Assembly: GCA_000415965.1 (NCBI GenBank) | Contig: KE356560.1 | Coordinates: forward strand, 1,362,369-1,426,368 | Length of the DNA stretch: 64,000 nucleotides | From: Haloquadratum walsbyi J07HQW1 | GTDB taxonomy: Archaea; Halobacteriota; Halobacteria; Halobacteriales; Haloferacaceae | Direction: 5' to 3' | Translations under genes and position numbers: made by a program | In this document: positions 1-64,000 of the stretch, piece by piece | How the letters are laid out: every line of letters starts with the position of its first letter | Numbering within the stretch: the first letter of the stretch is position 1 | The notes under the pieces: model-generated | Databases searched by the model: none | What the model was told of the DNA's origin: nothing | Seen by the model: only the letters and a program-made list of their open reading frames with translations

Positions 1-750
1 GGATTGTTCCTCAATTCGGTCCTCTCGCTCACGCTGTCCCCGCTGCTCACCGCGTTCGTGGTCGCAGTCGTCACGGCACTGCTCGTGGAGTTGCCCGTCG
101 AACACGCCGGAGTGTACAGTGACACCTCGCTGGCGATCGTCCTGACGGGCGGGTTCGCCGTCGGCAGTATTCTCATCACTGCAACCGACGGTGGCATTGC
201 GGTCGGCATCGACGCCTACCTCTTCGGCAGTCTGGCGACCGTCTCGATGGAGAACGTCGGGATCCTCGTGTTGATGAGCGTCATCGTCGGCAGCCTCGTC
301 ACGCTGGCGTATCGGCCACTTCTGTACGTCACGTTCGACGCGACGGCCGCCCGCGCGGCGCGACTGAATGTCCGCCTGTACAAACGCCTCATGATCGTGC
401 TCACGGCGCTGGTCGTCGTCAGCGCAATGCAGATCATGGGCGTCATCCTGGTCGCTGCGATGCTTGTCGTTCCGGTCGCCGCCGCGGCGCAGGTCGCCGG
501 GAGTTTCAAGCAGTCCATCTTGCTGGCGATCCTCGCTGCCGAGTTCGCGGCGATAGCCGGTGTAACACTATCGTACGTCTATGGAATTGCGGCCGGTGGC
601 TCGATTGTCGTCGCGGCGATTGCTGTGTACGCCGTCGCCCTCGGCTTCCAAGGGCTGGCGCATCGTTTCCCAACCGTTCGACGGCACCGAAGCCAACGCC
701 CCGGACAACCTCGAGACGGACTCGAAGCCGACGGAGGCGAGCGAGAGTGA
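1..750 (+). CDS. Metal-ion ABC transporter permease, ABC-3/ZnuB family (5' partial)
   Basis: Integral membrane permease that would move Zn2+ or Mn2+ across the cytoplasmic membrane with an ATPase and a substrate-binding protein. The frame is open to the left edge, so the N-terminal membrane segments lie outside the window; the TTG at base 4 is not the true start. About 248 residues remain with six or more hydrophobic segments. The stretch around VDATAARAARL-like residues followed by KRLMIVLTALVVV and GVILVAAMLVVPVAAA is typical of ABC-3 permeases, where the last part is the conserved GxLLvaalLvvPaaaA region. The hydrophilic tail is specific to this protein. The stop overlaps a GTG start of the next frame (GTGA). 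Codons are GC-rich, unlike nearly every other gene here. The metal cannot be told from this fragment. Confidence 0.85.
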   Translation, partial: GLFLNSVLSLTLSPLLTAFVVAVVTALLVELPVEHAGVYSDTSLAIVLTGGFAVGSILITATDGGIAVGIDAYLFGSLATVSMENVGILVLMSVIVGSLVTLAYRPLLYVTFDATAARAARLNVRLYKRLMIVLTALVVVSAMQIMGVILVAAMLVVPVAAAAQVAGSFKQSILLAILAAEFAAIAGVTLSYVYGIAAGGSIVVAAIAVYAVALGFQGLAHRFPTVRRHRSQRPGQPRDGLEADGGERE

Positions 751-1130
751 CCGTCGACGGACCGGACACCGATACCACGTTGAGCGGGCCACAGTCCTAC
801 GAGTACGTGATCATCGGTGGCGGTATTCACGGAACCTGCCTGGCGAACTATCTTCTCGCCGAAGGAGCGTACAGACACCAGGACCTATGTCTCGTCGACC
901 CTCGCGAGCAGTTACTCGCGTCGTTCGAGACGAAGGCTCGTCAGTGCGGGATGCGAACGCTCCGGTCGACGTTCGTCCACCACATCGGCACGGAGCCGTT
1001 CTTGCTGGAAGCGTTCGCGGAGGGGGCGAGTCAGGAGTTCCGGGTGCAGGTTCAGCATCTATCGTGTCATGAATTACTGAGAGTGAGCCCAATCAGTGTT
1101 GCATATTCGTCACAGATGCGACTATTTTAG
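747..1130 (+). pseudogene. FAD/NAD(P)-binding oxidoreductase, truncated after the Rossmann start
   Basis: The N-terminus has the dinucleotide-binding motif VIIGGGIHGTCLANYL at about residues 21-36, followed by an acidic strand end (LVDP) and the segment FVHHIGTEPFLLEAF. These match haloarchaeal FAD-dependent oxidoreductases of several hundred residues. Homology seems to end near residue 95 (about base 1030); the rest (SQEFRVQVQH onward) looks like out-of-family sequence to the stop at 1130. GC content drops sharply at the same place. The GTG start overlaps the stop of the permease by GTGA, so the two were probably co-transcribed. I infer that a deletion or insertion joined the gene to AT-rich DNA. 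Whether the short product is made is unknown. Confidence 0.7.
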
Positions 1131-1434
1131 AACCCAGTTTATGATGCCCAGTCACGACGGCAGCGGCTCTCTGTTGGTCAAGCTATCAGCTATTTGGTGG
1201 TTTGTAGGGATCAAGATGCCGAACCTGTGACAGTACGATTTCGAATAGTATAGCGACAGAAAATATACGACTGAGAACACCTGTGAGGACAACACAGAAC
1301 GTTAAAACGCGACGTGTATGGATAGGTAGTGCTCTTGCGCCTATAGTAGGATGTGGTGCCAACTACTGTGACCATCATTCAGGCATCCTCTGTAAACAGT
1401 CACCTATCCAAGTTGGGTACACAACGTGGTCGTA
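1131..1434. other. Non-coding interval with a spaced inverted repeat
   Basis: No convincing gene. A 9-base inverted repeat, TGGATAGGT at 1319-1327 and ACCTATCCA at 1402-1410, encloses about 75 bases. No target-site duplication is visible outside it. It lies just upstream of the winged-helix gene. Confidence 0.4.
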
Positions 1435-1460
1435 TCCACTATGGTTATCTGTATAGTGGA
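1435..1460. promoter_or_regulatory. Palindromic operator candidate before the winged-helix/PIN pair
   Basis: Perfect 8-base arms TCCACTAT (1435-1442) and ATAGTGGA (1453-1460) are separated by ten bases. The site ends 13 bases before the preferred ATG at 1474, so it would cover the core promoter of a leaderless transcript. Such a site fits autorepression by the DNA-binding partner of a toxin-antitoxin pair; that is inference. Confidence 0.45.
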
Positions 1461-1473
1461 AATACCCTTAGTC

Positions 1474-1824
1474 ATGAGCCGAGAACGAACTGATTCCGGA
1501 CAGTACGCTGAAACGGTCATAATCGACCGTGTGCGGCAGGTTTTCAGTACTGTCGCTGGTCCAGCTGTGACCAGTGCTGATATTGCATCGGAGCTCGGCG
1601 TGACGGCAGAAGCTGCTCGACGGAAATTGAATGAGTCTCATGGTCGGGGGATGCTCGGTAAACGGAAGACAGCTGGACGGAATATCTACTGGCTTCAACC
1701 GGCGGGCGATGTCACAGATATCAATCCGGAAGACCCCGTCTGGGGAACAGACTCAATAACCGGAGATGAGACTGTGAGTGAAGCCGATATCGACGACGTG
1801 CTGTATGGCGACATCAATGGGTAG
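1474..1824 (+). CDS. Winged-helix DNA-binding protein, likely antitoxin/regulator of a PIN pair
   Basis: A 116-residue acidic protein. The first half holds a helix-turn-helix: VTSADIASELGVTAEAARRKL is a classic recognition unit, followed by a basic wing (GKRKTAGRNIYWL). The C-terminal 45 residues are acidic and low in complexity (EDPVWGTD..., EADIDDVLYGDI), as expected of a segment that wraps around a toxin. ATG at 1474 is preferred over the upstream frame start at 1426, because a palindrome sits immediately before it and the upstream extension is hydrophobic and odd. The stop overlaps the PIN gene start (ATGGGTAG), so the two are translationally coupled. Haloarchaea commonly carry this pairing of a winged-helix protein with a PIN ribonuclease. 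Confidence 0.7.
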   Translation: MSRERTDSGQYAETVIIDRVRQVFSTVAGPAVTSADIASELGVTAEAARRKLNESHGRGMLGKRKTAGRNIYWLQPAGDVTDINPEDPVWGTDSITGDETVSEADIDDVLYGDING

Positions 1825-2307
1825 TGCTGTCCAGACATCTCCAGCTATCGTGGATACGGGGATGTTCTTCGCGTATTATTACGAACCTGCGGAGCGACAC
1901 ACGCGTGCGCGTGAAACACTCGACAGTATTGTAGATGAAGATCTTCCGTTTGGTCCACTGTTCACCACGCATGCGGTACTTTCTGAACTCGCAACGCTAC
2001 TCCTCCGGAAGAGTACTCACGACGAAGCACTTCGGGCAGTCACTGAAATTCGTAGTAGCGAGAGCTTCAACCACCTAGTCATAGATCGAATTACCTTCGA
2101 TAAGCACTAGAGCAATTCGAGCAATACGACAATCAAACGATTTTATTCGTCGATCACACGACGGCTGTATTGGCTGCAGAACGCGATATTGACCACGTTC
2201 TAGGGTTTGAGAGACTTTCAGACATTGGGCTTCACACGTGTCCCAGTCGACACTGGGCTACACGCCTGAGACACGTCACTGCAATGCGGTTCGCATCGAT
2301 TCGATAA
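1817..2307 (+). pseudogene. PIN-domain ribonuclease (VapC-like toxin), frameshifted
   Basis: PIN domains are Mg2+-dependent ribonucleases. The first frame (1817-2110) reads AIVDTGMFFAYYYEPAERHTRA, with the first catalytic Asp, then LFTTHAVLSELATLLL, with the conserved Glu, and ends FDKH-stop. Moving to another frame at about base 2104, as if one base were missing, continues as LEQFEQYDNQ, FVDHTTAVLAAERDIDHVLGF, which supplies the third acidic site (VDHTTAVLA) and the usual end of the domain. The reading then runs to a stop at 2305-2307; its last ~20 residues look foreign. The break is a single-base deletion inside an otherwise well-preserved gene, so it may be recent or a sequencing error. 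As written the toxin lacks its C-terminal acidic residues and should be inactive. Confidence 0.75.
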
Positions 2308-2934
2308 TGTTCTGTTCAGTTGGAGCGGCGAGATCGCGTCTGCATACGCGACAGACGAGGGATTGCTGGTGAGGTTCGAGGACGACACGACCGCAGCGGA
2401 TGCACAGGCTGTCCTCGCGACCGGACTCAATCCGGTCCCAGAGCACCCACTAGTCGGCTCCGTCGCTGAGTCGTTGTCACTTGAGCGGGGGCGAGCAGCT
2501 TTCCCGTCCTTGACGACCGGACGCTCGCGTGGTGAGGGATCGATGATAGCCGTTCTGCGGTGTACGTTTCGGGAGCGCTCGTAGAATCCAGCGTTGGTCC
2601 CTTCACCCCGAAATTGTCGGCGCTTGTCAAGTGTCAAAACGGCTCCTTGCGTCACGATACAGAGCCGGTTCAGAAAGAGCACCGTCGACACCCAGAGGGA
2701 GGTCTTGAGATTCCGCCGAACGGCGTGACGCTCACGTTCTCGTTTCAGGTACCCAAAGAACTGAATCTGCTCCAATCGATTGAACTGACATTCCTTCTGG
2801 TGATTCGAACGGCGTCCATATCACCCCGGTCGATTCGTAGCTGAACATGTCCTTATGCATGTTCGTGGCTTCGTCTTCTAGCGAAAAATCAGTATTGTAG
2901 TTGAAACAGATTTTTTCCGTGGTGTAGTGATATC
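2308..2934. other. Gene-poor interval with a degraded coding fragment
   Basis: On the plus strand about 2312-2583 reads as a plausible acidic haloarchaeal peptide (GLLVRFEDDTTAADAQAVL, VPEHPLVGSVAESL) without a proper start. I do not recognise the family. The long minus-strand frame over the same bases has an unnatural composition and is treated as a shadow. Confidence 0.3.
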
Positions 2935-3087
2935 TCAGTGGTTCTCGTGGATGTGGTCGCGCAGCGCATCAGTCTTATCGAACCTCTCGTCGCACTCGGC
3001 ACACGTGTTGTGGTGAAGCGCGACGTGCTGAGTCACGCCGGCAGCGCTTTGGAACTGTGCATCGCAGTTGGAGCAAGTGTACGACAT
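2935..3087 (-). CDS. Small protein with two C2H2 zinc fingers (50 residues)
   Basis: A 50-residue frame from ATG at 3087 to the stop at 2935. It begins MSYTCSNCDAQF and consists almost entirely of two fingers. Finger 1 is CSNC followed 12 residues later by HVALHH (C-x2-C-x12-H-x4-H). Finger 2 is CAEC followed after 12 residues by HIHENH, the same spacing. Paired fingers with no other domain are typical of haloarchaeal zinc-finger micro-proteins, which are thought to bind nucleic acid or protein partners. The target here is unknown. The gene stands alone, with an AT-rich stretch upstream that can hold a promoter. The regular spacing of eight metal ligands makes chance unlikely. Confidence 0.75.
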   Translation of the reverse strand: MSYTCSNCDAQFQSAAGVTQHVALHHNTCAECDERFDKTDALRDHIHENH

Positions 3088-3190
3088 TGCATTAATAATT
3101 GAGAAGTATAGAATATAAAAGGGTTATTAAAAAGTGGGTTACCAGAATTGCCATTGAGTATTAACCTGCTCGCCCAGATAACTAATACAC

Positions 3191-3442
3191 TCAGCTTTGC
3201 ACGTTGTAGCGCTGACATGTGAAGACAGGAAAGCAGCACAAGACGTACTCTCTCGACGGATTGACGAAACCACTCGAACAGGATCGAAGAATCATGAGAG
3301 TGGTGACCGCGGTATTCACCTTGTTTGTCCCTCCAGCGGAGGATACGAGACCTGCGGCTGGAACCCGCATATCTGTGTGAATACCGCCTCTACTGCCTAT
3401 TTCAGCCAAATTTATGTAGAATATCCAACGTGCAAAGCTAAG
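3191..3442. mobile_element. 252-bp MITE with terminal inverted repeats and 8-bp target duplication
   Basis: Left end TCAGCTTTGCACGTTG (3191-3206) pairs with right end CAACGTGCAAAGCTAA (3426-3441); 14 bases are perfectly inverted. The octamer TAATACAC stands directly outside both ends (3183-3190 and 3443-3450), as expected of a target-site duplication. An 82-residue open frame lies inside but resembles no transposase I know, so the element is probably non-autonomous. Eight-base duplications occur with IS6-, IS1595- and IS4-type transposases, among others. The parent element is not in this window. Confidence 0.85.
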
Positions 3443-3450
3443 TAATACAC

Positions 3451-5382
3451 GGACAGTCGGGATCACTCACACTCCACCGTTTCAGTTGTTCAGGAGATAG
3501 TGACGAACCCCGTGTGCGATTTCGATTAATCGCGTCTTTGGACATGTTTTCCTCATCCAATTACTTCCGGTAAACTACCCCACCCTGCTCGCTCACAGCT
3601 GACGCCGTTCGCTGCTTAGCCGTTGGGCTTCCTGTTTCGATGACGCGCTCTCCATCTACAACATCGGACGCACCCGATGAGACGATAGCTGAGTTGGACA
3701 AACAGCGCGACGGAATGCTTTTGAAGTGAGACGAGACAATTTGTGACCGGATTTCGACGGTTGGTCTAATCGAAAATTAGTGACGCTCTCGGGACGCAGA
3801 GTGACCGTATGAATAGCACTGGGTGATAAATCAGTGTCATCGGAAGCATCATATCAGCGTGCCCATGACCGGGGCGAACCTCAGGCAGCATACCTCAACG
3901 CCTGTGGACAGTTCGGAACAGTGTACGGGCGTCAACACCGGTGCTGGCGCTCATAGCTTCACTCTTTTTATTCATCTCGATCATGATCAAGTTCATAATC
4001 ACAATCGGCAATAGTTGGTGATTGCAGTCATCTTGAACCTAGCTCAGAGAGTATCGGTTATGTGTGTTTGTGGTACCCCGATAAGCGCTCAGGGAACTCT
4101 CGTGAAGAACGAGATGGGTGGTTCCGTGGCGTCTGAGAATCTCGACAACTCAACCCCCCACCCCCCGTTATCGATATGTAAATGTATGAAATGATGGGGC
4201 GAGTGTCAAAAAACGTCGTGAAACCAGCGATAAGTCTACAAACACGAGGAAGAGTGACTCACTCGCTGAAATGACATCTGCACAAGTAATATCTACTATT
4301 TTTTGAAGTTCATGTAATAATATAGAACAGAAACCATGCTGTACTTGCATACAAAACAGAAAGATCAAGACGCTGACTGCCTGACCACGAGTATTTTCGC
4401 CCTGAGTTTTGTTTCATCCGGTATGTGCTCCCGTTATCGACTGTTCCATCGAGTTTGATCCAGTTTTTCCGATTCATACACAGAAAAGACCCTACCTACT
4501 CCTGACCGTTTACACATCGATAACAGGGGGGGGTGTGTCCAACGGTGAGTTTATTCGCTGTGGAGGTGTCTCACTACATACACTACTTTGGAATCGCCTC
4601 ATATGCCAGCAAAAATGCTCTGAATCGATTAGATGGGTCGCACGCTCTTGTCTCCCACACAAGCGATGTTGAACGTGGGATGGAGTGGAGATGCTGATGG
4701 TCGACAGTGGCGGGTACTCACTCTGTCGTGCTGACCACACCGAGTATGAAACCCTCGGTAGTGAGTATCGTCGGTACTTGGAGACGCACAGTGCAGATTA
4801 CGCTATGCTACGAGGCTATCCTCTTAGGTGACCCTGACGCCAGTATCGAAAAGTTACGGGAGCGGACAACAGAACATCAGAGAAGGATATGAGACGAGGG
4901 AGACATATCCACAGATGCGTGTGTTCACACGAACGTGGATCGGGTCGTTATCGGATTGTTGATCGGTCGAGAGACTATTGAAACATACCACATCGTGACT
5001 ACCGTGGCTGATGCTCTCCGTAATAACATCCGAAGACACGGGTTAGGCGTGCAGGTACCGGATTTGTGTAGTCAGCCACAATTGATATCATTTCTCTTGA
5101 CGGGTGACAGCAATACGTATGACTACACAACAGGCGGAACTGTCGGTCGCTGATGACCAGCGTCGTCTCCCAGTATAGATACGCTCGGAGACAGCTCTGT
5201 CAACTGTACCGAACCACAGAACAGAGACTTGATCAATGCATCACACCTGACTCGGTATTGCTGAGGCTCCTCACCTCGTGATAGATTCCAAAGCTATGGT
5301 AAATACGCAGTACTAGTTTTGTGTCGTAGCGATATTGACCCCACTGAAGCGTTAATACGGACTGCTCCAGAGAGAATACTGA
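3451..5382. other. Long gene-free interval
   Basis: Nearly 2 kb without a gene I can support. Short frames are AT-rich and fragmentary. A 29-residue acidic peptide starts at about 3640 (TIAELDKQRDGMLLK). A fragment at about 4820-5050 (DASIEKLRERTTEHQ, then TNVDRVVIGLLIG in a second frame) faintly recalls a UspA-like end, but it is too broken to call. C-rich runs lie near 4155-4166 and a G run near 4526. The stretch looks like decayed accessory DNA. Confidence 0.4.
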
Positions 5383-5598
5383 TTATGCGCTTTCCTTGGA
5401 CTCGACAGTGATGTAGAGTTCATAGCTATCGGTATCCTCAGACTGCGTTACGACTGGGACTAGTTCAAACATACGTTGTTCTTGTTCGTCCTTTGTCATT
5501 TTCTCAAATCCCATGTGTTCAGTCTCAGCTGTCATCAGTGTGTACCCCTCTTGCCCATCGCTCGGTTCGAACATAATTCTCATCTCGTAAGCGGTCAC
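5383..5598 (-). CDS. Small acidic conserved-looking protein (71 residues)
   Basis: No known family recognised. The 71 residues are strongly acidic and soluble (many Glu/Asp, for example PSDGQEGY, MTKDEQEQRM, TQSEDTDSYELY), fitting a genuine haloarchaeal protein rather than a shadow frame. The pattern of alternating hydrophobic and acidic residues suggests two or three beta strands. It ends 115 bases from the FAD enzyme that lies upstream on the same strand and may share its transcript. Function unknown. Confidence 0.5.
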   Translation of the reverse strand: MTAYEMRIMFEPSDGQEGYTLMTAETEHMGFEKMTKDEQEQRMFELVPVVTQSEDTDSYELYITVESKESA

Positions 5599-5713
5599 AA
5601 AGTGATTGTGGGCTATGAATCGATGATAAGCAAGATACCTCTCCGCTGATGCTGTGGGATACGCTTGTTGGAATAACTCACCTCAGAACGAATGGACGTT
5701 TAATTTGTTATCC

Positions 5714-7060
5714 TCATAGATGTGGGCGAAGCGTTCGCCACAAAATCCGCGGGTGTAATAACGAGGTTGCTTGCCGCTCGAGACGGAACACACGTAAAAA
5801 CGCCTCTGTCAGCATCCCATCGTCATGAGCTCTCTTAACCAACCGGGATGCGTATGTATTGAGCAGATCGGTTGCGAATGGTTTCGGACCTGTTGTTTCG
5901 TCAAATATGAAGTCATTCCCCACCGCTGTTCGCCATGCCTCGTGTATAACCGGCTTTATGAGATCAAAAACCCGTGGTCCCACTCCAGTGATACCATCTG
6001 ACAGTGCGTGATGAACTGCGAGACTATCAAGCGCAGCGACTGACATTCCCTGTCCATAAATTGGATTAAAACTTGCAACTGCATCGCCAATGACCACAAA
6101 TCTATCTGGGAATCGACGAAGGGTATGATAGTTATGTCGAACGCTTGCAGGGAACGGATAGCGACGGATATCCGTCAGCCACTGTTGTTCCCGTAGTTCA
6201 CGCACAGGATCCTGAATTGGGAGCTGAGCAGCCCAGCTAATGAATCGCTCCGGATCGACAGGAGCCCTCTCACCATGCACCCCCTGTAAGAGAATCTGCC
6301 ATTGATTCTGCTCGATTGGAAGCATAGCTGCCCCGCGAGGTCGCCCGGGCTCTGGGGCGATGAGAACACCGTGATGGTCATCTGCTGGTCGAGAAATACA
6401 GACAGTGCTGTATGTCACATCGATATTCACGCGGTCAACATCCGGCTTTGCATACCCGTTATTCGCAAGCCACGATGGAGTCTTGCTTGCTCGCCCACTC
6501 GCATCAACAGTGATTTTCGATTCAAGCGTTGTTTCTTCACCCTGTTCATCTCTGAATTTGATGCCAGTAATCTCATTAGCCGACCGATTCTGAGTGTAGG
6601 TAATAAAATGACAACCATCTCGAAAGGAGATATTCGATTTAGTACGCACTTTTTTTCGAACAACGTGTTCGAATAGCGGTCGACTTGCATAAAGAGCTGA
6701 CAGTGGAGTTTCCGCTTCCTTGACGGTATCGCCCCTATCATACCAGATAATATCTCTTGTCATGTTGAGCGCGAGTCCCCCAGCGTCTCGAACGCTCTGT
6801 GTGAATCCCGGAAAGAGATCCTCAAGCGTTGCTCGACCAGCTTCGAGCAGTGCATGTGGTTGACTGGTCTGTGGTGCCCCACCACGGATTGCTGCTTCGT
6901 CGGATAACGTATCTCGTTCAATGATTATGACATCATCAAAGACATCAGCAAGCACTCGGGCTGCACAAAGACCAGCCATGCTCCCACCGATAACAACAGC
7001 AGTACCGGTGATGTGTTCAACACGCGACTCATCATATCGTTCCATACTGTTCAGTGGCAT
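5714..7060 (-). CDS. FAD-dependent monooxygenase/geranylgeranyl-reductase-like oxidoreductase
   Basis: A flavoprotein of the PHBH / geranylgeranyl reductase superfamily. The N-terminal Rossmann motif VVIGGSMAG lies at about residues 22-30, with the ribose-binding acidic end IIIERD at 45-50. The second FAD motif GDAVASFNPIYGQGM is near residue 330-345 and is diagnostic of this group. GQPHALLEAG-like residues (TSQPHALLEAG) follow the first strand, as in related monooxygenases. The length (448) is normal. There is no membrane segment or signal peptide, so it should be cytoplasmic, acting on a small or lipid substrate that cannot be named. Two in-frame starts exist: ATG at 7060 and ATG at 7045. 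A TATA-like tract (7062-7073) suits the second. The gene is intact, unlike many neighbours. Confidence 0.85.
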   Translation of the reverse strand: MPLNSMERYDESRVEHITGTAVVIGGSMAGLCAARVLADVFDDVIIIERDTLSDEAAIRGGAPQTSQPHALLEAGRATLEDLFPGFTQSVRDAGGLALNMTRDIIWYDRGDTVKEAETPLSALYASRPLFEHVVRKKVRTKSNISFRDGCHFITYTQNRSANEITGIKFRDEQGEETTLESKITVDASGRASKTPSWLANNGYAKPDVDRVNIDVTYSTVCISRPADDHHGVLIAPEPGRPRGAAMLPIEQNQWQILLQGVHGERAPVDPERFISWAAQLPIQDPVRELREQQWLTDIRRYPFPASVRHNYHTLRRFPDRFVVIGDAVASFNPIYGQGMSVAALDSLAVHHALSDGITGVGPRVFDLIKPVIHEAWRTAVGNDFIFDETTGPKPFATDLLNTYASRLVKRAHDDGMLTEAFLRVFRLERQATSLLHPRILWRTLRPHL

Positions 7061-7510
7061 TATTATAATAAAACTCGAATATATTATGAGATATCAGTTG
7101 CAGACCCATTTACACCCCTATCATAATAAAATACGCGAGATACCGTATCCTCCAGCGTCGACTCCGGATATTAGAACTTCTATTATATCATCATTGGACC
7201 TCATAGATGTCTCTGGCTCGAATCGCCCGCCCTCGTTCTGTTCTTGATTGCCACCCACGAGCCAGGAAACAGACTATCAGGAGTTCAGCCTTCTGTCTCT
7301 GAGTAGATAGCTACCGGAGGTCACTGATAATAAAAAGCCGCGCTCGGGCATCGACTCGAACTCTTCGTCGCTCACAGGTCGGTTCTGTCTTTCACTCCGT
7401 GCCATTTTTTGAACCGCTTGATATATCCTCCGACGCTCTCGCGTGCATCTTCTTCGACGGCATCGAAGCCCTTGTTGACTGGGATCAGCGGCGAGACATC
7501 TCTGGTATAC
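7061..7510. other. Intergenic region with overlapping minus-strand coding fragments
   Basis: Minus-strand frames between about 7290 and 7500 read GFDAVEEDARESVGGYIK and, in an overlapping frame, MARSERQNRP followed by SDEEFESMPERG. They look haloarchaeal but lack starts or sensible ends. They are probably remnants of one gene broken by frameshifts. Family not recognised. Confidence 0.3.
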
Positions 7511-7762
7511 TCACGCTATTTCATGCCAATAATCAGCAGTGCGATAAAATATAAAGAGAATCGCATTAAGCACGCCGACGATTGCAAATAATCCTCCAAG
7601 CTGCGTTAATACCCGCTCGAAGGAACTCGTAAATTCAGTCAGACCATGGCTAAAAAACGCGGCAATCAGTCCCCAGATAAGAAGGATCGTGGCGATACGC
7701 GCACCATCTGCGACGTAATCGACGACAGACTGTGATTCTGGAATGGGGGGTACCGTCAACAC
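7511..7762 (-). CDS. Small two-span membrane protein (83 residues)
   Basis: Unknown family. After a short acidic N-terminus there are two hydrophobic segments, about residues 24-42 (ATILLIWGLIAAFF) and 52-73 (TQLGGLFAIVGVLNAILFIF), ending in a short polar tail. The intervening loop carries SSFERV. The layout suggests a cytoplasmic-membrane protein of haloarchaeal type. It stands alone between gene-free stretches. A small helper or stress membrane peptide is possible, but nothing in the sequence decides this. Confidence 0.55.
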   Translation of the reverse strand: MLTVPPIPESQSVVDYVADGARIATILLIWGLIAAFFSHGLTEFTSSFERVLTQLGGLFAIVGVLNAILFIFYRTADYWHEIA

Positions 7763-8043
7763 ATACTCTAGTCACGACAATCTTACTTAGTGGCACCGAT
7801 ACACACACTCAGTCATTAATTCCAGTTCACGCTCTCACAACAGTCCGTTGAACTCCCTGCTTTGGAACGCACTCTGAATGTGAATGCAGACTGTCTCCTC
7901 TCGATTCAGTAGATCAATTCTAACAGCACTCCGGTGGTTGTCGCTCTGAACCTGAACTGATTAATATAGAGAATATATTCAGTTCCGGTGAGCGGAACTC
8001 TCTGTGAGTCACGTCATCGAATCGATAGTCACCGATTGCACAT

Positions 8044-8289
8044 TCAATCACCGATAGCCAGAAAAGTAACGCCAAGAAGTGTAAACATCGTCCAGATGAC
8101 AGGCAGTGGGATTTGATCCAGTACCCCAGACGACTGGATAAGAATCCCGAGTCCACCCCCGAAAACGACGAAAACCGGGAGAAGCAACTTCACCCGTCGT
8201 GGGTTGTTCCACGCCTCAAAATCCGTCGAAAGCAGGCGAGATCGGAGTTTACTACGTATATCCGACATGTTTTGTATCATAGCAATCAT
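8044..8289 (-). CDS. Small two-span membrane protein (81 residues)
   Basis: Unknown family. A basic N-terminal helix (RSKLRSRLLS) is followed by two hydrophobic spans at about residues 33-52 (VKLLLPVFVVFGGGLGILI) and 60-78 (LPVIWTMFTLLGVTFLAI). ATG codons at 8289, 8280 and 8268 are all in frame; the last, giving an MSDIRSK start, is the most natural. Its upstream side carries a truncated MITE copy (8318-8395), so its promoter region may have been disturbed. Confidence 0.5.
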   Translation of the reverse strand: MIAMIQNMSDIRSKLRSRLLSTDFEAWNNPRRVKLLLPVFVVFGGGLGILIQSSGVLDQIPLPVIWTMFTLLGVTFLAIGD

Positions 8290-8317
8290 CCTAATTCAAA
8301 CTTTGTACCACCCATAT

Positions 8318-8395
8318 CAGTCGTTGATACTATCATCAGTGTTTATATCCAAATCCACACTCAGACTGAGTTCACCCGGAACGACCGGTTACGGG
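8318..8395 (-). mobile_element. CAGTYG-family MITE, truncated copy
   Basis: Begins with CAGTCGTTGATACT, matching the CAGTCGGTGGCACT terminus of full copies, then the shared core (CAGTGTTTAT, CCACACTCAGACTGAGTTCA, GGAACG). The other terminus is missing; the sequence passes into a coding-like fragment near 8395. Confidence 0.6.
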
Positions 8396-8623
8396 ATACT
8401 CGTTGATGATATATCTACAACGAACCGCGAAGCGATGGCTGAGAAGCTGGAAGCCGAGGTCCGTAATAACCGTTGGGACAGGTGGCAACCGTGACCGACG
8501 ACACCGTTGATGTGGTCAAAATGACGTGGTCGAATCATGAGTCGGCGACAGGCACACAAAGAGGGATCACTCGAAGCGTTTGCGGATGCAATGGATGGAG
8601 TCGACAAAAGCCCAAACCAGTGA
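8396..8623 (+). pseudogene. Possible remnants of a ParA-like C-terminus and a small following frame
   Basis: From about 8397 a plus frame without a start reads VDDISTTNREAMAEKLEAEV and stops at about 8492. The STTNRE and basic-acidic helix recall the C-terminal end of haloarchaeal ParA-type ATPases. A separate 28-residue frame at 8537-8623 (MSRRQAHKEGSLEAFAD) follows, as small partners follow parA. Both are too short to be sure; the assignment is inference and could be wrong. Confidence 0.25.
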
Positions 8624-8689
8624 CCCACGAAGCAATCAAGACCAAACAACACTCTGAGGAGACTGTGGGCGAGGAATAAAAAGAGAAAC

Positions 8690-8795
8690 CCCACCCCGTG
8701 TGCGATATGAACTTCTATCGGGGGAAGACGTGTTTTATTTAGAGACGATACACAACACACGAGAGATGGTCACAAAAGCCACGTGTCAACAAGTG
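8690..8795. repeat. Dispersed repeat, copy A (partner at 17,575-17,705)
   Basis: Shares GTGTGCGATATG, a GGGGGAAGACG-type stretch, ACACACGAGA and a GTCACAAAAGCCACGTGT-type stretch, in order, with the segment at 17,575-17,705. The copies have diverged by substitutions and small gaps. Copy B keeps an open frame, so the repeat may derive from a coding sequence. Confidence 0.5.
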
Positions 8796-9698
8796 ATGAT
8801 TGACGCTTTTTAGTATCTCTTTCATATCTGCTATCCTGCGGTATCTGTATATCAATTTCTGTGAATGCGGGCAGATTAACAGTTTTCGTTCCGATACCGC
8901 CTCCTCTTCTCTGTTTGTTCCGGATTTCATCTCCTAACTGGGTGTGGAGGAGCTTCGGAACGTTCATGTCTGTTCTACTGAATACTTATATCACGAACGG
9001 TCTTCGCGATCACTATCGTTGGTGTTCTCTCCAGCACTGGAGCGTCCTCACTGGCAGTTGAGTTGTCGGTCATCACCGAGGACTCCCAGTATGCAGGTGT
9101 TAGGACCCACGAAAGGGAGAAAAATTCTCTCTGACACTTGTAAAGTGGGGTATGTGCATCTTATAACCAGATGCGACACTTGCACGGACGCTTCCCGTCT
9201 GTGTATAACCAAAACGTCACCCGCATAGGCTGTTCCCACTTTCTTATGAATAAAAGCGACGGTTGTATGCGTGGTTTACCGTTATTTATACTTCAATCGA
9301 CACTTATATAGGCGGTTACCCAAGACCGTGCCTTGTTTCATCAATATCGAGATATTATGCTATATCGACTTTTTTGATTCATCAGTGCTTTCTTTTTATG
9401 ATAGTGAATTAATGCCAGAGGAAGAGCCAAGTGTTAATTGTCTTACGAGCATATCCGTAAATAGAAAATAATGAGTTTGGGTGTGTTGACTTCAGGCGAC
9501 AACCCTCCATGCCGACCTGCCTGATTGATTACACACAAGGGACAACGGACGGGACAGGGGAGACCTCGCTGCAGCACGCGACACCTGTCCGGTGGCGTGA
9601 AACGAAACTCACTCAACTTCTTGAGACTGCGCTTGCGCAGAGAATTCACTCACACGCTGGAGGCGAGCGAAAGTGCAACATGAATATGAAGCACAATC
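8796..9698. other. Gene-free interval
   Basis: No gene I can support. AT-rich stretches near 9240-9470 contain only random short frames. A fragment at about 9509-9660 (ATPVRWRETKLTQLLETALA) looks coding-like and GC-rich but has no context. Confidence 0.35.
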
Positions 9699-9802
9699 AG
9701 AACCAAACAGAACCAGAACCAGAATAAGAATAAGGGGGCAACCCGAATGGAAGCTGCTCAGATCTGAATCTGGGTCTGGGTCTGGGTCTGGGTCTGCGTC
9801 CT
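9699..9802. repeat. Two hexameric simple-sequence tracts
   Basis: An AGAACC/AGAATA-type hexamer tract at about 9699-9735 and a CTGGGT hexamer tract of about five units at 9765-9802 lie close together in non-coding DNA. Similar period-5 or period-6 tracts recur across the window. Confidence 0.7.
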
Positions 9803-9965
9803 GCGCTTGCGTTTGGACCTCAGTCTGGAAGCGACCGGAGACGAAACTCCGGAGCCCAATCTCAACGATAATTCGACAGTTTCGTCATTTGCGCTCGCTT
9901 TTGCGGATTGCTGTCTCCTCCACCCAACGAGAGCAGCCTGCGTCACACGTTTTCACGATATTTAC

Positions 9966-10205
9966 ATGGATATGAGTTCAACGACGACAATCACGGTCAA
10001 AATCAATGGACAGGAACGGACAGTGTCGGCTTCGGTCGAGACTGAAACACAACTCCTCTCGGAGGCGGGGTTCCCTCCATCGGAGTATCGATTGTACTGG
10101 GATGATCTACCACTTGCAGATCGTGGGGAGGACCATCGAGTTGGTCAGTCGATAACACTTGAAGATGGAGACAGACTTGTTGCGATTCCCCTCAGTCGCC
10201 AATGA
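9966..10205 (+). CDS. Ubiquitin-like beta-grasp protein, Multi_ubiq (PF14452)-type single domain
   Basis: A 79-residue acidic protein from ATG at 9966. It reads as one beta-grasp unit: strand 1 TITVKINGQ, strand 2 RTVSASVE, helix TETQLLSEAGF, strand 3 SEYRLYWDDL, then GQSITLEDGDRLVAIP. The opening INGQ and the closing LEDGDRLVAIP pattern match Multi_ubiq domains, which in bacteria sit beside E1-, E2- and JAB-like genes. Those proteins usually carry several domains; this one has one and ends SRQ rather than GG. Downstream sequence to 10,800 contains no intact partner, only short frames. The family call rests on pattern recognition and needs a profile search. It could instead be another beta-grasp protein. 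Confidence 0.5.
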   Translation: MDMSSTTTITVKINGQERTVSASVETETQLLSEAGFPPSEYRLYWDDLPLADRGEDHRVGQSITLEDGDRLVAIPLSRQ

Positions 10206-10813
10206 ATCAATGCGCTCTCAGAGAAGCCACAGCAGCCTTATCCAACCGTTGAATAACCGCCGAAGAAGGATGTTGATCGAGATTCGTCCGCATGTCGTCG
10301 CAGCCGTTGGACAATCGCGGACTTTCACTGAGTTACCGCTGGACGATTTATCGGGGTCGGTGGATAAAATGGTCAATCTTGACAGTCCTTCGAGGCGGGT
10401 CTCATCAACCGCGGTGTGATCCAATAAAGGAGCCGTTCGCGTTCTGCAATGAGAGTTCCGGCACCAGCGTGCTACTGCAGACAGGGGGACAATCGGCTGC
10501 GACACCTCCCATACGCAGATGAACATACCAGGGCGCAGTGAGGACCGAAACAGCGTGGAGATCCTGCTGTGAGTCCGAGAAAAAATGTCACAAACACTCT
10601 CAACCCGGACCCCAACCTGACGACGTTGAGAATGGAGCTACGATGTGACATAATCATGCGGCTATGATAAGTAAAAAACGACTCGGGCGAGCGCCAATTC
10701 GACGCGATTCTTAAATGTCAAACACTACACCGACGACGCCATCGAATATCTCGCCGCGTCCTTTGAAAGCTCGCTGACGCTGGACATCTCCAGCGGACCG
10801 AGGGCGAGATCGG
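10206..10813. other. Gene-poor interval, possibly decayed partner genes
   Basis: Several overlapping plus-strand fragments, for example IEIRPHVVAAVGQSRTFTEL and NVKHYTDDAIEYLAASFES, are interrupted by stops. No E1, E2 or protease motif can be seen. They may be relics of genes that once followed the ubiquitin-like gene, but this is only a guess from position. Confidence 0.3.
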
Positions 10814-12519
10814 ATAAACATCATCAACCAGCACCCGCGTGATGTATTCGGAGCAGAAAACCGACAGAGACTCGTTGGAGCCTAACCGCAAATGCATCCA
10901 GCAGCGTGAGTCTGTCTCACATGTCACGCTTCAATCTCCAGTAGGGCAGGCAACGTGGGAATGTGAGGTTATTCCTGGCTTATTAAACGGCGCAGTCGAG
11001 CAGTTGGTCGCCGAATTTCAGGACATCACTGAACGAATCGGCGCCAGCAAGAACTAAACCAACACGCGACAGTTGTCGGGGCGCTTACCGATGCGGTGTA
11101 TATCGTTGGTGAAACAGGGCGGTTTAGCTATGTCAACGACGAGTTTGTCGAGTCAGTTGGCTACGATTGGGGACGATTATCGGGAGCCCTCCCTCACTCA
11201 TCAAAAACGAGGAGTCCGTCGACCGGGCAGAGCGCCACCTCGGACGGTTACTCTCGAGTGATGACCCGGACACCGCCGAATTTGAAGTGACTATCCAGCC
11301 CCGTAACGGCGATCCGATTATCTGCAATGATCACATGGGCGTTCTTCCTTACGAGGGCGATTAGTTTGACGGAGCGGTCGGAACACTTCGAAACATCACC
11401 GAGCAGAGACAGTGGAAACAGGAATTAACAGCCGTAAGTCGGCAATATAAGACTCTCATCGAACACCCTCCAGACAGTGCTGTGTTCTTATTGGACACGA
11501 ATCTGGAGTATGTACAGGCCGGTGGACAGGAACTAACCGTGATGGGACTCTCCGGACGATATTACAGGAACGACACCACGCGAGCTGCTTCCCAAGAAAT
11601 CGCCGAGGAAACCGCTCAGTATTATAAAGACACCTTGGACGGAATAACCCACACATTCGAACAGGACTAGACCGGAGAGCGATACCGGACCCAGACCATG
11701 CCTGTCCAGGTCGATGACGGAGAACTGAGCTATGGAATGGCGGTCTCGAAGAATATCACAGAACAGACTGACGGGAGTCCGCACTCGAACAGCAAAACGA
11801 ACGGCTGGAGGAGTTCACGAGCATTGTGAGTCACGATCTGCGGAGTCCGCTCACTGTGGCTGATGGTTATGTGAAGTTAGCACAGGAAACCTGCGAGAGC
11901 GAGCATCTCGCTCGGGCAACCGACGCAATTGACCGGTGTCAGGCACTTATCGATGATCTGTTGACGCTAGCACGATTTCGAGAAAACACAGACAGAGATA
12001 CGGACACGGACGATAATGAGTGTCAAGACGTATTCAACCCTGAACCTGTCGAACTCCCGACCGTAGCCGAGAGCTGTCGGCAAACTGTCGAGACAGCAGA
12101 CGCAACACTCGAAGTTGATCTTGAAGTCGGCAGTGACGCTGACAGAGGTGGTGACCCTCGGATGAATCGCGCACACACAGTCTCTGCTGATGAGAGTCGG
12201 CTCAGGCAACTCTTTGAGAATCTCTATCGAAATGCAATCGAACACGGTGGTGAGTGTGTGGCGGTGTCAATCGGGCTGACAGAGGATGAGAGTGGATTTT
12301 ATGTAGTCGATACCGGGTCTGGGATCCCGGAGTCTGCTGGCGAGGAAATATTCGGAAGCGGGGCACTCGACTACCGAGGACGGAACCGGTCGTCTGCGAA
12401 TCGTCACGCAAGTCATCGAGGCGCATCAGTGGGAGATTTCCGTGACCGATACCGACACCGAGCGTGGGTAGGGTGTGGCTCGATTCGAAACCACTGAAAT
12501 TGAGTTTGTTGACGACTGA
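10814..12519 (+). pseudogene. Multi-PAS sensor histidine kinase, broken by frameshifts and stops
   Basis: Reading across frames recovers a complete domain order. A PAS end (NQHPRDVFGAENRQRL ... VAEFQDITERI) runs to a stop at 11,057. A second PAS (LTDAVYIVGETGRFSYVND) continues in another frame as PSLIKNEESVDRAERHLG to a stop at 11,364. A third PAS runs to a stop at 11,670. HisKA with IVSHDLRSPL, the N box NLYRNAIEH and G1 DTGSGIP follow. After a frameshift near 12,355 come GTGRLRIVTQVIEAH, an in-frame TAG, and the usual end ARFETTEIEFVDD. At least four frameshifts and three stops mean no working kinase is made. The first two PAS units closely match the pair at 25,400-26,080, so the genes are paralogues. 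The intact 12,906 kinase follows. Confidence 0.85.
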
Positions 12520-12800
12520 CGAAGCAACGAAAAGAGTCGAGTTCCATATTTGTGTTATATTTCTAATGCCCCAGAGTCAGTCTCTGATGCTACCACCTGT
12601 GCGGCGGCTGGTCGAATGAACTTACATAATTATCACAATATTGACTGAATTGAAATCGCCTGGGACTGGAAACACGAATCACTATTACTCGCAACATATT
12701 CATCCATTTGAGCTAAGCCGACTCGCTGATTATTCACAATCCAGGGTATCTCTCATTCGTATGATCGAACGATCAGTAGGGTCACCATCGTCTCACTTCT

Positions 12801-12829
12801 CAACTCGACTCGACTCGAATCGAATCAAA
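12801..12829. repeat. ACTCG pentamer simple-sequence tract
   Basis: About five degenerate units of a CGACT/CGAAT pentamer lie about 75 bases before the kinase start. Confidence 0.55.
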
Positions 12830-12874
12830 TGAGCAACTGTAGGAAACGTGTTTCCAAGTTCACTCCACACCACA

Positions 12875-12883
12875 CTATTAATA
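12875..12883 (+). promoter_or_regulatory. TATA-like box for the GAF histidine kinase
   Basis: CTATTAATA is centred about 27 bases before ATG 12,906, the spacing of a leaderless haloarchaeal promoter. It supports the chosen start. Confidence 0.5.
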
Positions 12884-12905
12884 CAGAAGAATCGGGTCAC
12901 ATGGT

Positions 12906-14075
12906 ATGGTCGAGTTAGACGAGTGGCAGGCGGAGGAGATGTCGGGCTTATCTGAGGATGAAGCCCTCCGCCGAATGTATCGCATCACGATGGATTATGA
13001 ACGCTCCTACGAGCAAAAACGACGTGAGCTTCTGGAAGTTGGCCGCACATATCTCAACGTGGAAATCGGCTTTCTCACCGAAATCTCTGATGACACACAG
13101 CGAATCGTTGAAACAAGTGGCAATCACGAATTGCTCACCCCTGGCGAGTCCTGTCCGCTCTCGAACGCTTACTGCCGGAAAACGGTCAGACAGGAGGGCG
13201 CACTCACTGTCCAGCACGCGGCGGTCGACGGCTGGGAGGGTGACACCGCCTATGAACTGTTTGGGCTCGAATCCTACATCGGTGCGAGGGTTGTTGTCGA
13301 TGGCGAACTGTACGGAACGTTTTGTTTCGCCGATTCGGAGCCACGCAATCAGCCTTTCTCTGAGACCGAGGAGACGTTCGTTGAATTAATGAGCAAATGG
13401 GTGAGTTACGAACTGTTTCAACAGCGTGCGAAAGCACGCATCGAATCCCAACGCGATCGACTCGAAGAATTCGCCAGCACCGTCTCCCACGATCTCCGGA
13501 ATCCACTCAGTGTTGCCAAGGGGTATCTTGAGTTGGCAGAGGAGACGGGTGATACGGAGCAATTTCAACAGTGTCGGAGCGCGCTTGATCGCATGAGCGA
13601 GCTCATCAGTGACCTGTTGATCCTCGCTCATGAGGGAAAAGAGATTGATGGGGCAGAAGACACTCACATACCGACGCTGGTCAAGGAGTGTTGGTCGTTC
13701 GTCTCGAACGATACTGCGACGATCTCGGTGACGGCAGATCTGACAGTCACGGGCGACAGAAGTCGTCTCCAGCAACTCTTTGGGAACCTCTTTCGGAATG
13801 CCATCCAACACGGAGACGAGGATGTGACCGTCCGTGTCGGACAACTCGATGATGAAAACGGGATATATGTTGAGGACGACGGTCCTGGGATTCCTGAAGA
13901 AAAGCGTCATCGAGTTTTCGACGATGGCTACTCGACCGGGGAGTCTGGCACTGGCTATGGACTCGCAATCGTGAAACAAGTCGTTGAAGCGCACGGCTGG
14001 GATATCCAGGTCATCGATACTGCTGGAGGTGGCGCACGGTTTGAGATTACTGGCGTTGAGGATGCTAGCTGCTGA
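12906..14075 (+). CDS. GAF-type sensor histidine kinase
   Basis: A soluble two-component kinase of 389 residues, with no membrane span. An N-terminal linker (1-35) is followed by a GAF-like sensor (about 38-175), with the haloarchaeal signature TYLNVEIGFLTEI, a Cys-containing loop (ESCPLSNAYCRKT) and YGTFCFADSEPR. HisKA has the phosphoacceptor His at about 195 in VSHDLRNPL. HATPase_c has the N box NLFRNAIQH (294-302), G1 DDGPGIP (324-330) and G2 GTGYGLAIV (348-356). All catalytic motifs are intact. The cognate regulator is not adjacent. It shares H-box and ATPase wording with the broken kinase just upstream, so it may be a surviving relative. The two Cys in the GAF loop could bind metal or sense redox; that is inference. 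Confidence 0.9.
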   Translation: MVELDEWQAEEMSGLSEDEALRRMYRITMDYERSYEQKRRELLEVGRTYLNVEIGFLTEISDDTQRIVETSGNHELLTPGESCPLSNAYCRKTVRQEGALTVQHAAVDGWEGDTAYELFGLESYIGARVVVDGELYGTFCFADSEPRNQPFSETEETFVELMSKWVSYELFQQRAKARIESQRDRLEEFASTVSHDLRNPLSVAKGYLELAEETGDTEQFQQCRSALDRMSELISDLLILAHEGKEIDGAEDTHIPTLVKECWSFVSNDTATISVTADLTVTGDRSRLQQLFGNLFRNAIQHGDEDVTVRVGQLDDENGIYVEDDGPGIPEEKRHRVFDDGYSTGESGTGYGLAIVKQVVEAHGWDIQVIDTAGGGARFEITGVEDASC

Positions 14076-14232
14076 GCACGACTGCTGAGGGGACCATCCC
14101 AACAGTTACCTGATATCCTGTCGCGAACACCCCGCTCAAAACGATGTGAATATGACTGGTTCTGGTTTTGATTCTATTCCACTCAATGAGCCTCTCTGAG
14201 AGTTTATTTATTAGAGAATCATATGGTATCAT

Positions 14233-14565
14233 GTGAACCGGACAGTTATCCGACATACTACCGCAGCGGCACTCTCGACCGGCCTTGCTGCAGTGGTGGT
14301 TCTGGTGGCATCTTTTCTTGCTTTGCCATCGCTCTCGTATCCCGCTCTTGTCGTTGTGGGGGCTGTCGCCTCAGTCATCGGTGCTTCCATGGCTGATATC
14401 GAAGGGGATATTTACCTCAGTATCTGGACGCCGTGGGCATTGGCACTATTATTTGACCCGACACCAGCCCTTGCATATGGTCTATTGATAGGTATTGTCG
14501 TCGGTCTCCTGGCAATCCCAGTGGTGTTGAAACTCGGTAACACAATCGGCAGTCTCACTAATTAG
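14233..14565 (+). CDS. Small membrane protein, about four hydrophobic spans (110 residues)
   Basis: Unknown family. A GTG start follows a short AT-rich region. Hydrophobic segments fall at about residues 12-32, 36-52, 64-75 and 78-98 (LAYGLLIGIVVGLLAIPVVL). Between them is an acidic loop, ASMADIEGDIYLS. The composition (Ala, Val, Leu, Gly with acidic loops) fits a haloarchaeal inner-membrane protein. It lies head to tail after the sensor kinase with a 157-base gap, and convergent to the CPBP protease. No function can be assigned. Confidence 0.6.
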   Translation: MNRTVIRHTTAAALSTGLAAVVVLVASFLALPSLSYPALVVVGAVASVIGASMADIEGDIYLSIWTPWALALLFDPTPALAYGLLIGIVVGLLAIPVVLKLGNTIGSLTN

Positions 14566-14599
14566 CTGAAACGCACTGTGCGACGAGTGACCTCTCCAA

Positions 14600-15460
14600 T
14601 TAGTTAGTTGTTGAACCGCTCGTCGACACCGTGTTATCAATCCCTTTTCCAGGCGGTGCTGGAAGAGTGCCCTCTCGGATTAATGTTTGTGGCTCGGTGT
14701 ACAGTACGATGAGCACCGCACAGACGAGGAGGATCATCGCGTCACCCGACAATACGTTGAACACAGCGGGTATCTCGTCAGTCGGCGAGCCGATGGGGGG
14801 CATATTGTGGGATGCGTGCGTGATCATCACAACCGGCAGCGCCGCATGAGTGGTATTATACAGCCAGCCGAAGATGATCGACATCATTGTTATATTCAGC
14901 ATATACTCCCAGAAAACGGTGAAATTTCCAAGCCCAGCGAGTATCATTGGAACGTGCCACAGTCCCCAGAGGACACTGATTCCGACACTCGCCCACAGTG
15001 CGCTGAACTGCTGTTGAAGACGCGGTTGTAGAAATCCACGCCATCCTAACTCCTCAAGTGCACCAGCGAAAAAGAGGGTAACCCCGAACAAAAAGGCGTA
15101 TGTACCCAACGGAGCCGCCGGCGCCGTGACATCGCCATGCAGAAACAATACCATAAGCGTTTCAAACTCTGTTCCGATAATCATCATCGCGACCCCAGCA
15201 ATATACCAGTGAATACCGACTCGCAAATTCCGGAGTTGTCCAAGCCAATCATGAATGCTCTCATCAAGTAACCAGACTGTCGCTCCAGCACTCGTCATCG
15301 GACCCCACGCATATATCGCTACGCTCACCTGCGGTGACGTTGTTTTGAGCACAGTAGAGATGACCGCGGCGATGAGGGCGGAGTATGTTAGTAGTATAAT
15401 GAGGAATGTTCCGATCGGACGGTGAGATACTTGTTTCTTGAGGATATCAACGACATTCAT
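14600..15460 (-). CDS. CPBP-family intramembrane metalloprotease (Abi/CAAX-type)
   Basis: A polytopic membrane protease-like protein of about 286 residues with roughly eight spans. The three CPBP motifs are present: EELGWRGFLQPRL with the Glu pair near residue 139, WGLWHVPMI with a His near 172, and the C-terminal THASHNM with His near 218 and 221. These form the presumed catalytic or metal site. Family members cleave CAAX-type prenylated proteins in eukaryotes, while prokaryotic ones are tied to bacteriocin self-immunity or stay uncharacterised. The preferred start is ATG at 15,460; a GTG at 15,469 would add three residues. It is convergent with the small membrane gene on its left. Substrate unknown. 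Confidence 0.85.
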   Translation of the reverse strand: MNVVDILKKQVSHRPIGTFLIILLTYSALIAAVISTVLKTTSPQVSVAIYAWGPMTSAGATVWLLDESIHDWLGQLRNLRVGIHWYIAGVAMMIIGTEFETLMVLFLHGDVTAPAAPLGTYAFLFGVTLFFAGALEELGWRGFLQPRLQQQFSALWASVGISVLWGLWHVPMILAGLGNFTVFWEYMLNITMMSIIFGWLYNTTHAALPVVMITHASHNMPPIGSPTDEIPAVFNVLSGDAMILLVCAVLIVLYTEPQTLIREGTLPAPPGKGIDNTVSTSGSTTN

Positions 15461-15644
15461 TATTCCCACTTATGATGACCAGTTTGGCTGCTCAAATCCA
15501 CCTTGTTCGGAAGTAAATCATCGACCGGACGCAGGTAATTCAGAATGATATCGTGCATAGCGTATCGACAGTGCTGATATCGAATAAATACATACCGAGC
15601 ACCTCAGACTCTGTAACACAGCAATTTATGACGCACATACGGAG

Positions 15645-16169
15645 CTATTCAGCCTCAAGAGTTGTCTGCTCTCTGTAGTCGTGGTCACCGTCACCCACGT
15701 CGTGAGTCAACGTTTGTTCGACAGCACAGTCCGGGCAGTAGAAATTCCGGTTTTCCGATCTTGTCCACACGGGTATCCCTGCAAGGACGAGCTCATTGCG
15801 ATATCGTCGGACGAGTCCCTCAGTGAGACTGGAGTCGCAGCTGACGCATGATTCGCGCCGATTCTCGGTTGCCGAGAGGACTCTGCTGTCGACGGTCTTA
15901 TGACGACCGAATCGTGAGATCCCACACCGGCGGTTGAGTCGGTGACGAAAGCGTGGGTTAACGAAGACGCCAAGACTGACAAATACGAACGCGAATCCGA
16001 GCAAGAGGAGTGGAACGACCATTTCGGCTGTCCCAGCAGTTTGAATAACGCCCCCGGCACCGCTCAAAAGAGCGAGAACTCCAAGTCCTATTAATAACCA
16101 TCCAGCGATTCCATACATCAACTTCGAGATGGTATCCGCGATATCGACGGTGGAGGGCTTTTCCGTCAT
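15645..16169 (-). CDS. Membrane protein with C-terminal zinc ribbon
   Basis: A 174-residue protein of unknown family. Two hydrophobic segments at about residues 19-38 and 45-68 (VVPLLLLGFAFVFVSLGVFV) anchor it in the membrane. A basic linker follows (RFRHRLNRRCGISRFGRHK). The C-terminal half carries a CVSC pair near 108-111 and a CPDC pair near 145-148, spaced as in a treble-clef or ribbon zinc site, with a strongly acidic end. The cytoplasmic ribbon could bind protein or nucleic acid. An AT-rich TATA-like stretch and a perfect palindrome (16,218-16,238) lie upstream, so it may be regulated. Orphan position. Confidence 0.6.
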   Translation of the reverse strand: MTEKPSTVDIADTISKLMYGIAGWLLIGLGVLALLSGAGGVIQTAGTAEMVVPLLLLGFAFVFVSLGVFVNPRFRHRLNRRCGISRFGRHKTVDSRVLSATENRRESCVSCDSSLTEGLVRRYRNELVLAGIPVWTRSENRNFYCPDCAVEQTLTHDVGDGDHDYREQTTLEAE

Positions 16170-16217
16170 TGTTGTTGCTCATATAACACTGGCGAGTAAG
16201 AAATAATATGTCTGTTG

Positions 16218-16238
16218 GACAGATCACGGTGATCTGTC
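16218..16238. promoter_or_regulatory. Perfect 9-bp inverted repeat upstream of the zinc-ribbon membrane gene
   Basis: GACAGATCA and TGATCTGTC flank three bases. The site stands about 50 bases before the ATG at 16,169, just beyond a TATA-like AATAATAT. The position suits an operator or activator site; a transcript hairpin is the alternative. Confidence 0.4.
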
Positions 16239-16806
16239 GATTGACTAACGCGTTCTGACGAGCGGAATTCAGCAAGCACGCGGATGATAATCACAGCTGT
16301 GGCTTTCGAAAAATCCGATACCATTCACATCGTCCGTCAGCGAGGGTTTTCTGAAGGCACTGAAATCAGGGAAATCATAATCTCAAACGCGAACTGACTG
16401 GCAACCGACACACGTATCTCAGCATCGAGATGCCACATAATCGACTGTCGAAATCCACCTTGGACAGTCAGAATCAACGTGTGGGTAGCTAATTACCAGT
16501 ATAATACCGAGTCACTGGGTCAACTTATCGAATCACTCGATCTCTCTGACAGGCAAGCGTGACTGCAGTGTGCAGACTATCGGCTGTCTCGCAAGGAGTA
16601 CCGATCAAGAATTTGGAGTCCTGGCGGAATGTAATTGCTCTCTGACAGTCGAGCCGGAATGGACGGGGCGTTAGGGATCTTCCGGCGAGTGCTCGAAGAG
16701 AACTACGAGCAGGAATAAACGCACCTCATTGGACTGTTTCTGGTGGATACCATCACGGAGTGCTCACAGTGTGGAATGAAGATCACCAAGCGTCTTGAGT
16801 GCGTAA
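16239..16806. other. Gene-free interval with decayed coding fragments
   Basis: A short plus-strand reading at about 16,660-16,800 (GALGIFRRVLEENYEQE, then a stop, then TECSQCGMKITKRLE) looks coding-like and contains one CxxC, but has no start or domain I recognise. The rest shows nothing. Confidence 0.3.
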
Positions 16807-16922
16807 CAATTGTTGATACCGTGATTTCTGTCTCCAAAGCGGAACGCGCACACAAGCGTTCCAGATGAGTTCAGTCTGCGTGTGGGTTCGGGTATACACG
16901 GTGGTCATATTACCGACGACTG
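16807..16922 (+). mobile_element. CAGTYG-family MITE copy
   Basis: Ends CAATTGTTGATACC and ATTACCGACGACTG are diverged forms of the family termini. The core has GATTTCTGTCTCCAAAGCGG, AGATGAGTTCAGTCTG and GTGTGGGTTCGG. About 116 bases, no coding capacity. Confidence 0.65.
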
Positions 16923-18253
16923 GTAAGCACGCGTGTTCTGCCCGTGGTTCGAAACCAATCTGGATAACTTACCAAATTAACGCTTTCGCGGACTCGCTCT
17001 GTGTCAACACTCTCATTTCTGCGAAGAGCGAGTCCTGTACAGACCTATGCTCAGGAGGGCCAGAACAGAAGTCACCAGAGTTGGTGTCACGTTCATCTCC
17101 ATCGCTGATGTCGCAGGGCTTGAGTCATCACTCCACAATGAATAATCATTGCCTATCTGGATGTCGGACATTGAATAACTGGTTTCAATGTGATTACAGA
17201 TCAATCCTATCGGAGACTTGATTACTCTTGAGAACTCGTGTTCCAGCCCGTATACGCACCCGTCACCTGTATTGTCAGGAACGGGTGTCAGACTGAGCGT
17301 TTGGAAGTCATCGGGGTTGAGACTGAAGACGTGAGAACGTGCGCTGCGTCATATGCCTCAACCAGCACATTACTTAGATGATCGACAAGCGTGGTTGTCT
17401 GTCGTTATGCTGTGCGAACTTACATACAGGCAGTGTTGAATCGATTGTCGTCGACACTCAGGATATAAATAACGCTCCACCACGGATCGCGGGCCGTTAT
17501 CATGCATACGTGAGGCTGTGGATGGGTCAAAGAACACAGATATAGGCGGTTGTGAAGACCGCTGGACGAAGATTGGAGATGGGAACCCCACACACCGTGT
17601 GCGATATGCATTCCCACCGGAGGAAGACGCCATTCGTGCCGGAGAGACAACACTCGACACACGAGAAACGGTCAGAGACGCCATGTATCGACAGGAAGAC
17701 GCTGAAGTATCATAACTGGGTAATTATTGTTTCAACTCTCATCTTCGCGCTGATCAAAGGCGGCGATGAGAGGGCAGTGGGTTGGCTGTATCGCCGTTAA
17801 TGTGGATGATTGGGTTATGATCACTCCATTGGAATCCCCAATAATTGATATGAGCAGCGCACCGGAGCTGTCATAGGCGATGAGGTCCGGTTCCATTTGG
17901 ACCGTGCAGTCGACGCAGGTTGTGTAGTGACCCGCTCGTCCTGACCACATGTGTAGCCCTCGCGAGAGTGCCAGTGGGCGTTTGCTGCACCATTCTCCCT
18001 TCACGCCGACGTCGGCGTCGCAACCGGTCGTCCAATTATACTGGGAGATAACCAACTGCAGCATCAAACTGAGCCCGGCTGGTACGTCGTTGATGAGTTG
18101 CTCGGTTCATCCACTACTCATTGAGACGATGACCTCCTTTCGACTTTTTCTCATTGCTCTTTGACGGCAAGAAATCCTTTCAGGGTGAGTAATAACAGGC
18201 CGTCCCAGGTTGTTCCACTCCCCTGTTTGGACGCACAGAGACAACAGAGACTG
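16923..18253. other. Gene-poor interval containing repeat copy B
   Basis: No gene I can support in about 1.3 kb. The segment 17,575-17,705 is copy B of the dispersed repeat at 8,690; its plus frame reads THRVRYAFPPEEDAIRAG and TRETVRDAMYRQEDAE, plausible haloarchaeal coding sequence without a start. A minus-strand fragment near 17,830-18,000 (TTCVDCTVQMEPDLIAYD) also looks coding-like. All appear to be relics. Confidence 0.35.
17575..17705. repeat. Dispersed repeat, copy B
   Basis: Diverged copy of the segment at 8,690-8,795, sharing GTGTGCGATATG, a GGAGGAAGACG stretch, ACACACGAGA and a GGTCAGAGACGCCATGT-type stretch. This copy keeps an open frame across the whole repeat. Confidence 0.5.
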
Positions 18254-18691
18254 TCATACCACATTCCACTCGCATATTCTTTGTATGACCACACCAGCGC
18301 CAGCCCCGATGAGTGCACAACCGAGACCAACTTGGGCGAACACCACTGCGAGTACCCACGCCGGGGCATCGCCGCTGCTACCGATTCCGGTCACCTTCGA
18401 TCCCCACCCGAGCAACAGGAATGCGAAACCTGGAGCAACACCGACAGACACAGAGGTGAGGAGGCTCGCTCCTCGAAGCATGTTTGTTGCTGCAAGCATG
18501 AATGGCGCAATCGTGAACATGCCCGGAAAGAGAATCGGTTGATACACAATCTGGAGCAACGCTGGTCTCTCAGTGGTAATACTCTCGATGGCAATTCCAA
18601 CGCCGACTATCAGAACGATACAGACTGTGAACCCGACTGGGATTAGCCACTCGCTACGATCTGTCGGGAGCAAGCGAAGCGACTCCAGCAT
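18254..18691 (-). CDS. Membrane protein with about four spans (145 residues)
   Basis: Unknown family. A polar start (ESLRLLPTDRSEW) is followed by hydrophobic segments at about residues 16-35, 52-70, 80-97 and 112-137, with small-residue-rich spans (GAGAGVVI) near the end. ATG at 18,691 is preferred to the in-frame TTG just before it. A MITE copy lies about 70 bases upstream and may supply or disrupt its promoter. Gly/Ala/Val-rich spans with acidic loops suit a haloarchaeal inner-membrane protein. No role suggested by the neighbours. Confidence 0.55.
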   Translation of the reverse strand: MLESLRLLPTDRSEWLIPVGFTVCIVLIVGVGIAIESITTERPALLQIVYQPILFPGMFTIAPFMLAATNMLRGASLLTSVSVGVAPGFAFLLLGWGSKVTGIGSSGDAPAWVLAVVFAQVGLGCALIGAGAGVVIQRICEWNVV

Positions 18692-18759
18692 CAATCAGAA
18701 TAGTATGTCAAAATACTATAAATGTGTACTGACTCATCTCTGCCACCTCGCCTTGTTGA

Positions 18760-18881
18760 TAGTTGGTGGCAGTTTGAGTACTGTTTCTCTCTGAGCCCAC
18801 ACTCATACTCACTGCATCTGGAATGTTTGTCTGCGTGTTCCGCTCAGCATCCGAATAATGAGACCAAATTCCCAACAACTG
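18760..18881 (-). mobile_element. CAGTYG-family MITE copy, full length
   Basis: Left end AGTTGGTGGCAGT and right end ATTCCCAACAACTG match the two family termini in reverse orientation. Core motifs GTTTCTCTCTGAGCCCACAC and GTGTTCCGCT are shared with the 41,181 copy. About 122 bases. Confidence 0.75.
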
Positions 18882-19039
18882 TTAATTGGCTTTTCTCACA
18901 TTACGTTGCGATTCATGTTGTGATACTGATCGTCGTCCACAGACTTCCAAGCAACGTGGAGTGGTATCGAACACGATGAAGACGATATCATTGTTGATCA
19001 TCACAGTGATGCTCGGGTGACGCGAATCGTGTGCCCAGC

Positions 19040-19262
19040 ACGCTAGACACCGTGCCGACCACTTCGTGGTCGCCTGTCGTGTGCAGATGGGAAGGCAGGC
19101 TTGACCCTGCTATGTGCACTGGAAAGTACTCCCCTGGTGATAATTGTGAGACGACCTGTGAGACCGCACGCGAAAGCGTATTTGAGGGTTGAGGAAACGT
19201 GCAATCTTAATATTCCCATCGGGGAATCCCACTCGCTTCAGCAGTGGGAGGAGGTCAATGCT
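19040..19262 (+). mobile_element. Orphan right end of an IS1341/IS605-type tnpB element
   Basis: Ends with a structured block in which AATCCCACTCGCTTCAGCAG is followed by TGGGAGGAGGTCAA, the hairpin-plus-GAGGTCAA terminus of haloarchaeal tnpB elements. Upstream (CACTGGAAAGTACTCC, GAGGAAACGTGCAATCTT) it aligns with the better-preserved copy at 40,200-40,455. No tnpB frame precedes it. In active elements this region is transcribed as the sense-overlapping or omega/re RNA that guides TnpB. Here it is diverged (weaker hairpin) and alone. Confidence 0.65.
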
Positions 19263-20249
19263 GTGTGCCGTCAGCCACGAACGAGAAATAAGAACCGAGC
19301 GAAGACAATAGCCATCTGTAAGCAGATTCCTCACGAAAAAGGGACTCCAAACTGCAGAAACAAAACAAAAAATGAGAATATCATACCAACGATTCCTGCG
19401 AGGCGAGTTTTGAATTCAGTTTCCATGACATATTCTGATATCTCGGAGTAATCATTAATACGGGGGGCACTGTTTCAGAGTCTGAGAGGCTTTCAACATG
19501 TGTGAGTCACCCCTCAATCAGTGCGACCGCTCAGACCACTTACTGACTGAGGAGTTCAAGAGGATCATTCTGAGTTAAGCGAGCTCCTGCTTCTCGGTGC
19601 TTCTTCAGATACTTCATTGGCTCTGTCGCTTCTCGGCTGTGGTCTGCACAGATTGAGTTTCACTTTCGACATTGCCGACCCTCACTGACAGCGACTCGCC
19701 ACTGCAAGCCACGTCAGTCTCTGGATATCTGTTCTCCGACCGGGTGGGGAACGGGGAAGCAATTATAAAACCCGCTATTCGATGAGTAGTGTCTTGAGCG
19801 CGGTCAGATTGGCGTCAGGGGGCAGCATCTCCGAATAACACGAGTAGAGCGAATCGAGTCGTCTCTCAACGTCGGCTTCACAGCAGCTCCCCACTTTCCT
19901 CGGTGATGAGACGTTTAGATGGTTCAGTTTGTAAACTTGCATCCAATACTGTTGGGACAGAGGAAATAGTTCATTCCATGGACTATACACACTCAAGACA
20001 GTCCCCACAGCAGCATACGCATCAAGACGAGCAGTCTCAGCTTCAGTTACTACTAGCGCTGGCGAGTGAAGATAGCGCAGACATTTTCCTGACTTTCAGT
20101 CTACAATCGGACAGCGACTGAAATATGCCTATGATACTGAATGAAAATCATTCGATTGTAACAGGTAGTTTGGATAGGCAGACATATCGACGAGATGAGA
20201 CCGACCAATTTATGTCGGTAGCGGAACATATCTCTGGTTATATACAATC
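19263..20249. other. Gene-poor interval
   Basis: No clear gene. A minus frame ending at 19,775 has a plausible helical, acidic end (DVERRLDSLYSCYSEMLPPDA, NLTALKTLLIE) that recalls C-termini of haloarchaeal helix-turn-helix proteins, but its N-terminus is not protein-like. It is probably a relic. Confidence 0.35.
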
Positions 20250-20984
20250 ATGGACCTTGTCCCCGCGTTCTCACCCTCCAAACTACCGGTTGTTGGCATT
20301 TTTGCTGACCTCCGCACGTACAAACACCTGCTTTATCTCCTGATGGCGCTCCCGCTCGGATTCGCTTACTCAGCGCTTTTTTCAGTGCTCGTATTTGGGA
20401 TTGTATTCACCGTGGTGGGTATCGGGATTATTATGCTGCTGGCGGCGCTTTTCATCGCTCGGGGGACTGCCAGATTTGAACGCTGGCTTGCCAACCAACT
20501 GCTAGACGTAGAGCTTGATACATACGATGATGTGGCTACTGATACAGACAGCACGTTTGGAGACCTCACGAAGTATCTTGAGGCAGCCTCAACATGGCGT
20601 GGCGTCGGGTTTCTCTCATTAAAGTTCTTCATCGCCGTGTTTGCGTTTGTCCCACTGTTTGTGCTTGCGAACGGACTGCCGCTGCTCGTTGCGCCACTGC
20701 GATATCCATATACAACACGTCTCGGCGAAGTCAATGACGAACCAGTGAGGTGGTCAATTGAAACATTCCCTGAAGCGCTCTCTGCGGCTTTGGTTGGTGT
20801 CGTCGGGATTATCATAATGCTCCATCTGGCGAACTTCAGTGCCTATCTCACCCGACACATGGCGACGGCACTACTCGGAGTCGAGAAGTCGACAGCGGAC
20901 GAGACAACCGTCTCACAGACGCACCAGGACATGATAACACAGGATACCGACTCAGCCACCGCGGAACATACAACCGATAATTGA
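20250..20984 (+). CDS. Sensor-domain membrane protein (PF13796 'Putative sensor' type)
   Basis: A 244-residue membrane protein. TYKHLLYLLMALPLGFAYS at about residues 23-41 is the hallmark start of the Sensor domain, followed by further spans at 42-70 (VLVFGIVFTVVGIGIIMLL), about 125-150 and 180-200, with a conserved mid-loop ending in ARGTARFERWLANQLLD. Such domains normally head sensor kinases or stand alone next to regulators. Here the protein ends after the domain with a Thr/Asp-rich acidic tail and has no kinase. The intact receiver-PAS kinase 670 bases downstream has no membrane part of its own, so a functional link is possible but unproven. Ligand unknown. Confidence 0.75.
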   Translation: MDLVPAFSPSKLPVVGIFADLRTYKHLLYLLMALPLGFAYSALFSVLVFGIVFTVVGIGIIMLLAALFIARGTARFERWLANQLLDVELDTYDDVATDTDSTFGDLTKYLEAASTWRGVGFLSLKFFIAVFAFVPLFVLANGLPLLVAPLRYPYTTRLGEVNDEPVRWSIETFPEALSAALVGVVGIIIMLHLANFSAYLTRHMATALLGVEKSTADETTVSQTHQDMITQDTDSATAEHTTDN

Positions 20985-21037
20985 CCGAATGACAGCAGCG
21001 ACGGTTACACCCGAAAGATATTTTATTTAATATCATA

Positions 21038-21271
21038 TCAATCCATCGCCTCGGAGTCACGTTCCGGACTCTGTGATCTGTTCCGCCGATAGAAACCGTC
21101 GAAATACTGTGACGACTGTATAGGGATATCGACGTACTGAACGATCTTATGATGATCCCTGATATGTATACCACAGATATCGGTCAGTAATCGCTCCCAA
21201 GAGGGACAGGAATATCTGCCGAGCTTTTTCGCTGCGGTCAGTGACGAATCAATACAGCAACCCGCCCACAC
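21038..21271 (-). CDS. Short hypothetical protein (77 residues), possibly a gene fragment
   Basis: Not recognised. The frame has varied, protein-like composition (GRYSCPSWERLLTDICGIHI, RDHHKIVQYVDIPIQSSQYF) and three Cys, unlike the basic Ser/Arg-rich shadow frames nearby. The frame also continues upstream of its first ATG. It may be the end of a longer lost gene. No neighbour explains it. Confidence 0.3.
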   Translation of the reverse strand: MWAGCCIDSSLTAAKKLGRYSCPSWERLLTDICGIHIRDHHKIVQYVDIPIQSSQYFDGFYRRNRSQSPERDSEAMD

Positions 21272-21656
21272 GAATGAGCGCTGTCGCCGTCCATTCGTAT
21301 TACTGCATATTACAGTCGATAGTTTGAAATGTTAGGAGAAGTGACAGCATATAACTATCAATTCTCTAGAGTATGCTCAATACTTTCATGGGTAGAAGAT
21401 GTATCAATGTGAGTTACTCAATTGAGTGCCAGATAGCAAAACCCTCGCTGGGCGTCTGAGCATCTTGATAAGGCAAGTCGTGAACGTATCACAGCACTCA
21501 AACTGCAGCTCCAGAGTCGAAATAAATCGAGTGAAGAATCACTGCAGAGACGACGTATGACACGCGGTTTGATCACCGGACGATTTCACGGCGACAACCT
21601 GCGTCGACATACAGGATCAATTGACATTATCGCTTATTTATGACCACTGAATCCAC
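21272..21656. other. Gene-free interval with the promoter of the next kinase
   Basis: AT-rich and without a gene. A TATA-like GCTTATTTA at 21,632-21,640 lies about 20 bases before ATG 21,657. Confidence 0.35.
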
Positions 21657-23090
21657 ATGACTCGATCAATACGAATACTACACGTCGACGACGACAGTGC
21701 ATTTCTCGATCTCTCACAGACATATCTCGAACGAGAATTGCCTACTGCAACAGTCGTCACTGCAGACAACCCACAGGCGGGACTTCATGAGCTCACCGAG
21801 AGTTTCGATTGTGTCGTGAGCGACTTTGAGATGTCAAACATGGATGGTCTCGAACTCTTTGAGGTAATCGATGACCGCCACCCACGCCTCCCGTTTGTGT
21901 TGTACACAGGCAGAGGCAGCGAAGACATCGCGAGTCGAGCGCTTAATCTCGGTGTGACAGGATACTTCCAGAAAGGCGGTCCAGACCAGTGGCAACGGCT
22001 CGCAAACCGGATTGAGCACGCCATCAATGAGTACTACACAGAACGAGAATCGGAGCGATACTCGACAGTGCTGCAGGCACTTGGCTATCCCATTTATGTA
22101 GTGAACAACAGCAGGGAATTCGAGTATGTCAACGATGCATTCGTCGAGCTGACCGGATACGATCGTGAAAAGATCATCGGGAATTCGCCGGGGCTGATAA
22201 AATCCGACGAAGGTGTCGAACAAGCTGATGAAATAATCGCAGACATCGTCTCAAGTGCCGGTCCGAACAGCCGACAGTTCTCAATTGATATATATACAAA
22301 CGACGGCGAAGTCATTCCATGTCAAGATCATATGGCTGCACTGCCGTTTGAGGACGATTTTCGGGGGTCAGTCGGAATCTTACAAGATGTCTCAGAGCAA
22401 CAACAGCGACAGCGTGAATTAAGAAGACAGAACGACCGACTCGAGGAGTTTGTTTCAATTATTTCACACGACCTGCGATCGCCGCTCGCCACGGCACAGA
22501 CAGCAACCACACTCGCCCGCGAAACTGACGACGCGGAGTTCTTCGAGAAGGTGGCTGTTGCACACGATCGCATGGAGCAGATGATTGACGAACTGGTTAC
22601 CCTCGCCCAAACAGGCGAGTCAGTGACACAACAGGACTGTCTGAGCCTTTCAACGCTTGCTGAGGAAGCGCATATGACCGTCACAACAGATATTACACTC
22701 AACGTTCATTCTGAGACTGCAATTGAAGGTGAGCCCGGTCGGATGCGTCGACTGTTTGAAAATCTCATTAGAAATGCCGCTAATCACGCTGGTCTTGACG
22801 TGACCGTCAGCGTTGGGACACTTGCCGAATTAACCGATGAGGAACCGAATGGAAGGGACGAGGGGTTTTATATTGAGGACAATGGTCCGGGGATCACATT
22901 TGACGACTATGAGCGTGTGTTTGAGCCAGGCGTGACGACCGACGACGACGGTACCGGGTTTGGGCTCGCGATCGTCCACCGAATTGCTGACGCCCACGAC
23001 TGGACGGTCACAGTTGAAGACGGCTATGATGGGGGTGCCAGGTTCGTATTTACTGGTGTGCAGATGTGCCCGGTCAATGAGGCGACGTAG
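21657..23090 (+). CDS. Receiver-PAS-histidine kinase hybrid
   Basis: A soluble hybrid sensor kinase of 477 residues. The N-terminal receiver (1-120) has the acidic pocket HVDDD at 9-13, the phosphoacceptor Asp at about 56 (VVSDFEM) and FQKGG near 103. A PAS domain spans about 135-250 (IYVVNNSREFEYVND, GNSPGLIKSDEG). HisKA follows with the His at about 271 in IISHDLRSPL. HATPase_c has NLIRNAANH near 369, EDNGPGI and GTGFGLAIV. This receiver-PAS-kinase order is common in haloarchaea; the receiver may gate the kinase or accept phosphate from another one. All motifs are intact. The decayed genes at 10.8 and 24.9 kb have the same design. Signal and output unknown. Confidence 0.92.
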   Translation: MTRSIRILHVDDDSAFLDLSQTYLERELPTATVVTADNPQAGLHELTESFDCVVSDFEMSNMDGLELFEVIDDRHPRLPFVLYTGRGSEDIASRALNLGVTGYFQKGGPDQWQRLANRIEHAINEYYTERESERYSTVLQALGYPIYVVNNSREFEYVNDAFVELTGYDREKIIGNSPGLIKSDEGVEQADEIIADIVSSAGPNSRQFSIDIYTNDGEVIPCQDHMAALPFEDDFRGSVGILQDVSEQQQRQRELRRQNDRLEEFVSIISHDLRSPLATAQTATTLARETDDAEFFEKVAVAHDRMEQMIDELVTLAQTGESVTQQDCLSLSTLAEEAHMTVTTDITLNVHSETAIEGEPGRMRRLFENLIRNAANHAGLDVTVSVGTLAELTDEEPNGRDEGFYIEDNGPGITFDDYERVFEPGVTTDDDGTGFGLAIVHRIADAHDWTVTVEDGYDGGARFVFTGVQMCPVNEAT

Positions 23091-23112
23091 GTCACTGGCT
23101 TTGGAGTTGAGG

Positions 23113-23550
23113 CTAGCCGTGATTATACCAGTTACTGACACTCACAGAAATTCCAACACTACCGAGAAGAATCAGGACAGTCGAGATCAAAGCAAAGTTC
23201 GCAGAATCAGCACCGAATCCAGCAACGACAGACCCGAGAGACAACGCTGATAAGAATGTATTTCTCCTGAGCCTTCGAAGTATTGTGAAAGCCGCATAAG
23301 GCATCGTCCTCGCTTTTGATTTCACGACGCGGAAACGCTCTTTATCAGGCTCGACTGTCTGTGTGAATGTATCAGTTTCACTATCTGATATGTGGATTAT
23401 CTCTCCGGTATGTTTCCGCATATGTTGATCATTTGATACACGTAACAGTGTAATGCGCTCTCGGCTATCTTGCTGTGTCACACCGACAGCGCGATAAATA
23501 CCCGTTGGATAGTCAGTCCCTATATACTCATAGAACTCCCCAACTTCCAT
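23113..23550 (-). CDS. Hypothetical protein with C-terminal membrane spans (145 residues)
   Basis: Unrecognised family. The N-terminal ~75 residues form a soluble beta-rich part: VGEFYEYIGTDYPTGIYRAVGV, ITLLRVSND, HTGEIIHISDSE and ERFRVVKS resemble small SH3-like haloarchaeal domains. A basic linker precedes two hydrophobic segments, about 97-115 and 119-138 (ALISTVLILLGSVGISVSV). It converges with the hybrid kinase (23-base gap), so there is no shared transcript. A membrane-tethered binding module is the simplest reading. Confidence 0.6.
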   Translation of the reverse strand: MEVGEFYEYIGTDYPTGIYRAVGVTQQDSRERITLLRVSNDQHMRKHTGEIIHISDSETDTFTQTVEPDKERFRVVKSKARTMPYAAFTILRRLRRNTFLSALSLGSVVAGFGADSANFALISTVLILLGSVGISVSVSNWYNHG

Positions 23551-23713
23551 ATCTATTCATACTGAGACGATTCAGAAAATCTATCGGCTGGTGTTACTCA
23601 TCCAGATTGAATATGGATAACTGATAATCCCTTACGCTGATCAGGGAAACGTTTTGAGCGACTCCCGATATGTTCCAGTTGTCTGATCTTGCGCTCACAG
23701 CACACCTCTCAAT

Positions 23714-23790
23714 CAGTTCTTGATGATGGCAGATGAACTGAGTCTGGGTGTGGGTTCAGATATAAGCGTCGCTCAAACTGCCACCGAGTA
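23714..23790 (+). mobile_element. CAGTYG-family MITE, internally deleted
   Basis: CAGTTCTTGATGATG at the left, AACTGAGTCTGGGTGTGGGT in the core, and CAAACTGCCACCGAG at the right keep the family order but span only 77 bases. Confidence 0.6.
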
Positions 23791-23824
23791 ATAAGGGTCA
23801 CTGTCCATTGCTCTGAACGATAAT

Positions 23825-24361
23825 TTACGAATCAATGATCATGCGCTCGGTGAGCGTCGATGGGAGCATATCCCGTGTGGCTTCAGTGACCTCAAATGTC
23901 TCAGTATCGGTGCGATCTTTGACTTCTCCAATAAATCCATCCGTCGCATCGTAGTGAATCGCTGCTATGAGTGGTAAATCGGCATCTAGTGCCCGCCGGA
24001 TCTGTCGTGTGAACTCCTCGCTGGCGACCTCCATCGGAGCAATCTCATCAACAATCAGAAAATCCGCGCTGTCGAACGCATGCGAGAATGCTGCCGCACA
24101 GACCGCATCAATGTTAGCGACGTTTACGCGATACTTGCCGACCTGTGGTCCCTCATCATAATCGACATGTGCGAGGGTCTCCGACTCGCCGGTCATGATG
24201 TTCACAATCTCGAAGCCGTGACGCTCCTGATCTGATCGAACCTCTGGACAATAGATTCCCCCCGGTTGATAGCCATTCGTATCAAGTTGATCAGCAATAT
24301 TTTCAATAACGGTCGTTTTTCCACTTTGTGGTGGACCGGTGATCAGGTAATTGTTTGGCAT
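23825..24361 (-). CDS. Nucleoside-triphosphatase, THEP1/NTPase_1 family
   Basis: A P-loop NTPase of 178 residues. Walker A GPPQSGKTT lies at about residues 9-17, Walker B FLIVDEIAPMEV near 102-113, and the segment GGIYCPEVRSD matches the THEP1 signature region. Family members hydrolyse NTPs broadly, and some link to thiamine or RNA metabolism. Length is typical (about 170-190). ATG at 24,361 is preferred to an in-frame GTG just upstream. The surrounding 300 bases hold MITE copies on both sides, so the gene is isolated. The biological role in haloarchaea is not settled. Confidence 0.85.
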   Translation of the reverse strand: MPNNYLITGPPQSGKTTVIENIADQLDTNGYQPGGIYCPEVRSDQERHGFEIVNIMTGESETLAHVDYDEGPQVGKYRVNVANIDAVCAAAFSHAFDSADFLIVDEIAPMEVASEEFTRQIRRALDADLPLIAAIHYDATDGFIGEVKDRTDTETFEVTEATRDMLPSTLTERMIIDS

Positions 24362-24591
24362 CACTCACTATCAATTATATTTGACTTCTGAGATAAGAGG
24401 TGCTTGATTTTATTATCCTTGTCAACCGGCATCGCCAGGATCGGCGCTGTCGGCTTCGACCGCAGTCATGACCGAGAGACACTGGATGAGGCGAACAAAC
24501 TAGATTATCGCTCCAGATTATCACAGCTGATAAAACGAAGATGAGGCTTCGGACCAGCCCCCACTATCGAATGAATATCCGCTATTGGGAC

Positions 24592-24711
24592 TGTGATTTC
24601 TGTCTCCGAAGCGGAATGCGTAAGTGGGCGTCCCAGGTGAACTCAGTCTGAGTGTGGATGTGTGGGTTCGGAGAGATACAGTGGTCATACTGCCAAGGCT
24701 GATATAGCGCA
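24592..24711 (+). mobile_element. CAGTYG-family MITE copy
   Basis: Starts CTATTGGGACTGTGATTTCT, carries GTCTCCGAAGCGGAATGCG and GTGAACTCAGTCTGAGTGTG, and ends CATACTGCCAAGGCTG. About 120 bases; termini diverged. Confidence 0.65.
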
Positions 24712-24935
24712 GGCACTACCCGCAGAACTGAGAGCGATTCGGATTTCTGGAGCTCTAAGTGTGTGACAGGCGCTCGGCAGTCGATCTTGAAAACGCTGGG
24801 GACGCCACTACCACACTCAAGATAATGAAAGTCACATACCAGCGACCGAAGAAAACAGAAGATCAACACAATATGTAATCCCGACGCCGCAAGGTTATTA
24901 TAATGAACACTATGAACGATATTTTATCTCAGAGG

Positions 24936-26730
24936 CTCTTCAGGCGACGATCCGGGTTCTGCACGTCGATGATGAGCCGAACTTCGCAGATCTCACCGCG
25001 ACGTTTCTTGAACGCGAGAGCAATCGGTTCGCTGTCGAGACCACAACCAGCCCCGACGAAGGACTGACAATAGTCACCGACTGCCCGCCTGACTGTGTGG
25101 TTTCGGACTACAATATGCCTTACATGGACGGTATTGAGTTTCTCGAAACCGTCCGAGACACCCATGCAGAGCTGCCGTTCATTCTGTTTACTGGCAAGGG
25201 TAGCGAGGACGTTGCCAGTGACGCGCTGAGAGCAGATGCGACCGATTATATTCAAAAACAATCGGGGTCAGAACAGTATGAGTTACTCGCGAACCGGATC
25301 GAAAATGCTGTCACGCAGTATCGATCACAGCAAAGACTTCGCGAGACGCGAAAAGAGTACACGGCTGTTTTCGAGAACGCACAGAATGCCCTGATTCTGG
25401 TTCAGATTGAAAATAACGGGTTCCGCTATCAGCAGTGTAACCGACGGACTGTCGAACTCATCGGTCGAGAGAAACCCGAAATCGTCGGCAATACCCCACA
25501 CGAAGTGCTTGGACCGGAAAACGCAAAGAAGGTAATCGGGGCATACCGAACATGCATTGAGCGACGCGAACCTGTTTCGTACACAGTCACGCTTGATTTC
25601 CCGATTAGAGAGGTCATCCGAGAATGTGAGGTCGCACCAGTTTCTCCGGAGGGTGAAATCAGACAACTGGTCGTTGAGTTCCGGGATATCACAGAACAGC
25701 GTCAGCGTCAGCGGGAACTTGAACAACACGGGACAATTATCGATGCGCTGACTAACGCCGTATATGTGCTTGATCAAGAGGGACAGTTCAGTTACGTCAA
25801 CGACAATTTCGTTGAGTTAGTCGGTTACGACCGAGAAATCATTCTTGGAAGCACGCCGTCACTCATCAAAGATGACCCGACCATCGAGCAGGCAGAGCAA
25901 CAGTTAGGACGCTTATTGTCGGACGATGGTCCCGAAACTGCCTCTCTTGAGGTGACAATCCAACCCCGCGGCGGTGATCCGATTGTTTGTGAGGATCACA
26001 TGGGTGTCCTCACCGACGAAAGAGACCAATTTAGCGGCTCAGTTGTGACACTTCAGGATATTACTGATAAAAAACGTGAGTGAGGAACGTGCCTTCATCG
26101 AACGAGCGCTAGATGCGCTCACGAATATGTTCTATGTGATAAACCCTGATAGTCGATTTCGTCGCTAAGAATGACCGACTGAGAGAGGTGAGCAGGTATC
26201 CAGATAAAACGATCACCGATATGAATGTCACTGAGTTATTCTCTGACGATCAGCAAAAACGGATTGCTGACGCAATCGAAGAAATACTGATAACCGGAAA
26301 ACCGACTATTGAAGCCGAGTTGCTGACAGCCGATTGGGAATACATTCCACACGAGTTTGCTGGAGCGCGGCTGACGGACCCCGATGGGACCGTTATCGGG
26401 CTCGTTGGTGCCGGACATAATATGACGTGATGAACTTTGATGCGACGGAACCAGACGCATTCGATGAGTTCGACATCTCCTGAGCACGTACCCTCAGGAA
26501 CGTCGTTCATGCTAGGCTGGCTTGTGCTGACCGTGAGCAGCATTCTCCAGAGTCAGCGGGGAAAGACTGGGGCGCTAGAACAATCGGCTTGATGAATGTA
26601 TGAGCGTCATCTCGCATGCATTGCGGAATTCGCTCTCGATGGCAGACGGACGATTGGAACCCGTAAGTGATACTGAGAAGGGTGGAGGGCTCGGTTCGAA
26701 ATCACTGGTGGTGAGTTCGTCAGTCAGTGA
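24936..26730 (+). pseudogene. Receiver-PAS-PAS-PAS sensor gene, decayed; kinase largely lost
   Basis: From about 24,936 a receiver reads IRVLHVDDEPNFADL, then VVSDYNMPYMDG and LFTGKGSEDVA, but no ATG, GTG or TTG start lies in frame before base 25,097. An ATG at 24,912 is in another frame, suggesting a lost base. PAS 1 (about 25,350-25,690) and PAS 2 (25,740-26,080) follow to a stop at 26,083. A third PAS continues in a second frame (LDALTNMFYVINPDSRFRR, stop) and then a third one (YPDKTITDMNVTELF to GLVGAGHNMT, stop at 26,430). No H box remains. The typical kinase end (FEITGGEF) appears at about 26,695-26,730, so the middle was deleted. PAS 1 and PAS 2 match those of the 10.8-kb pseudogene almost word for word. 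The 25,097-26,083 part is one long open frame. Confidence 0.8.
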
Positions 26731-26761
26731 CGAGTAGATTTGAGTTGATACGACTACCAGT

Positions 26762-26780
26762 CCTGATTCTGATTCTAATT
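26762..26780. repeat. GATTCT hexamer tract
   Basis: About three units of a CTGATT hexamer in non-coding DNA between the decayed sensor gene and the next small frame. Confidence 0.5.
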
Positions 26781-26880
26781 TTCGACGCTATTGACTGCCG
26801 AACTCTGTTGGCCGGTCACTCGATACACAATTGATCGGTTCTGATAGTTTTGATTCATAGAGTGACAATTTGAGATAGCG

Positions 26881-27144
26881 ATGACCCCACAGGGACCATA
26901 CCGAATTTCCAATTGGGGACAGACACCAGTCCATGTGTCCGTATATATCGGAATCTTGGTCACAATGCCAAGTTACTTATTGTATGAAACCGGTAGTTTG
27001 GCTTGGTTGTTAGGGCTTATCTCAGGATTGATCGTACTGAATAATACTCTGGATGAGTCAGCCTCGATGAACTCTGAGAGAAGGGAATTGTTGTTCGACT
27101 TCCCATGCCCTAACAGTCACTCTTACTGTGAGCATGATATATAA
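26881..27144 (+). CDS. Small hypothetical membrane protein (87 residues)
   Basis: Not recognised. It has a polar start, one long or two short hydrophobic segments at about residues 18-52 (VYIGILVTMPSYLLYETGSL, AWLLGLISGLIVL), and a mixed tail with three Cys. Composition is plausible but the gene lacks neighbours or a clear promoter. It could be a relic. Confidence 0.4.
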   Translation: MTPQGPYRISNWGQTPVHVSVYIGILVTMPSYLLYETGSLAWLLGLISGLIVLNNTLDESASMNSERRELLFDFPCPNSHSYCEHDI

Positions 27145-27610
27145 AATGTCGTGATTTTACTTGATTCAGAGTAGCAACACTATTTTTTCAATATAATACT
27201 CATGCAATTATCCGTCTCAATACGAGTAAATGGCGGAAATAGTGACTCAATCACTCCACATTCCCGATGTTCATTCGAAGCAGTTATTAGACACACTAGC
27301 CGGTGGCAGTGTGAGTCTCGCTGTCCGAAACAGAAAAAACAGCACGCGCGGACTGGTAGTTTAACTCTAATAAGTGTGGTTTCGCGGAGAAACACTGGTC
27401 CAAGTGATAATGATTGACAGAAGAGTACACTCTGGGGATTGAGACACCTCATGATTCGAGTGTAATTTAAGCACAATATAACTCTGTTACTGTCCAATAA
27501 AATGAATACTCAGGAAGCGTCTTTGTTCACTCGGACGATACGTGCTCACATGACAGTAACAAATCCTGCCAGCCTGATAATCTGTATTTTCGTCTGCAAG
27601 ACCAACGTGA
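27145..27610. other. Gene-free interval
   Basis: Only short AT-rich frames; nothing recognised. Confidence 0.4.
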
Positions 27611-27841
27611 TCACTTGAGTCGCAACAATGCCACACTGCCACATTCAAGACACCGGTATTCATTTTCAAAGCCTCCTTCCTCTGGAAATAAACACTGGAT
27701 TGCTCGTTGTGATCGATGAGACCCCATACACTGGAAATAAGACTCACGCCCGATGTCTGCTAAATCGACTATCTGTATTGAATCTGCCCTGTCGATCACA
27801 TACGCCGGAATATCGTGTTTCGCTGCCTGTGTTGCGTTCAT
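27611..27841 (-). CDS. Hypothetical Cys-containing protein (76 residues), possibly truncated
   Basis: Not recognised. The start MNATQAAKHDIPAYVIDRADS and the strand DSIQIVDLADIGRESYF look like a real folded protein. A later ENEYRCLECGSVALLR gives one CxxC pair, with other Cys at about 38 and 50, so a zinc ribbon is possible. The frame stops at 27,611, and an alternative frame continues with CYCHVSTYRP, so a frameshift may have shortened it. Confidence 0.35.
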   Translation of the reverse strand: MNATQAAKHDIPAYVIDRADSIQIVDLADIGRESYFQCMGSHRSQRAIQCLFPEEGGFENEYRCLECGSVALLRLK

Positions 27842-27849
27842 AACAACAC

Positions 27850-28249
27850 TTGTTTCTTTCAGGTTATGGGTGTACGGGAGAAGGAGTAACTGTGGAAGTC
27901 CGACGGAGATGGTACTGTAAACTTCTCTCTTATCTCCACTGTATCTCGGATGTCTCGGACGTGCTGGCGGTGTGGGTCTCCGCGGCAGAACATCACTCGA
28001 GAGGTGCGCGTGTCAAGTGTCACGACTGCGGAGTGGATGACAACGGCGAGTGGCGCGACGAACATCGGCAAATGAGCCGTCGGTAAGAACATTCAGAGTC
28101 CGCTATCGACGGGAGGGGCTGTTGTGGCTTAACCCAAAATGCAGGTCGTACTCAAAGGAACCACCGGTGAGATGGAACCTGCGAGCTCCCCAGAAGAGGT
28201 GGATCTAACCCTCAGTGAGGCAAGCCCACGACTCTATTCGTGGGAGATA
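27850..28249. other. Interval with coding-like relics and a hairpin that may be an IS right end
   Basis: A plus frame near 28,010-28,085 contains KCHDCGVDDNGEWRDEH, one CxxC without context. At 28,225-28,244 CCCACGA and TCGTGGG form a 7-bp hairpin preceded by coding-like NEAS-style residues (LTLSEASPRLYSWE), reminiscent of tnpB ends. The same hairpin sits just after the stop of the minus-strand gene at 28,250, so it may simply be its terminator. Confidence 0.3.
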
Positions 28250-28846
28250 TCACAGTATCAAATACAACACCGCACCAACTATTAAGAGCTTTTTCAATAT
28301 TAACACTGATAATATGATCTGTTTACCGGTTAATTGCTGAAGTCTCTCACCTGAGGAGATAATACTGCTTGGTGCATACGTAATCCCAAGAGTGAGCTTT
28401 CTAACTCCAGAGAATATCATACCCGGAAGAGTCAGGACTGTGATCATGAGCTTTCTGAATTCCTTCGCGGAGTTTGCGAGTGCCCATCGAATGGTTCTTT
28501 CTGCTCCATCGGCTCTTCCTGTATGACACAGTGGAATCCAATTTGTCCCGTCGTATACAAGCTCAAAACTGAGCCCGTCTAAATGCTCGACATTGTGAGG
28601 TGCTAACTCATGCTCTGTCGTGAGGTTTTTCAAATCATCAAATTCATCAGAATTATCTAAATCATAACGAATTTTCGAACCACCTGATAAATCCGTAAAT
28701 CGAAATGTCAGTATAATGTTATCCTCTGTGTACTCAATTTCGCTGACTTCCGCAGATACTGTGTGACCTATCTTCTCATGTTCCTTTCTTCGAATCTTCT
28801 GCACCTTCCCCTTCGCTTCGATTGAGGTTACTTTGCCGCCGGTCAT
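28250..28846 (-). CDS. Hypothetical protein with soluble beta domain and membrane C-terminus (198 residues)
   Basis: Not recognised. The first ~120 residues are soluble and strand-rich (KVTSIEAKGKVQKIRRKEH, NIILTFRFTDLSGGSKIRYD, LSFELVYDGTNWIPL). Two C-terminal hydrophobic segments, about 137-160 (LMITVLTLPGMIFSGVR) and 178-198 (IILSVLILKKLLIVGAVLYL), put it in the membrane. ATG at 28,846 is chosen over 28,870 because a TATA-like TTATATATT lies 24-32 bases before it and overlaps the longer version. Less acidic than typical; function unknown. Confidence 0.6.
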   Translation of the reverse strand: MTGGKVTSIEAKGKVQKIRRKEHEKIGHTVSAEVSEIEYTEDNIILTFRFTDLSGGSKIRYDLDNSDEFDDLKNLTTEHELAPHNVEHLDGLSFELVYDGTNWIPLCHTGRADGAERTIRWALANSAKEFRKLMITVLTLPGMIFSGVRKLTLGITYAPSSIISSGERLQQLTGKQIILSVLILKKLLIVGAVLYLIL

Positions 28847-28869
28847 GCTATATGATTCACAAAATAACA

Positions 28870-28878
28870 ATATATAAG
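28870..28878 (-). promoter_or_regulatory. TATA-like box for the 28.8-kb hypothetical gene
   Basis: TTATATATT on the minus strand lies 24-32 bases upstream of ATG 28,846, which decides that start and implies a leaderless transcript. Confidence 0.5.
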
Positions 28879-29094
28879 ACTATTGTATACCGGATTTCCC
28901 GTCATGCGATTCTGGCGGTGAACCAACCTGAGGGCTTTCTTTTGATCTGTACAAAAGGCCACAGGAGATGTCGACGGTGAGTGCGAAACAAACATATATC
29001 ATAACTCGAACAGCCTGTCGCTTACGTCATTCGTAGTCACATCAAAGAGAGAGGACAAAATTCAAATGGCTAAAGTAACAAAAATAATACACGT

Positions 29095-29367
29095 ATGGAT
29101 TTTGAGGACGTGTTCGAACTCGGTGGACTTGGATTGTTGTTCGGCGGGCTCGAAATAGTTGGAGCGGCACTGAGTATTGTGTTACTGCTCGTGTTCATTG
29201 CAGGTATTGTCGCTGCGTTCTTGTGGTCAGACTTTGGTGTTTTGCAGTCGGTGACTGTGTTAGGGTTGCTCGTCATTGCCACTGTATTGGGTGGTCTTGG
29301 TGGAATAAAACTCGAACAAACTCGTCGAAGGCTCGCCGATACACACAGTATTGAGATCACGGACTAG
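29095..29367 (+). CDS. Small two-span membrane protein (90 residues)
   Basis: Not recognised. An acidic start (MDFEDVFELGGLG) precedes hydrophobic segments at about 22-46 (GAALSIVLLLVFIAGIVAAFL) and 50-72 (VLQSVTVLGLLVIATVLGGLGG). The end is a charged helix (KLEQTRRRLADTHS). Its stop codon touches the end of the decayed tnpB on the other strand (29,364), so the element's terminus lies at this gene's 3' edge. Confidence 0.6.
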   Translation: MDFEDVFELGGLGLLFGGLEIVGAALSIVLLLVFIAGIVAAFLWSDFGVLQSVTVLGLLVIATVLGGLGGIKLEQTRRRLADTHSIEITD

Positions 29368-29838
29368 ATGTAGACTGCCTCAAGCTTACGTTCAAGCCCC
29401 AAGGCTTCTTACTTCGATGACGTGTTTTGCAGACAGAATGGGTGTCCGTGAGGAGCACAGTCTCGACAGGTAGATTCACGGGTCGCCCAAGTCTTCACAA
29501 ATAAAAACCTCGGTGCAAGATGCTCATCGCCGCACTCGCATCGCGGTCACACTCAAACCCACACAGGGTTCAGAAGTATCTCTTGACGACGGGTTTGCCG
29601 TCTCCACACCGCAGGACGCACACTGTTTGGTTTTCCCTCCGGATTCAACTTGCGTGAGGTGACAACTAGACAGTTCAGCCTTGTATTTGAGCAGAGTGAT
29701 GAATTGTCGCCGCGCCGCATTCTGCTTACTCCGAGCATCGTGCAGTTGCTCCAATATCCTTTTGACGTTCAAATCTCCAACAAATATCGCGGCAATAATT
29801 GATACCTGCAGAGTGGCGTCTTCATCATTCATGAGCAT
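29364..29838 (-). pseudogene. tnpB: tnpB (IS1341-type RNA-guided nuclease), N-terminally truncated and frameshifted
   Basis: The second half of TnpB is recognisable. IFVGDLNVKRILEQ corresponds to the RuvC-II motif, with the catalytic Glu replaced by Gly (normally EDLNVK). SKQNAARRQFITLLKYKAEL follows, then the zinc-ribbon CASCG, a frameshift near 29,590, an in-frame stop, and CGFECDRDASAAMSIL, which carries the RuvC-III Asp. The family end SAKHVIEVRSLGLE appears in yet another frame and stops at 29,364. The first ~200 residues, including RuvC-I, are missing. No tnpA is nearby. The product would be inactive. Confidence 0.85.
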
Positions 29839-30071
29839 ATCGGGGAGGGTCTGCAGTTAGACAATATTGTACCACAAGACCGTCCATCAGATATTATCGA
29901 CACCTGAGAGGAGGCATCTGTGGACTCACCGGCTGGCACCTCGTTCGGTATTAAAACTCACACTGGTATTTTCTCCGTCGGCTCATCTCATTCGGATTGA
30001 ATCTTCAGTATCTCCCGACACAGACCCAACACGGTGGATTCAAACGGATAGAATAAGATTACTCATTAAGA
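29839..30071. other. Intergenic
   Basis: Nothing recognised beyond short AT-rich frames; presumably holds the promoter of the following regulator. Confidence 0.35.
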
Positions 30072-30935
30072 ATGGTCTCGCAGGCAGAGATCGATCGTCT
30101 CCGTCTGGAAGCAGATACAATTATGACGCGGTACCAGCAGGTCGAAACAGCCTTACAGCAGGCCCGCTCTGAGTCTGGCGACCATTGGGAAACGGGCGAG
30201 TTATTGATAACACTCGACACACCCCATGAGGAGACAATTGAAATCACGCTTAATCTCCATGCCGACCCAGCAAGCAACGCTCAGTCACGATATGAGAAAG
30301 CGAAAAATCTCAAAGCCGAACTTGAGCGTGAACAAGAAATCGTCGGTCAGTTAGCCCCGCTTCCGGTCAGTCCTGTTGCGTATCTCATCTGTTATCATCT
30401 TGATGCTGTTGAGGGGAATTACCCGCGATCAATGGCTGGGCATCTCGATGCCCGGCGTGAACAGGTTGACCCACTGTGTGAGAAAATGGAGACAGCAGGG
30501 TTACTTGACCGAGTCGAGTCAGGAACGGTCAAACAACGCCGCGTGAAAGCCAAGCAGGCTGATGAGGTTCGTCAACATCACACCTACTACCGACTGTCAC
30601 GGGAAGGAGATCATCTCCTCCGATTTCTCGACGAACCTGACGGACAGCGGAACGTCCTTCGACACCTTCCTGATGGACACACGCTTATCCAACGACTGGC
30701 GCGTGGTGGACCAGATTATCCACGGATGACCGCCGAAGAATTGAATATGGAATTTGAATACGTCCGCCATCTTTATCGTGCGCTTCGGCAGGTCGGTCTC
30801 GTCACTGAGTATGAGGGCTCCACAATCAAAGCAACCGAGCGGAAATTGAAACCAAAGGACGAAACCCATCGCAAGCACACCTACTACGTCACGACTGACT
30901 GTGGCAATGAAGCGTTGCAACACCTAGCAGATTGA
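30072..30935 (+). CDS. DUF2250-type winged-helix protein with coiled-coil N-terminus
   Basis: A soluble 287-residue protein. Residues 3-95 form a helical section with RYEKAKNLKAELEREQEIV, wording shared with NFACT-type coiled coils. Two related winged-helix units follow: about 100-190 (YLICYHLDAVEGNYPRSMAG, EKMETAGLLDRVESGTVKQR) and 200-285 (HTLIQRLARGGPDYPRMTAE, ALRQVGLVTEYEGSTIK). Each ends in an HHTYYRLS or HKHTYYVTT strand. The tandem arrangement matches DUF2250-like archaeal regulators, which probably bind DNA. It is the longest intact gene between 26 and 33 kb. Target unknown. Confidence 0.7.
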   Translation: MVSQAEIDRLRLEADTIMTRYQQVETALQQARSESGDHWETGELLITLDTPHEETIEITLNLHADPASNAQSRYEKAKNLKAELEREQEIVGQLAPLPVSPVAYLICYHLDAVEGNYPRSMAGHLDARREQVDPLCEKMETAGLLDRVESGTVKQRRVKAKQADEVRQHHTYYRLSREGDHLLRFLDEPDGQRNVLRHLPDGHTLIQRLARGGPDYPRMTAEELNMEFEYVRHLYRALRQVGLVTEYEGSTIKATERKLKPKDETHRKHTYYVTTDCGNEALQHLAD

Positions 30936-30941
30936 CATCCT

Positions 30942-30989
30942 GAAATTCGAAATTAAACTTGAACTTGAGGTTGAGGTCGTGGTCGTCTG
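30942..30989. repeat. Degenerate GAAMTT/GAGGTT hexamer tract
   Basis: A period-6 run that shifts from GAAATT-type to GAGGTC-type units directly after the stop of the DUF2250-type gene. Confidence 0.5.
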
Positions 30990-31232
30990 TGGATAATTGA
31001 TGTGGTTCCTCAATCGGTCCTGAGACGTCACGGAGATTCATGCTGAAAATCCCGAGTGGAAAACACGACCCATTTCCGTTCGATACTGACATTGACACTA
31101 TCTCATCAATGATCAGCTCAATTTTTGTTATCTGTGACTCGACCAATCATCGATGAGAGTAATTAAACGCTGAAAAACGTCAGGAATGTTATCCGAATAT
31201 ATCCTCGAAAACGCTTAGGAGGGCATCCACGA

Positions 31233-31682
31233 ACAATAATAGATCTAGTCGTCCTTCTTGCTGCGGTGCTCGGTCATGTTAGACCGGATTCGACCGCCCA
31301 AACGACAATTGAGCAGCTCGGATCCATACTCCGCCCGAATGGACGGGTCGTCTGTAGCGTTCACCGACAACTTGAGGATACCCGGTCCCGCGAGTTGACT
31401 CGACACGCCGACGGCTATGAGATCACTCAGCGTGACGAACAGTGCCCAACTGAGGACGACACGTTTGAATGGTCAGTTACATTCACAATGACTCATAACA
31501 TTACCGGTGAGACGCGACGGACAACAACAACAACGACGCTCAGAGCGTTTACCCCCTCGGAGTTGAGCAAGTGGTTTGAGCGTGCTGGCTTCGAGGCGGT
31601 CCAAACCCGACGGCGAGAGTACGTCGACGGTCCGGCCGAAAGTGACCGGGCGTTTCTCCTCACCGCGCAGTGTCCTGGCTAA
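31233..31682 (+). pseudogene. Class I SAM-dependent methyltransferase, N-terminally truncated
   Basis: From about 31,239 an open frame reads IIDLVVLLAAVLGHVR, the motif-II/post-II region of class I methyltransferases, then SILRPNGRVVCSVHRQ (motif III LkPgGrlv) and the C-terminal FTPSELSKWFERAGFEAVQ. The SAM-binding glycine loop (motif I) and the first ~100 residues are absent, and upstream codons do not encode them. A GTG at 31,266 could start a 138-residue remnant, but this would not bind SAM. Truncation, not frameshift, is the main damage. Confidence 0.7.
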
Positions 31683-31853
31683 CGACGCGATGATGCGTGA
31701 CATCTGATACGGAGCGATCCTGTGGGGGACTGAATCTTGACAGTTCATAGATCCTTGATGAGTAATTGCTGCTGAGGAATCTGTGTCGATGATTGCCCCA
31801 ATTTCAAGTCGCTCGCCCGCTCAGCTAACGAAATCGCTCAGAACGCCGTCAAC

Positions 31854-31863
31854 TATTATTAAT
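31854..31863 (+). promoter_or_regulatory. TATA-like box for the UspA gene
   Basis: TATTATTAAT lies 20-29 bases before ATG 31,883; leaderless promoter spacing. Confidence 0.5.
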
Positions 31864-31882
31864 TCTAACCCATGACATAATT

Positions 31883-32296
31883 ATGGGTATCCTAGTTGCG
31901 GTCAGCGATGATGGGCAGTTCAAAACAGTTCTAAATGTGGCAGTACGACTGGCGAGCGGTCTCGATGAAGGATTATATATAACTCATATAACAGAAACTG
32001 AGAGTGCATCTGGGGATGAACGAGACTTTCGTGATGAGATTCGTGAATCCCTCCCAGAGACGACTGTCTCCATTGATATCGGACTTGAGCATCTCAGTCG
32101 AAGCGGACTCCGCTCAGGAACAGCAATCGGTAAGCAGTTGGTCGAACTCTCAGAGAGTGCTGATATCGACCATATTGTGATTGGTCACCGGTCAAAAGGT
32201 CGATTAACAACGGCTCGTGAGGGACATACTGGCTTTGTCGTCGCTGATGAAGCAACAGTTCCGGTGACAATCGTTCCTGAAGCAGGTAACTCCTGA
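31883..32296 (+). CDS. Universal stress protein, UspA family
   Basis: A single UspA domain of 137 residues in the cytoplasm. It starts with strand ILVAVSDDGQ and the helix TVLNVAVRLASGL. It ends with DHIVIGHRSKGRLTTAREG, the G-x-R/S phosphate loop, followed by GFVVADEATVPVTIVPE. The usual ATP-binding pattern G-2x-G-9x-G-S/T is partly replaced (GHRSKGR with TG later), so nucleotide binding is likely but uncertain. UspA proteins act in stress adaptation. Monocistronic, with its own TATA-like box and about 240 bases free downstream before a MITE. Confidence 0.9.
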   Translation: MGILVAVSDDGQFKTVLNVAVRLASGLDEGLYITHITETESASGDERDFRDEIRESLPETTVSIDIGLEHLSRSGLRSGTAIGKQLVELSESADIDHIVIGHRSKGRLTTAREGHTGFVVADEATVPVTIVPEAGNS

Positions 32297-32536
32297 TTGT
32301 TTTTGATAGCCAACTGATACGCAGTCGACATTGATACGACAGACACACCCCAAATGTCATTGAGTGGCTAGTAACGTGTCTACTCACACCCACAAGAGTG
32401 AGTGTGGGGATTGTCTCTGAAGCCGTTCACAGAAAACACGATTGGGGTTGAACTCCGACACAGACGGTATGTGCGGGAGTTCAATACCTATCCGGTGAGT
32501 CTTGGTATCATTGCTATTGGACGATAACCACACTGT

Positions 32537-32657
32537 CAGTTGGTGGGACTGTGACTTGATATTCGACCGTGAAGCAGAACGCCCACACAGGCGTGCTAGG
32601 TGAGATAACTACGAGTGTGGGTTCGGAAAGAAACAGTGCTCAAAGTGCCACCGACTG
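32537..32657 (+). mobile_element. CAGTYG-family MITE copy, full length
   Basis: CAGTTGGTGGGACTGTGA at the left and AGTGCCACCGACTG at the right form the clearest terminal inverted repeat of the family (10 bases pair exactly apart from one T/C). Core: CCACACAGGCG and GTGTGGGTTCGGAAAGAAAC. 121 bases. Confidence 0.8.
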
Positions 32658-32900
32658 CTATGAGACCACAGCGACAGTGCAATCAATCTCAAAGTTTTCG
32701 ATGTGTCGACAGTGGACGTATGATTTCGATAGATACTCACTCATGAATACAATCGCAGTATATCGGGTTTCATACTTGGGGTATCATATGTATCAGGCAC
32801 ATACACTCAGCAGACAATATTTATACAATGTCATCAATGTCGAAACCAACTGGATAGATATGCATACAATCACTATCTCACTATTACCCGTCATCGTATT

Positions 32901-33671
32901 ATGAAGCGACGTATGCTGATTCGAGCTCTTATCGGGAGTATCGCTGTCGGAGGCACAGCAGGTTGTATTCGCGCGTTTCAGTCTGATCAATCACCACCTC
33001 CGCGCAAATCAAATGTCATCCGCGATATCAGTGTGATGAATAACGGTGAGACACTGAGAATAACGATTGTTCCAGATGAGTCACGATGGGTGATGACTCG
33101 ACGAGAAATGAACGCTGCATCCTTACAAGCCCAATATGTGGATACAACCAATCCCCTCGGCTGGAATCACCGTGCCATCATGGAGATTGATGCAGGACTG
33201 GACACAGTATCCCCAATTGGGACAGTTGAAGCAGCAAAAGGAAGAGGCGCAACCGGAAGAGGACGCGGTGGGTTCTCATCTGCACCACGTACATCGAATG
33301 GTCGCGCGTGGTATGGTGGTGGCGCATACGCGGGAGCATGGTATAATAACCACGATGATGAAGTCTCTCGCGTCCCAGTCACGATTGACACACTTGGGAT
33401 TGGATTTATTGGCGATAATGATACATTCACTGAACGGTCGCCTGGACCTGGACCCATCAACTGGGACACGACCTACGATGACCCGACTGGAGACATCCAA
33501 TCTGATCTTAATCCGCGGAGCGGATGGTACAGAGTCGGTGCGGATATCAACGCTGAACTCGCCGGTGGTGGAACCAGACCTCTTGGATGGGAGTGTATTG
33601 ACCTTCGTGTTCGATCCAATGGGAATGACGAAGAAATAACGAAGAGATGGAAGGTTTCACCACGAATATAG
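32901..33671 (+). CDS. Predicted Tat-type lipoprotein of unknown function
   Basis: A 256-residue exported protein. Twin Arg at residues 3-4 (MKRRMLIRAL), a hydrophobic core and a lipobox GTAGC with Cys at residue 22 predict Tat export and lipid anchoring on the outer face of the membrane, usual for haloarchaea. The mature part has beta-rich ends and a middle Gly/Arg/Ser-rich segment around 115-155 (GRGATGRGRGGF, AWYGGGAYAGAWY) that is probably disordered. It ends in WECIDLRVRSNG, a possible Ig-like strand. It opens the plus-strand block with the polyamine-synthase-like and channel genes (124-base gap). Family not recognised. Confidence 0.7.
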   Translation: MKRRMLIRALIGSIAVGGTAGCIRAFQSDQSPPPRKSNVIRDISVMNNGETLRITIVPDESRWVMTRREMNAASLQAQYVDTTNPLGWNHRAIMEIDAGLDTVSPIGTVEAAKGRGATGRGRGGFSSAPRTSNGRAWYGGGAYAGAWYNNHDDEVSRVPVTIDTLGIGFIGDNDTFTERSPGPGPINWDTTYDDPTGDIQSDLNPRSGWYRVGADINAELAGGGTRPLGWECIDLRVRSNGNDEEITKRWKVSPRI

Positions 33672-33795
33672 TCATCTCCACAATGGCAGGTTCCCGTTAT
33701 CTTACCACACTCACCCCCGATCATAATTCAAATCTTGATCCACGCTTGTCGCATATGGTAATTGCCTCTATCATCCACTCCAATAGTTACAACCA

Positions 33796-35625
33796 GTGAA
33801 GCGGCTCATAACCCCGTCGGCGCAAACCAGCCTACATGCTATTACCTTCCTCGTTGCGTTCTGTAGCTTTACCTATGAACTTGCATACTCAGAGTTATTG
33901 ACTGTGATGTATGGCGGGACGGTCACTCAGTATGGATTGACAATTGGTATTTTCTTTTCATCGCTTGGGGTTGGATCTTACATCGCTAAACAGTTCGATA
34001 AAACCCGTCCTGAGAATGTCTTTCGCACCGAGCTTTATCTAGCATTTATCGCTCCTGTTGGTCTATTATTTATCATCTGGATCAATACGGCTGCACTGCC
34101 GCAACTCCTTCCGGAGATACTCCTTGGATTGCTGGCTCGTCTTCCAGTCGTCGGGATTGGCGTCTTATCAGGCTTCGAACTTCCACTGTTACTTGCACTT
34201 GTCAATGATTTAGACTCACCCTCGTTATCATCGGGAGTGCGGCGAATAACGAATGGGACCGACCGAGTGATCAATACGGTTATTGGAATATTCTTTCATA
34301 CATCTCACTCACGCAGTGAATATGATACCTACTCTACAGTTCTTGCAATGGACTATCTTGGAGGACTGATCAGCGCTTTGCTCTATGTTTTTCTCCTATA
34401 TCCGAGCGTTGGGCTTATTATCTCTATTTTCGCCCTCGCGCTCATTAATGTCGTCGCGGCTCTGTTCTTTATTTGCCGATTCAGCTCTCGACCATGGGGA
34501 ATCCTTGCCGAAGGCGACCGTGATATCATCACTCACGAACGAACAGTGTTGGTCGTGATTACGATTGTACTCACAGCAACGCTTGGTGGAGCCGTCATCT
34601 CTCACCAGACAGTTGATAACACGCTAACAGAGTATTATCTTGAAGGGAACATCGAACAAGAGTATCCGCCTGGGACCGTCGATGCTGAGATCACGACCCA
34701 GTTCACCACCCAATATCAACACGTCGTGCAGTATAATCGTACCTGGAAGGGAAGTAGTTCGAACCCACTTTTTGCCGGGCAGACAGAGCGATGTCTCCGT
34801 CTTGACACAGCAATCCAGGTATGTGATAGTACAGCACGTCCATATCATAATGGACTGGTTGATGTCCCTCTCTCAATGTATCCAAACACCACAGATACTG
34901 ACGTGCTTCTCGTTGGTGGCGGTGACTGGATTGCGCTTGATCACCTTCGTCAAGAGAATGTTTCCGTTGATCATGTCGATATTGACGCAGAATTCATGCA
35001 ATATGCCAAAACGAACTCATTCCTCAGAGAGTATCATAATAACGCATATACTTACGAGCATGTCGAGACGTATCAGGCTGACATCTACGATTACTTGCAG
35101 CGGACAGATGCACAGTATGATGTGATTTTGCTTGACCTACCTGGTGCGAAAACTGATGATCTGCTTCCGGTCTACTCGACACAGTTCTATCGATTATTAA
35201 AGGACTCACTCACAGAAAGCGGTGTTGTCGCGACATGGGGCTACTCGCGATATACATATTCATCTCATCAGAAAGCATACTTCAACACTGTCTCACAGGC
35301 AGGTTTCACCCACTATCAGTCATATTATGCATATGATGATTATACTGGCAATGGTGAGACTCGACGCGGAGAGCTGTTTTATCTATTTGCTCCGGATTCA
35401 TCACGACCGGTCATTACCCCTGCGAATGGGACTCACTACGTCACAGAATATCGAGAACGATACCAACCGAAAACGTGGCGCCCAATACCCACATATCGTG
35501 GTGTAAGGCCGAATCTGCTCTTTCATCCGAATTATGAGATCCTTATCGACACTCAGCGTAAGCAAGCACCGCTCCCAAATCGAGTTAATCGATTTCAGAA
35601 TATGACACTCTCAGATTTACTATAA
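33796..35625 (+). CDS. Membrane-embedded spermidine/spermine-synthase-like protein
   Basis: A 609-residue protein with an N-terminal membrane domain (about eight spans, residues 14-275) joined to a soluble aminopropyltransferase-fold domain (about 300-560). The membrane part begins CSFTYELAYSELLTVMYGG, typical of this class. The synthase fold shows the SAM-like loop VLLVGGGDWIALDHL near 375-390, the acidic strand end VDHVDIDAEFM, and YDVILLDLPGAKTDDLLPVY where true spermidine synthases have the DSSDP gate. GGGDW for GGGDG and LDLPG for DSSDP mean polyamine synthesis is not assured. The start is GTG. The next gene begins two bases after its stop, so they form an operon. In bacteria related fusions sit with DUF350, DUF4178 and DUF2617 genes. 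Confidence 0.8.
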   Translation: MKRLITPSAQTSLHAITFLVAFCSFTYELAYSELLTVMYGGTVTQYGLTIGIFFSSLGVGSYIAKQFDKTRPENVFRTELYLAFIAPVGLLFIIWINTAALPQLLPEILLGLLARLPVVGIGVLSGFELPLLLALVNDLDSPSLSSGVRRITNGTDRVINTVIGIFFHTSHSRSEYDTYSTVLAMDYLGGLISALLYVFLLYPSVGLIISIFALALINVVAALFFICRFSSRPWGILAEGDRDIITHERTVLVVITIVLTATLGGAVISHQTVDNTLTEYYLEGNIEQEYPPGTVDAEITTQFTTQYQHVVQYNRTWKGSSSNPLFAGQTERCLRLDTAIQVCDSTARPYHNGLVDVPLSMYPNTTDTDVLLVGGGDWIALDHLRQENVSVDHVDIDAEFMQYAKTNSFLREYHNNAYTYEHVETYQADIYDYLQRTDAQYDVILLDLPGAKTDDLLPVYSTQFYRLLKDSLTESGVVATWGYSRYTYSSHQKAYFNTVSQAGFTHYQSYYAYDDYTGNGETRRGELFYLFAPDSSRPVITPANGTHYVTEYRERYQPKTWRPIPTYRGVRPNLLFHPNYEILIDTQRKQAPLPNRVNRFQNMTLSDLL

Positions 35626-35627
35626 CC

Positions 35628-36146
35628 ATGTCAGAAAAAGAACTCTATCTTATCCAGTCAAAGCACCCACAGTCACTCGATGGCATTGATATTAAAACGA
35701 CTCATGAAACACTGTTTTGTGCACACCCAGCAGAATTTCATATTGTTGGGGAATCCCACGCTGTAAGTGTGCCGGCACTTCCGTTTTATGAGATTTTTTC
35801 CTGTCAGCCAGTACGGACAGAGCAGCCACCGGATACGACACTCAATACGATTGAACTCTGTGTGAACACACAACTCACGACAGTTCACACGCTCGGAGAT
35901 GAGCATACGAGTATTCAGACGACCGTCCGAATTGAGCCACTTGAATCATTTCCAGATGCAAGGTCGTTCACGATTGTATACAAATTCGATACAGACGCAT
36001 ACACAGCAATCAACTGTCTCTCACAACGGGAGTATCGAACCTATCATACGTATCCTGAACACGATCTGACGGTTATTTCATGTCATCAAATTTGTTCTGC
36101 ATCGAATATAGAGCCGCGAGATATGATCGAAGCAAGCACACAGTGA
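35628..36146 (+). CDS. DUF2617-like protein, partner of the polyamine-synthase-like protein
   Basis: A soluble 172-residue protein. The middle VSVPALPFYEIFSCQP and the end DAYTAINCLSQREYRTYHTYPEHDLTVISCHQI match the layout of DUF2617 proteins, whose end contains AlTal ... TwHtYPe ... vvxT. That family is adjacent to polyamine aminopropyltransferases in many actinobacterial and cyanobacterial genomes, which fits the two-base spacing to the gene before it. The biochemical role of the family is unknown. The domain call is from memory of the motif and should be tested with a profile. Cys-rich for a haloarchaeal protein (seven Cys). Confidence 0.6.
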   Translation: MSEKELYLIQSKHPQSLDGIDIKTTHETLFCAHPAEFHIVGESHAVSVPALPFYEIFSCQPVRTEQPPDTTLNTIELCVNTQLTTVHTLGDEHTSIQTTVRIEPLESFPDARSFTIVYKFDTDAYTAINCLSQREYRTYHTYPEHDLTVISCHQICSASNIEPRDMIEASTQ

Positions 36147-36186
36147 TAAATAACAGACAGTTACTACTCATCTTAGCATACGACGA

Positions 36187-38382
36187 ATGAACTGCCAATA
36201 TACAGTTACTCCAGACGAGAATCAGTTCTCATCATTGACAGCCACATGGTCGTGTCCACACGAGTCCCATCCAGAGGACGACCGCTGTCTCTTTCATATG
36301 ACTCCCGAAGAACGGAGACACCACGACATTACACCACAGGATGTTCATTCGACACTTCTCTCCGAGTTAGAGGCTGAAGCAAACGATAAAAAGGAGTTTA
36401 TTGGGGCGCACATCCCATATCTTGATCTTGATTATATCGATGTTGAGACAGACAATCAATATCCACTTGACTTTCGACATACGACAATCGAAAACGGAAT
36501 CTCTGCTGCTCATGCACGATTTGAGGAACGTGTTGACCTCCGGAATAGTACGGTCAACGGCTTAGACGCACCAAATTGTGAATTTGAAGACGGATTACTC
36601 GCTGCTGAGGCGGTGTTCACTGACGTGGTCACTCTTTCTGAGACAGTTTTTACTGGTGATATGGTTGATTGTGTCGAGACGACCTTTGAGCAGTCCCTCG
36701 TGTGTGAGGAAATAACAGTTGCTGTTGATGTCTCATTCGAGAATGCAGCATTCAACGGTCCTGTCTCATTCGATGGTGCACGGTTTGCCGAACAGGCAAG
36801 CACCGTCGATGAGAATATTATTTTCAATCATGCAACCTTTCATAATATCGCCTCATTCAGACATACCTCATTTTATCATACGTCGTTTCAAGACGTCACA
36901 TTTCATGACACCGCTGTTTTTGAGCACGCTACAGCAAACGGCACTATCCGACTAGACGGGGCAACGTTTCATGCCGATGCTGATTTCGATGAGTTACGCT
37001 GTGAGAAAGACATCTCCTTCAGCGACGCGGTGTTTCATGGAGAAGCCTCCTTCAGAGGGGTATCAGTTATTGGGGGCGCAGACGTGCTTGCGGATGACTT
37101 CTCATTAGTGAATACCAGATTTACCGCGAGGGCTACCTTTGAGCAGGGTACATTTGGGTTCACGAACGCAGAAGGAGCAGAATTCAACACATGCGTAAGT
37201 TTTGAACGGAGCACATTCACCGATGATGCAGCCTTTATTGATGTGACATTCGGTGATACCGCTGACTTTGATGAGGTGATCTTCGATGGTGATGTCACAT
37301 TCACAGACAGCGTCTTCAGCGCGAACGCTGTCTTTCGAGGTGCCGAATTCAACGGGGGAACAAATTATCTCGCATCTGATGCAGTGTTCACTGACGTGAT
37401 ATTCACTCAAACGGCTGACTTCAGTGATACAGATATCGTCTCAGTTGAGTTTCAGACAACTGAGTTCCGAGCAGCCGTCGACTTTACTAACGCTGAGATC
37501 ACTGAGACGCTCATCATTGAAACGCCAACGTTCATCAATGATCCATATCTCGATTTTACTGATGCAACAATTGAGGAAGGAACAATCATGCAACCAGAGC
37601 GTGGGTGGGGATATTTCGATTTTACACAGGCAACAATCGGAGATGTTCTGTTGACAGCGGCCAACCCGGCTGATAGACGAGAATTACTCGATTATTTTCG
37701 ATTTTGTGATACAACGTTCGATACGTTTGACTTCTCACAACATCTTGAGTATCTTGACCGAAACAACTGGGTGCTTCACAATTTTGCTCAACCAGAAACT
37801 GAGTTCACACCAGCAGTTGAACTCACACCAGCACACGTCGAAAAGACATACTTGAAAGCAAAATCGAGTGCTTCAGAGCAGAGTAATATCAAGGCTGCTG
37901 GTGAATTCCGGGTAAAACGACAACAACACGCAAGGAGGAAATTCGCTCAGATTGCAACCGATTCGACAGAGCCAATCCGAACACGAATCAAAAACGGACT
38001 CCGGACAGCAGAGAATCTTTTTCTTGAATTTTCGTGTGGATACGGACTTCGCCTGTATCGAATCACTACCGTCTTTATTCTATTTCCACTGATAGCTGCG
38101 ATTCTCTTTGCTTTTGGAGGACCGCTTTTCGAAACTGGTGCTGGACAGACCTCACTGTCTCAGATACTGGGTGAAATCGTCATAGATACCGAGGCTCAAA
38201 CTGGCACTCGCACTTTCCTGCTCAACGTATACTTTGCATATATTACATTTCTGACAATCGGATATGGTGGCATCGGTCCGCTGGGTCTCGGGGCTCGATT
38301 TCTTGCCGCCATCCTTGTTTATCTTAATGTGATTCTCGCCGGACTCTTCATTTACTCCCTAATCAAGCGGAGCGAGATTTAG
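36187..38382 (+). CDS. Pentapeptide-like-repeat protein fused to a K+-channel-type pore
   Basis: A 731-residue protein. Residues 1-85 carry WSCPHESHPEDDRCLFH, a possible small metal site. Residues about 90-460 form a long right-handed beta-helix of A(D/N)F-type pentapeptide-like repeats: FRHTSFYHTSFQDVTFHDTA, FTDSVFSANAVFRGAEF and many similar units, rich in Phe, Asp and Thr. A mostly helical linker follows (about 500-600). The C-terminus has two spans, about 610-635 and 703-725, flanking a pore loop ending TIGYGGIGP at about 690-698, the selectivity filter of K+ channels (Ion_trans_2). I infer a cytoplasmic beta-helix regulating a two-span channel. It lies 40 bases after the DUF2617-like gene in the same operon. 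Confidence 0.85.
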   Translation: MNCQYTVTPDENQFSSLTATWSCPHESHPEDDRCLFHMTPEERRHHDITPQDVHSTLLSELEAEANDKKEFIGAHIPYLDLDYIDVETDNQYPLDFRHTTIENGISAAHARFEERVDLRNSTVNGLDAPNCEFEDGLLAAEAVFTDVVTLSETVFTGDMVDCVETTFEQSLVCEEITVAVDVSFENAAFNGPVSFDGARFAEQASTVDENIIFNHATFHNIASFRHTSFYHTSFQDVTFHDTAVFEHATANGTIRLDGATFHADADFDELRCEKDISFSDAVFHGEASFRGVSVIGGADVLADDFSLVNTRFTARATFEQGTFGFTNAEGAEFNTCVSFERSTFTDDAAFIDVTFGDTADFDEVIFDGDVTFTDSVFSANAVFRGAEFNGGTNYLASDAVFTDVIFTQTADFSDTDIVSVEFQTTEFRAAVDFTNAEITETLIIETPTFINDPYLDFTDATIEEGTIMQPERGWGYFDFTQATIGDVLLTAANPADRRELLDYFRFCDTTFDTFDFSQHLEYLDRNNWVLHNFAQPETEFTPAVELTPAHVEKTYLKAKSSASEQSNIKAAGEFRVKRQQHARRKFAQIATDSTEPIRTRIKNGLRTAENLFLEFSCGYGLRLYRITTVFILFPLIAAILFAFGGPLFETGAGQTSLSQILGEIVIDTEAQTGTRTFLLNVYFAYITFLTIGYGGIGPLGLGARFLAAILVYLNVILAGLFIYSLIKRSEI

Positions 38383-38440
38383 CGTTGAGTAACTCAGCAA
38401 AAGCATAATACACACTCAAGCGGGTACAATCTTACAGACA

Positions 38441-39406
38441 ATGAGCAATGCGCATACACATGAGTTCACGGGAGATGTCACACTCAATGGGGGTGAGGAA
38501 ACGCCGATTTCGGTCATTGATGCTGAGAATGTCCACTTCAGACGGAATTCGGTGACCGGCAATGTCAAACTCGTCAACCCTGAATACGTATTTTCCTGTC
38601 AACGACCAACCGAACAGACAGTCCAATCAGACGATACAGAAACCACTGTCAGTGGATCAATTGAAGATATTTATCTTCCATACAATGGTGTTGAGGGGAC
38701 CATCGTCATTGATGGCGCACAGGATGTGTATATCGAACCAAATGCAATCAGTGGCGATATCGAGATTGTTGGAGAAGAGCAACTCTTCTATACTCAACTC
38801 ACAGACTCTCCATATGGACATGGCGTCTATGACGCACATGGCGTTGGCTGGAAGCGATCAGTGTCTGTGTCCGATCCCAAACACGGTGTCAGCGTCACTG
38901 GTGGGCGATGCACCGCAGAGATAACAGATGTAACGACAGATATCGAACTGATTGTCTCTGGCTGGAACAACACGATTGATATCACTGGGCGAACAGCAAC
39001 GGTCACGGTCTATCTACTTGGGTCACAAAATACCGTGACGACGAGTCCATATATCGACATTGAGACAGACACACAGGCCGGCATCGAGAATACCATCGAA
39101 CAGGAACCAGTCCCTGCCAGTGATATCATCGAGACGACTAGAGAGGAAGCATATGCTGGTCACTTACTCGGACGAGACACCGTCACGTTTCAGGAACCAG
39201 CCACAGACAAAGACTACTGTCCAAACTGTGGTGCGAGTGCGAGTACTGTTATTACTCGTCGTCAAGAAGATGCGTTCTTTGTCACGAACGCTCCCGTGTA
39301 TCGATTCGATGCTGGAGGGGATTCATATGAATGTGAGAACTGCTCACTGAATGCCGCCCCAGAGGTGCAGTTGTCCGAAGAGGAACGTAAACAAGTGTTA
39401 GGCTAA
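38441..39406 (+). CDS. Beta-rich protein with C-terminal zinc ribbon
   Basis: A soluble acidic protein of 321 residues, family not recognised. Residues 5-230 are built of short strand-turn units (DVTLNGGEETPISVIDAENV, SGSIEDIYLPYNGVEGTIVI, GNNTIDITG-like stretches), suggesting a beta-helix or stacked strands. The end has CPNCG near 270 and CENC near 303, two CxxC pairs that should bind one zinc. It follows the channel protein by 58 bases and probably ends the operon. Both contain beta-helix-like repeats, so they may interact, but this is inference. Confidence 0.65.
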   Translation: MSNAHTHEFTGDVTLNGGEETPISVIDAENVHFRRNSVTGNVKLVNPEYVFSCQRPTEQTVQSDDTETTVSGSIEDIYLPYNGVEGTIVIDGAQDVYIEPNAISGDIEIVGEEQLFYTQLTDSPYGHGVYDAHGVGWKRSVSVSDPKHGVSVTGGRCTAEITDVTTDIELIVSGWNNTIDITGRTATVTVYLLGSQNTVTTSPYIDIETDTQAGIENTIEQEPVPASDIIETTREEAYAGHLLGRDTVTFQEPATDKDYCPNCGASASTVITRRQEDAFFVTNAPVYRFDAGGDSYECENCSLNAAPEVQLSEEERKQVLG

Positions 39407-39475
39407 TCGATTAGGTGAGGTCTCTACAAACGAGTAATCAGTACTTTGATTCCAGCGTCATCCATAGCGATACGA

Positions 39476-39958
39476 TTACTCAAGCAGAAGAAAACTTACT
39501 CCACCGATTGCTGCACTGACAGCACTCAATATCAGCGTCAAAAGGATACCCAACCCGAAAAGAGCGGGTGCGAAGGTAAGTCCAAAAGTAAATCCGATTA
39601 ATGCCCCGATCCCTGTTGCGAGCACTGGTGACCCATTCTCAGTCTTCGCGCCGACAGTTGACCCAGCAGCGACGCCTCCAATCCACGTCAGCGGAAGCGG
39701 GATTATCCCAGCGATGAGTGCCCCAATAAACATGAGACCAGCAAGGGTAACAGCACTAGAAGAACTATTGCCCTGATTCGCCTTTGTTCTCGAACTGAGT
39801 ACATTGAGTGTTCGTTTGAGTAAGCCAGACCAACTACTACGGTCTGAAACTGGTCGAGGAGAGACCCGAGACCCTGATTGTGAACGTGAACTTCCAATAG
39901 TCTCATCACTGCCTGTTGTTTTTGTTTGTTCCTTCTGACGTTCTTTGCTCATGTGCAT
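39476..39958 (-). CDS. Membrane protein with disordered N-terminus (160 residues)
   Basis: Not recognised. Residues 1-65 are Ser/Arg/Gln/Thr-rich and probably unstructured. Three or four hydrophobic segments follow, about 69-90, 92-108 and 115-158, full of Gly and Ala (GVAAGSTVGAKTENGSPVLA, TGIGALIGFTFGLTFAP), resembling small haloarchaeal DUF456-like or glycine-zipper membrane proteins. ATG at 39,958 or 39,952 could start it. Convergent with the zinc-ribbon gene. Confidence 0.55.
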   Translation of the reverse strand: MHMSKERQKEQTKTTGSDETIGSSRSQSGSRVSPRPVSDRSSWSGLLKRTLNVLSSRTKANQGNSSSSAVTLAGLMFIGALIAGIIPLPLTWIGGVAAGSTVGAKTENGSPVLATGIGALIGFTFGLTFAPALFGLGILLTLILSAVSAAIGGVSFLLLE

Positions 39959-40199
39959 ACATTTGCGCTCCAGACAGATGAATGTCTACGCTCGATTTCA
40001 CCACTGCCACAATACCACCGGTATACAAAGCCAGCCACCAGTGAGTCAAACCTGGGGGACAGATATCACTGTGAGATTAATATATGGATTACCACGACTA
40101 CGTCAGTTAACCCACGAGACTCTCTGTTGAACTACAAAGAAAGTGTGTCCCAGAGAGACAACGCGCTAAATTACAGTTGTTCAAGACGAAAGCCAACGG
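39959..40199. other. Intergenic
   Basis: No gene recognised. Confidence 0.35.
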
Positions 40200-40455
40200 C
40201 TTGAGTGTGGGATGAAGCCGACATGATAGGAGACAACCCACCGACCGGTACTCGGGACGTCGAAGCGCCCGGCGCGTCCGGGCGGGAAGGCCCGTTTGAC
40301 CGGGCTGTACGCGCTGGAAAGCACGTCCGGAGTCGTAACCGGATGGTCACCGTCGAACGCCCCTCCCGAAAGAGAAGTTGAGGACCGAGGAAACGCGCAA
40401 TCTTGAACTCCCCTTCGGGGAATCCCACCCCTTCAGGGGTGGGAGGAGGTCAACT
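40200..40455 (+). mobile_element. Orphan IS1341/tnpB right end with intact RNA-like structure
   Basis: A GC-rich, highly structured 250-base block in AT-rich surroundings. Short self-complementary stems follow one another (GCGCCCGGCGCGTCCGGGCG, GGCCCGTTTGACCGGGCTG), then CCTTCGGGG and the terminal hairpin CCCACCCCTTCAGGGGTGGG followed by AGGAGGTCAA. That order is typical of haloarchaeal tnpB right ends, which are transcribed as sense-overlapping or omega RNAs. No tnpB frame lies upstream; the plus strand before it is non-coding. The arms are perfectly paired, so this copy is recent or conserved. It aligns with the eroded copy at 19,040. Confidence 0.75.
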
Positions 40456-40629
40456 ACGGCTAAAACTGTGGGTGTTCGCTTCGCACTTTCGATAAGAATT
40501 GTCTTTATATAGTCTGGAGAAACACCGCTTCGCTTGAATCATGGCTTGCGTTACGGTGTTAATAATGGCAGGATACCGCAATTATGCAAAGAGTTATATA
40601 AATATCAGTGAAATTAACGTACAGATAAT
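40456..40629. other. Intergenic with TATA-like box
   Basis: GTTATATAAAT at 40,593-40,603 lies about 30 bases before ATG 40,630 and is a likely promoter for the next gene. Confidence 0.45.
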
Positions 40630-41130
40630 ATGAAATTTGATGCAATACGCGAACTGATCCAATTACTGAATAACATCGATTTCGACGAGGCTGATATTGA
40701 CATCAACCAATCATCGAGCGTGACTGCACGACATATTCGGTCTCGAGAGGCCCGTCGTCGGTCATCCGCGAGAAACCGTCGTCAGTCAGAAGACACAGAA
40801 GGAAGAGAGAAGTTTGCTCGGAAGCGTCGTATCAAACGACTCAATCGATTGATCAAGCGAGCAGAGCGAAATGGTGAGGACATTGGCGATTATATTCCTG
40901 ATGAGGAGCCCAGTATACATGTCTCGAAGCCTCACTCAAATACAGTAAAGATCGTCATCGATCGACATCCTGTTGATGTCGAATTTGATGAGACGACTCC
41001 ACACGTCGAACTGCTATATAATGGCAGTTCAACAACGGTTGAACTCCCTGCGGTTCCAGTCGAACTTCGTGAAAAAACCGATCAAAACTCTATTACGACG
41101 TTACGATTCCGAGTCGTGAATGACGAATAA
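40630..41130 (+). CDS. Hypothetical protein with basic helical core and Hsp20-like strand region (166 residues)
   Basis: Not recognised with confidence. It starts with an acidic helix (FDAIRELIQLLNNIDFDEAD). Residues 38-85 are a strongly basic Arg-rich helix (SREARRRSSARNRRQS, FARKRRIKRLNRLIKR), unusual for a haloarchaeon. The C-terminal 65 residues form strands (SNTVKIVIDRHPVDVEFDE, HVELLYNGSSTTVELP, TLRFRVVND) like a half of an Hsp20 or immunoglobulin-like sandwich. The basic segment suggests nucleic-acid or membrane-lipid contact. Stands alone with its own TATA-like box. Confidence 0.6.
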   Translation: MKFDAIRELIQLLNNIDFDEADIDINQSSSVTARHIRSREARRRSSARNRRQSEDTEGREKFARKRRIKRLNRLIKRAERNGEDIGDYIPDEEPSIHVSKPHSNTVKIVIDRHPVDVEFDETTPHVELLYNGSSTTVELPAVPVELREKTDQNSITTLRFRVVNDE

Positions 41131-41180
41131 CAGTCACTGTGTGTCAGCTTCCAATACAAACGGATGTTTCGTCTTTCTAT

Positions 41181-41307
41181 CAGTCGGTGGCACTCTGAGT
41201 AGTGTTTCTCTCTACCCACACAGACACTCCATCCTCAGTTCAACCGGAACGCCTGTTGCGTGTGCCGCTGCAACTTCGAAGAGCGACACTCACAGTCCTA
41301 ACAATTG
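41181..41307 (-). mobile_element. CAGTYG-family MITE copy, full length
   Basis: CAGTCGGTGGCACTCTGAGT at the left, AGTCCTAACAATTG at the right, core GTTTCTCTCTACCCACAC and CAGTTCAACCGGAACGCC. About 127 bases, beginning 50 bases after the preceding stop. Confidence 0.75.
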
Positions 41308-41548
41308 AGAAGATCATGTAGTTGATGGAAAGAACAGTGACCCAGTCAGACTCACTGTTAACCCGGACGCGCCCTGCGTAAAATGTGTTTATCGATAGTG
41401 TGGCAGAAAGCCCACCTGTTTACATCCCGTTGTGAGAATCGGCACACACACTGGAATCGGTCAGGACCCACCTGATACGAAAACATAACATACTCGTGTC
41501 AGTCTGTCGATGACGTGCCGTCTGACATCCCAAAGACTGTGAGGGTGA

Positions 41549-41621
41549 CGTGAACCTGCCTCGGGGTCCACATCACCGTCAAAGCCCCGAGGCAGTCACC
41601 TTGACAATCTATACAATTTCG
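41549..41621 (-). mobile_element. Hairpin terminus of a tnpB-type element (GTGAACC family), orphan
   Basis: CTGCCTCGGGG (41,556-41,566) pairs with CCCCGAGGCAG (41,585-41,595) around 18 bases. It begins GTGAACC, the reverse of the GGTTCAC that closes such right ends. The segment continues CCTTGACAATCTATACA, shared with the copy at 47,939. Orientation is inferred as minus. A Rho-independent-like terminator for the converging 41,650 gene is an alternative. Confidence 0.55.
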
Positions 41622-41649
41622 ACACAATAGCAATTACATTCAATGGGAA

Positions 41650-43398
41650 TTAAGATGTGGAATTATTCGTCGTTGATGATGCCGAAGCAGTTGATGTTGT
41701 CACCGTCGTATTAGCTTGAGCACTCTCGATAGTCGCGGTTTGATTCTGTGGAACTCGGATTCGGTCGACAACAGTTCCACTCTCATCGCGAACGACAATC
41801 ACATACCCAATATCGTCGCCTGAGGCAGTCGTTGCGGTTTCGGTCTGCTCAGACTCTTCAACTCTTGTTCCATTCTCCTGAGTACTGACTGATGCACCAT
41901 TGAGGAATGAGACGACGTCCTCAGTCCGCCCGAGTTCAATCGCCTCTTCGGTATCAGCGTTAATAAAGACATTTCGGGTTACATCGGTGTTATCTGTCGG
42001 TGATACCTTGGTGTGCCACCATAATTGAGAGTCAACGACGACCGGAATTGGCTCAACGACTTTGAATTGTCCGTCTCCATCGGCACCAGCCCAGTTTGTC
42101 CGACTATCCTCCGACCGAACAATCCCAACTGCCCGCTCGGGACCAAGTAGTGTCTCTCGACCGGTTGAAAATACCTTCCGTTCATTCGTATCAGCATCAA
42201 ACAGCCACACCTCATCAAGACCACGAGTCGACTCGCCAAACGGTTCCATTGCCATCACGTAGGTTATTCCGTCTGACTCTGTATCGATAACAAACGGTTG
42301 TTCATTGCTCGCAGTGGCTGGGAGTGATGCGGGTTCGATGACGCCACGAAATGAACCGACGACCGGGAGCTGATTGATAATCCCATTTCGGAACCGAAGC
42401 GACTCAGCTTCCTCGCGAGCGAGCGTCAGCGGATACAGACGTTGCCCATCGAGTATGTCACTTTCTTGTGCTTCTTCAGGTGACAGGTGATCGATTGTGC
42501 CGTCTGGATGGACAAGTCCAACACCATCCCAGACTGGAACTGTGTGTGGGATTGGGGTCAGTTTCCACTCATGACCGGTCTTCGGATATGCCATGTATGC
42601 CGTTCCATCGTGGACAAACTCAACAGGGTCATCTTGATATGTGCTCCAGTAACCACCAGTTGTCTTGAGTTGCCAACTCGCCGACCGGAACAAGAACATA
42701 TTTTGCCCGTGCTCGAAGTCCTGTTGGTCGAACGCAGAGATGCTGCGGTTTTCAATTGATGTCATATCGCTGAGCAACACACCTCGTTGGTTCCCTGTCA
42801 GTTGGATACGAAATGGATCAGGCTCGATTGCATAGCTCCAGACCAGCGATCCATCTGGGGAGCGAGCAATATCGCTCGTTCCAAGTCGGTGTTGTCGATA
42901 CGAGACTGATCCACGTGTCTGAACATCGGCGACTGGACGCGGGACGATTCGTGGATTTTCCTCGGCGATAGCTGGGAGTTCATCGATCTCTTCGACATTG
43001 AGTGTTGTCCGCTCAGCAAGGCTATTACTCTCGAACACTCCGGTCACTCCTCCGACACCAATCGAGAGGAAGAACACGAAGACAATCACGCTCCCAGCTA
43101 CATTGACATCATTAAATCTGATGACGCTGCGAAGTCCTGGGAACAGGAACAGTAAAACGGCGATAACGACGCCAACGGTCGCAGTCCCAAAGAGAATAAG
43201 CCCAGTCGGGCTGAAGAGCATTCCATAAACCCAGAAATGGATCAATGGTCGAGCCAGATAAACGACCACAGCTGCAATAACGATGACGCCAATCCGCAGG
43301 GCTAACGAGAGTGGTGACGGGTCTGGACCGGCAGCGGAGCCAGGCAGTGAGTCCAAATCAGTGAATTTGGAGAGGACCGAGTCAGTGTCTGATGACAT
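41650..43398 (-). CDS. Membrane-anchored haloarchaeal protein with large extracytoplasmic domain
   Basis: A 582-residue protein, family not named. Four hydrophobic segments lie in the first ~125 residues (35-52, 55-90, 100-122), followed by a long soluble part. This shows repeated strand-like units such as SPDGSLVWSYAIEPDPF, NMFLFRSASWQLKTTGGYWS, SFRGVIEPASLPATA and EVWLFDADTNERKVFSTGRE, which suggest a beta-propeller-like or sandwich fold outside the cell. The C-terminal 70 residues are Thr/Ser/Gln-rich, possibly a glycosylated stalk. No catalytic motif is seen. It is monocistronic with a TATA-like AT-rich upstream region. A cell-surface or scaffold role is plausible. Confidence 0.7.
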   Translation of the reverse strand: MSSDTDSVLSKFTDLDSLPGSAAGPDPSPLSLALRIGVIVIAAVVVYLARPLIHFWVYGMLFSPTGLILFGTATVGVVIAVLLFLFPGLRSVIRFNDVNVAGSVIVFVFFLSIGVGGVTGVFESNSLAERTTLNVEEIDELPAIAEENPRIVPRPVADVQTRGSVSYRQHRLGTSDIARSPDGSLVWSYAIEPDPFRIQLTGNQRGVLLSDMTSIENRSISAFDQQDFEHGQNMFLFRSASWQLKTTGGYWSTYQDDPVEFVHDGTAYMAYPKTGHEWKLTPIPHTVPVWDGVGLVHPDGTIDHLSPEEAQESDILDGQRLYPLTLAREEAESLRFRNGIINQLPVVGSFRGVIEPASLPATASNEQPFVIDTESDGITYVMAMEPFGESTRGLDEVWLFDADTNERKVFSTGRETLLGPERAVGIVRSEDSRTNWAGADGDGQFKVVEPIPVVVDSQLWWHTKVSPTDNTDVTRNVFINADTEEAIELGRTEDVVSFLNGASVSTQENGTRVEESEQTETATTASGDDIGYVIVVRDESGTVVDRIRVPQNQTATIESAQANTTVTTSTASASSTTNNSTS

Positions 43399-43705
43399 AT
43401 ATTCGAATCCTATCTTCTGTTCTCAGTCGATCTGGACGGTGGATATACAAGCGTAGTGCCTCGTGTCATGAATTGAGGAATAAGTGGAGGGAATTGACTC
43501 GCAGACTTGACCATGCTCATAATCTTTAATTCGTGGTGAGCGGTCATTTATGTATCGTTTTACAGATATGAATGACGGCTGTCTGGGAATTTAGTATAAA
43601 TTATAAGCGTGAGTCGCGAATTATCATATCACACCGCGTGTTTTGATTGGGAATTGATAATCTCCGAGGGTGTAAGCGGTGTCTGTTCAACTGAGGTCAT
43701 TATAT
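43399..43705. other. Intergenic
   Basis: No gene recognised; AT-rich. Confidence 0.35.
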
Positions 43706-43827
43706 CAGTTGTTGGGACTGTGAGTGTCGGTATTTGAAGTTGAATCAGAGCACCACACAGGCGTTCCACCTGCGCTGAGTCCGCGTGTGGATTCAAAAAG
43801 AAACGCTGTTTAGAGTGCCACCGACTG
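43706..43827 (+). mobile_element. CAGTYG-family MITE copy, full length
   Basis: CAGTTGTTGGGACTGTGAGT at the left and AGAGTGCCACCGACTG at the right. Core: CCACACAGGCGTTCC, GTGTGGATTCAAAAAGAAAC. 122 bases; one of the two best-preserved copies. Confidence 0.8.
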
Positions 43828-43986
43828 TTCTGCTACGCTGATCTTCATCACCTCCGATTGGGTCAGCCCGAGCCATAGCCCTGCTCAACAATATTGATTA
43901 TCTCATATCGTAATATAAATCCACGAGGTATATGTTGCATCGAACATTGCAGATCAAAAAGAATATTCGATAGCTATCTTTTCGGA

Positions 43987-44040
43987 TTGACATCCTCCTC
44001 CGGGTTCACGCGGAGGAATCCCACGGCACCGCACCGCTGG
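43987..44040 (-). mobile_element. Orphan tnpB-type right end on the minus strand
   Basis: TTGACATCCTCCTCCGGGTT followed by CACGCGGAGGAATCCCAC is the reverse complement of a hairpin ending GGAGGATGTCAA, the standard layout of IS1341-type right ends. The hairpin is CCTCCG with CGGAGG. No tnpB frame adjoins it. Confidence 0.6.
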
Positions 44041-44042
44041 GT

Positions 44043-44112
44043 TGCGTTGAGTTGAGTTGAGACTGAGTACAGTTAAGTCGAGTTGAATCGGTTGAGCTGA
44101 GTTGAGTGCAGT
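44043..44112. repeat. Degenerate GTTGA pentamer tract
   Basis: About a dozen imperfect GTTGA/GTTGAGT units over 70 bases next to the orphan right end. Open frames that run from here to 44,600 on both strands are by-products of this repetitive composition. Confidence 0.6.
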
Positions 44113-44589
44113 TCACTTGGGAGTGCCACATCTCAGCTCTAGCTTTAGCTTCCGCCCCCGCTCCCGGGACTCCTATCCATTATCATGTTCGGGCTCCCGA
44201 AGTTGTTTGTGCCTCGGGGAGTCCGGCAGATTTCGACAGATACGGACACGGACTCAGAGTTACTTTGTGTGGTGTTTGCCCGGTGCCCGGTGGTTGTTGT
44301 TTGCACAGAGGGCACTCTGTTTCCAGAGTGGGCGGACACTCACAGTTACACTCATACTTACACTCGAACCGCCAGTTTTCGGGCGCTCGACCACACTGGG
44401 TTCGTAACCACTGGGCCGACACTAATATATGTGCCATTTTGGAATCAAAAGGTGTGGGAATTGCCGCTGTGACGGTGCGTATCCACAGCCTCAGTGGGAT
44501 TGCACCTGCTCCACATACAATACTTCCTTCCGTCTGATAAGTTCGTGACTTCGTATCTATCCGGGGACTCGGTTGAGACCTTCTTTGTC
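44113..44589. other. Non-coding interval with repetitive composition
   Basis: Frames of 100-140 residues exist on both strands but have Cys-, His- or Ser-rich nonsense composition, and a short period-6 run (CACTCA/TTACAC type, about 44,338-44,362) explains part of it. No gene is called. Confidence 0.4.
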
Positions 44590-45213
44590 TCAAACCGTTC
44601 GACTAAGAGCTGTCTGGAGGTGGTCATCCTCGGGGATAGCGTGCCCGTCCGCATACCCATTGAGTTTCGCAGCGGCAGGTGATTCTCGCAATGTTTCATC
44701 ATCATACCCAATCTCGTCGAATACATCCGATAGTGTTGGGTCGGTACGGAGGCTGTGTTTTTGATGATAATCCTCGGCAGGATAGAACCGCAAGAGACGT
44801 TCAATGCGGGTGCCAATCGCGTCAGCAACAAACCCTCGCTCTGAGAGGAAGACACTGAGCGTTTCTTGCTGTTCTGATGTCGCCGGTAAAATAATATTTT
44901 GATACTGTGTTTTGCTTGTCTGATAATTTGGTCGATGATTCTCAAAAGCTCGGCTCAACAGTTCCTGATATGAGAGGACTGTAGGATTATACTCAACCTG
45001 GAAAACCTCAGTATGATCTCCAAGATCGTGATACGTTGGATCAGACTTCCTCCCACCAGCGTAGCCGACTCGTGTCCGGATAACGCCCTCAACGGCGCCG
45101 AATTGCGCCTCCGGTCCCCAGAAACATCCCAGTCCGAAGGTTGCAGTCTCAGTCTTGTCGCGACCCAGCGCGGTACGGTCATACTCCTTAATAAGCGTTG
45201 GTGTGAGTGTCAC
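44590..45213 (-). CDS. msrA: Peptide-methionine (S)-S-oxide reductase MsrA
   Basis: Reduces the S-epimer of methionine sulfoxide in proteins. The catalytic motif GLGCFWGPEAQFGAVEGV has the nucleophilic Cys at about 30. VGYAGGRKSDPTYHDLGDHT and EVFQVEYNP are conserved family blocks, and ENHRPNYQTSKTQYQ follows. There is no CxxC recycling pair in the C-terminus, so an external thioredoxin-like reductant is expected. The length (207) is slightly longer than the usual ~180 because of an acidic tail. The start is GTG. It lies 39 bases downstream of msrB on the same strand, so both epimer-specific enzymes probably share an operon. Confidence 0.95.
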   Translation of the reverse strand: MTLTPTLIKEYDRTALGRDKTETATFGLGCFWGPEAQFGAVEGVIRTRVGYAGGRKSDPTYHDLGDHTEVFQVEYNPTVLSYQELLSRAFENHRPNYQTSKTQYQNIILPATSEQQETLSVFLSERGFVADAIGTRIERLLRFYPAEDYHQKHSLRTDPTLSDVFDEIGYDDETLRESPAAAKLNGYADGHAIPEDDHLQTALSRTV

Positions 45214-45252
45214 AAATTGTCATAAGGGTTAATTTCAATCAAGCATCACTAC

Positions 45253-45663
45253 TCACTCTTCGTCGAAATTGAGCGCTTTCCCATTGATACAGTAGCGTTT
45301 TCCTGTTGGCTCTGGTCCATCATCGAAGACATGACCCAGGTGACCCTCACATGTACTACAGATGACCTCGGTTCGAACTCTTCCATGACTACGGTCAACT
45401 CGTGTCTCAACGGCATCCGTGTCGGCAGGAGCCCAGAAACTCGGCCATCCGGTCCCAGACTCAAACTTCTCGTCTGACTGGAATAACTCCGATTGACAAC
45501 CTGCACATCGGAATACGCCGTCTTCGGTCACCTTCAGTAGATCTGATGTGCCTGCACGCTCTGTCCCTTCTTCGCGTAGAATATGATATTCGTCTTCATC
45601 GAGAACTTCACGCCACGCTTCATCGCTTTCCGGCACGTCTTCGACGGTACGATTTTCGGACAT
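45253..45663 (-). CDS. msrB: Peptide-methionine (R)-S-oxide reductase MsrB
   Basis: Reduces the R-epimer of methionine sulfoxide. The zinc-binding pairs CAGC and CSTC are present, SGTGWPSFWAP is the substrate loop, GHVFDDGPEPTGKRYCING holds the catalytic Cys near the C-terminus, and HLGHVF is conserved. Length 136 is normal. ATG at 45,663 is chosen. A longer frame from 45,723 would add a repetitive MNINMNINVNV stretch encoded by a hexamer tract, which is probably non-coding. First gene of the msrBA pair. Confidence 0.95.
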   Translation of the reverse strand: MSENRTVEDVPESDEAWREVLDEDEYHILREEGTERAGTSDLLKVTEDGVFRCAGCQSELFQSDEKFESGTGWPSFWAPADTDAVETRVDRSHGRVRTEVICSTCEGHLGHVFDDGPEPTGKRYCINGKALNFDEE

Positions 45664-45688
45664 ATCGTTTATATAGATCTTGAAATGC

Positions 45689-45727
45689 TTGACGTTGACG
45701 TTGATGTTCATGTTTATATTCATATTA
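45689..45727. repeat. Hexamer tract upstream of msrB
   Basis: GTTGAC/GTTGAT/GTTCAT/GTTTAT/ATTCAT units at period 6 end about 25 bases before the msrB ATG, in the promoter or 5' leader region. The gradual change along the run resembles decayed slippage repeats. Confidence 0.6.
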
Positions 45728-45801
45728 GGGTGTCAGAGAAGAGTTGTCACGGTGTATATTTCACGATCTCACAGCCGAGTCAACCGTGAAAGTCTGCGTG
45801 G

Positions 45802-45966
45802 TTATTGTTTCCCGCTTTTATCATCAATGCCGATGAATGCAGAAGGAGGATTTTCGTTCTCGAAATACGATCGAAGGGCGAGTTTTGTCCCGAGATAGGA
45901 CGCTCCAACGAGGACGGCGAAAACGATTGGGAGCCAGAAGAGAACGAAAGCAAATTGATTAACCAT
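45802..45966 (-). CDS. Small single-span membrane protein (54 residues)
   Basis: A short frame from ATG 45,966 to a stop at 45,802. It has one clear hydrophobic span at residues 5-24 (FAFVLFWLPIVFAVLVGASY), then a basic-to-polar tail (LGTKLALRSYFENENPPSA). Protein-like composition and a usual start in an AT-rich upstream setting favour a real gene. The longer overlapping minus frame in another phase looks random. It could belong to the msrBA transcript (139 bases before msrB). Function unknown. Confidence 0.5.
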   Translation of the reverse strand: MVNQFAFVLFWLPIVFAVLVGASYLGTKLALRSYFENENPPSAFIGIDDKSGKQ

Positions 45967-46336
45967 AGCAAGTGCTCACGTCTGTTTCTGATAGCTCTTC
46001 TGAATAGCTGCAATTGAGGTCTACGTTGACTGCACTCAGCGACTCCAGCTCGGGTGTGTGAAGTCTTCGATGACATCCTCTTCACATTCGTGTTTATGTT
46101 GATATACTGGCAGGACTCCACGAGTTTAGTCGCCGAGGAATATCAGAGATAGGCACCGAGCATCATACCTGTGATATGACGCATGATAGTGTGGAACTCA
46201 GTGCACAATCGGTAATCCGAAATATGAAATGTGTGCTTACCGCTTGTTCGAATTGCGGTTTAGATTTAATACTGAGAGGGTAAAATTATCTGAGGGCATC
46301 GACATCACCATGCTCGCGTTCGTATTCCTTTCGGAG

Positions 46337-46642
46337 TCATTCCATCTCGCTCTGTACCCAGTTAGCGAATGAGTCGATAATATCAGCCTCATCAAACCGC
46401 TCAATACAGGGCACATCATTTGTGTGCTTTTCAGCGAGCTGTTTTTCCAATTCTGGGTACCGTTCTGCGGTTGTTTTGGCGAATAAAACAGCCTCCTCAT
46501 CATCTTCATACATTTCACCTTCCCATCGATACGTGGAGTTGCAATTCATAATATTCACGCATGCGGCTAATCGCTCCTCAACGAGAAATTTGGCTAGCTC
46601 ACTTGCAGTCTCCCTTGGGGCTGTAATATATACAGTCGACAT
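46337..46642 (-). CDS. cutA: CutA-type divalent-ion tolerance protein
   Basis: A compact 101-residue trimeric protein. It begins MSTVYITAPRETASELAKFL and contains VEERLAACVNIMNCNSTYRW, the hallmark CutA block with its conserved Cys and Trp. EAVLFAKTTAERYPELEKQL and VPCIERFDEADIIDSFANWV complete the family. Length matches other CutA1 proteins (about 105). The function of CutA is debated (metal tolerance, signalling). It lies alone between msr genes and a PAS protein; no shared operon is apparent. Confidence 0.9.
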   Translation of the reverse strand: MSTVYITAPRETASELAKFLVEERLAACVNIMNCNSTYRWEGEMYEDDEEAVLFAKTTAERYPELEKQLAEKHTNDVPCIERFDEADIIDSFANWVQSEME

Positions 46643-46891
46643 CGTTCAAATAACAGTCTCGCTTCAATTAAAATTCGGTGGATACCAAACGGATATTTCT
46701 TGTTGTGCCGTACTGAGCACTTCTTGACACGGCTCACAACCATGGACTGTCTTCGTACGCGCATCTGAGTCAGCGAAATCTAGTATTCAACTCGAACTCG
46801 AACTTGATCAGACACTCATCTCGGGTGGATAAAACACGCCACTACCACCACTTCTGTCGGTGACATCCTCTTACCGCTGCCCCGCACCAAT
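46643..46891. other. Intergenic with a CTCGAA hexamer tract
   Basis: A short AACTCG period-6 run at about 46,789-46,806; nothing else recognised. Confidence 0.4.
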
Positions 46892-47320
46892 TTAGAGAAA
46901 TCCGTTTGTCAGCGGGTCATCGCTCATATCACGCTGGATGGAAATCCAGTGTGTGACACCTGCATCTTCGGTCGGCTTGAGTGCATCAACTGACCACCGA
47001 ACTTTGTATGCTTCACCGCTTTTTCGATAATTCGTTGTTTCGCCGATAAAGTGCCCCTCCTCAGAGAGACTTTGTGTCAGCTTGTCAATCACGTGCTCGC
47101 TGGTTTCCTCACCCTGTAACATCTTTGGAGTCTCCCCGAGAGCCTCCTGTTTTGAATATCCAGTCATCTGCTCGAAGTATTTGTTTACAAATAGAATCTC
47201 CTCTTCTGGTTTTTCGTGTGCAGGACCAGCTGTGATCATAATACACTCTGGGTAGTGGTCGAGAATCCACCCGAACGTTCCATCATCACTGACCTCTGAA
47301 ACCATTTCTTCGTAATCCAT
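46892..47320 (-). CDS. Stand-alone PAS-domain protein
   Basis: A single PAS domain of 142 residues from ATG 47,320. FGWILDHYPECIMITAG is the first strand and helix, ILFVNKYFEQMTGYSKQEALGETPKMLQG the PAS core, and GEAYKVRWSVDALKPTE with WISIQRDMSDDP the closing strands and PAC motif. The layout resembles LOV/short PAS proteins, but the photoactive Cys of GRNCRFLQ is replaced (GETPKMLQG), so a flavin adduct is unlikely. A TATA-like GTTATAAGA at 47,348-47,356 supports this start over 47,419. There is no output domain; it may act on a partner kinase. Confidence 0.8.
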   Translation of the reverse strand: MDYEEMVSEVSDDGTFGWILDHYPECIMITAGPAHEKPEEEILFVNKYFEQMTGYSKQEALGETPKMLQGEETSEHVIDKLTQSLSEEGHFIGETTNYRKSGEAYKVRWSVDALKPTEDAGVTHWISIQRDMSDDPLTNGFL

Positions 47321-47347
47321 TATCGCGATAGCATTAATGTACCGCGC

Positions 47348-47356
47348 TCTTATAAC
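47348..47356 (-). promoter_or_regulatory. TATA-like box for the PAS protein
   Basis: TTATAAGA on the minus strand lies 28-36 bases before ATG 47,320 and decides that start. Confidence 0.45.
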
Positions 47357-47938
47357 ATACTGGATGGTCATGTGACGATGCTCTCTCCGGATTATTACTC
47401 CTGTGAGACAATTAGACAACCCGGTATGGTGGACTGTTTATTATGATTCTGCAATCACCATAGATAGTTACTGTCTCTGATAAATACAATGACAGGGTTG
47501 ATCAATTGAGGAGGATGCAAGTGATACCCCCTTGCTCAAGGAACACAATAATCGCGGGTAGTGTCAGTCTAACCTGCAAGCGGATCCCAGGTGATGCGTA
47601 ATAATGACGAATCTGATTCGATAATATGAATTGAGACACCGCTGACCAAAATACATGAGATTTATATATAATTGCACCAGTTTAGATGTGTCTTCGATGG
47701 TTATACTACTAATTCGCACCACAAAATATGTTAAGTCACCGAATTTGATAACAATTATATCTAATTGATCATTTTTTATCGATGACGACTCACAATAACC
47801 GTCTCAGAAACGAGTATGATGTGTGGATTACTCACGCAGTCAGGACATGTGGCTGCTGAACAACATTGGATATGGGCTTTGGAATCAGACAGTATCACAA
47901 TCATATACGCTCAGCTACAAGACGAATCGAACGATATC
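47357..47938. other. Gene-free interval
   Basis: AT-rich; no gene recognised. Confidence 0.35.
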
Positions 47939-48010
47939 TGTGAACCTGCCTCGGGGTCATATCAGTATCAAATCCCCGAGGCAGTCGCCTTGAGAATCTG
48001 TACAGGCTGT
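47939..48010 (-). mobile_element. Hairpin terminus of a tnpB-type element (GTGAACC family), orphan
   Basis: CTGCCTCGGGG (47,946-47,956) and CCCCGAGGCAG (47,974-47,984) form the same 11-bp stem as at 41,556, and the shared flank continues CCTTGAGAATCTGTACA. Two copies with shared flanks show this is a dispersed element rather than a local terminator. Confidence 0.6.
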
Positions 48011-48143
48011 CAAGCGACTGCCATAGGGCTTGAGTTGTGGTGAGGTGAGTTCACAATTGTTTTTCAGTACCCATATGGAATGTCTGATGAGAGATAAAAA
48101 ATTACGGAACTCTGGGCTGACGGTGAAACAGTACAGTGCGATC

Positions 48144-48163
48144 TGGTTCAGTTCAGTTCAGTT
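48144..48163. repeat. GTTCA pentamer tract
   Basis: About four units of GTTCA directly at the 3' end of the following minus-strand gene; its last codons overlap the tract. Confidence 0.55.
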
Positions 48164-50086
48164 CCCTGTCGACCGCACAGGAAGTTCGATATGAGTTGCA
48201 TGCTCACTGCTGTGGTGGACAGTATTCTCAGCAACCCGCGAGTTGGTGTCACCATACAATCTGCCACCAGTGTTTTGATTCACATCGAATCGCGGCCAAT
48301 TTGATGAGGAGATATCAACTCGGATTCGGTGATCCTGCTTAAATCGATTAGCGGTATCATATGGCTCCATATAAAACTCATAGATGACACCGGGGTCAAG
48401 TAAATCCGGCTCTTGTCGATATCCACGATATCGACCTCGGCAGATAGAATCTGATATATTGAGCGCATATCCATCAGGGTGTGTTTCACTTGCTGGATAC
48501 TCGTCAATGAGCTTCGCGGTGAAGTCGGTGTCTTGACCGTCAGTTTCTCCATAGATACGAACACGAATTGGCCCAGCGATATCTACTGGCTGCTCAAGCG
48601 GCGGTGTTCGGAACGTAAGCACATCGTCACGGTCAGCGAGTGGACCATACGGTGGAGTGGCACCGAAGGTATCTTGATCTGTCCGTTGGTCATATCCCCC
48701 TCGACCTGCGAAATCAATGATATTCCGGTCGCCAAGAGGGTGTGCTCGAACAGATTCGTCTCGCGGTTCATATGTGAGATATGAGGATGTGTTCCCGCCG
48801 ATCGTCGGCACAGGATCTGTGGGATCAAAATTGAATGTTGTTGCGGACACGTCGGCTTCTGGCTTCGTGGTCGATAATGTCCCATCATTATGGATATAAT
48901 ATCGAGTCATCTCAGTCCCCTCAGGAGGCCACCTGTCAGCATCCCGCCACTCACCACCGTGAAAGAGTAATCCATCATCGGTGCGATGACCATTGCCGGT
49001 TCCCATGAGGAAGTACTCGACACGTGGTTGGTCTTCCCACCCATCCCCATCCCCAAGATACTGATCAAAGAAGCGTAGTCGCGTTTCGCGGTACTTCCGA
49101 GCGGCTGCATCACCAAACGCGAGATCTCCAGCCGTCGGATGCTCCCATGACAATGGTGGAAACAACAGAGCCTCGCTATGATCATGCCCTCCTGGCAGTC
49201 GTGCTAGATGCGTCCATGGTCCCATAAGGAGATAATGATCGGCATCCTTTCGATCCCCGAGTCCAACGAAATTATCACAGGTCGCGCCGGTATATGAATC
49301 ATACCACCCACCGGCGTACACTGTCGGGACATCTGCTGAGTTATCATAGTGACGTTCAAAATTGAGACCAGGATTCTGCCAGAGCTCGGCGCTTGCATTT
49401 CCGGTTTCCATGATATCGAACGTCCACTGCTCATAGCTTGGAAGTGTCGCAAGCGGAGACTCACCACGTTCGATTGGACTGTCTGTCAGAATTTCACGAA
49501 CATCCACATCTGCAAACTGTTGTTGTATCTCAGGGTCAGCAAGCGATTCATGAGCGAATCCACTTCCAAGCGTGAGTGCCCAACAAAGCCACCGCAACTC
49601 GAATGCTCCGTTATGACGAAATGTCTTTTTTCGGCCGTTTGCTGCGCCCATGTTTACGAACATGCCCGCGAGATTATCTGGATCCTGTGTGGCAAGTGCA
49701 TTCTGAACCCATGCTCCATATGATGTTCCAAGTGTCGCTACCTGACCGTCGCAGTACTCACGCTGGGAGAGCCAATCAACAGTATCAGCCCCATCCTTGG
49801 CCTCACTAGTATGAATGTAAAAGTCACCGTCGCTATCGAATCGACCCCGGACATCTTGAATCGCGACCACATATCCCCGGGAGGCGTACCATTCACCATG
49901 ACGAAGGCGACCACCGGTGCGGTCATATGGTGTTCGATCAAGTAACACCGGTTTTGGATCATCGACTGGGTCACCCGTCTGTGGATCTGCAGGGCGATAA
50001 ATATCTGTTGCGAGTTCTGTTCCGTCTCTTGTTTCAATACGAACATCCAATTCTGCATGTACATCATATCCCGACTGTGAAGCCAT
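48158..50086 (-). CDS. CocE/NonD-family alpha/beta hydrolase (X-Pro dipeptidyl-peptidase type)
   Basis: A 642-residue serine hydrolase of the cocaine esterase / X-Pro dipeptidyl-peptidase group. The N-terminal beta strands begin ETRDGTELATDIYRP, the family signature. VVAIQDVRGRFDSDGDFY leads to the oxyanion segment, and the nucleophile is Ser at about 122 in LGTSYGAWVQ. LLMGPWTHLARL carries the catalytic His. The C-terminal jelly-roll (PVDIAGPIRVRIYGETDG ... RIRVDISSSNWPRFDVN) is typical. The substrate could be an ester, amide or peptide. ATG at 50,086 is preferred; an in-frame ATG at 50,113 adds nine residues. No signal peptide. Unlinked to the purine/pyrimidine-like genes beyond it. Confidence 0.9.
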   Translation of the reverse strand: MASQSGYDVHAELDVRIETRDGTELATDIYRPADPQTGDPVDDPKPVLLDRTPYDRTGGRLRHGEWYASRGYVVAIQDVRGRFDSDGDFYIHTSEAKDGADTVDWLSQREYCDGQVATLGTSYGAWVQNALATQDPDNLAGMFVNMGAANGRKKTFRHNGAFELRWLCWALTLGSGFAHESLADPEIQQQFADVDVREILTDSPIERGESPLATLPSYEQWTFDIMETGNASAELWQNPGLNFERHYDNSADVPTVYAGGWYDSYTGATCDNFVGLGDRKDADHYLLMGPWTHLARLPGGHDHSEALLFPPLSWEHPTAGDLAFGDAAARKYRETRLRFFDQYLGDGDGWEDQPRVEYFLMGTGNGHRTDDGLLFHGGEWRDADRWPPEGTEMTRYYIHNDGTLSTTKPEADVSATTFNFDPTDPVPTIGGNTSSYLTYEPRDESVRAHPLGDRNIIDFAGRGGYDQRTDQDTFGATPPYGPLADRDDVLTFRTPPLEQPVDIAGPIRVRIYGETDGQDTDFTAKLIDEYPASETHPDGYALNISDSICRGRYRGYRQEPDLLDPGVIYEFYMEPYDTANRFKQDHRIRVDISSSNWPRFDVNQNTGGRLYGDTNSRVAENTVHHSSEHATHIELPVRSTGN

Positions 50087-50369
50087 GTGCTGAGCAAGCG
50101 GTATAACCAACAAATAAGTTACGCAATTGAGGGTATTATCTGATTCGAGTAACTCTGCGAGTAATCCATCTACCGAAGCGTCCAGAATCTAAATAAATTA
50201 ACTACTCGGGAGTGCTCACTCACTATCTAATATTAGACAATTTATATTAAATATGATATATCGACCATCGTATTGGATTCTCTCAGTGTGAGTCTGTTTT
50301 TCTATCAGTTCACTACTTTTATGTGACGATGAGTCGATATCATCGACACTCATTCGTCTGGATATCTAC
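50087..50369. other. Intergenic
   Basis: No gene recognised; very AT-rich between 50,200 and 50,280, the divergent promoter region. Confidence 0.35.
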
Positions 50370-50428
50370 AGGCGGAGCAGGCCGAGTGCCTCGGGGCTTT
50401 GATGTGATGTGACCCCGAGGCGGTTCAC
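50370..50428 (+). mobile_element. Hairpin terminus of a tnpB-type element (GTGAACC family), plus orientation
   Basis: GCCTCGGGG (50,388-50,396) pairs with CCCCGAGGC (50,413-50,421) and is followed by GGTTCAC. It is the inverted counterpart of the 41.5- and 47.9-kb copies, about 120 bases before the permease start. Confidence 0.6.
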
Positions 50429-50551
50429 TACTGTTCATCTCGATAAGCGAGCATATTTCGCCACCAGATTTTTATCCCTGTTTACTAATCTGTTGACATC
50501 GGGAACGCACGAGTGTGTGTGACTATCACATAAATTTGTTCCGATACGATC

Positions 50552-52084
50552 ATGTCTGAAGAAAATAAAAGTAATAACGCTGAGACCGATGGCGGAATGG
50601 TGACGTATGGTATTGAAGATAAACCACCCCTCCCACAGTCGATTTTGCTTGGGACACAACATTGGCTGACAATGGTTGGTTCAACAATCGCTATCCCGCT
50701 GGTTTTAGCCGGTGCGCTTGGATTCAATGCATCACAGACTGCACAACTTGTCGGGACATTTTTTGTTGTTTCTGGTGTTGCAACGCTGGCACAGACCACC
50801 ATTGGGAATAAATATCCGATTGTTCAAGGTGGAACATTCTCAATGCTTGGTCCTGCTCTGGCGATTATTGGCGTTCTCGCTTCCAGCAATGCTGCACCGA
50901 CAGTAATGATGCGAGAACTCCAGGGGGCTATTATTGTTGCTGGCGCACTAGAGGTGCTCATTGGCTATCTTGGCATTTTTGGGCGACTCAAACGATACAT
51001 TGGACCCTCTGTCATTGCAGTGGTCATTGCACTTATTGGATTAGCGCTTATCGGCGTTCCACAAATCACAAGTGCTTCACAAAATTGGTATCTCGCCGGA
51101 TTGACACTCACCCTTATCGTGCTATTCTCACAGTATATTGATCGTTACTCCTGGGTATTCAATCTCTTTCCGGTGTTATTGGGACTTGGACTCGCCTACT
51201 TGATCGCGGTTGTTCTTTCGGTCACGGGAGTTGTGAATATTGTGAGTTTCGGTTCCATTGCGAGCGCACCACCGGTGCGTGCAATCACTCCCTTCCAGTG
51301 GGGCACACCGCTTTTTACTACCTCGTTCGCGGCGGGAATGATTGCAGGGATGCTTGCCTCGGCGATCGAAAGCTTTGGGGATTATCATTCTGTTGCCCGG
51401 ATGGCTGGTGAGGGTGCACCCAACTCTCGGCGAGTGAATCACGGTCTCGGCATGGAAGGATTGGGGAACGTGTTTGCGGGAATCATGGGAACGGGCAACG
51501 GCTCTACATCATATACCGAGAATGTCGGTGCGATTGGGATTACTGGTGTCGCCTCTCGATATGTCGTCCAGATTGGTGCTGTTGTCATGATTTTGGTCGG
51601 ATACATCGGATACTTTGGTGCTTTCGTCACTACCATTCCGAGCGCTATTGTTGGTGGACTCTTTTTAGCGATGTTTGCACAGATTGTCGGCGTTGGACTT
51701 TCACAGCTTCAACACGTCGATATGAATCAAAACCGGAATATATTCGTTGTCGGCTTCGGGTTGTTTGCTGGTCTCTCGATCCCACGATATATGAATGGGT
51801 TAGAATCCGGCGCCTTGGAAGCTGGTCTCGCAAATGTGCCGGTATTAGGAGCAGTTCTTGGAATTCCGGAAGTTGCCCAAACGCTAAGTATCATTCTTGG
51901 AACCCAAATTGCCGTTGGCGGTATTGCGGCGTTCATTCTTGATAATACAATTCCCGGTACTGATGAAGAGCGTGGTCTTACCGCTTGGGGAGAGATCACC
52001 GAGGATGACGACGCATTCCAGCCATCATATGAACGTCTGCTTTCAAGCGGTGACACGACAGATCGAGAGATTGCTGATGACTGA
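50552..52084 (+). CDS. Uracil/xanthine permease, NCS2 family
   Basis: A 510-residue nucleobase:cation symporter with about 12-14 spans. QGGTFSMLGPALA near residue 91 and ASAIESFGDYHSVARMAG near 270-286 are NCS2 (NAT) hallmarks, and GMEGLGNVFAGIMGTGNGSTSYTENVGAIGITGVASR is the conserved loop after it. The Glu in ESFGDYHS is the substrate-binding residue in this family. The uptake substrate is a uracil- or purine-type base. The gene begins the plus-strand catabolic run and is followed by a small membrane protein after 61 bases and by the dihydropyrimidinase-like gene. Confidence 0.92.
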   Translation: MSEENKSNNAETDGGMVTYGIEDKPPLPQSILLGTQHWLTMVGSTIAIPLVLAGALGFNASQTAQLVGTFFVVSGVATLAQTTIGNKYPIVQGGTFSMLGPALAIIGVLASSNAAPTVMMRELQGAIIVAGALEVLIGYLGIFGRLKRYIGPSVIAVVIALIGLALIGVPQITSASQNWYLAGLTLTLIVLFSQYIDRYSWVFNLFPVLLGLGLAYLIAVVLSVTGVVNIVSFGSIASAPPVRAITPFQWGTPLFTTSFAAGMIAGMLASAIESFGDYHSVARMAGEGAPNSRRVNHGLGMEGLGNVFAGIMGTGNGSTSYTENVGAIGITGVASRYVVQIGAVVMILVGYIGYFGAFVTTIPSAIVGGLFLAMFAQIVGVGLSQLQHVDMNQNRNIFVVGFGLFAGLSIPRYMNGLESGALEAGLANVPVLGAVLGIPEVAQTLSIILGTQIAVGGIAAFILDNTIPGTDEERGLTAWGEITEDDDAFQPSYERLLSSGDTTDREIADD

Positions 52085-52145
52085 TTGATACCCGTATCAG
52101 GTATTCAAAATGAAATGGTAAGTGTCTGTGCTGTAGGTCAAAATC

Positions 52146-52598
52146 ATGAGTACGAACAGCTACGAAAAAGAAACGAATCAACAGAATGATACGTTAGAAC
52201 CCAATGTCGACGACACAGCAATTACGGAGATGCCTCTGCGGTCTTCTGGGTGGGTTGGTTACTCTGACGATGCGATATTCATCAATGATGACGAATGGAA
52301 AAAAGTAAACAAAGAGGATATTGCTGAGATTGGGCTTCGGACACTCCAGTGGGATATCGCAGTCATGAGTCTCCTACTTGTGGGCGTTGGAGGATATGTC
52401 ATGCTGACGCGGAATCCACTCATTGGGCTTTGTTTCGCTTTAGTCGGTCTTGGGAGTCTTTATCGAACGTACACCCATCGACAAGCATTGGTCATTCAAC
52501 TGCAGAACTATCAAAAGCCAATAACGGTTCACCCGGCGTCGCCGAAGCTGTGTTATGAACAGTTAGCTGAGACAACCGAATTACATCAGGTCCGATGA
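52146..52598 (+). CDS. Hypothetical membrane protein between permease and amidohydrolase
   Basis: A 150-residue protein, family not recognised. Polar first half (GWVGYSDDAIFINDDEWKKV), two hydrophobic segments at about 72-90 (DIAVMSLLLVGVGGYVML) and 95-110, then a polar tail (VHPASPKLCYEQLAETTE). It sits between the permease (61 bases) and the amidohydrolase (52 bases) in the same direction, so it is likely part of that operon. Perhaps an accessory to the transporter. Confidence 0.6.
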   Translation: MSTNSYEKETNQQNDTLEPNVDDTAITEMPLRSSGWVGYSDDAIFINDDEWKKVNKEDIAEIGLRTLQWDIAVMSLLLVGVGGYVMLTRNPLIGLCFALVGLGSLYRTYTHRQALVIQLQNYQKPITVHPASPKLCYEQLAETTELHQVR

Positions 52599-52650
52599 TT
52601 GCAATCGCACGGTAGTATTAAGTTACTCGGACCGAATCGAGAGATGGATA

Positions 52651-54075
52651 ATGACGATTGCAGATCTGAGTGTCGTTAACGCAAAAGTCGTAACACCGAC
52701 CGACACAGTCATCGGTGGAGTTGCTGTAAAAGATGGATCGATCATCTCGGTTGGTTCCCTCTCGAACCTCCCCGAGGCTAAACAGACAATCGACGCGGAT
52801 GGAAATTATCTTATTCCTGGATTTATCGACCCACATGTTCATTGGGGACTGTCACGATACGAATACGAATATCATGAAGGGCTTAAACATGATTTTGAAA
52901 CCGAAACAAGGGGAGCAGTTCATGGTGGTGTGACAACTGTTGTTAACTTCTTACTTCAGCCGAAGCCGTACGTCCCCGATATGGACTTTTTCATTGAGGC
53001 TGGTGAGGAACACTCATATATCGACTTTGCATATCACGCGATTATTCATAAAGAACCACACTTCGCGGAGGTGGAGGCACTCGCAGAACACGGAATTCGG
53101 TCATTCAAGATCTTTTATAACTGGTATAAACATGCATCTCCCGAACTCGGGATTGAACACTCTGATTCAGGACGGGTATACCGTCTTCTTGATACAGTTT
53201 CAGATATTGAGGGTGGGGTGGTCATGTTCCATGCTGAAAATGAAGATCTTGCACATGAACGTCGGCAAGAACTCAAAGAGCAAGGTCGTAATGATCTTGA
53301 AGCATGGTCTGAGTCTGCGCCGAATATTTGTGAGGCAATGCAAATAGAGAATATCGCCAAACTAACAGACTATACCGATTCCACCGCGTATATTGTTCAT
53401 ATGAGCACAGGTGAAGGGGTCGATATTTGCCGACGATATCAAAACCAGGGTGTAGACATCAGCACGGAGACGCTTCCGGCATTTCTCGCACACACAAAGG
53501 ATGAAGAAAAACTTGGAGTCTGGGGAAAAATTTCACCACCACTCCGCGGCGAACAGAGCCGGCAGAAACTCTGGCATGGATTACGCGATGGGGTCATTGA
53601 TTATGCCGGGACCGATCATTGTCCACACAAAAAGTCATTTAAAGAAAAAGATGAAGGGAAATTTGGAGATATCTGGGAGGCAATCCCAGGCGATAATAAT
53701 GGAATAGAGTACTTCCTCCCGGTAATGATGAGTGAGGGGGTGAATAAAAATAACATCAGCATGGAACGGCTCGTCGAAGTGTGTGCAGAGAACAACGCCC
53801 GCCGATGGGGGCTCTACCCGCGGAAAGGCGCTTTACTCGAAGGAGCAGACGCCGACATGGTTATTGTTGATTTAGAAAAATCAGCTACTGTGACTGATGA
53901 TTTTTATCATACAATGGAACCTCGGTATTCGAGTTTCCACGGACAGGAACTGACTGGGCTGCCGACTCACACGATTGTTGACGGTGAGATCGTCGTCAAA
54001 GAAGGAGAACTTCAGGTCACAAAGGGTGGTCGCAACTATCTCCCACGACATCCTGATGCTGTCCCAATCAACTAA
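52651..54075 (+). CDS. Dihydropyrimidinase/hydantoinase-like cyclic amidohydrolase
   Basis: A 474-residue metal-dependent amidohydrolase that opens cyclic amides such as dihydropyrimidines, hydantoins or allantoin. The metal ligands are all present: His 62 and 64 in FIDPHVHW, the carbamylated Lys at about 153 in SFKIFYNW, His 194 in MFHAENED, His 250 in YIVHMSTGEG and Asp 322 in DYAGTDHCPH. The wording DYAGTDHCPHKKSFK is closest to dihydropyrimidinases. Family length is normal. Downstream of an NCS2 permease it should act on an imported base or its reduced form. Confidence 0.92.
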   Translation: MTIADLSVVNAKVVTPTDTVIGGVAVKDGSIISVGSLSNLPEAKQTIDADGNYLIPGFIDPHVHWGLSRYEYEYHEGLKHDFETETRGAVHGGVTTVVNFLLQPKPYVPDMDFFIEAGEEHSYIDFAYHAIIHKEPHFAEVEALAEHGIRSFKIFYNWYKHASPELGIEHSDSGRVYRLLDTVSDIEGGVVMFHAENEDLAHERRQELKEQGRNDLEAWSESAPNICEAMQIENIAKLTDYTDSTAYIVHMSTGEGVDICRRYQNQGVDISTETLPAFLAHTKDEEKLGVWGKISPPLRGEQSRQKLWHGLRDGVIDYAGTDHCPHKKSFKEKDEGKFGDIWEAIPGDNNGIEYFLPVMMSEGVNKNNISMERLVEVCAENNARRWGLYPRKGALLEGADADMVIVDLEKSATVTDDFYHTMEPRYSSFHGQELTGLPTHTIVDGEIVVKEGELQVTKGGRNYLPRHPDAVPIN

Positions 54076-54243
54076 GATAGAACCGAGGAGAGTAATGTAA
54101 GACAGATTTCCGCAGGGTGAGTGCATCCCGTGCACAATCATGAATGTAATTTTCAATACGACGGGCATGAAGACCAACCTCTCTGTCGCTGATCAGGAGA
54201 TGTGACTCGTATATACTGTCCGATTGTTTCCTCACGTCGTAGA

Positions 54244-54254
54244 AATATTTTTAT
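54244..54254 (+). promoter_or_regulatory. TATA-like box for the IclR regulator
   Basis: AATATTTTTAT lies 23-33 bases before ATG 54,277; leaderless spacing. Confidence 0.5.
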
Positions 54255-54276
54255 GCCGTCGATTTAACGAAGGGTT

Positions 54277-55032
54277 ATGTCAGATGTACCGGTGAACGCA
54301 ATTCAGACAATGTTCACAATAGTCGAGATGCTTCAAGAATGCGGTAGCGCTGGCGTTTCAGAACTTGCCGAGCAGGTGGATCTTCCACAGTCGACTGTAT
54401 TTAATCATCTTAATACATTAGAACAAACGGGGTATCTCATCAATAACAATGGGACCTACCGTCTCAGTTGTCGATTTCTTAACCTTGGGGCAGAAGCGCG
54501 CTCACATCACCAAATCCATGATATTGCCCGACAGAAGGTAGACCGATTGGCGGATGAGACTGGTGAGATGTCAGCATTATTAATTGAGGAGCACGGTCGT
54601 GGGATCTTCCTTCATCGCGCTGAGGGAAGACAGGCCGTACATATTGACAGTTACATTGGTCAGCAAATCTTTCTTCACGGAGCTGCATTGGGTAAGGCGA
54701 TTCTCGCCTCACTCCCACGAGATGAGGTTGATGATATTATTGAAACAAGAGGGCTTCCAGATCTTACAGAGAGCACTATTACTGATCGTGAGACGTTGTA
54801 TGAAGAACTTGATGAGATACATACTCAGGGTGTTGCATATGATGATCAAGAGCGATTGCCTGGTCTGCGAAGCGTTGCTATTCCACTAACCGATTCCGAA
54901 GAAACTGTCTTAGGGTCGGTGAGTATTGCCGGTCCAACGAGTCGGGTCAATGATCAGCGATTCTATGAGCAATTTCCGACTGAACTACGTGAGGTGGCAA
55001 AAGCCGTCGAACTCGATTTAAGATATTCGTGA
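54277..55032 (+). CDS. IclR-family transcriptional regulator
   Basis: A 251-residue regulator. The N-terminal winged helix (residues 10-65) has ELAEQVDLPQSTVFNHLNTL and GYLINNNGTYRLS. The ligand-binding domain (about 75-250) has GRGIFLHRAEGRQAVHIDSY, GAALGKAILASLP and GVAYDDQERLPGLRSVAIP, all IclR signatures. IclR proteins usually control small aromatic, sugar-acid or heterocycle catabolism and bind the substrate or product. It sits between the permease-amidohydrolase group and the rest of the catabolic genes, so it probably regulates one or both. No operator could be singled out. Confidence 0.93.
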   Translation: MSDVPVNAIQTMFTIVEMLQECGSAGVSELAEQVDLPQSTVFNHLNTLEQTGYLINNNGTYRLSCRFLNLGAEARSHHQIHDIARQKVDRLADETGEMSALLIEEHGRGIFLHRAEGRQAVHIDSYIGQQIFLHGAALGKAILASLPRDEVDDIIETRGLPDLTESTITDRETLYEELDEIHTQGVAYDDQERLPGLRSVAIPLTDSEETVLGSVSIAGPTSRVNDQRFYEQFPTELREVAKAVELDLRYS

Positions 55033-55391
55033 CTGAATCAACTCTAAGAGATGTTTTCAACACGCCATAGTTTATTTCGATAGTGCAAAAACAATAACAA
55101 AAGTACCATTGTTACAATGTAAGATGTTATCACATATCAGCCCATATCGTAGCAGATAATGTTAAATTATCCCTTATCGAAGGATATAGCAGTTATATCA
55201 TGGGCTTTCGTGATAGTCTCACCTGCTGAGGCAGCTCGTCTCCTCAGATTGTGTCTGGCAGTTAGATGTTATTTATACCGTCGGAGTGTCAGCGGGCGTC
55301 AGGAACCGTCAGCAAGCGTGACCGTTGAGTGACTGTCGATTCCGAGTACCTGCGAGCGGTCGCAGCCACCACCCCCATCTCGACTGCTTAA
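55033..55391. other. Gene-free interval
   Basis: No gene recognised between the IclR gene and the truncated MITE. Confidence 0.35.
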
Positions 55392-55442
55392 CAGTCGGTG
55401 GCACTCTGAGCACTGCTTCTTTCTGAACCCACACTTATTCCG
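55392..55442 (-). mobile_element. CAGTYG-family MITE, truncated
   Basis: CAGTCGGTGGCACTCTGAGC then GCTTCTTTCTGAACCCACAC keep the left half of the family. The right half is absent: the sequence passes directly into an IS right-end remnant, as if that element had inserted here. Confidence 0.65.
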
Positions 55443-55700
55443 TGTGAACTACCCCTGTTTACTCAGTCGCCGACGGCGACTTCCTTGAGGCAAGGGGCTT
55501 CGCTCCTTACGGAAGGAAGTTCCTGCTTCAACGACGTTATCAGACTGCGTCTGACAGCCCACCAGACGGAGTCTGGCGAACGCGCCTTGCAGACACCGTC
55601 GCGTCCTGGAATCGAGCGATTTTGCCCTCACTCCGACTACGTGTTCACTGTCCGACATTCCACCTCAAGGCGGCGAACTCATGCGAATCGAGATTATCAC
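55441..55700 (-). mobile_element. tnpB C-terminal remnant with right end (GTTCAC terminus)
   Basis: On the minus strand about 55,449-55,560 encodes NVVEAGTSFRKERSPLPQG, close to the conserved tnpB end (xVVEAGSPSLKE...). The last bases before the MITE read GTAAACAGGGGTAGTTCACA, the usual right-end terminus, preceded by GTCGCCGTCGGCGAC, a short self-complementary stretch. Nothing of the nuclease domains is left. The terminus abuts a truncated MITE, so the parent element probably inserted into the MITE or recombined with it. Confidence 0.65.
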
Positions 55701-56151
55701 ACACCTGTTGTTGATTCCGCATGGGCGCAGTGGTGGGGAAAGACCTGTTTCGTCATACGTAAGATATCTCGGTGAATGTAGCTACCGACTGTCTGTTTCG
55801 CGTGGGATATCCAGTCGTGCCATCGAGCGGTGGTTTATATCGTCGACTGTCGGGGTGCACTCCCGCAGGACTTTCTCTCTGACTCCATCTGTAAATAACT
55901 GAGGAGTACGTTTCTTTATGAGACAGTTGTGGGACTTCGAGTCGAAACGTTGATTATATTATCCAATAGTGAACCCTGACTGTATCTTAGCCGTGGTCAA
56001 ATGCGGCGGAGACTGCCGTGTTTCTGAGCCACGGTGAGATGATACCAATCTTGAGACCACTCACAACGACCGCCAGCAAGCCGACTCAAATTCCGACCCC
56101 CTCACCCTCACCCTCGGTCAGCACCGCTATTCAACAGAGCAGCGGAGACAG
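55701..56151. other. Non-coding interval with CCCTCA hexamer tract
   Basis: A CCCTCA period-6 run at about 56,095-56,116; nothing else recognised. Confidence 0.4.
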
Positions 56152-56910
56152 TTATTTGAATGCGACACACCGGGAGACGCTAGACTCGCCACCGCGGAAT
56201 CGCCACGGGAATGTCCCAATCTGGACACGTTCACCGAGTAATTCTGTTGGGACTTGTGCGTTTTCAACATGTACGATCCCCTCAGGAAAGAGTTCAGTAT
56301 GCATTAATTGATATCCCTCTGGCGGAAACACCTCATCAAGATCATCAACCTCAAAGTGCTCAGCAGCCTCCCGGGCGAGTTCTGGGCGGATATCTCGAAT
56401 CACGGTGTTCATTGGATGATCAGCACTTCCACAATCAAGAATCAAATAATTAATATCCATCTCTTGACACCACTCAGCGAATTCTGCGTTTGGACCAGGA
56501 TGTTTACAGAAGAACTTGTGTGGATCCGCTTCCTCACGATGCCATGCGTAATCTTGATAGCCGGTATGTATGAACAGGATGTCGCCCTTCCGAACATCAG
56601 CAGCCTGTTCGATCATCTCACTTGTGTAGATATCATAATCGCCGACCTGATCAGATATGTCCGCAATGACTCCGTCGCCGACTAACTCATTTAACGACAT
56701 ATCGGCAATGTCTCGCCCGTGTGCAATAAAGTGCTTTTCACCATCAAGATGCGTCCCGGTATGATTCATAAACTCGATTTTCTGTCCATTCACTTTCTCG
56801 GTATCAAGACTCTTTTCATACCATACCTTGGGATTATCATATGTCGGCCATGCTGGAGTTTCCTGTGACCATGGCTGGGTTAAGTCATACATTTCATAAC
56901 CATCAAGCAT
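56152..56910 (-). CDS. Cyclase-family hydrolase (PF04199; kynurenine formamidase/isatin hydrolase-like)
   Basis: A 252-residue soluble metal hydrolase. The metal site NHTGTHLDGEKHF at about 49-61 supplies His 50, His 54, Asp 56 and His 60. DLTQPWSQETPAWPTYDNP is the family start, and KGDILFIHTGYQDYAW and LDCGSADHPMNT are further conserved blocks. Such enzymes hydrolyse amides or lactams of aromatic or N-heterocyclic compounds. Minus-strand and divergent from the dehydrogenase gene by ~350 bases, within the catabolic cluster. The 3' end overlaps nothing. Substrate unknown. Confidence 0.85.
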   Translation of the reverse strand: MLDGYEMYDLTQPWSQETPAWPTYDNPKVWYEKSLDTEKVNGQKIEFMNHTGTHLDGEKHFIAHGRDIADMSLNELVGDGVIADISDQVGDYDIYTSEMIEQAADVRKGDILFIHTGYQDYAWHREEADPHKFFCKHPGPNAEFAEWCQEMDINYLILDCGSADHPMNTVIRDIRPELAREAAEHFEVDDLDEVFPPEGYQLMHTELFPEGIVHVENAQVPTELLGERVQIGTFPWRFRGGESSVSRCVAFK

Positions 56911-57259
56911 GCGTGTTAGCCATCATTCGCCAGTTGAATTAAACATTTGGGAACGAGCTATCATCAGTTATTATTCATTTCGCTATCCAATCGGCTGAAT
57001 TACGAACACTCAGTATCTCTACATAACTCTAGTCGATTCAACCGTCTTCATCGTGTGTAGAGTCTATGAACGTGAGTGCGTATCATTTGATTTGGCATTA
57101 GCGAAACCAACCACCACTGGTCAGACAAACTAATCTACTGCCGCCTGAGAGGCTAATATGATTATCAGTCGATGGTATATATTTTTGTGTTCAATGGACA
57201 GTATTTGTCAATATGTGGATAGTCAACATACATGTACCACTGGTCAATGATGATTATCT
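56911..57259. other. Divergent promoter region
   Basis: AT-rich, no gene; must carry promoters for the cyclase-family gene and the dehydrogenase. No operator identified. Confidence 0.4.
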
Positions 57260-58309
57260 ATGAGTAAGATGTCTGCTGTTATGCTCCCCGAATGGGGCGG
57301 TAAATTGTCTGTTGACACGGTCACTCAACCAGAACCGAGCCCAAACGAAGTCCGTATCGCGGTTCGAGCCTGTGCAATCACCCGAACTGTTGAGAATGCA
57401 ATCCAAGGTGGGCTTTCTGATGATCCATCATTACTTCCTCGAATTCCAGGTCATGAGTTCGCTGGTGTTGTTGATGCTGTCGGTTCAATGGTCTCCTCAG
57501 TTGCCCCCGGTGATCGCGTACTGTCGTATTTTTATCTGACCTGTGGGATGTGTCAAGCCTGTCGACAAGGTCATCGTAACCAATGTACAGATTTCGACGG
57601 CTGGGTCGGTGTTAATTGTGATGGTGCATACGCGGAGTATGCGACGATTCCAGCTGCAAATGCGATTCCGATACCCGATGAGTGCTCATTCACCGCGGCA
57701 GCGTTAGCTGCTGACGGATTGGCGACTCCGTTGCATGTATGTGAGCGTGCTGATGTTACTGACAGCGATACAATGTTGATTCTTGGTGGTGCAGGTCGCA
57801 TTGGCATTCATCTTTCACAACTGGCTGCAAGTCGCGGTGCAAACGTGATATCAGCTGATGTGAATCAAACACGACTCGCACATATCGATGAGATGACTGG
57901 CTCAGCGGTAGAAACTGTCGATGCCAGTCGTGATGATTTTCGGGATCAAGTTCAGCATGCTACCCCTTATACTGATGGACCAACTGTTATTGTCGACACA
58001 GTCGGCGATATACATACGATCAAAGATGCATGGGACCTCTTAGGGATGGGTGGTTGTCTGGTAACGTTAACAACACATCATAACCGGTCCTTTGGACCTC
58101 CCCTGAAACAGTTTGTGTATAAGGAGACAAGCCTCATCGGATCCCGATATGCAACCCCCGATCAGGTCATCCGAGCAGCACAGATGTTTGCGGATAACCG
58201 AATCGATCATGTTGTCCGTGACACAGTTGGAATTAATGAAGTCCCAACGATACACACACAACTTCGCGCAGGCGAGACGTTCGGAACGACGATGCTGACT
58301 CTTAACTGA
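57260..58309 (+). CDS. Zinc-dependent MDR alcohol dehydrogenase-like protein
   Basis: A 349-residue medium-chain dehydrogenase. GHEFAGVVDAVGS at about residues 69-81 is the MDR signature. The structural-zinc lobe CGMCQACRQGHRNQC supplies four Cys. The Rossmann motif LILGGAGRIGIHL lies near 173-185 and the cofactor strand end VISADVNQ after it. The catalytic-zinc Cys is in RACAITRTVEN. It probably oxidises an alcohol or semialdehyde. It precedes the CoA-transferase by 73 bases, suggesting one operon for conversion of a ring-cleavage product. Confidence 0.85.
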   Translation: MSKMSAVMLPEWGGKLSVDTVTQPEPSPNEVRIAVRACAITRTVENAIQGGLSDDPSLLPRIPGHEFAGVVDAVGSMVSSVAPGDRVLSYFYLTCGMCQACRQGHRNQCTDFDGWVGVNCDGAYAEYATIPAANAIPIPDECSFTAAALAADGLATPLHVCERADVTDSDTMLILGGAGRIGIHLSQLAASRGANVISADVNQTRLAHIDEMTGSAVETVDASRDDFRDQVQHATPYTDGPTVIVDTVGDIHTIKDAWDLLGMGGCLVTLTTHHNRSFGPPLKQFVYKETSLIGSRYATPDQVIRAAQMFADNRIDHVVRDTVGINEVPTIHTQLRAGETFGTTMLTLN

Positions 58310-58382
58310 GTCAGCGTGGACAAATCGTGTAGCCGGTACATACTTACCTGAGTTATACAATAACACACAGTATGAGGGGGAG

Positions 58383-59582
58383 ATGAAACCGGTGTTGGAG
58401 GATGTCTCAGTCATTGACTTATCAACATTTGTGACAGGTGGGTTCTCTTCGCTGATGCTCGCGGCACAAGGCGCAGACGTGATTAAAATCGAACGACCCG
58501 ACGTGGGCGATGATATCCGTCACTCCGGTCCGCCATTCATCAATGGAGAGTCCCCATATTATTGGACTGTCAATTATGATAAGCGGAGTGTTGAGCTCGA
58601 TCTAAAAACCGAACCTGGGAAGACGGCGTTATATGATCTTGTCGAGGCAGCAGACGTCGTTATCCAGAACTTTCGGCCTGGTACTGCAGACCGGCTTGAT
58701 ATTGCATATGATGACCTCACGACATATAATGACAATATCATATACTGTGATATCTCTGCGTTCGGTAACACGGGACCCTGGAGTGAACGCCCTGGGTATG
58801 ACCTACTTGTTCAGGGATTGAGTGGTATTATGTCCGTGACTGGTGAGGCTGAGAGGAGTCCGGTTAAAGTAGGACTCCCACAGACAGATCTTATTACTGC
58901 CATGTGGGCAGCCTTCGGTATCATGGGGGCATTATATCGGCGTGAGCGGACAAACGAGGGTGAATATATTGAGCTTGGAATGCTTGATGCAACGCTCCCA
59001 TGGCTCACAAAGCAAGCTGGCAAAGTGTTCGCGGATGAAACCCCAGAACGGATGGGCACACAAGACCCCGTACTTGCCCCATATCAAACGCTTGAAACTG
59101 CTGATGGATATATCAATATTGCCTGTCTGAATGAAAAGCTGTGGCAGGCTCTCTGTGACGCGATCGAGCGACCAGATCTCAGCGAAGACGAACGATTTGA
59201 GACAAACGCCGACCGAGTCGAGAATATGGACGCTCTTACGAAAGAACTTGAAACAGCAGTATCCAAGCGGACCACCGATGAGTGGATGACGGTCTTCATT
59301 GAAGCAGGGGTCCCCGCCGGTCCTGTCCAGACTATTGCAGACGCGCTCTCTAACGAGCAGACTGATGCTCGTGGAATGATTGACACAATTATCGACGGCG
59401 AGCGTGAGATTCCAGTCATCGAACACCCATTAAATTTCAAACATGCGCAGTCTGGATTCGATGATCCACCGCCCAAACTTGGCGAGCACACCGACGAGGT
59501 ATTCGCCGAACTCGGGTATACTGAACAGAAACTCGAACGCTTCCGGAAGAAGGGTGTCTTTGGTAACGATGATTCTGAGTGA
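58383..59582 (+). CDS. CoA-transferase family III (CaiB/BaiF type)
   Basis: A 399-residue transferase that moves CoA between carboxylic acids. The start VSVIDLSTFVTGGFSSLMLA AQGADVIKIERP is split by no gap in the gene and matches the family. NFRPGTADRLDIAYDDL and GNTGPWSERPGYDLLVQGLSG are hallmark blocks, and the catalytic Asp lies at about residue 169 in VGLPQTDLIT. Activates an acid for degradation in the CoA-linked part of the pathway. Lies between the dehydrogenase and XdhC in the same direction. Confidence 0.9.
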   Translation: MKPVLEDVSVIDLSTFVTGGFSSLMLAAQGADVIKIERPDVGDDIRHSGPPFINGESPYYWTVNYDKRSVELDLKTEPGKTALYDLVEAADVVIQNFRPGTADRLDIAYDDLTTYNDNIIYCDISAFGNTGPWSERPGYDLLVQGLSGIMSVTGEAERSPVKVGLPQTDLITAMWAAFGIMGALYRRERTNEGEYIELGMLDATLPWLTKQAGKVFADETPERMGTQDPVLAPYQTLETADGYINIACLNEKLWQALCDAIERPDLSEDERFETNADRVENMDALTKELETAVSKRTTDEWMTVFIEAGVPAGPVQTIADALSNEQTDARGMIDTIIDGEREIPVIEHPLNFKHAQSGFDDPPPKLGEHTDEVFAELGYTEQKLERFRKKGVFGNDDSE

Positions 59583-59741
59583 ACAGATAAGATACACAAC
59601 CACAGCTCCGGTCACAGTCGCTGGTGGAGTTACTGTTGGTATGTACACTGGTATTAATACTCACCACATCAGTCGTTCAGTCTGCTGTGGTATCGACACA
59701 TGCCTGTTCCAGTGGAGTCATGATTATGGAATCGTGATACA

Positions 59742-60896
59742 ATGAACATGTCACACATCAATACTGATGATCCTTGGAGTGTCACAGAGAAAGATCTCCG
59801 CAAAGAGATGCGGAGCCTGCGCGAAGCAGGCGAGTCAGCAGCTGTTGCGACTGTCATGGCTGTTGAGGGCTCAGCATATCGTCGCCCGGGAGCGAAAATG
59901 TTAATCTCAGCAGACCAGCACAATTACGGCGCAGTCACGGCTGGATGTCTTGAGGACATGGTCCTTGATATTGGGTATGATGTCATCGAGACAAATAAAC
60001 CACGTACCGAGGTATTCGATCTCATGGAAAACAATGCCGAGACGTGGGGGCTTGGACTGGGATGTAACGGCGTTATTGAGTTGTTTGTTGAACCAGTCGA
60101 CGCAAGCTGGGACTATCCACTTACCACGGTAGCCGGAGTCGATAGTGACCCGGTAACCGTCCTCACTGTCATTGACTCTGAGGACTCAATCCCGATCGGG
60201 AGTCGCACTGTGATCACAGACGACACTCAACGAGACGTTGATCATCGTCATGAGATACCCGATGGATTGATTGACTCACTTGCTGATGACATTACCAGTA
60301 TTCACTCCACGAATCAGACTCGGTTGAGTAAGTCGGATGGGACGCGCGTATTACTTGATGGATTGACTCCCACTGCCAATCTGCTCATATTCGGTGGGCA
60401 AAGAGATATCACACCGGTTGCCCAGCTTGCCAATCAAGTCGGATTCCGAACCCATGTTCACTCGGGACGTGGGGCAGTTGATACGTCATCAGTCCCGGCA
60501 GACAGCATTAGCACCGGACATCCAACTGAGATTGCTGCCCATGTCGGCACGGATGCGAACACGTATGCCGTAATAATGTCACACAATCTCCTTGATGATC
60601 GGTTGGCTCTTGAGACACTCCTTTGTGAGACAGAGGTGTCATATATCGGGGTTATGGGTCCACGTGAGCGATTTGAAGAGTTACGTGAGTCACTTCTTGA
60701 GGATGGTGTGCAGCTCACACCAACGGATCTTGATCGGATCTCAGCCCCGATCGGACTCGATCTCGGTGGCGGTGAGCCAGTCGAGATTGCACTCAGCATT
60801 GTGAGCGAGGCTCTCGCGGTGAGTAATGACCGTACAGGCGGACAACTGTGTGAACAAACAGGATATATTCATTCACGCACAGGTGAAATACAGTAA
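59742..60896 (+). CDS. XdhC/CoxI-family molybdenum-hydroxylase maturation protein
   Basis: A 384-residue helper that binds and sulfurates the molybdenum cofactor before insertion into a hydroxylase. N-terminal part: VEGSAYRRPGAKMLI, GAVTAGCLEDMV and GLGLGCNGVIELFVEP. The C-terminal Rossmann-like part: LLIFGGQRDITPVAQLA, SHNLLDDRLALETLL, YIGVMGPRERFEEL and ISAPIGLDLGGGEPVEIALS. Both XdhC domains are complete. ATG codons at 59,742 and 59,748 are both possible. It precedes the three hydroxylase subunits, the standard order. Confidence 0.92.
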   Translation: MNMSHINTDDPWSVTEKDLRKEMRSLREAGESAAVATVMAVEGSAYRRPGAKMLISADQHNYGAVTAGCLEDMVLDIGYDVIETNKPRTEVFDLMENNAETWGLGLGCNGVIELFVEPVDASWDYPLTTVAGVDSDPVTVLTVIDSEDSIPIGSRTVITDDTQRDVDHRHEIPDGLIDSLADDITSIHSTNQTRLSKSDGTRVLLDGLTPTANLLIFGGQRDITPVAQLANQVGFRTHVHSGRGAVDTSSVPADSISTGHPTEIAAHVGTDANTYAVIMSHNLLDDRLALETLLCETEVSYIGVMGPRERFEELRESLLEDGVQLTPTDLDRISAPIGLDLGGGEPVEIALSIVSEALAVSNDRTGGQLCEQTGYIHSRTGEIQ

Positions 60897-61006
60897 TGTG
60901 GAGTAAGGTTTATACAATCAATCTCACTAATAGTCTGCATATAGATGGCATGTGTACGATTAACGTCTCTCATTTATCACCAACAAAGAAGATTGGGTGA
61001 GTATCA

Positions 61007-61906
61007 ATGAAACCCGCTGCATTCGAGTATCATCTCCCAGAGAGTGTCTCAGAGGCGACGAGATTGCTTGCTGAACTTCCGGAGGCAGAGCTGATGGCAG
61101 GTAATCAATCACTCGGGATTGCAATGTCGAACCGAGTCGCTACCCCAGATCATGTCATCGATATAAATGGGCTTACAGAACTTGATTATCTTGATGTCGG
61201 TAATGAAAAAATCGAAGTTGGCGCGATGGTCAGACATCGCGATATCGAACAGTCATCAGTACTAGCAGAGACGTTTCCAATTTTATCCATCTCTGCGGAG
61301 AAGATCGCCGGGCCTGTCGTTCGTAATCGCGGCACGCTTGGTGGAAGTATCGGCGAAGCTGACCCTGGCGGTAATTACCCGTCTGTGCTTGTAGCGATGG
61401 ATGGCGAAATCGAGTTGTTGTCGACTGATCACACTCGGAGTGTTGATGCCACGGATTACTTCAGTGCAGAGACAACAAATAAGACCGATGATGAGCTTAT
61501 TCGGTGTGCTCGGTTTCCACGGGAGCCGTTCCCGAGTCGACGGACAGGAATGGCATTCTTACGTAAAAAAGAAGCCGCACAATCATGGCCGATTGTGAGT
61601 GTTGCAAGCGCTATCAGAGTCGATGATCCAGCTCGTCAAAACCCCGTTATTGAAGAAGCTCGTGTTGGCTATGCGAATGCTGCTGATGTCCCGCTCAGGT
61701 TAAAAAGCGTTGAGGCTGCAATCGAGGGTGAACCACTATCAGACCACACACTTCACACAGCCGGTGACCGTGCCTATGATGGGGTGCAGCCTCAGAGTGA
61801 ACTCCATGCCGATGCGGTATATAAACGAGAGTTGGCTCGTGAACTGACTAAACGAGTATTCCAACGGGCATACGACCGTGCGACTGCTGAGCCAATCGTC
61901 GTGTAA
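61007..61906 (+). CDS. Molybdenum hydroxylase FAD-binding medium subunit (CoxM type)
   Basis: A 299-residue flavoprotein subunit. AGNQSLGIAMSNRVATPDHV corresponds to the FAD pyrophosphate motif AGGxSL, with Asn in place of the second Gly. VRNRGTLGGSIGEADPGGNY is the second FAD motif. The C-terminal CO_deh_flav_C domain includes RLKSVEAAIEG. It passes electrons from the 2Fe-2S subunit to an acceptor. Part of the M-S-L order here; the following S subunit starts 95 bases on. Confidence 0.9.
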   Translation: MKPAAFEYHLPESVSEATRLLAELPEAELMAGNQSLGIAMSNRVATPDHVIDINGLTELDYLDVGNEKIEVGAMVRHRDIEQSSVLAETFPILSISAEKIAGPVVRNRGTLGGSIGEADPGGNYPSVLVAMDGEIELLSTDHTRSVDATDYFSAETTNKTDDELIRCARFPREPFPSRRTGMAFLRKKEAAQSWPIVSVASAIRVDDPARQNPVIEEARVGYANAADVPLRLKSVEAAIEGEPLSDHTLHTAGDRAYDGVQPQSELHADAVYKRELARELTKRVFQRAYDRATAEPIVV

Positions 61907-62000
61907 CTGTGTGATACCAGCGATGAGTAATCATATCAACCGTCGATCCAGTAAGGGCATAATCATATTATCTCGGTCATAGAAAACAGCATGATATATT

Positions 62001-62549
62001 ATGAGTATTGACAAAAACAAAGCTGATCAAGTTGATGAGCGTCCGACGCGGGAAGTATCGGTCACAGTAAATGGTAAGGAAATAACCGCAGAGATTGAGC
62101 CACGAATCAAACTCTCCGATTTCCTTCGGTATCACGCCAATCTCAATGGTGTCCGAGTTGGGTGTGAACATGGCGCCTGTGGTGCCTGCACAGTCAGTGT
62201 GAACGGTGACCTTATCAAGAGTTGTCTTATGTATGCAGTACAGACTGACGGCGATGAGATCCTCACCGTTGAGGGGTTGTCCGAATCCGAAGATGGCTCG
62301 TTACATCCTGTTCAAGAGGCTTTTCATGAATCACATGCGCTTCAATGCGGATTTTGCACCAGTGGATTCGTTATGTCGACGTATGACCTACTAACAGATG
62401 AGTCCAATCCGTCCCGTGAGCAGACAAAAAAACATCTTTCTTCGAACATCTGTCGATGTACAGGATATCAAAACATCTACGAAGCTGTTGATCGAGCAGC
62501 AGAGAAAGTATCTGATGATGAGTCTATAACCCTGGAGGAGAATAATTAA
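62001..62549 (+). CDS. Molybdenum hydroxylase 2Fe-2S small subunit (CoxS type)
   Basis: A 182-residue iron-sulfur protein with two 2Fe-2S clusters. The plant-type ferredoxin cluster site is GCEHGACGACTVSVNG with a later Cys in KSCLM. The helical second cluster uses LQCGFCTSGF and SNICRCTGYQ. The N- and C-terminal extensions are acidic, common in haloarchaea. It transfers electrons from the molybdenum centre. Its stop overlaps the start of the large subunit (TAATG), showing translational coupling. Confidence 0.95.
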   Translation: MSIDKNKADQVDERPTREVSVTVNGKEITAEIEPRIKLSDFLRYHANLNGVRVGCEHGACGACTVSVNGDLIKSCLMYAVQTDGDEILTVEGLSESEDGSLHPVQEAFHESHALQCGFCTSGFVMSTYDLLTDESNPSREQTKKHLSSNICRCTGYQNIYEAVDRAAEKVSDDESITLEENN

Positions 62550-64000
62550 TGTCACAACCAGATACCACTTCCACAGGCAATGTCACCGACACGACCAGTG
62601 ATACCGAGACATTCGTCGGCAAAGGATTAAATCGCGTTGAGGACCACCGCATTCTCACTGGCCGGGCAGAATATATCCATGATATGGCGTCAGAGCAGTC
62701 ACTGAGCATGGGTCTCTTACGGAGTGCGCATGCACGCGCTGATATCGTGAATATCGATGTCAGTGCCGCCGAAGCACATCCTGACTGTCGTCTTATATTA
62801 ACCGGCGAAGACATCGCTGCGGAGTATAATCCGATGCCCTGCGGGCTTAATGGCATCTCAGAATGGGCATTAGCAAAGAACACGGTCAATTTTGTTGGTG
62901 AACCAGTCGCATTGGTTATTGCACATAACCGATACATCGTCGAAGATCTGATTGACCTGATTGATGTAGAGTATGCGGTCAAAGAGGCAGTCATTGACTC
63001 AAGTGATGCCCGTCAGGACAATACAGTCATTCATACTGAACTTGGCACGAACGTTCCTGATAGTGAGTGTTTACACTTTGGCGAGGTGGAAGACGCCTTC
63101 GAATCGGCTGATAATGTTATCGAAAATCAATATTCATGGGGACGTATTTCTGGGGTCCCACTTGAGACTGCCGGGGTCGTCGCCGAATACGATACCGAGA
63201 CCGATAGCTTCCACATTGATTGTAATATTCAACTTCACACGTTGGTCGATGACACAATTTATGAGCCATTGGGATATGATCCCGATGATGTGGTATTAAA
63301 TGTTCCACCAGATGTTGGTGGGAGCTATGGAACCAAAATCGCCCTTCATCGCTACTGCACGCTTGCTGCGATTGCGAGTCAACAACTCGATGGGACCCCG
63401 ATAAAGTATATTGAAGACCGAATTGAAAACATGCAGGGTGGGGATATGCACTCTTCGGATCGAGAGTACTCATTCCGGATTGGGTTTGATGATGATGGCA
63501 TCATTCAAGCGATTGATGTGAATTTCACCGATGACTTTGGTGCATACCCCCGATATCCGGTTAATCAGACATTAAAACCACTCACGAACGTCACGAATAC
63601 ATACGATATTGACCATGTGCGATATGAGTATGAATTGGTATTAACGAATAAAACATCACAGACAGCTTACCGTGGGTTCGGCGTCCCACAGCATCTGTAC
63701 GCTCTCGAAATGGCTGTTGATGAGGCTGCTCGAAAGATTGAGATGGATCCATACGAATTCCGCCAACGGAATCTGATTCAGCCAGAGCAGATGCCATATA
63801 AACTCCCGACGAAAAATATGTACGATTCCGGGGACTTCCCAGCAGCGCTCACTCAAATCAAAGAACTTGTCGAAAATAAAGAGCAAATAGAGGGCGGGCT
63901 CCTTGATCCTGATATTATTGAACAGCGTCAAGCCGATGGGAAATATCGAGGTGTGAGCTATACAGTTCATGTTGAACCCGGTGTGAGTGGTGCCGACTGG
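62549..64000 (+). CDS. Molybdenum hydroxylase large subunit (CoxL/XdhB type), 3' partial
   Basis: The molybdopterin-binding subunit, open to the right edge (about 484 residues visible of an expected 750-800). FVGKGLNRVEDHRILTGRAE is the family start, VNFVGEPVALVIA follows, and DVGGSYGTKIALHRYC replaces the GGGFGxK cofactor loop. The active-site loop reads TAYRGFGVPQ, with no Cys in the position of the VAYRCSFR loop of form I CO dehydrogenase. It is therefore more like a xanthine-, aldehyde- or nicotinate-type hydroxylase. The catalytic Glu is beyond the window. Start ATG overlaps the stop of CoxS. Confidence 0.9.
   Translation, partial: MSQPDTTSTGNVTDTTSDTETFVGKGLNRVEDHRILTGRAEYIHDMASEQSLSMGLLRSAHARADIVNIDVSAAEAHPDCRLILTGEDIAAEYNPMPCGLNGISEWALAKNTVNFVGEPVALVIAHNRYIVEDLIDLIDVEYAVKEAVIDSSDARQDNTVIHTELGTNVPDSECLHFGEVEDAFESADNVIENQYSWGRISGVPLETAGVVAEYDTETDSFHIDCNIQLHTLVDDTIYEPLGYDPDDVVLNVPPDVGGSYGTKIALHRYCTLAAIASQQLDGTPIKYIEDRIENMQGGDMHSSDREYSFRIGFDDDGIIQAIDVNFTDDFGAYPRYPVNQTLKPLTNVTNTYDIDHVRYEYELVLTNKTSQTAYRGFGVPQHLYALEMAVDEAARKIEMDPYEFRQRNLIQPEQMPYKLPTKNMYDSGDFPAALTQIKELVENKEQIEGGLLDPDIIEQRQADGKYRGVSYTVHVEPGVSGADW

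Follow-up and report, generated by a model that had tools for sequence, protein, structure and literature searches.

A five-gene module in haloarchaea

The window analysed here, a stretch of 64,000 nucleotides from Haloquadratum walsbyi J07HQW1, carries five closely spaced genes on its plus strand. They encode a Tat lipoprotein (LIP, 32901-33671), a seven-transmembrane spermidine-synthase-like protein (SPD, 33796-35625), a DUF2617 protein that we propose to be a fused-duplicate AdoMet decarboxylase (AdoMetDC; 35628-36146), a pentapeptide-repeat beta-helix followed by a two-transmembrane pore domain (PPC, 36187-38382) and a beta-solenoid-like protein with a zinc ribbon at its C-terminus (ZNB, 38441-39406). 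The gaps between them measure 124, 2, 40 and 58 bases, and all five open reading frames lie where an earlier note on this DNA had placed them. The four Pfam families which that note had named (DUF2617, Spermine_synth, pentapeptide and Ion_trans_2) were likewise all matched.

Using SPD alone as query, we collected 54 haloarchaeal loci, in which LIP was present in 54, DUF2617 in 53, ZNB in 50 and PPC in 43. All five genes are co-localised in 43 of the 54, with order and strand shuffled; in the other 11, several of which are cut by contig ends, PPC was not seen near the remaining module genes. Because the genes stay together despite this shuffling, they are a genuine module rather than a chance run, and the survey supports the earlier idea of a conserved membrane module. 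The expectation of a conserved neighbourhood thus held for the company the genes keep (43/54 loci) but not for their order, and since ZNB and PPC move and flip, one shared transcript is not conserved everywhere. In a class-wide search DUF2617 was found in 22 of 292 haloarchaeal genomes and 11 of 77 genera, so that its distribution is patchy. Several copies of the module are on plasmids.

The rearrangements do not affect all genes alike: LIP-SPD-DUF2617 is contiguous in every case, with DUF2617 directly downstream of SPD, while ZNB and PPC change position, flip strand or are missing. This pattern, together with the plasmid location of several copies, favours a division in which LIP, SPD and DUF2617 form one unit and the channel is separate cargo, PPC and ZNB making up a second unit (a K+ channel with a beta-helix sensor, responding to osmotic or ionic stress). 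Such a division would be compatible with the decarboxylase reading of DUF2617 developed below and would compete only with the step that couples it to the channel. It is a possibility to which we give perhaps one chance in three at best, as the module has been retained again and again, despite rearrangement, in at least four families of haloarchaea, which argues for a functional link, and as a K+ channel has been reported in a related bacterial operon too (PMC11237479).

The lipoprotein, channel and zinc-ribbon proteins

LIP has a Tat-type RR at residues 3-4, a lipobox Cys22 and a conserved glycine-rich segment, for which the alignment gives the motif GRGATGRGxGGYxSAP...GRAWY (residues 114-147; 33240-33341, plus strand). 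Its RR and lipobox GC are invariant in 22 aligned orthologues, which bears out its description as a Tat lipoprotein; no Pfam family was matched in the profile search. A Gly/Ser-rich small transmembrane protein (2034-2294) at the corresponding place in the bacterial operon L155 may be its counterpart.

PPC combines matches to Pentapeptide_3 (3.3e-33) and Ion_trans_2 (27.5 bits, cut-off 22.5), and its PDB sequence matches include both K+ channels and pentapeptide-repeat proteins. The selectivity-filter motif TIGYG (residues 690-694; 38254-38268, plus strand) appears as T-[IV]-G-Y-G in all 20 PPCs that were aligned (I in 17, V in 3), so the proposal of a beta-helix protein with a TIGYG pore is upheld. 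Judged by these motifs, PPC appears to be a K+-channel-type protein with its filter between two transmembrane segments. While it shares its profile and PDB matches and the TxGYG filter with known pentapeptide-repeat proteins and two-transmembrane K+ channels, it differs from them in fusing both parts in a 731-residue chain with a conserved linker. As PPC has no signal peptide, the beta-helix is probably cytosolic.

ZNB also has no signal peptide, and in Pfam it reaches only DUF3060, below the cut-off. The four cysteines of its zinc ribbon (C260-C263...C298-C301; 39218-39343, plus strand) are invariant in 34 of 34 orthologues, in support of the zinc ribbon. Its AlphaFold model (pLDDT 87.7) had no PDB fold match at E <= 0.001; the idea of a bactofilin-like polymer was rejected, since the fold search was not significant and placed bactofilin 6rib_A at E 4.9.

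SPD and DUF2617 as a proposed enzyme pair

SPD joins a seven-transmembrane membrane domain to a spermidine/aminopropyltransferase-like one, and seven transmembrane segments have also been published for its H. volcanii homologues (PMC5178350). The Spermine_synth domain (34840-35307, plus strand) scores above the family cut-off (PF01564, 1.4e-14) and below every NCBIfam aminopropyltransferase equivalog cut-off. It keeps GGGD377, D397, D447 and Y350-H351, sharing with spermidine synthase (PF01564; T. thermophilus 1uir) the Rossmann-like domain, GGGD, YH, the acidic D397 of VDID and the first Asp of the gate motif. Unlike that enzyme, it carries the seven-transmembrane fusion and two invariant cysteines (C333, C343), and it has lost the diamine-binding acceptor DE before YH, where haloarchaeal sequences read DSWADSYH, as well as the second Asp of the gate DxxD, DLPDP being replaced by DxPGAxxDD. 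The altered active site noticed earlier is therefore genuine and conserved among haloarchaeal sequences, and because the diamine-binding residues are missing we class SPD as aminopropyltransferase-like rather than as a spermidine synthase. By its residues, SPD retains the nucleotide site and has lost the usual amine-acceptor residues, so that its product is probably not spermidine. Full-length SPD relatives in Patescibacteria and Cloacimonadota (four loci: L120, L121, L124 and L127) had no DUF2617, PPC, LIP or ZNB alongside, and DUF2617 was not found in their genomes.

The neighbouring DUF2617 protein matches that Pfam family, as the earlier note had suggested, at 27.8 bits (cut-off 22.3), and no other. 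Among 35 family members three further Pfam families were matched, which include AdoMet_dc (3 of the 35, best 5.1e-4) and SAM_decarbox (0.031), and the best NCBIfam match of DUF2617 is AdoMetDC at 0.052. A PDB sequence search gave two matches in all, one of them an AdoMetDC; in a phage tblastn search 6 of the 10 matches listed are annotated as AdoMetDC, all at E >1. The AlphaFold-type model (pLDDT 89) has almost no helices, and Foldseek against the PDB retrieves the human enzyme 1msv (probability 0.98, TMq 0.51) and 1vr7 (probability 0.91), the AdoMetDC matches having E-values of 0.03-0.06; no Foldseek match reached 0.001. In a viral fold search, too, AdoMetDC ranked within the first few matches to other proteins, and across all these searches the matches are mostly weak.

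With hhalign, DUF2617 aligns to SpeD at P 4.1e-5 (C-half 8.5e-6, N-half 0.04), and the Ser-His and Cys of the N-half fall in register. The two halves map to a single region of SpeD, an arrangement that recalls the fused class-2 enzyme of eukaryotes; direct comparison of the N-half with the C-half within DUF2617 gave no signal. The profile-profile score is 34.8, against a maximum of 24.7 in 300 column shuffles. Masking the TxHTxPE motif lowers it to 16.2, inside the shuffle range, so this motif carries most of the score.

Ser43 (35754-35756, plus strand), the proposed pyruvoyl-forming serine and predicted cleavage residue, corresponds to S63 of T. maritima SpeD and is invariant in 35 of 35 DUF2617 sequences and in the bacterial one. 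Cys59 (35802-35804, plus strand), the proposed proton donor equivalent to T. maritima C83, and H140 are invariant too and align to the SpeD motifs FTC and IHTWPE. The C-half core F120xxxA124xT126...T138xH140TxPE144 (35985-36059, plus strand) would contribute the processing H140 and the ribose-binding E144, with H243/S229 and the strand-12 Glu as counterparts in the human enzyme. At 16% identity, a bacterial DUF2617 has S43, H44, C59, F120, A124, T126 and H140 in common with the haloarchaeal protein; E144 is Asp in the one bacterial sequence compared. DUF2617 and SpeD (class 1b; eukaryotic class 2) share the Ser-His and Cys of the N-half, the FxPxAxT...TxHTxPE of the C-half, a probable beta-sandwich with a weak fold match, and an aminopropyltransferase as genomic partner. 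DUF2617 differs in its single chain of about 170 residues, a model almost without helices, a variable residue before the serine (Glu in 10 of 35 sequences, compared with 13 of 13 for SpeD) and hardly any significant single-sequence similarity.

We strongly infer, from profiles and a predicted fold, that DUF2617 is a divergent member of the AdoMetDC family. The opposite reading, an unrelated beta-sandwich enzyme that converged on a short motif beside an SPD that is SAM-dependent and methyltransferase-like, in an envelope-stress module, was set aside after the AdoMetDC matches and is kept as a rival. One motif holds most of the alignment score, the Foldseek E-values exceed 0.01 and Ravi et al. 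(2024) described DUF2617 as a beta-sandwich enzymatic domain and named no relative (PMC11237479), yet several searches that are partly independent of one another (Pfam, NCBIfam, PDB sequence and fold, viral fold, phage tblastn) rank AdoMetDC high, mostly weakly, the N-half aligns in catalytic register and the adjoining gene is the biochemical partner of AdoMetDC; we consider convergence improbable.

Descent from AdoMetDC with a changed role is a stronger competitor, though still an unlikely one in our estimate: DUF2617 would act on another substrate as a pyruvoyl amino-acid decarboxylase, or sense SAM or a product, and SPD would be a SAM-binding regulator that transfers no aminopropyl group. 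On several occasions SpeD homologues have evolved into decarboxylases of arginine or ornithine (PMC10407285); in SPD the acceptor site is degraded, and residue 42 before the serine varies. On the other hand, haloarchaeal sequences never vary at F120, H140 and E144, which align with substrate-site positions; in the 54-locus survey DUF2617 nearly always comes with an aminopropyltransferase-like gene, as it does in the bacterial locus L156, whose site is canonical; and H. volcanii has its own, separate arginine decarboxylase, HVO_1958 (PMC5178350).

Bacterial relatives, missing SpeD and a proposed function

Bacterial operons with PspA/CesT-Tir, or with DUF4247 and DUF2617, contain a 7TM-spermidine synthase, DUF350 and DUF4178 (Ravi et al. 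2024, PMC11237479), and this description together with the loci L142, L155 and L156 affirms the kinship claimed before. A seven-transmembrane-fused spermidine-synthase-like protein, DUF2617 and a lipoprotein in one cluster are common to both, as are a beta-rich cytosolic protein and a multi-transmembrane partner. The haloarchaeal module differs in lacking DUF350, DUF4178 and SpeD (24 genomes): DUF350 and DUF4178 were each found in 0 of 24, in keeping with their supposed replacement. Its transmembrane partner joins a pentapeptide beta-helix and a K+-channel-type pore in one chain, its beta-solenoid/zinc-ribbon protein stands at the place of DUF4178, and its SPD acceptor site is altered. Given the absence of DUF350 and DUF4178, the cluster is a variant, not a member, of the bacterial module; the Pfam search found PspA in none of the five window proteins. 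The channel is present as the earlier note held but is less unique than it supposed, since a K+ channel has already been described in one bacterial group (PMC11237479). A DUF2617 operon was also found in Chloroflexota; actinobacterial DUF2617 was not found on plasmids and phages, nor any DUF2617 relative on viral contigs.

Published work reports that no AdoMetDC could be identified in any sequenced halophile and that haloarchaea contain no spermidine or only traces of it; it left the role of two H. volcanii SpeE homologues as a question, and deleting HVO_B0357, apparently the SPD gene of that species, produced no phenotype in the conditions examined there (PMC5178350). A profile search found no classical SpeD in 24 of 24 haloarchaeal genomes carrying the module or parts of it. 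SpeD occurs in only 2 of 145 haloarchaeal genomes, so that mutual exclusion inside the class is weak evidence. SpeD was not found in the DUF2617-bearing Chloroflexota genome either, although 22 of 29 genomes of its class have it, and in 14 control genomes SpeD and DUF2617 split without overlap. An argument that missing SpeD proves SPD unable to use decarboxylated SAM was dropped, as DUF2617 itself resembles AdoMetDC.

We consider it fairly probable, somewhat better than even, that the five genes represent, in haloarchaea, the membrane-stress module known from bacteria, in which DUF2617 is a pyruvoyl-dependent AdoMet decarboxylase of two fused halves, as in the eukaryotic class-2 enzyme. The N-half would supply the self-processing Ser43 and proton-donor Cys59, the C-half His140 for processing and Glu144 for ribose binding. 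Decarboxylated SAM would pass to the neighbouring SPD which, with its nucleotide site retained and the usual diamine site lost, probably moves an aminopropyl group onto an unusual membrane acceptor, which might be a lipid, a protein or an amine (agmatine, for example). This product, or a change in membrane charge that it brings about, may then act with LIP on the outside and with the PPC channel, whose beta-helix and partner ZNB could be the inner sensing or scaffolding part. Decarboxylation, aminopropyl transfer and action of the product on the channel are all inferred steps; the earlier suggestion of a polyamine-like small molecule gains strong support from the likeness between DUF2617 and AdoMet decarboxylase, whose reaction yields the aminopropyl donor. 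The assignment of DUF2617 as an AdoMet decarboxylase is new and was not found in the literature searched; a 2024 study described the module's bacterial relative.

A connection with a K+ channel would be important, since haloarchaea hold molar internal K+ and the pores of K+ channels are classically blocked by polyamines. More tentatively still, DUF2617 could be an overlooked compact prokaryotic fused-duplicate AdoMetDC, found in haloarchaea, actinobacteria (e.g., Corynebacterium) and some Chloroflexota, and serving a non-polyamine membrane aminopropylation that controls a K+ channel. The DUF2617 protein CCP45394.1 is, we presume, a Mycobacterium tuberculosis protein. Ravi et al. cite it in an operon of this type (PMC11237479), and a 2005 survey listed M. 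tuberculosis without an identifiable AdoMet decarboxylase (PMC1282579). If DUF2617 is the missing enzyme, the AdoMetDC gaps of halophiles and of M. tuberculosis would both be closed, and a fused architecture of the class-2 kind, which has been described as an invention of eukaryotes (PMC10407285), would exist in archaea and bacteria as well. It would also give a widespread membrane-stress operon a concrete chemistry, aminopropylation, for which a genetically tractable host exists.

The five genes and their conservation in haloarchaea

Reading of the window bore out the earlier note's five plus-strand genes at 32901-39406, and the families it had named (spermidine-synthase-like, DUF2617, pentapeptide repeats and the Ion_trans_2 pore) each exceeded the curated cut-off in Pfam. 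The first gene encodes a Tat lipoprotein (LIP), whose Arg-Arg pair and lipobox Cys are invariant in 22 orthologues. It is accompanied by a 7TM protein with a spermidine-synthase-like domain (SPD; closest named matches H. walsbyi J07HQW2, 87%, and Haloquadratum sp. J07HQX50, 84%), a DUF2617 protein, a pentapeptide beta-helix protein with a 2TM pore (PPC) and a zinc-ribbon protein (ZNB). Searched against PDB sequences, the PPC profile hits pentapeptide proteins, both designed and natural, as well as the K+ channel pores of TOK1, KCNQ and KirBac, and the T-[IV]-GYG filter is invariant in the aligned PPC sequences. The confident predicted structure of ZNB is beta-solenoid-like with a zinc ribbon, whose four Cys are all invariant in 34 orthologues; a search of solved structures returned no significant relative. 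Directly 5' of LIP, a short ORF at 32569-32904 (+) has a weak DUF2617-profile match (E 0.005, model positions 81-140) and resembles a degenerate duplicate of the C-half of DUF2617.

The neighbourhoods of 20 haloarchaeal loci, plus 54 drawn from a collection scan using SPD alone, were searched with a profile for each of the five proteins. Among these 54, LIP was found at all 54, DUF2617 at 53, ZNB at 50 and PPC at 43; contig ends account for several of the absences. Throughout the haloarchaeal loci LIP-SPD-DUF2617 keep a single order on a single strand, while the placement of ZNB and PPC varies, with at least four arrangements, some of them on the opposite strand or divergently upstream. Retention of the five genes despite rearrangement, in at least four haloarchaeal families, argues for a functional link between them. 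The module is patchily distributed (DUF2617 in 22 of 292 haloarchaeal genomes) and is carried on plasmids in several species.

Individual loci also vary. Halorussus aquaticus has a tandem LIP pair before SPD (L125:6448-7143 and 7261-7947), the second copy without the usual SPVG segment. At six loci (L101, L102, L103, L129 (Halorientalis), L106 and L107) ZNB either lacks the initial solenoid repeats, its profile match starting near position 110, or is divided between two reading frames. One locus (L057, genome G042) holds a PPC orthologue of 41% identity, with no LIP, SPD, DUF2617 or ZNB in the 16 kb read, and two haloarchaea (L012 and L013, genomes G018 and G029) have PPC-related pentapeptide-repeat proteins in open frames of 1175-1388 residues, some extending to the pore region.

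Bacterial relatives of the module

Ravi et al. (2024, PMC11237479) describe bacterial operons with 7TM-spermidine synthase, DUF350, DUF4178 and lipoproteins, variants of which add DUF2617 or a K+ channel. Those we read comprise SPD, SpeD (classical AdoMet decarboxylase, AdoMetDC), TelA, DUF4178 and DUF350 in Alteromonas; SPFH, DUF4178, DUF350, SPD, an oxidoreductase and SpeD in Novosphingobium; and DUF4178, DUF2617, a Gly-rich TM protein, DUF350 and SPD in one Chloroflexota genome. DUF350, DUF4178 and SpeD were each absent from all 24 haloarchaeal genomes searched (22 with DUF2617 and two same-genus genomes whose loci hold all five genes), so the partner set is replaced, as the earlier note had proposed.

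Other bacteria carry SPD differently. Two Patescibacteria loci (L120 and L121; Wolfebacteria, Moraniibacteriota) have a lone full-length relative of about 34% identity with GGGS replacing GGGD, and genome searches found neither SpeD nor DUF2617 there. At L131-L138 (Omnitrophota, Bdellovibrionales, Chloroflexota and others) full SPD is preceded by a 7TM-only copy of its N-terminus, with a SpeD gene between the two at L134.

Likeness of DUF2617 to AdoMet decarboxylase

Judged from profiles and a predicted structure, DUF2617 looks like an AdoMet decarboxylase. Searched against the PDB, its AlphaFold model (pLDDT 89.4) gave top probabilities to AdoMet decarboxylases (human 1msv, 0.98, E 0.06; T. 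maritima 1vr7, 0.91, E 0.03). Searches with 35 orthologues brought up just three Pfam families besides DUF2617, and two of these are AdoMet decarboxylases (5.1e-4 and 0.031); such an enzyme was also the top NCBIfam match (0.052), one of two matches among PDB sequences (E 1.1) and, as a named entry, rank 5 in a viral fold library. Of ten listed phage matches, six carry an AdoMet decarboxylase annotation (E > 1), and the best four listed are Erwinia phage hypothetical proteins aligned in the N-half.

Compared profile to profile with 13 SpeD sequences, of which two are identical, DUF2617 gave P 4.1e-5, against at least 0.35 (versus DUF2617) and at least 0.029 (versus SpeD) for unrelated profiles from the same module, and a score of 34.8, against a maximum of 24.7 for column shuffles. 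Taken separately, the C-half (P 8.5e-6) and N-half (P 0.04) align to the same SpeD segment, the latter placing Ser43-His44 on the cleavage-site Ser-His and Cys59 on the catalytic Cys. In T. maritima AdoMetDC the pyruvoyl group derives from S63, with H68 and C83 acting in processing and catalysis (PMC10407285); processing of the human enzyme involves Ser229 and His243 (PMC3975893), and the ribose is bound by a Glu located where the strand carrying the His ends (PMC1282579). In DUF2617, S43, C59, T126, H140 and E144 are invariant across 35 haloarchaeal sequences, and the Chloroflexota protein, at 16% identity, keeps the first four with Asp at E144. With its proposed cleavage site confined to the N-half and its C-half aligning most cleanly, DUF2617 would share the layout described for eukaryotic class-2 AdoMetDC. 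Masking the TxHTxPE motif lowers the score to 16.2, so no single line is conclusive; the assignment draws on their concordance and on the adjoining gene, whose enzyme family consumes the decarboxylase product. Ravi et al. (2024, PMC11237479) call DUF2617 a beta-sandwich enzymatic domain; priority for the identification is not certain, subscription papers and Pfam clan data lying outside the comparison.

Across 14 control genomes, DUF2617 occurs in Corynebacterium glutamicum and H. volcanii and SpeD in eight others, without overlap, and the sole Chloroflexota genome found with DUF2617 has no SpeD, a gene carried by 22 of the 29 genomes in its class. Within haloarchaea this exclusion carries little weight, since SpeD is nearly absent there anyway (2 of 145 genomes). 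Those two (L161 in G168, L162 in G126), neither among the DUF2617 genomes, contradict a published statement that halophiles have no SpeD.

SPD and a possible pathway

The C-terminal domain of SPD matches solved aminopropyltransferases. In the alignment haloarchaeal sequences keep GGGD377, D397, D447 and Y350-H351 invariant, having lost the acceptor DE and carrying DxPGAxxDD where DLPDP is expected. The H. volcanii SpeE homologues have seven TM segments and have lost putrescine-binding residues (Prunetti et al. 2016, PMC5178350); one, HVO_B0357, carries a GGGD(W/Y) motif (PMC6267482) that agrees with the SPD family, from which we infer that it is probably the SPD of the H. volcanii module.

In the pathway we propose, DUF2617 would probably make decarboxylated S-adenosylmethionine, and SPD, a step we favour by a smaller degree, would use it to aminopropylate a non-standard acceptor on the inner face of the membrane. 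Spermidine is absent or present in traces in haloarchaea (PMC5178350), which points to some other product. More tentatively, the aminopropylated product may act on the membrane or the channel, with PPC and ZNB as a cytosolic sensing and conducting arm and LIP as the outer arm.
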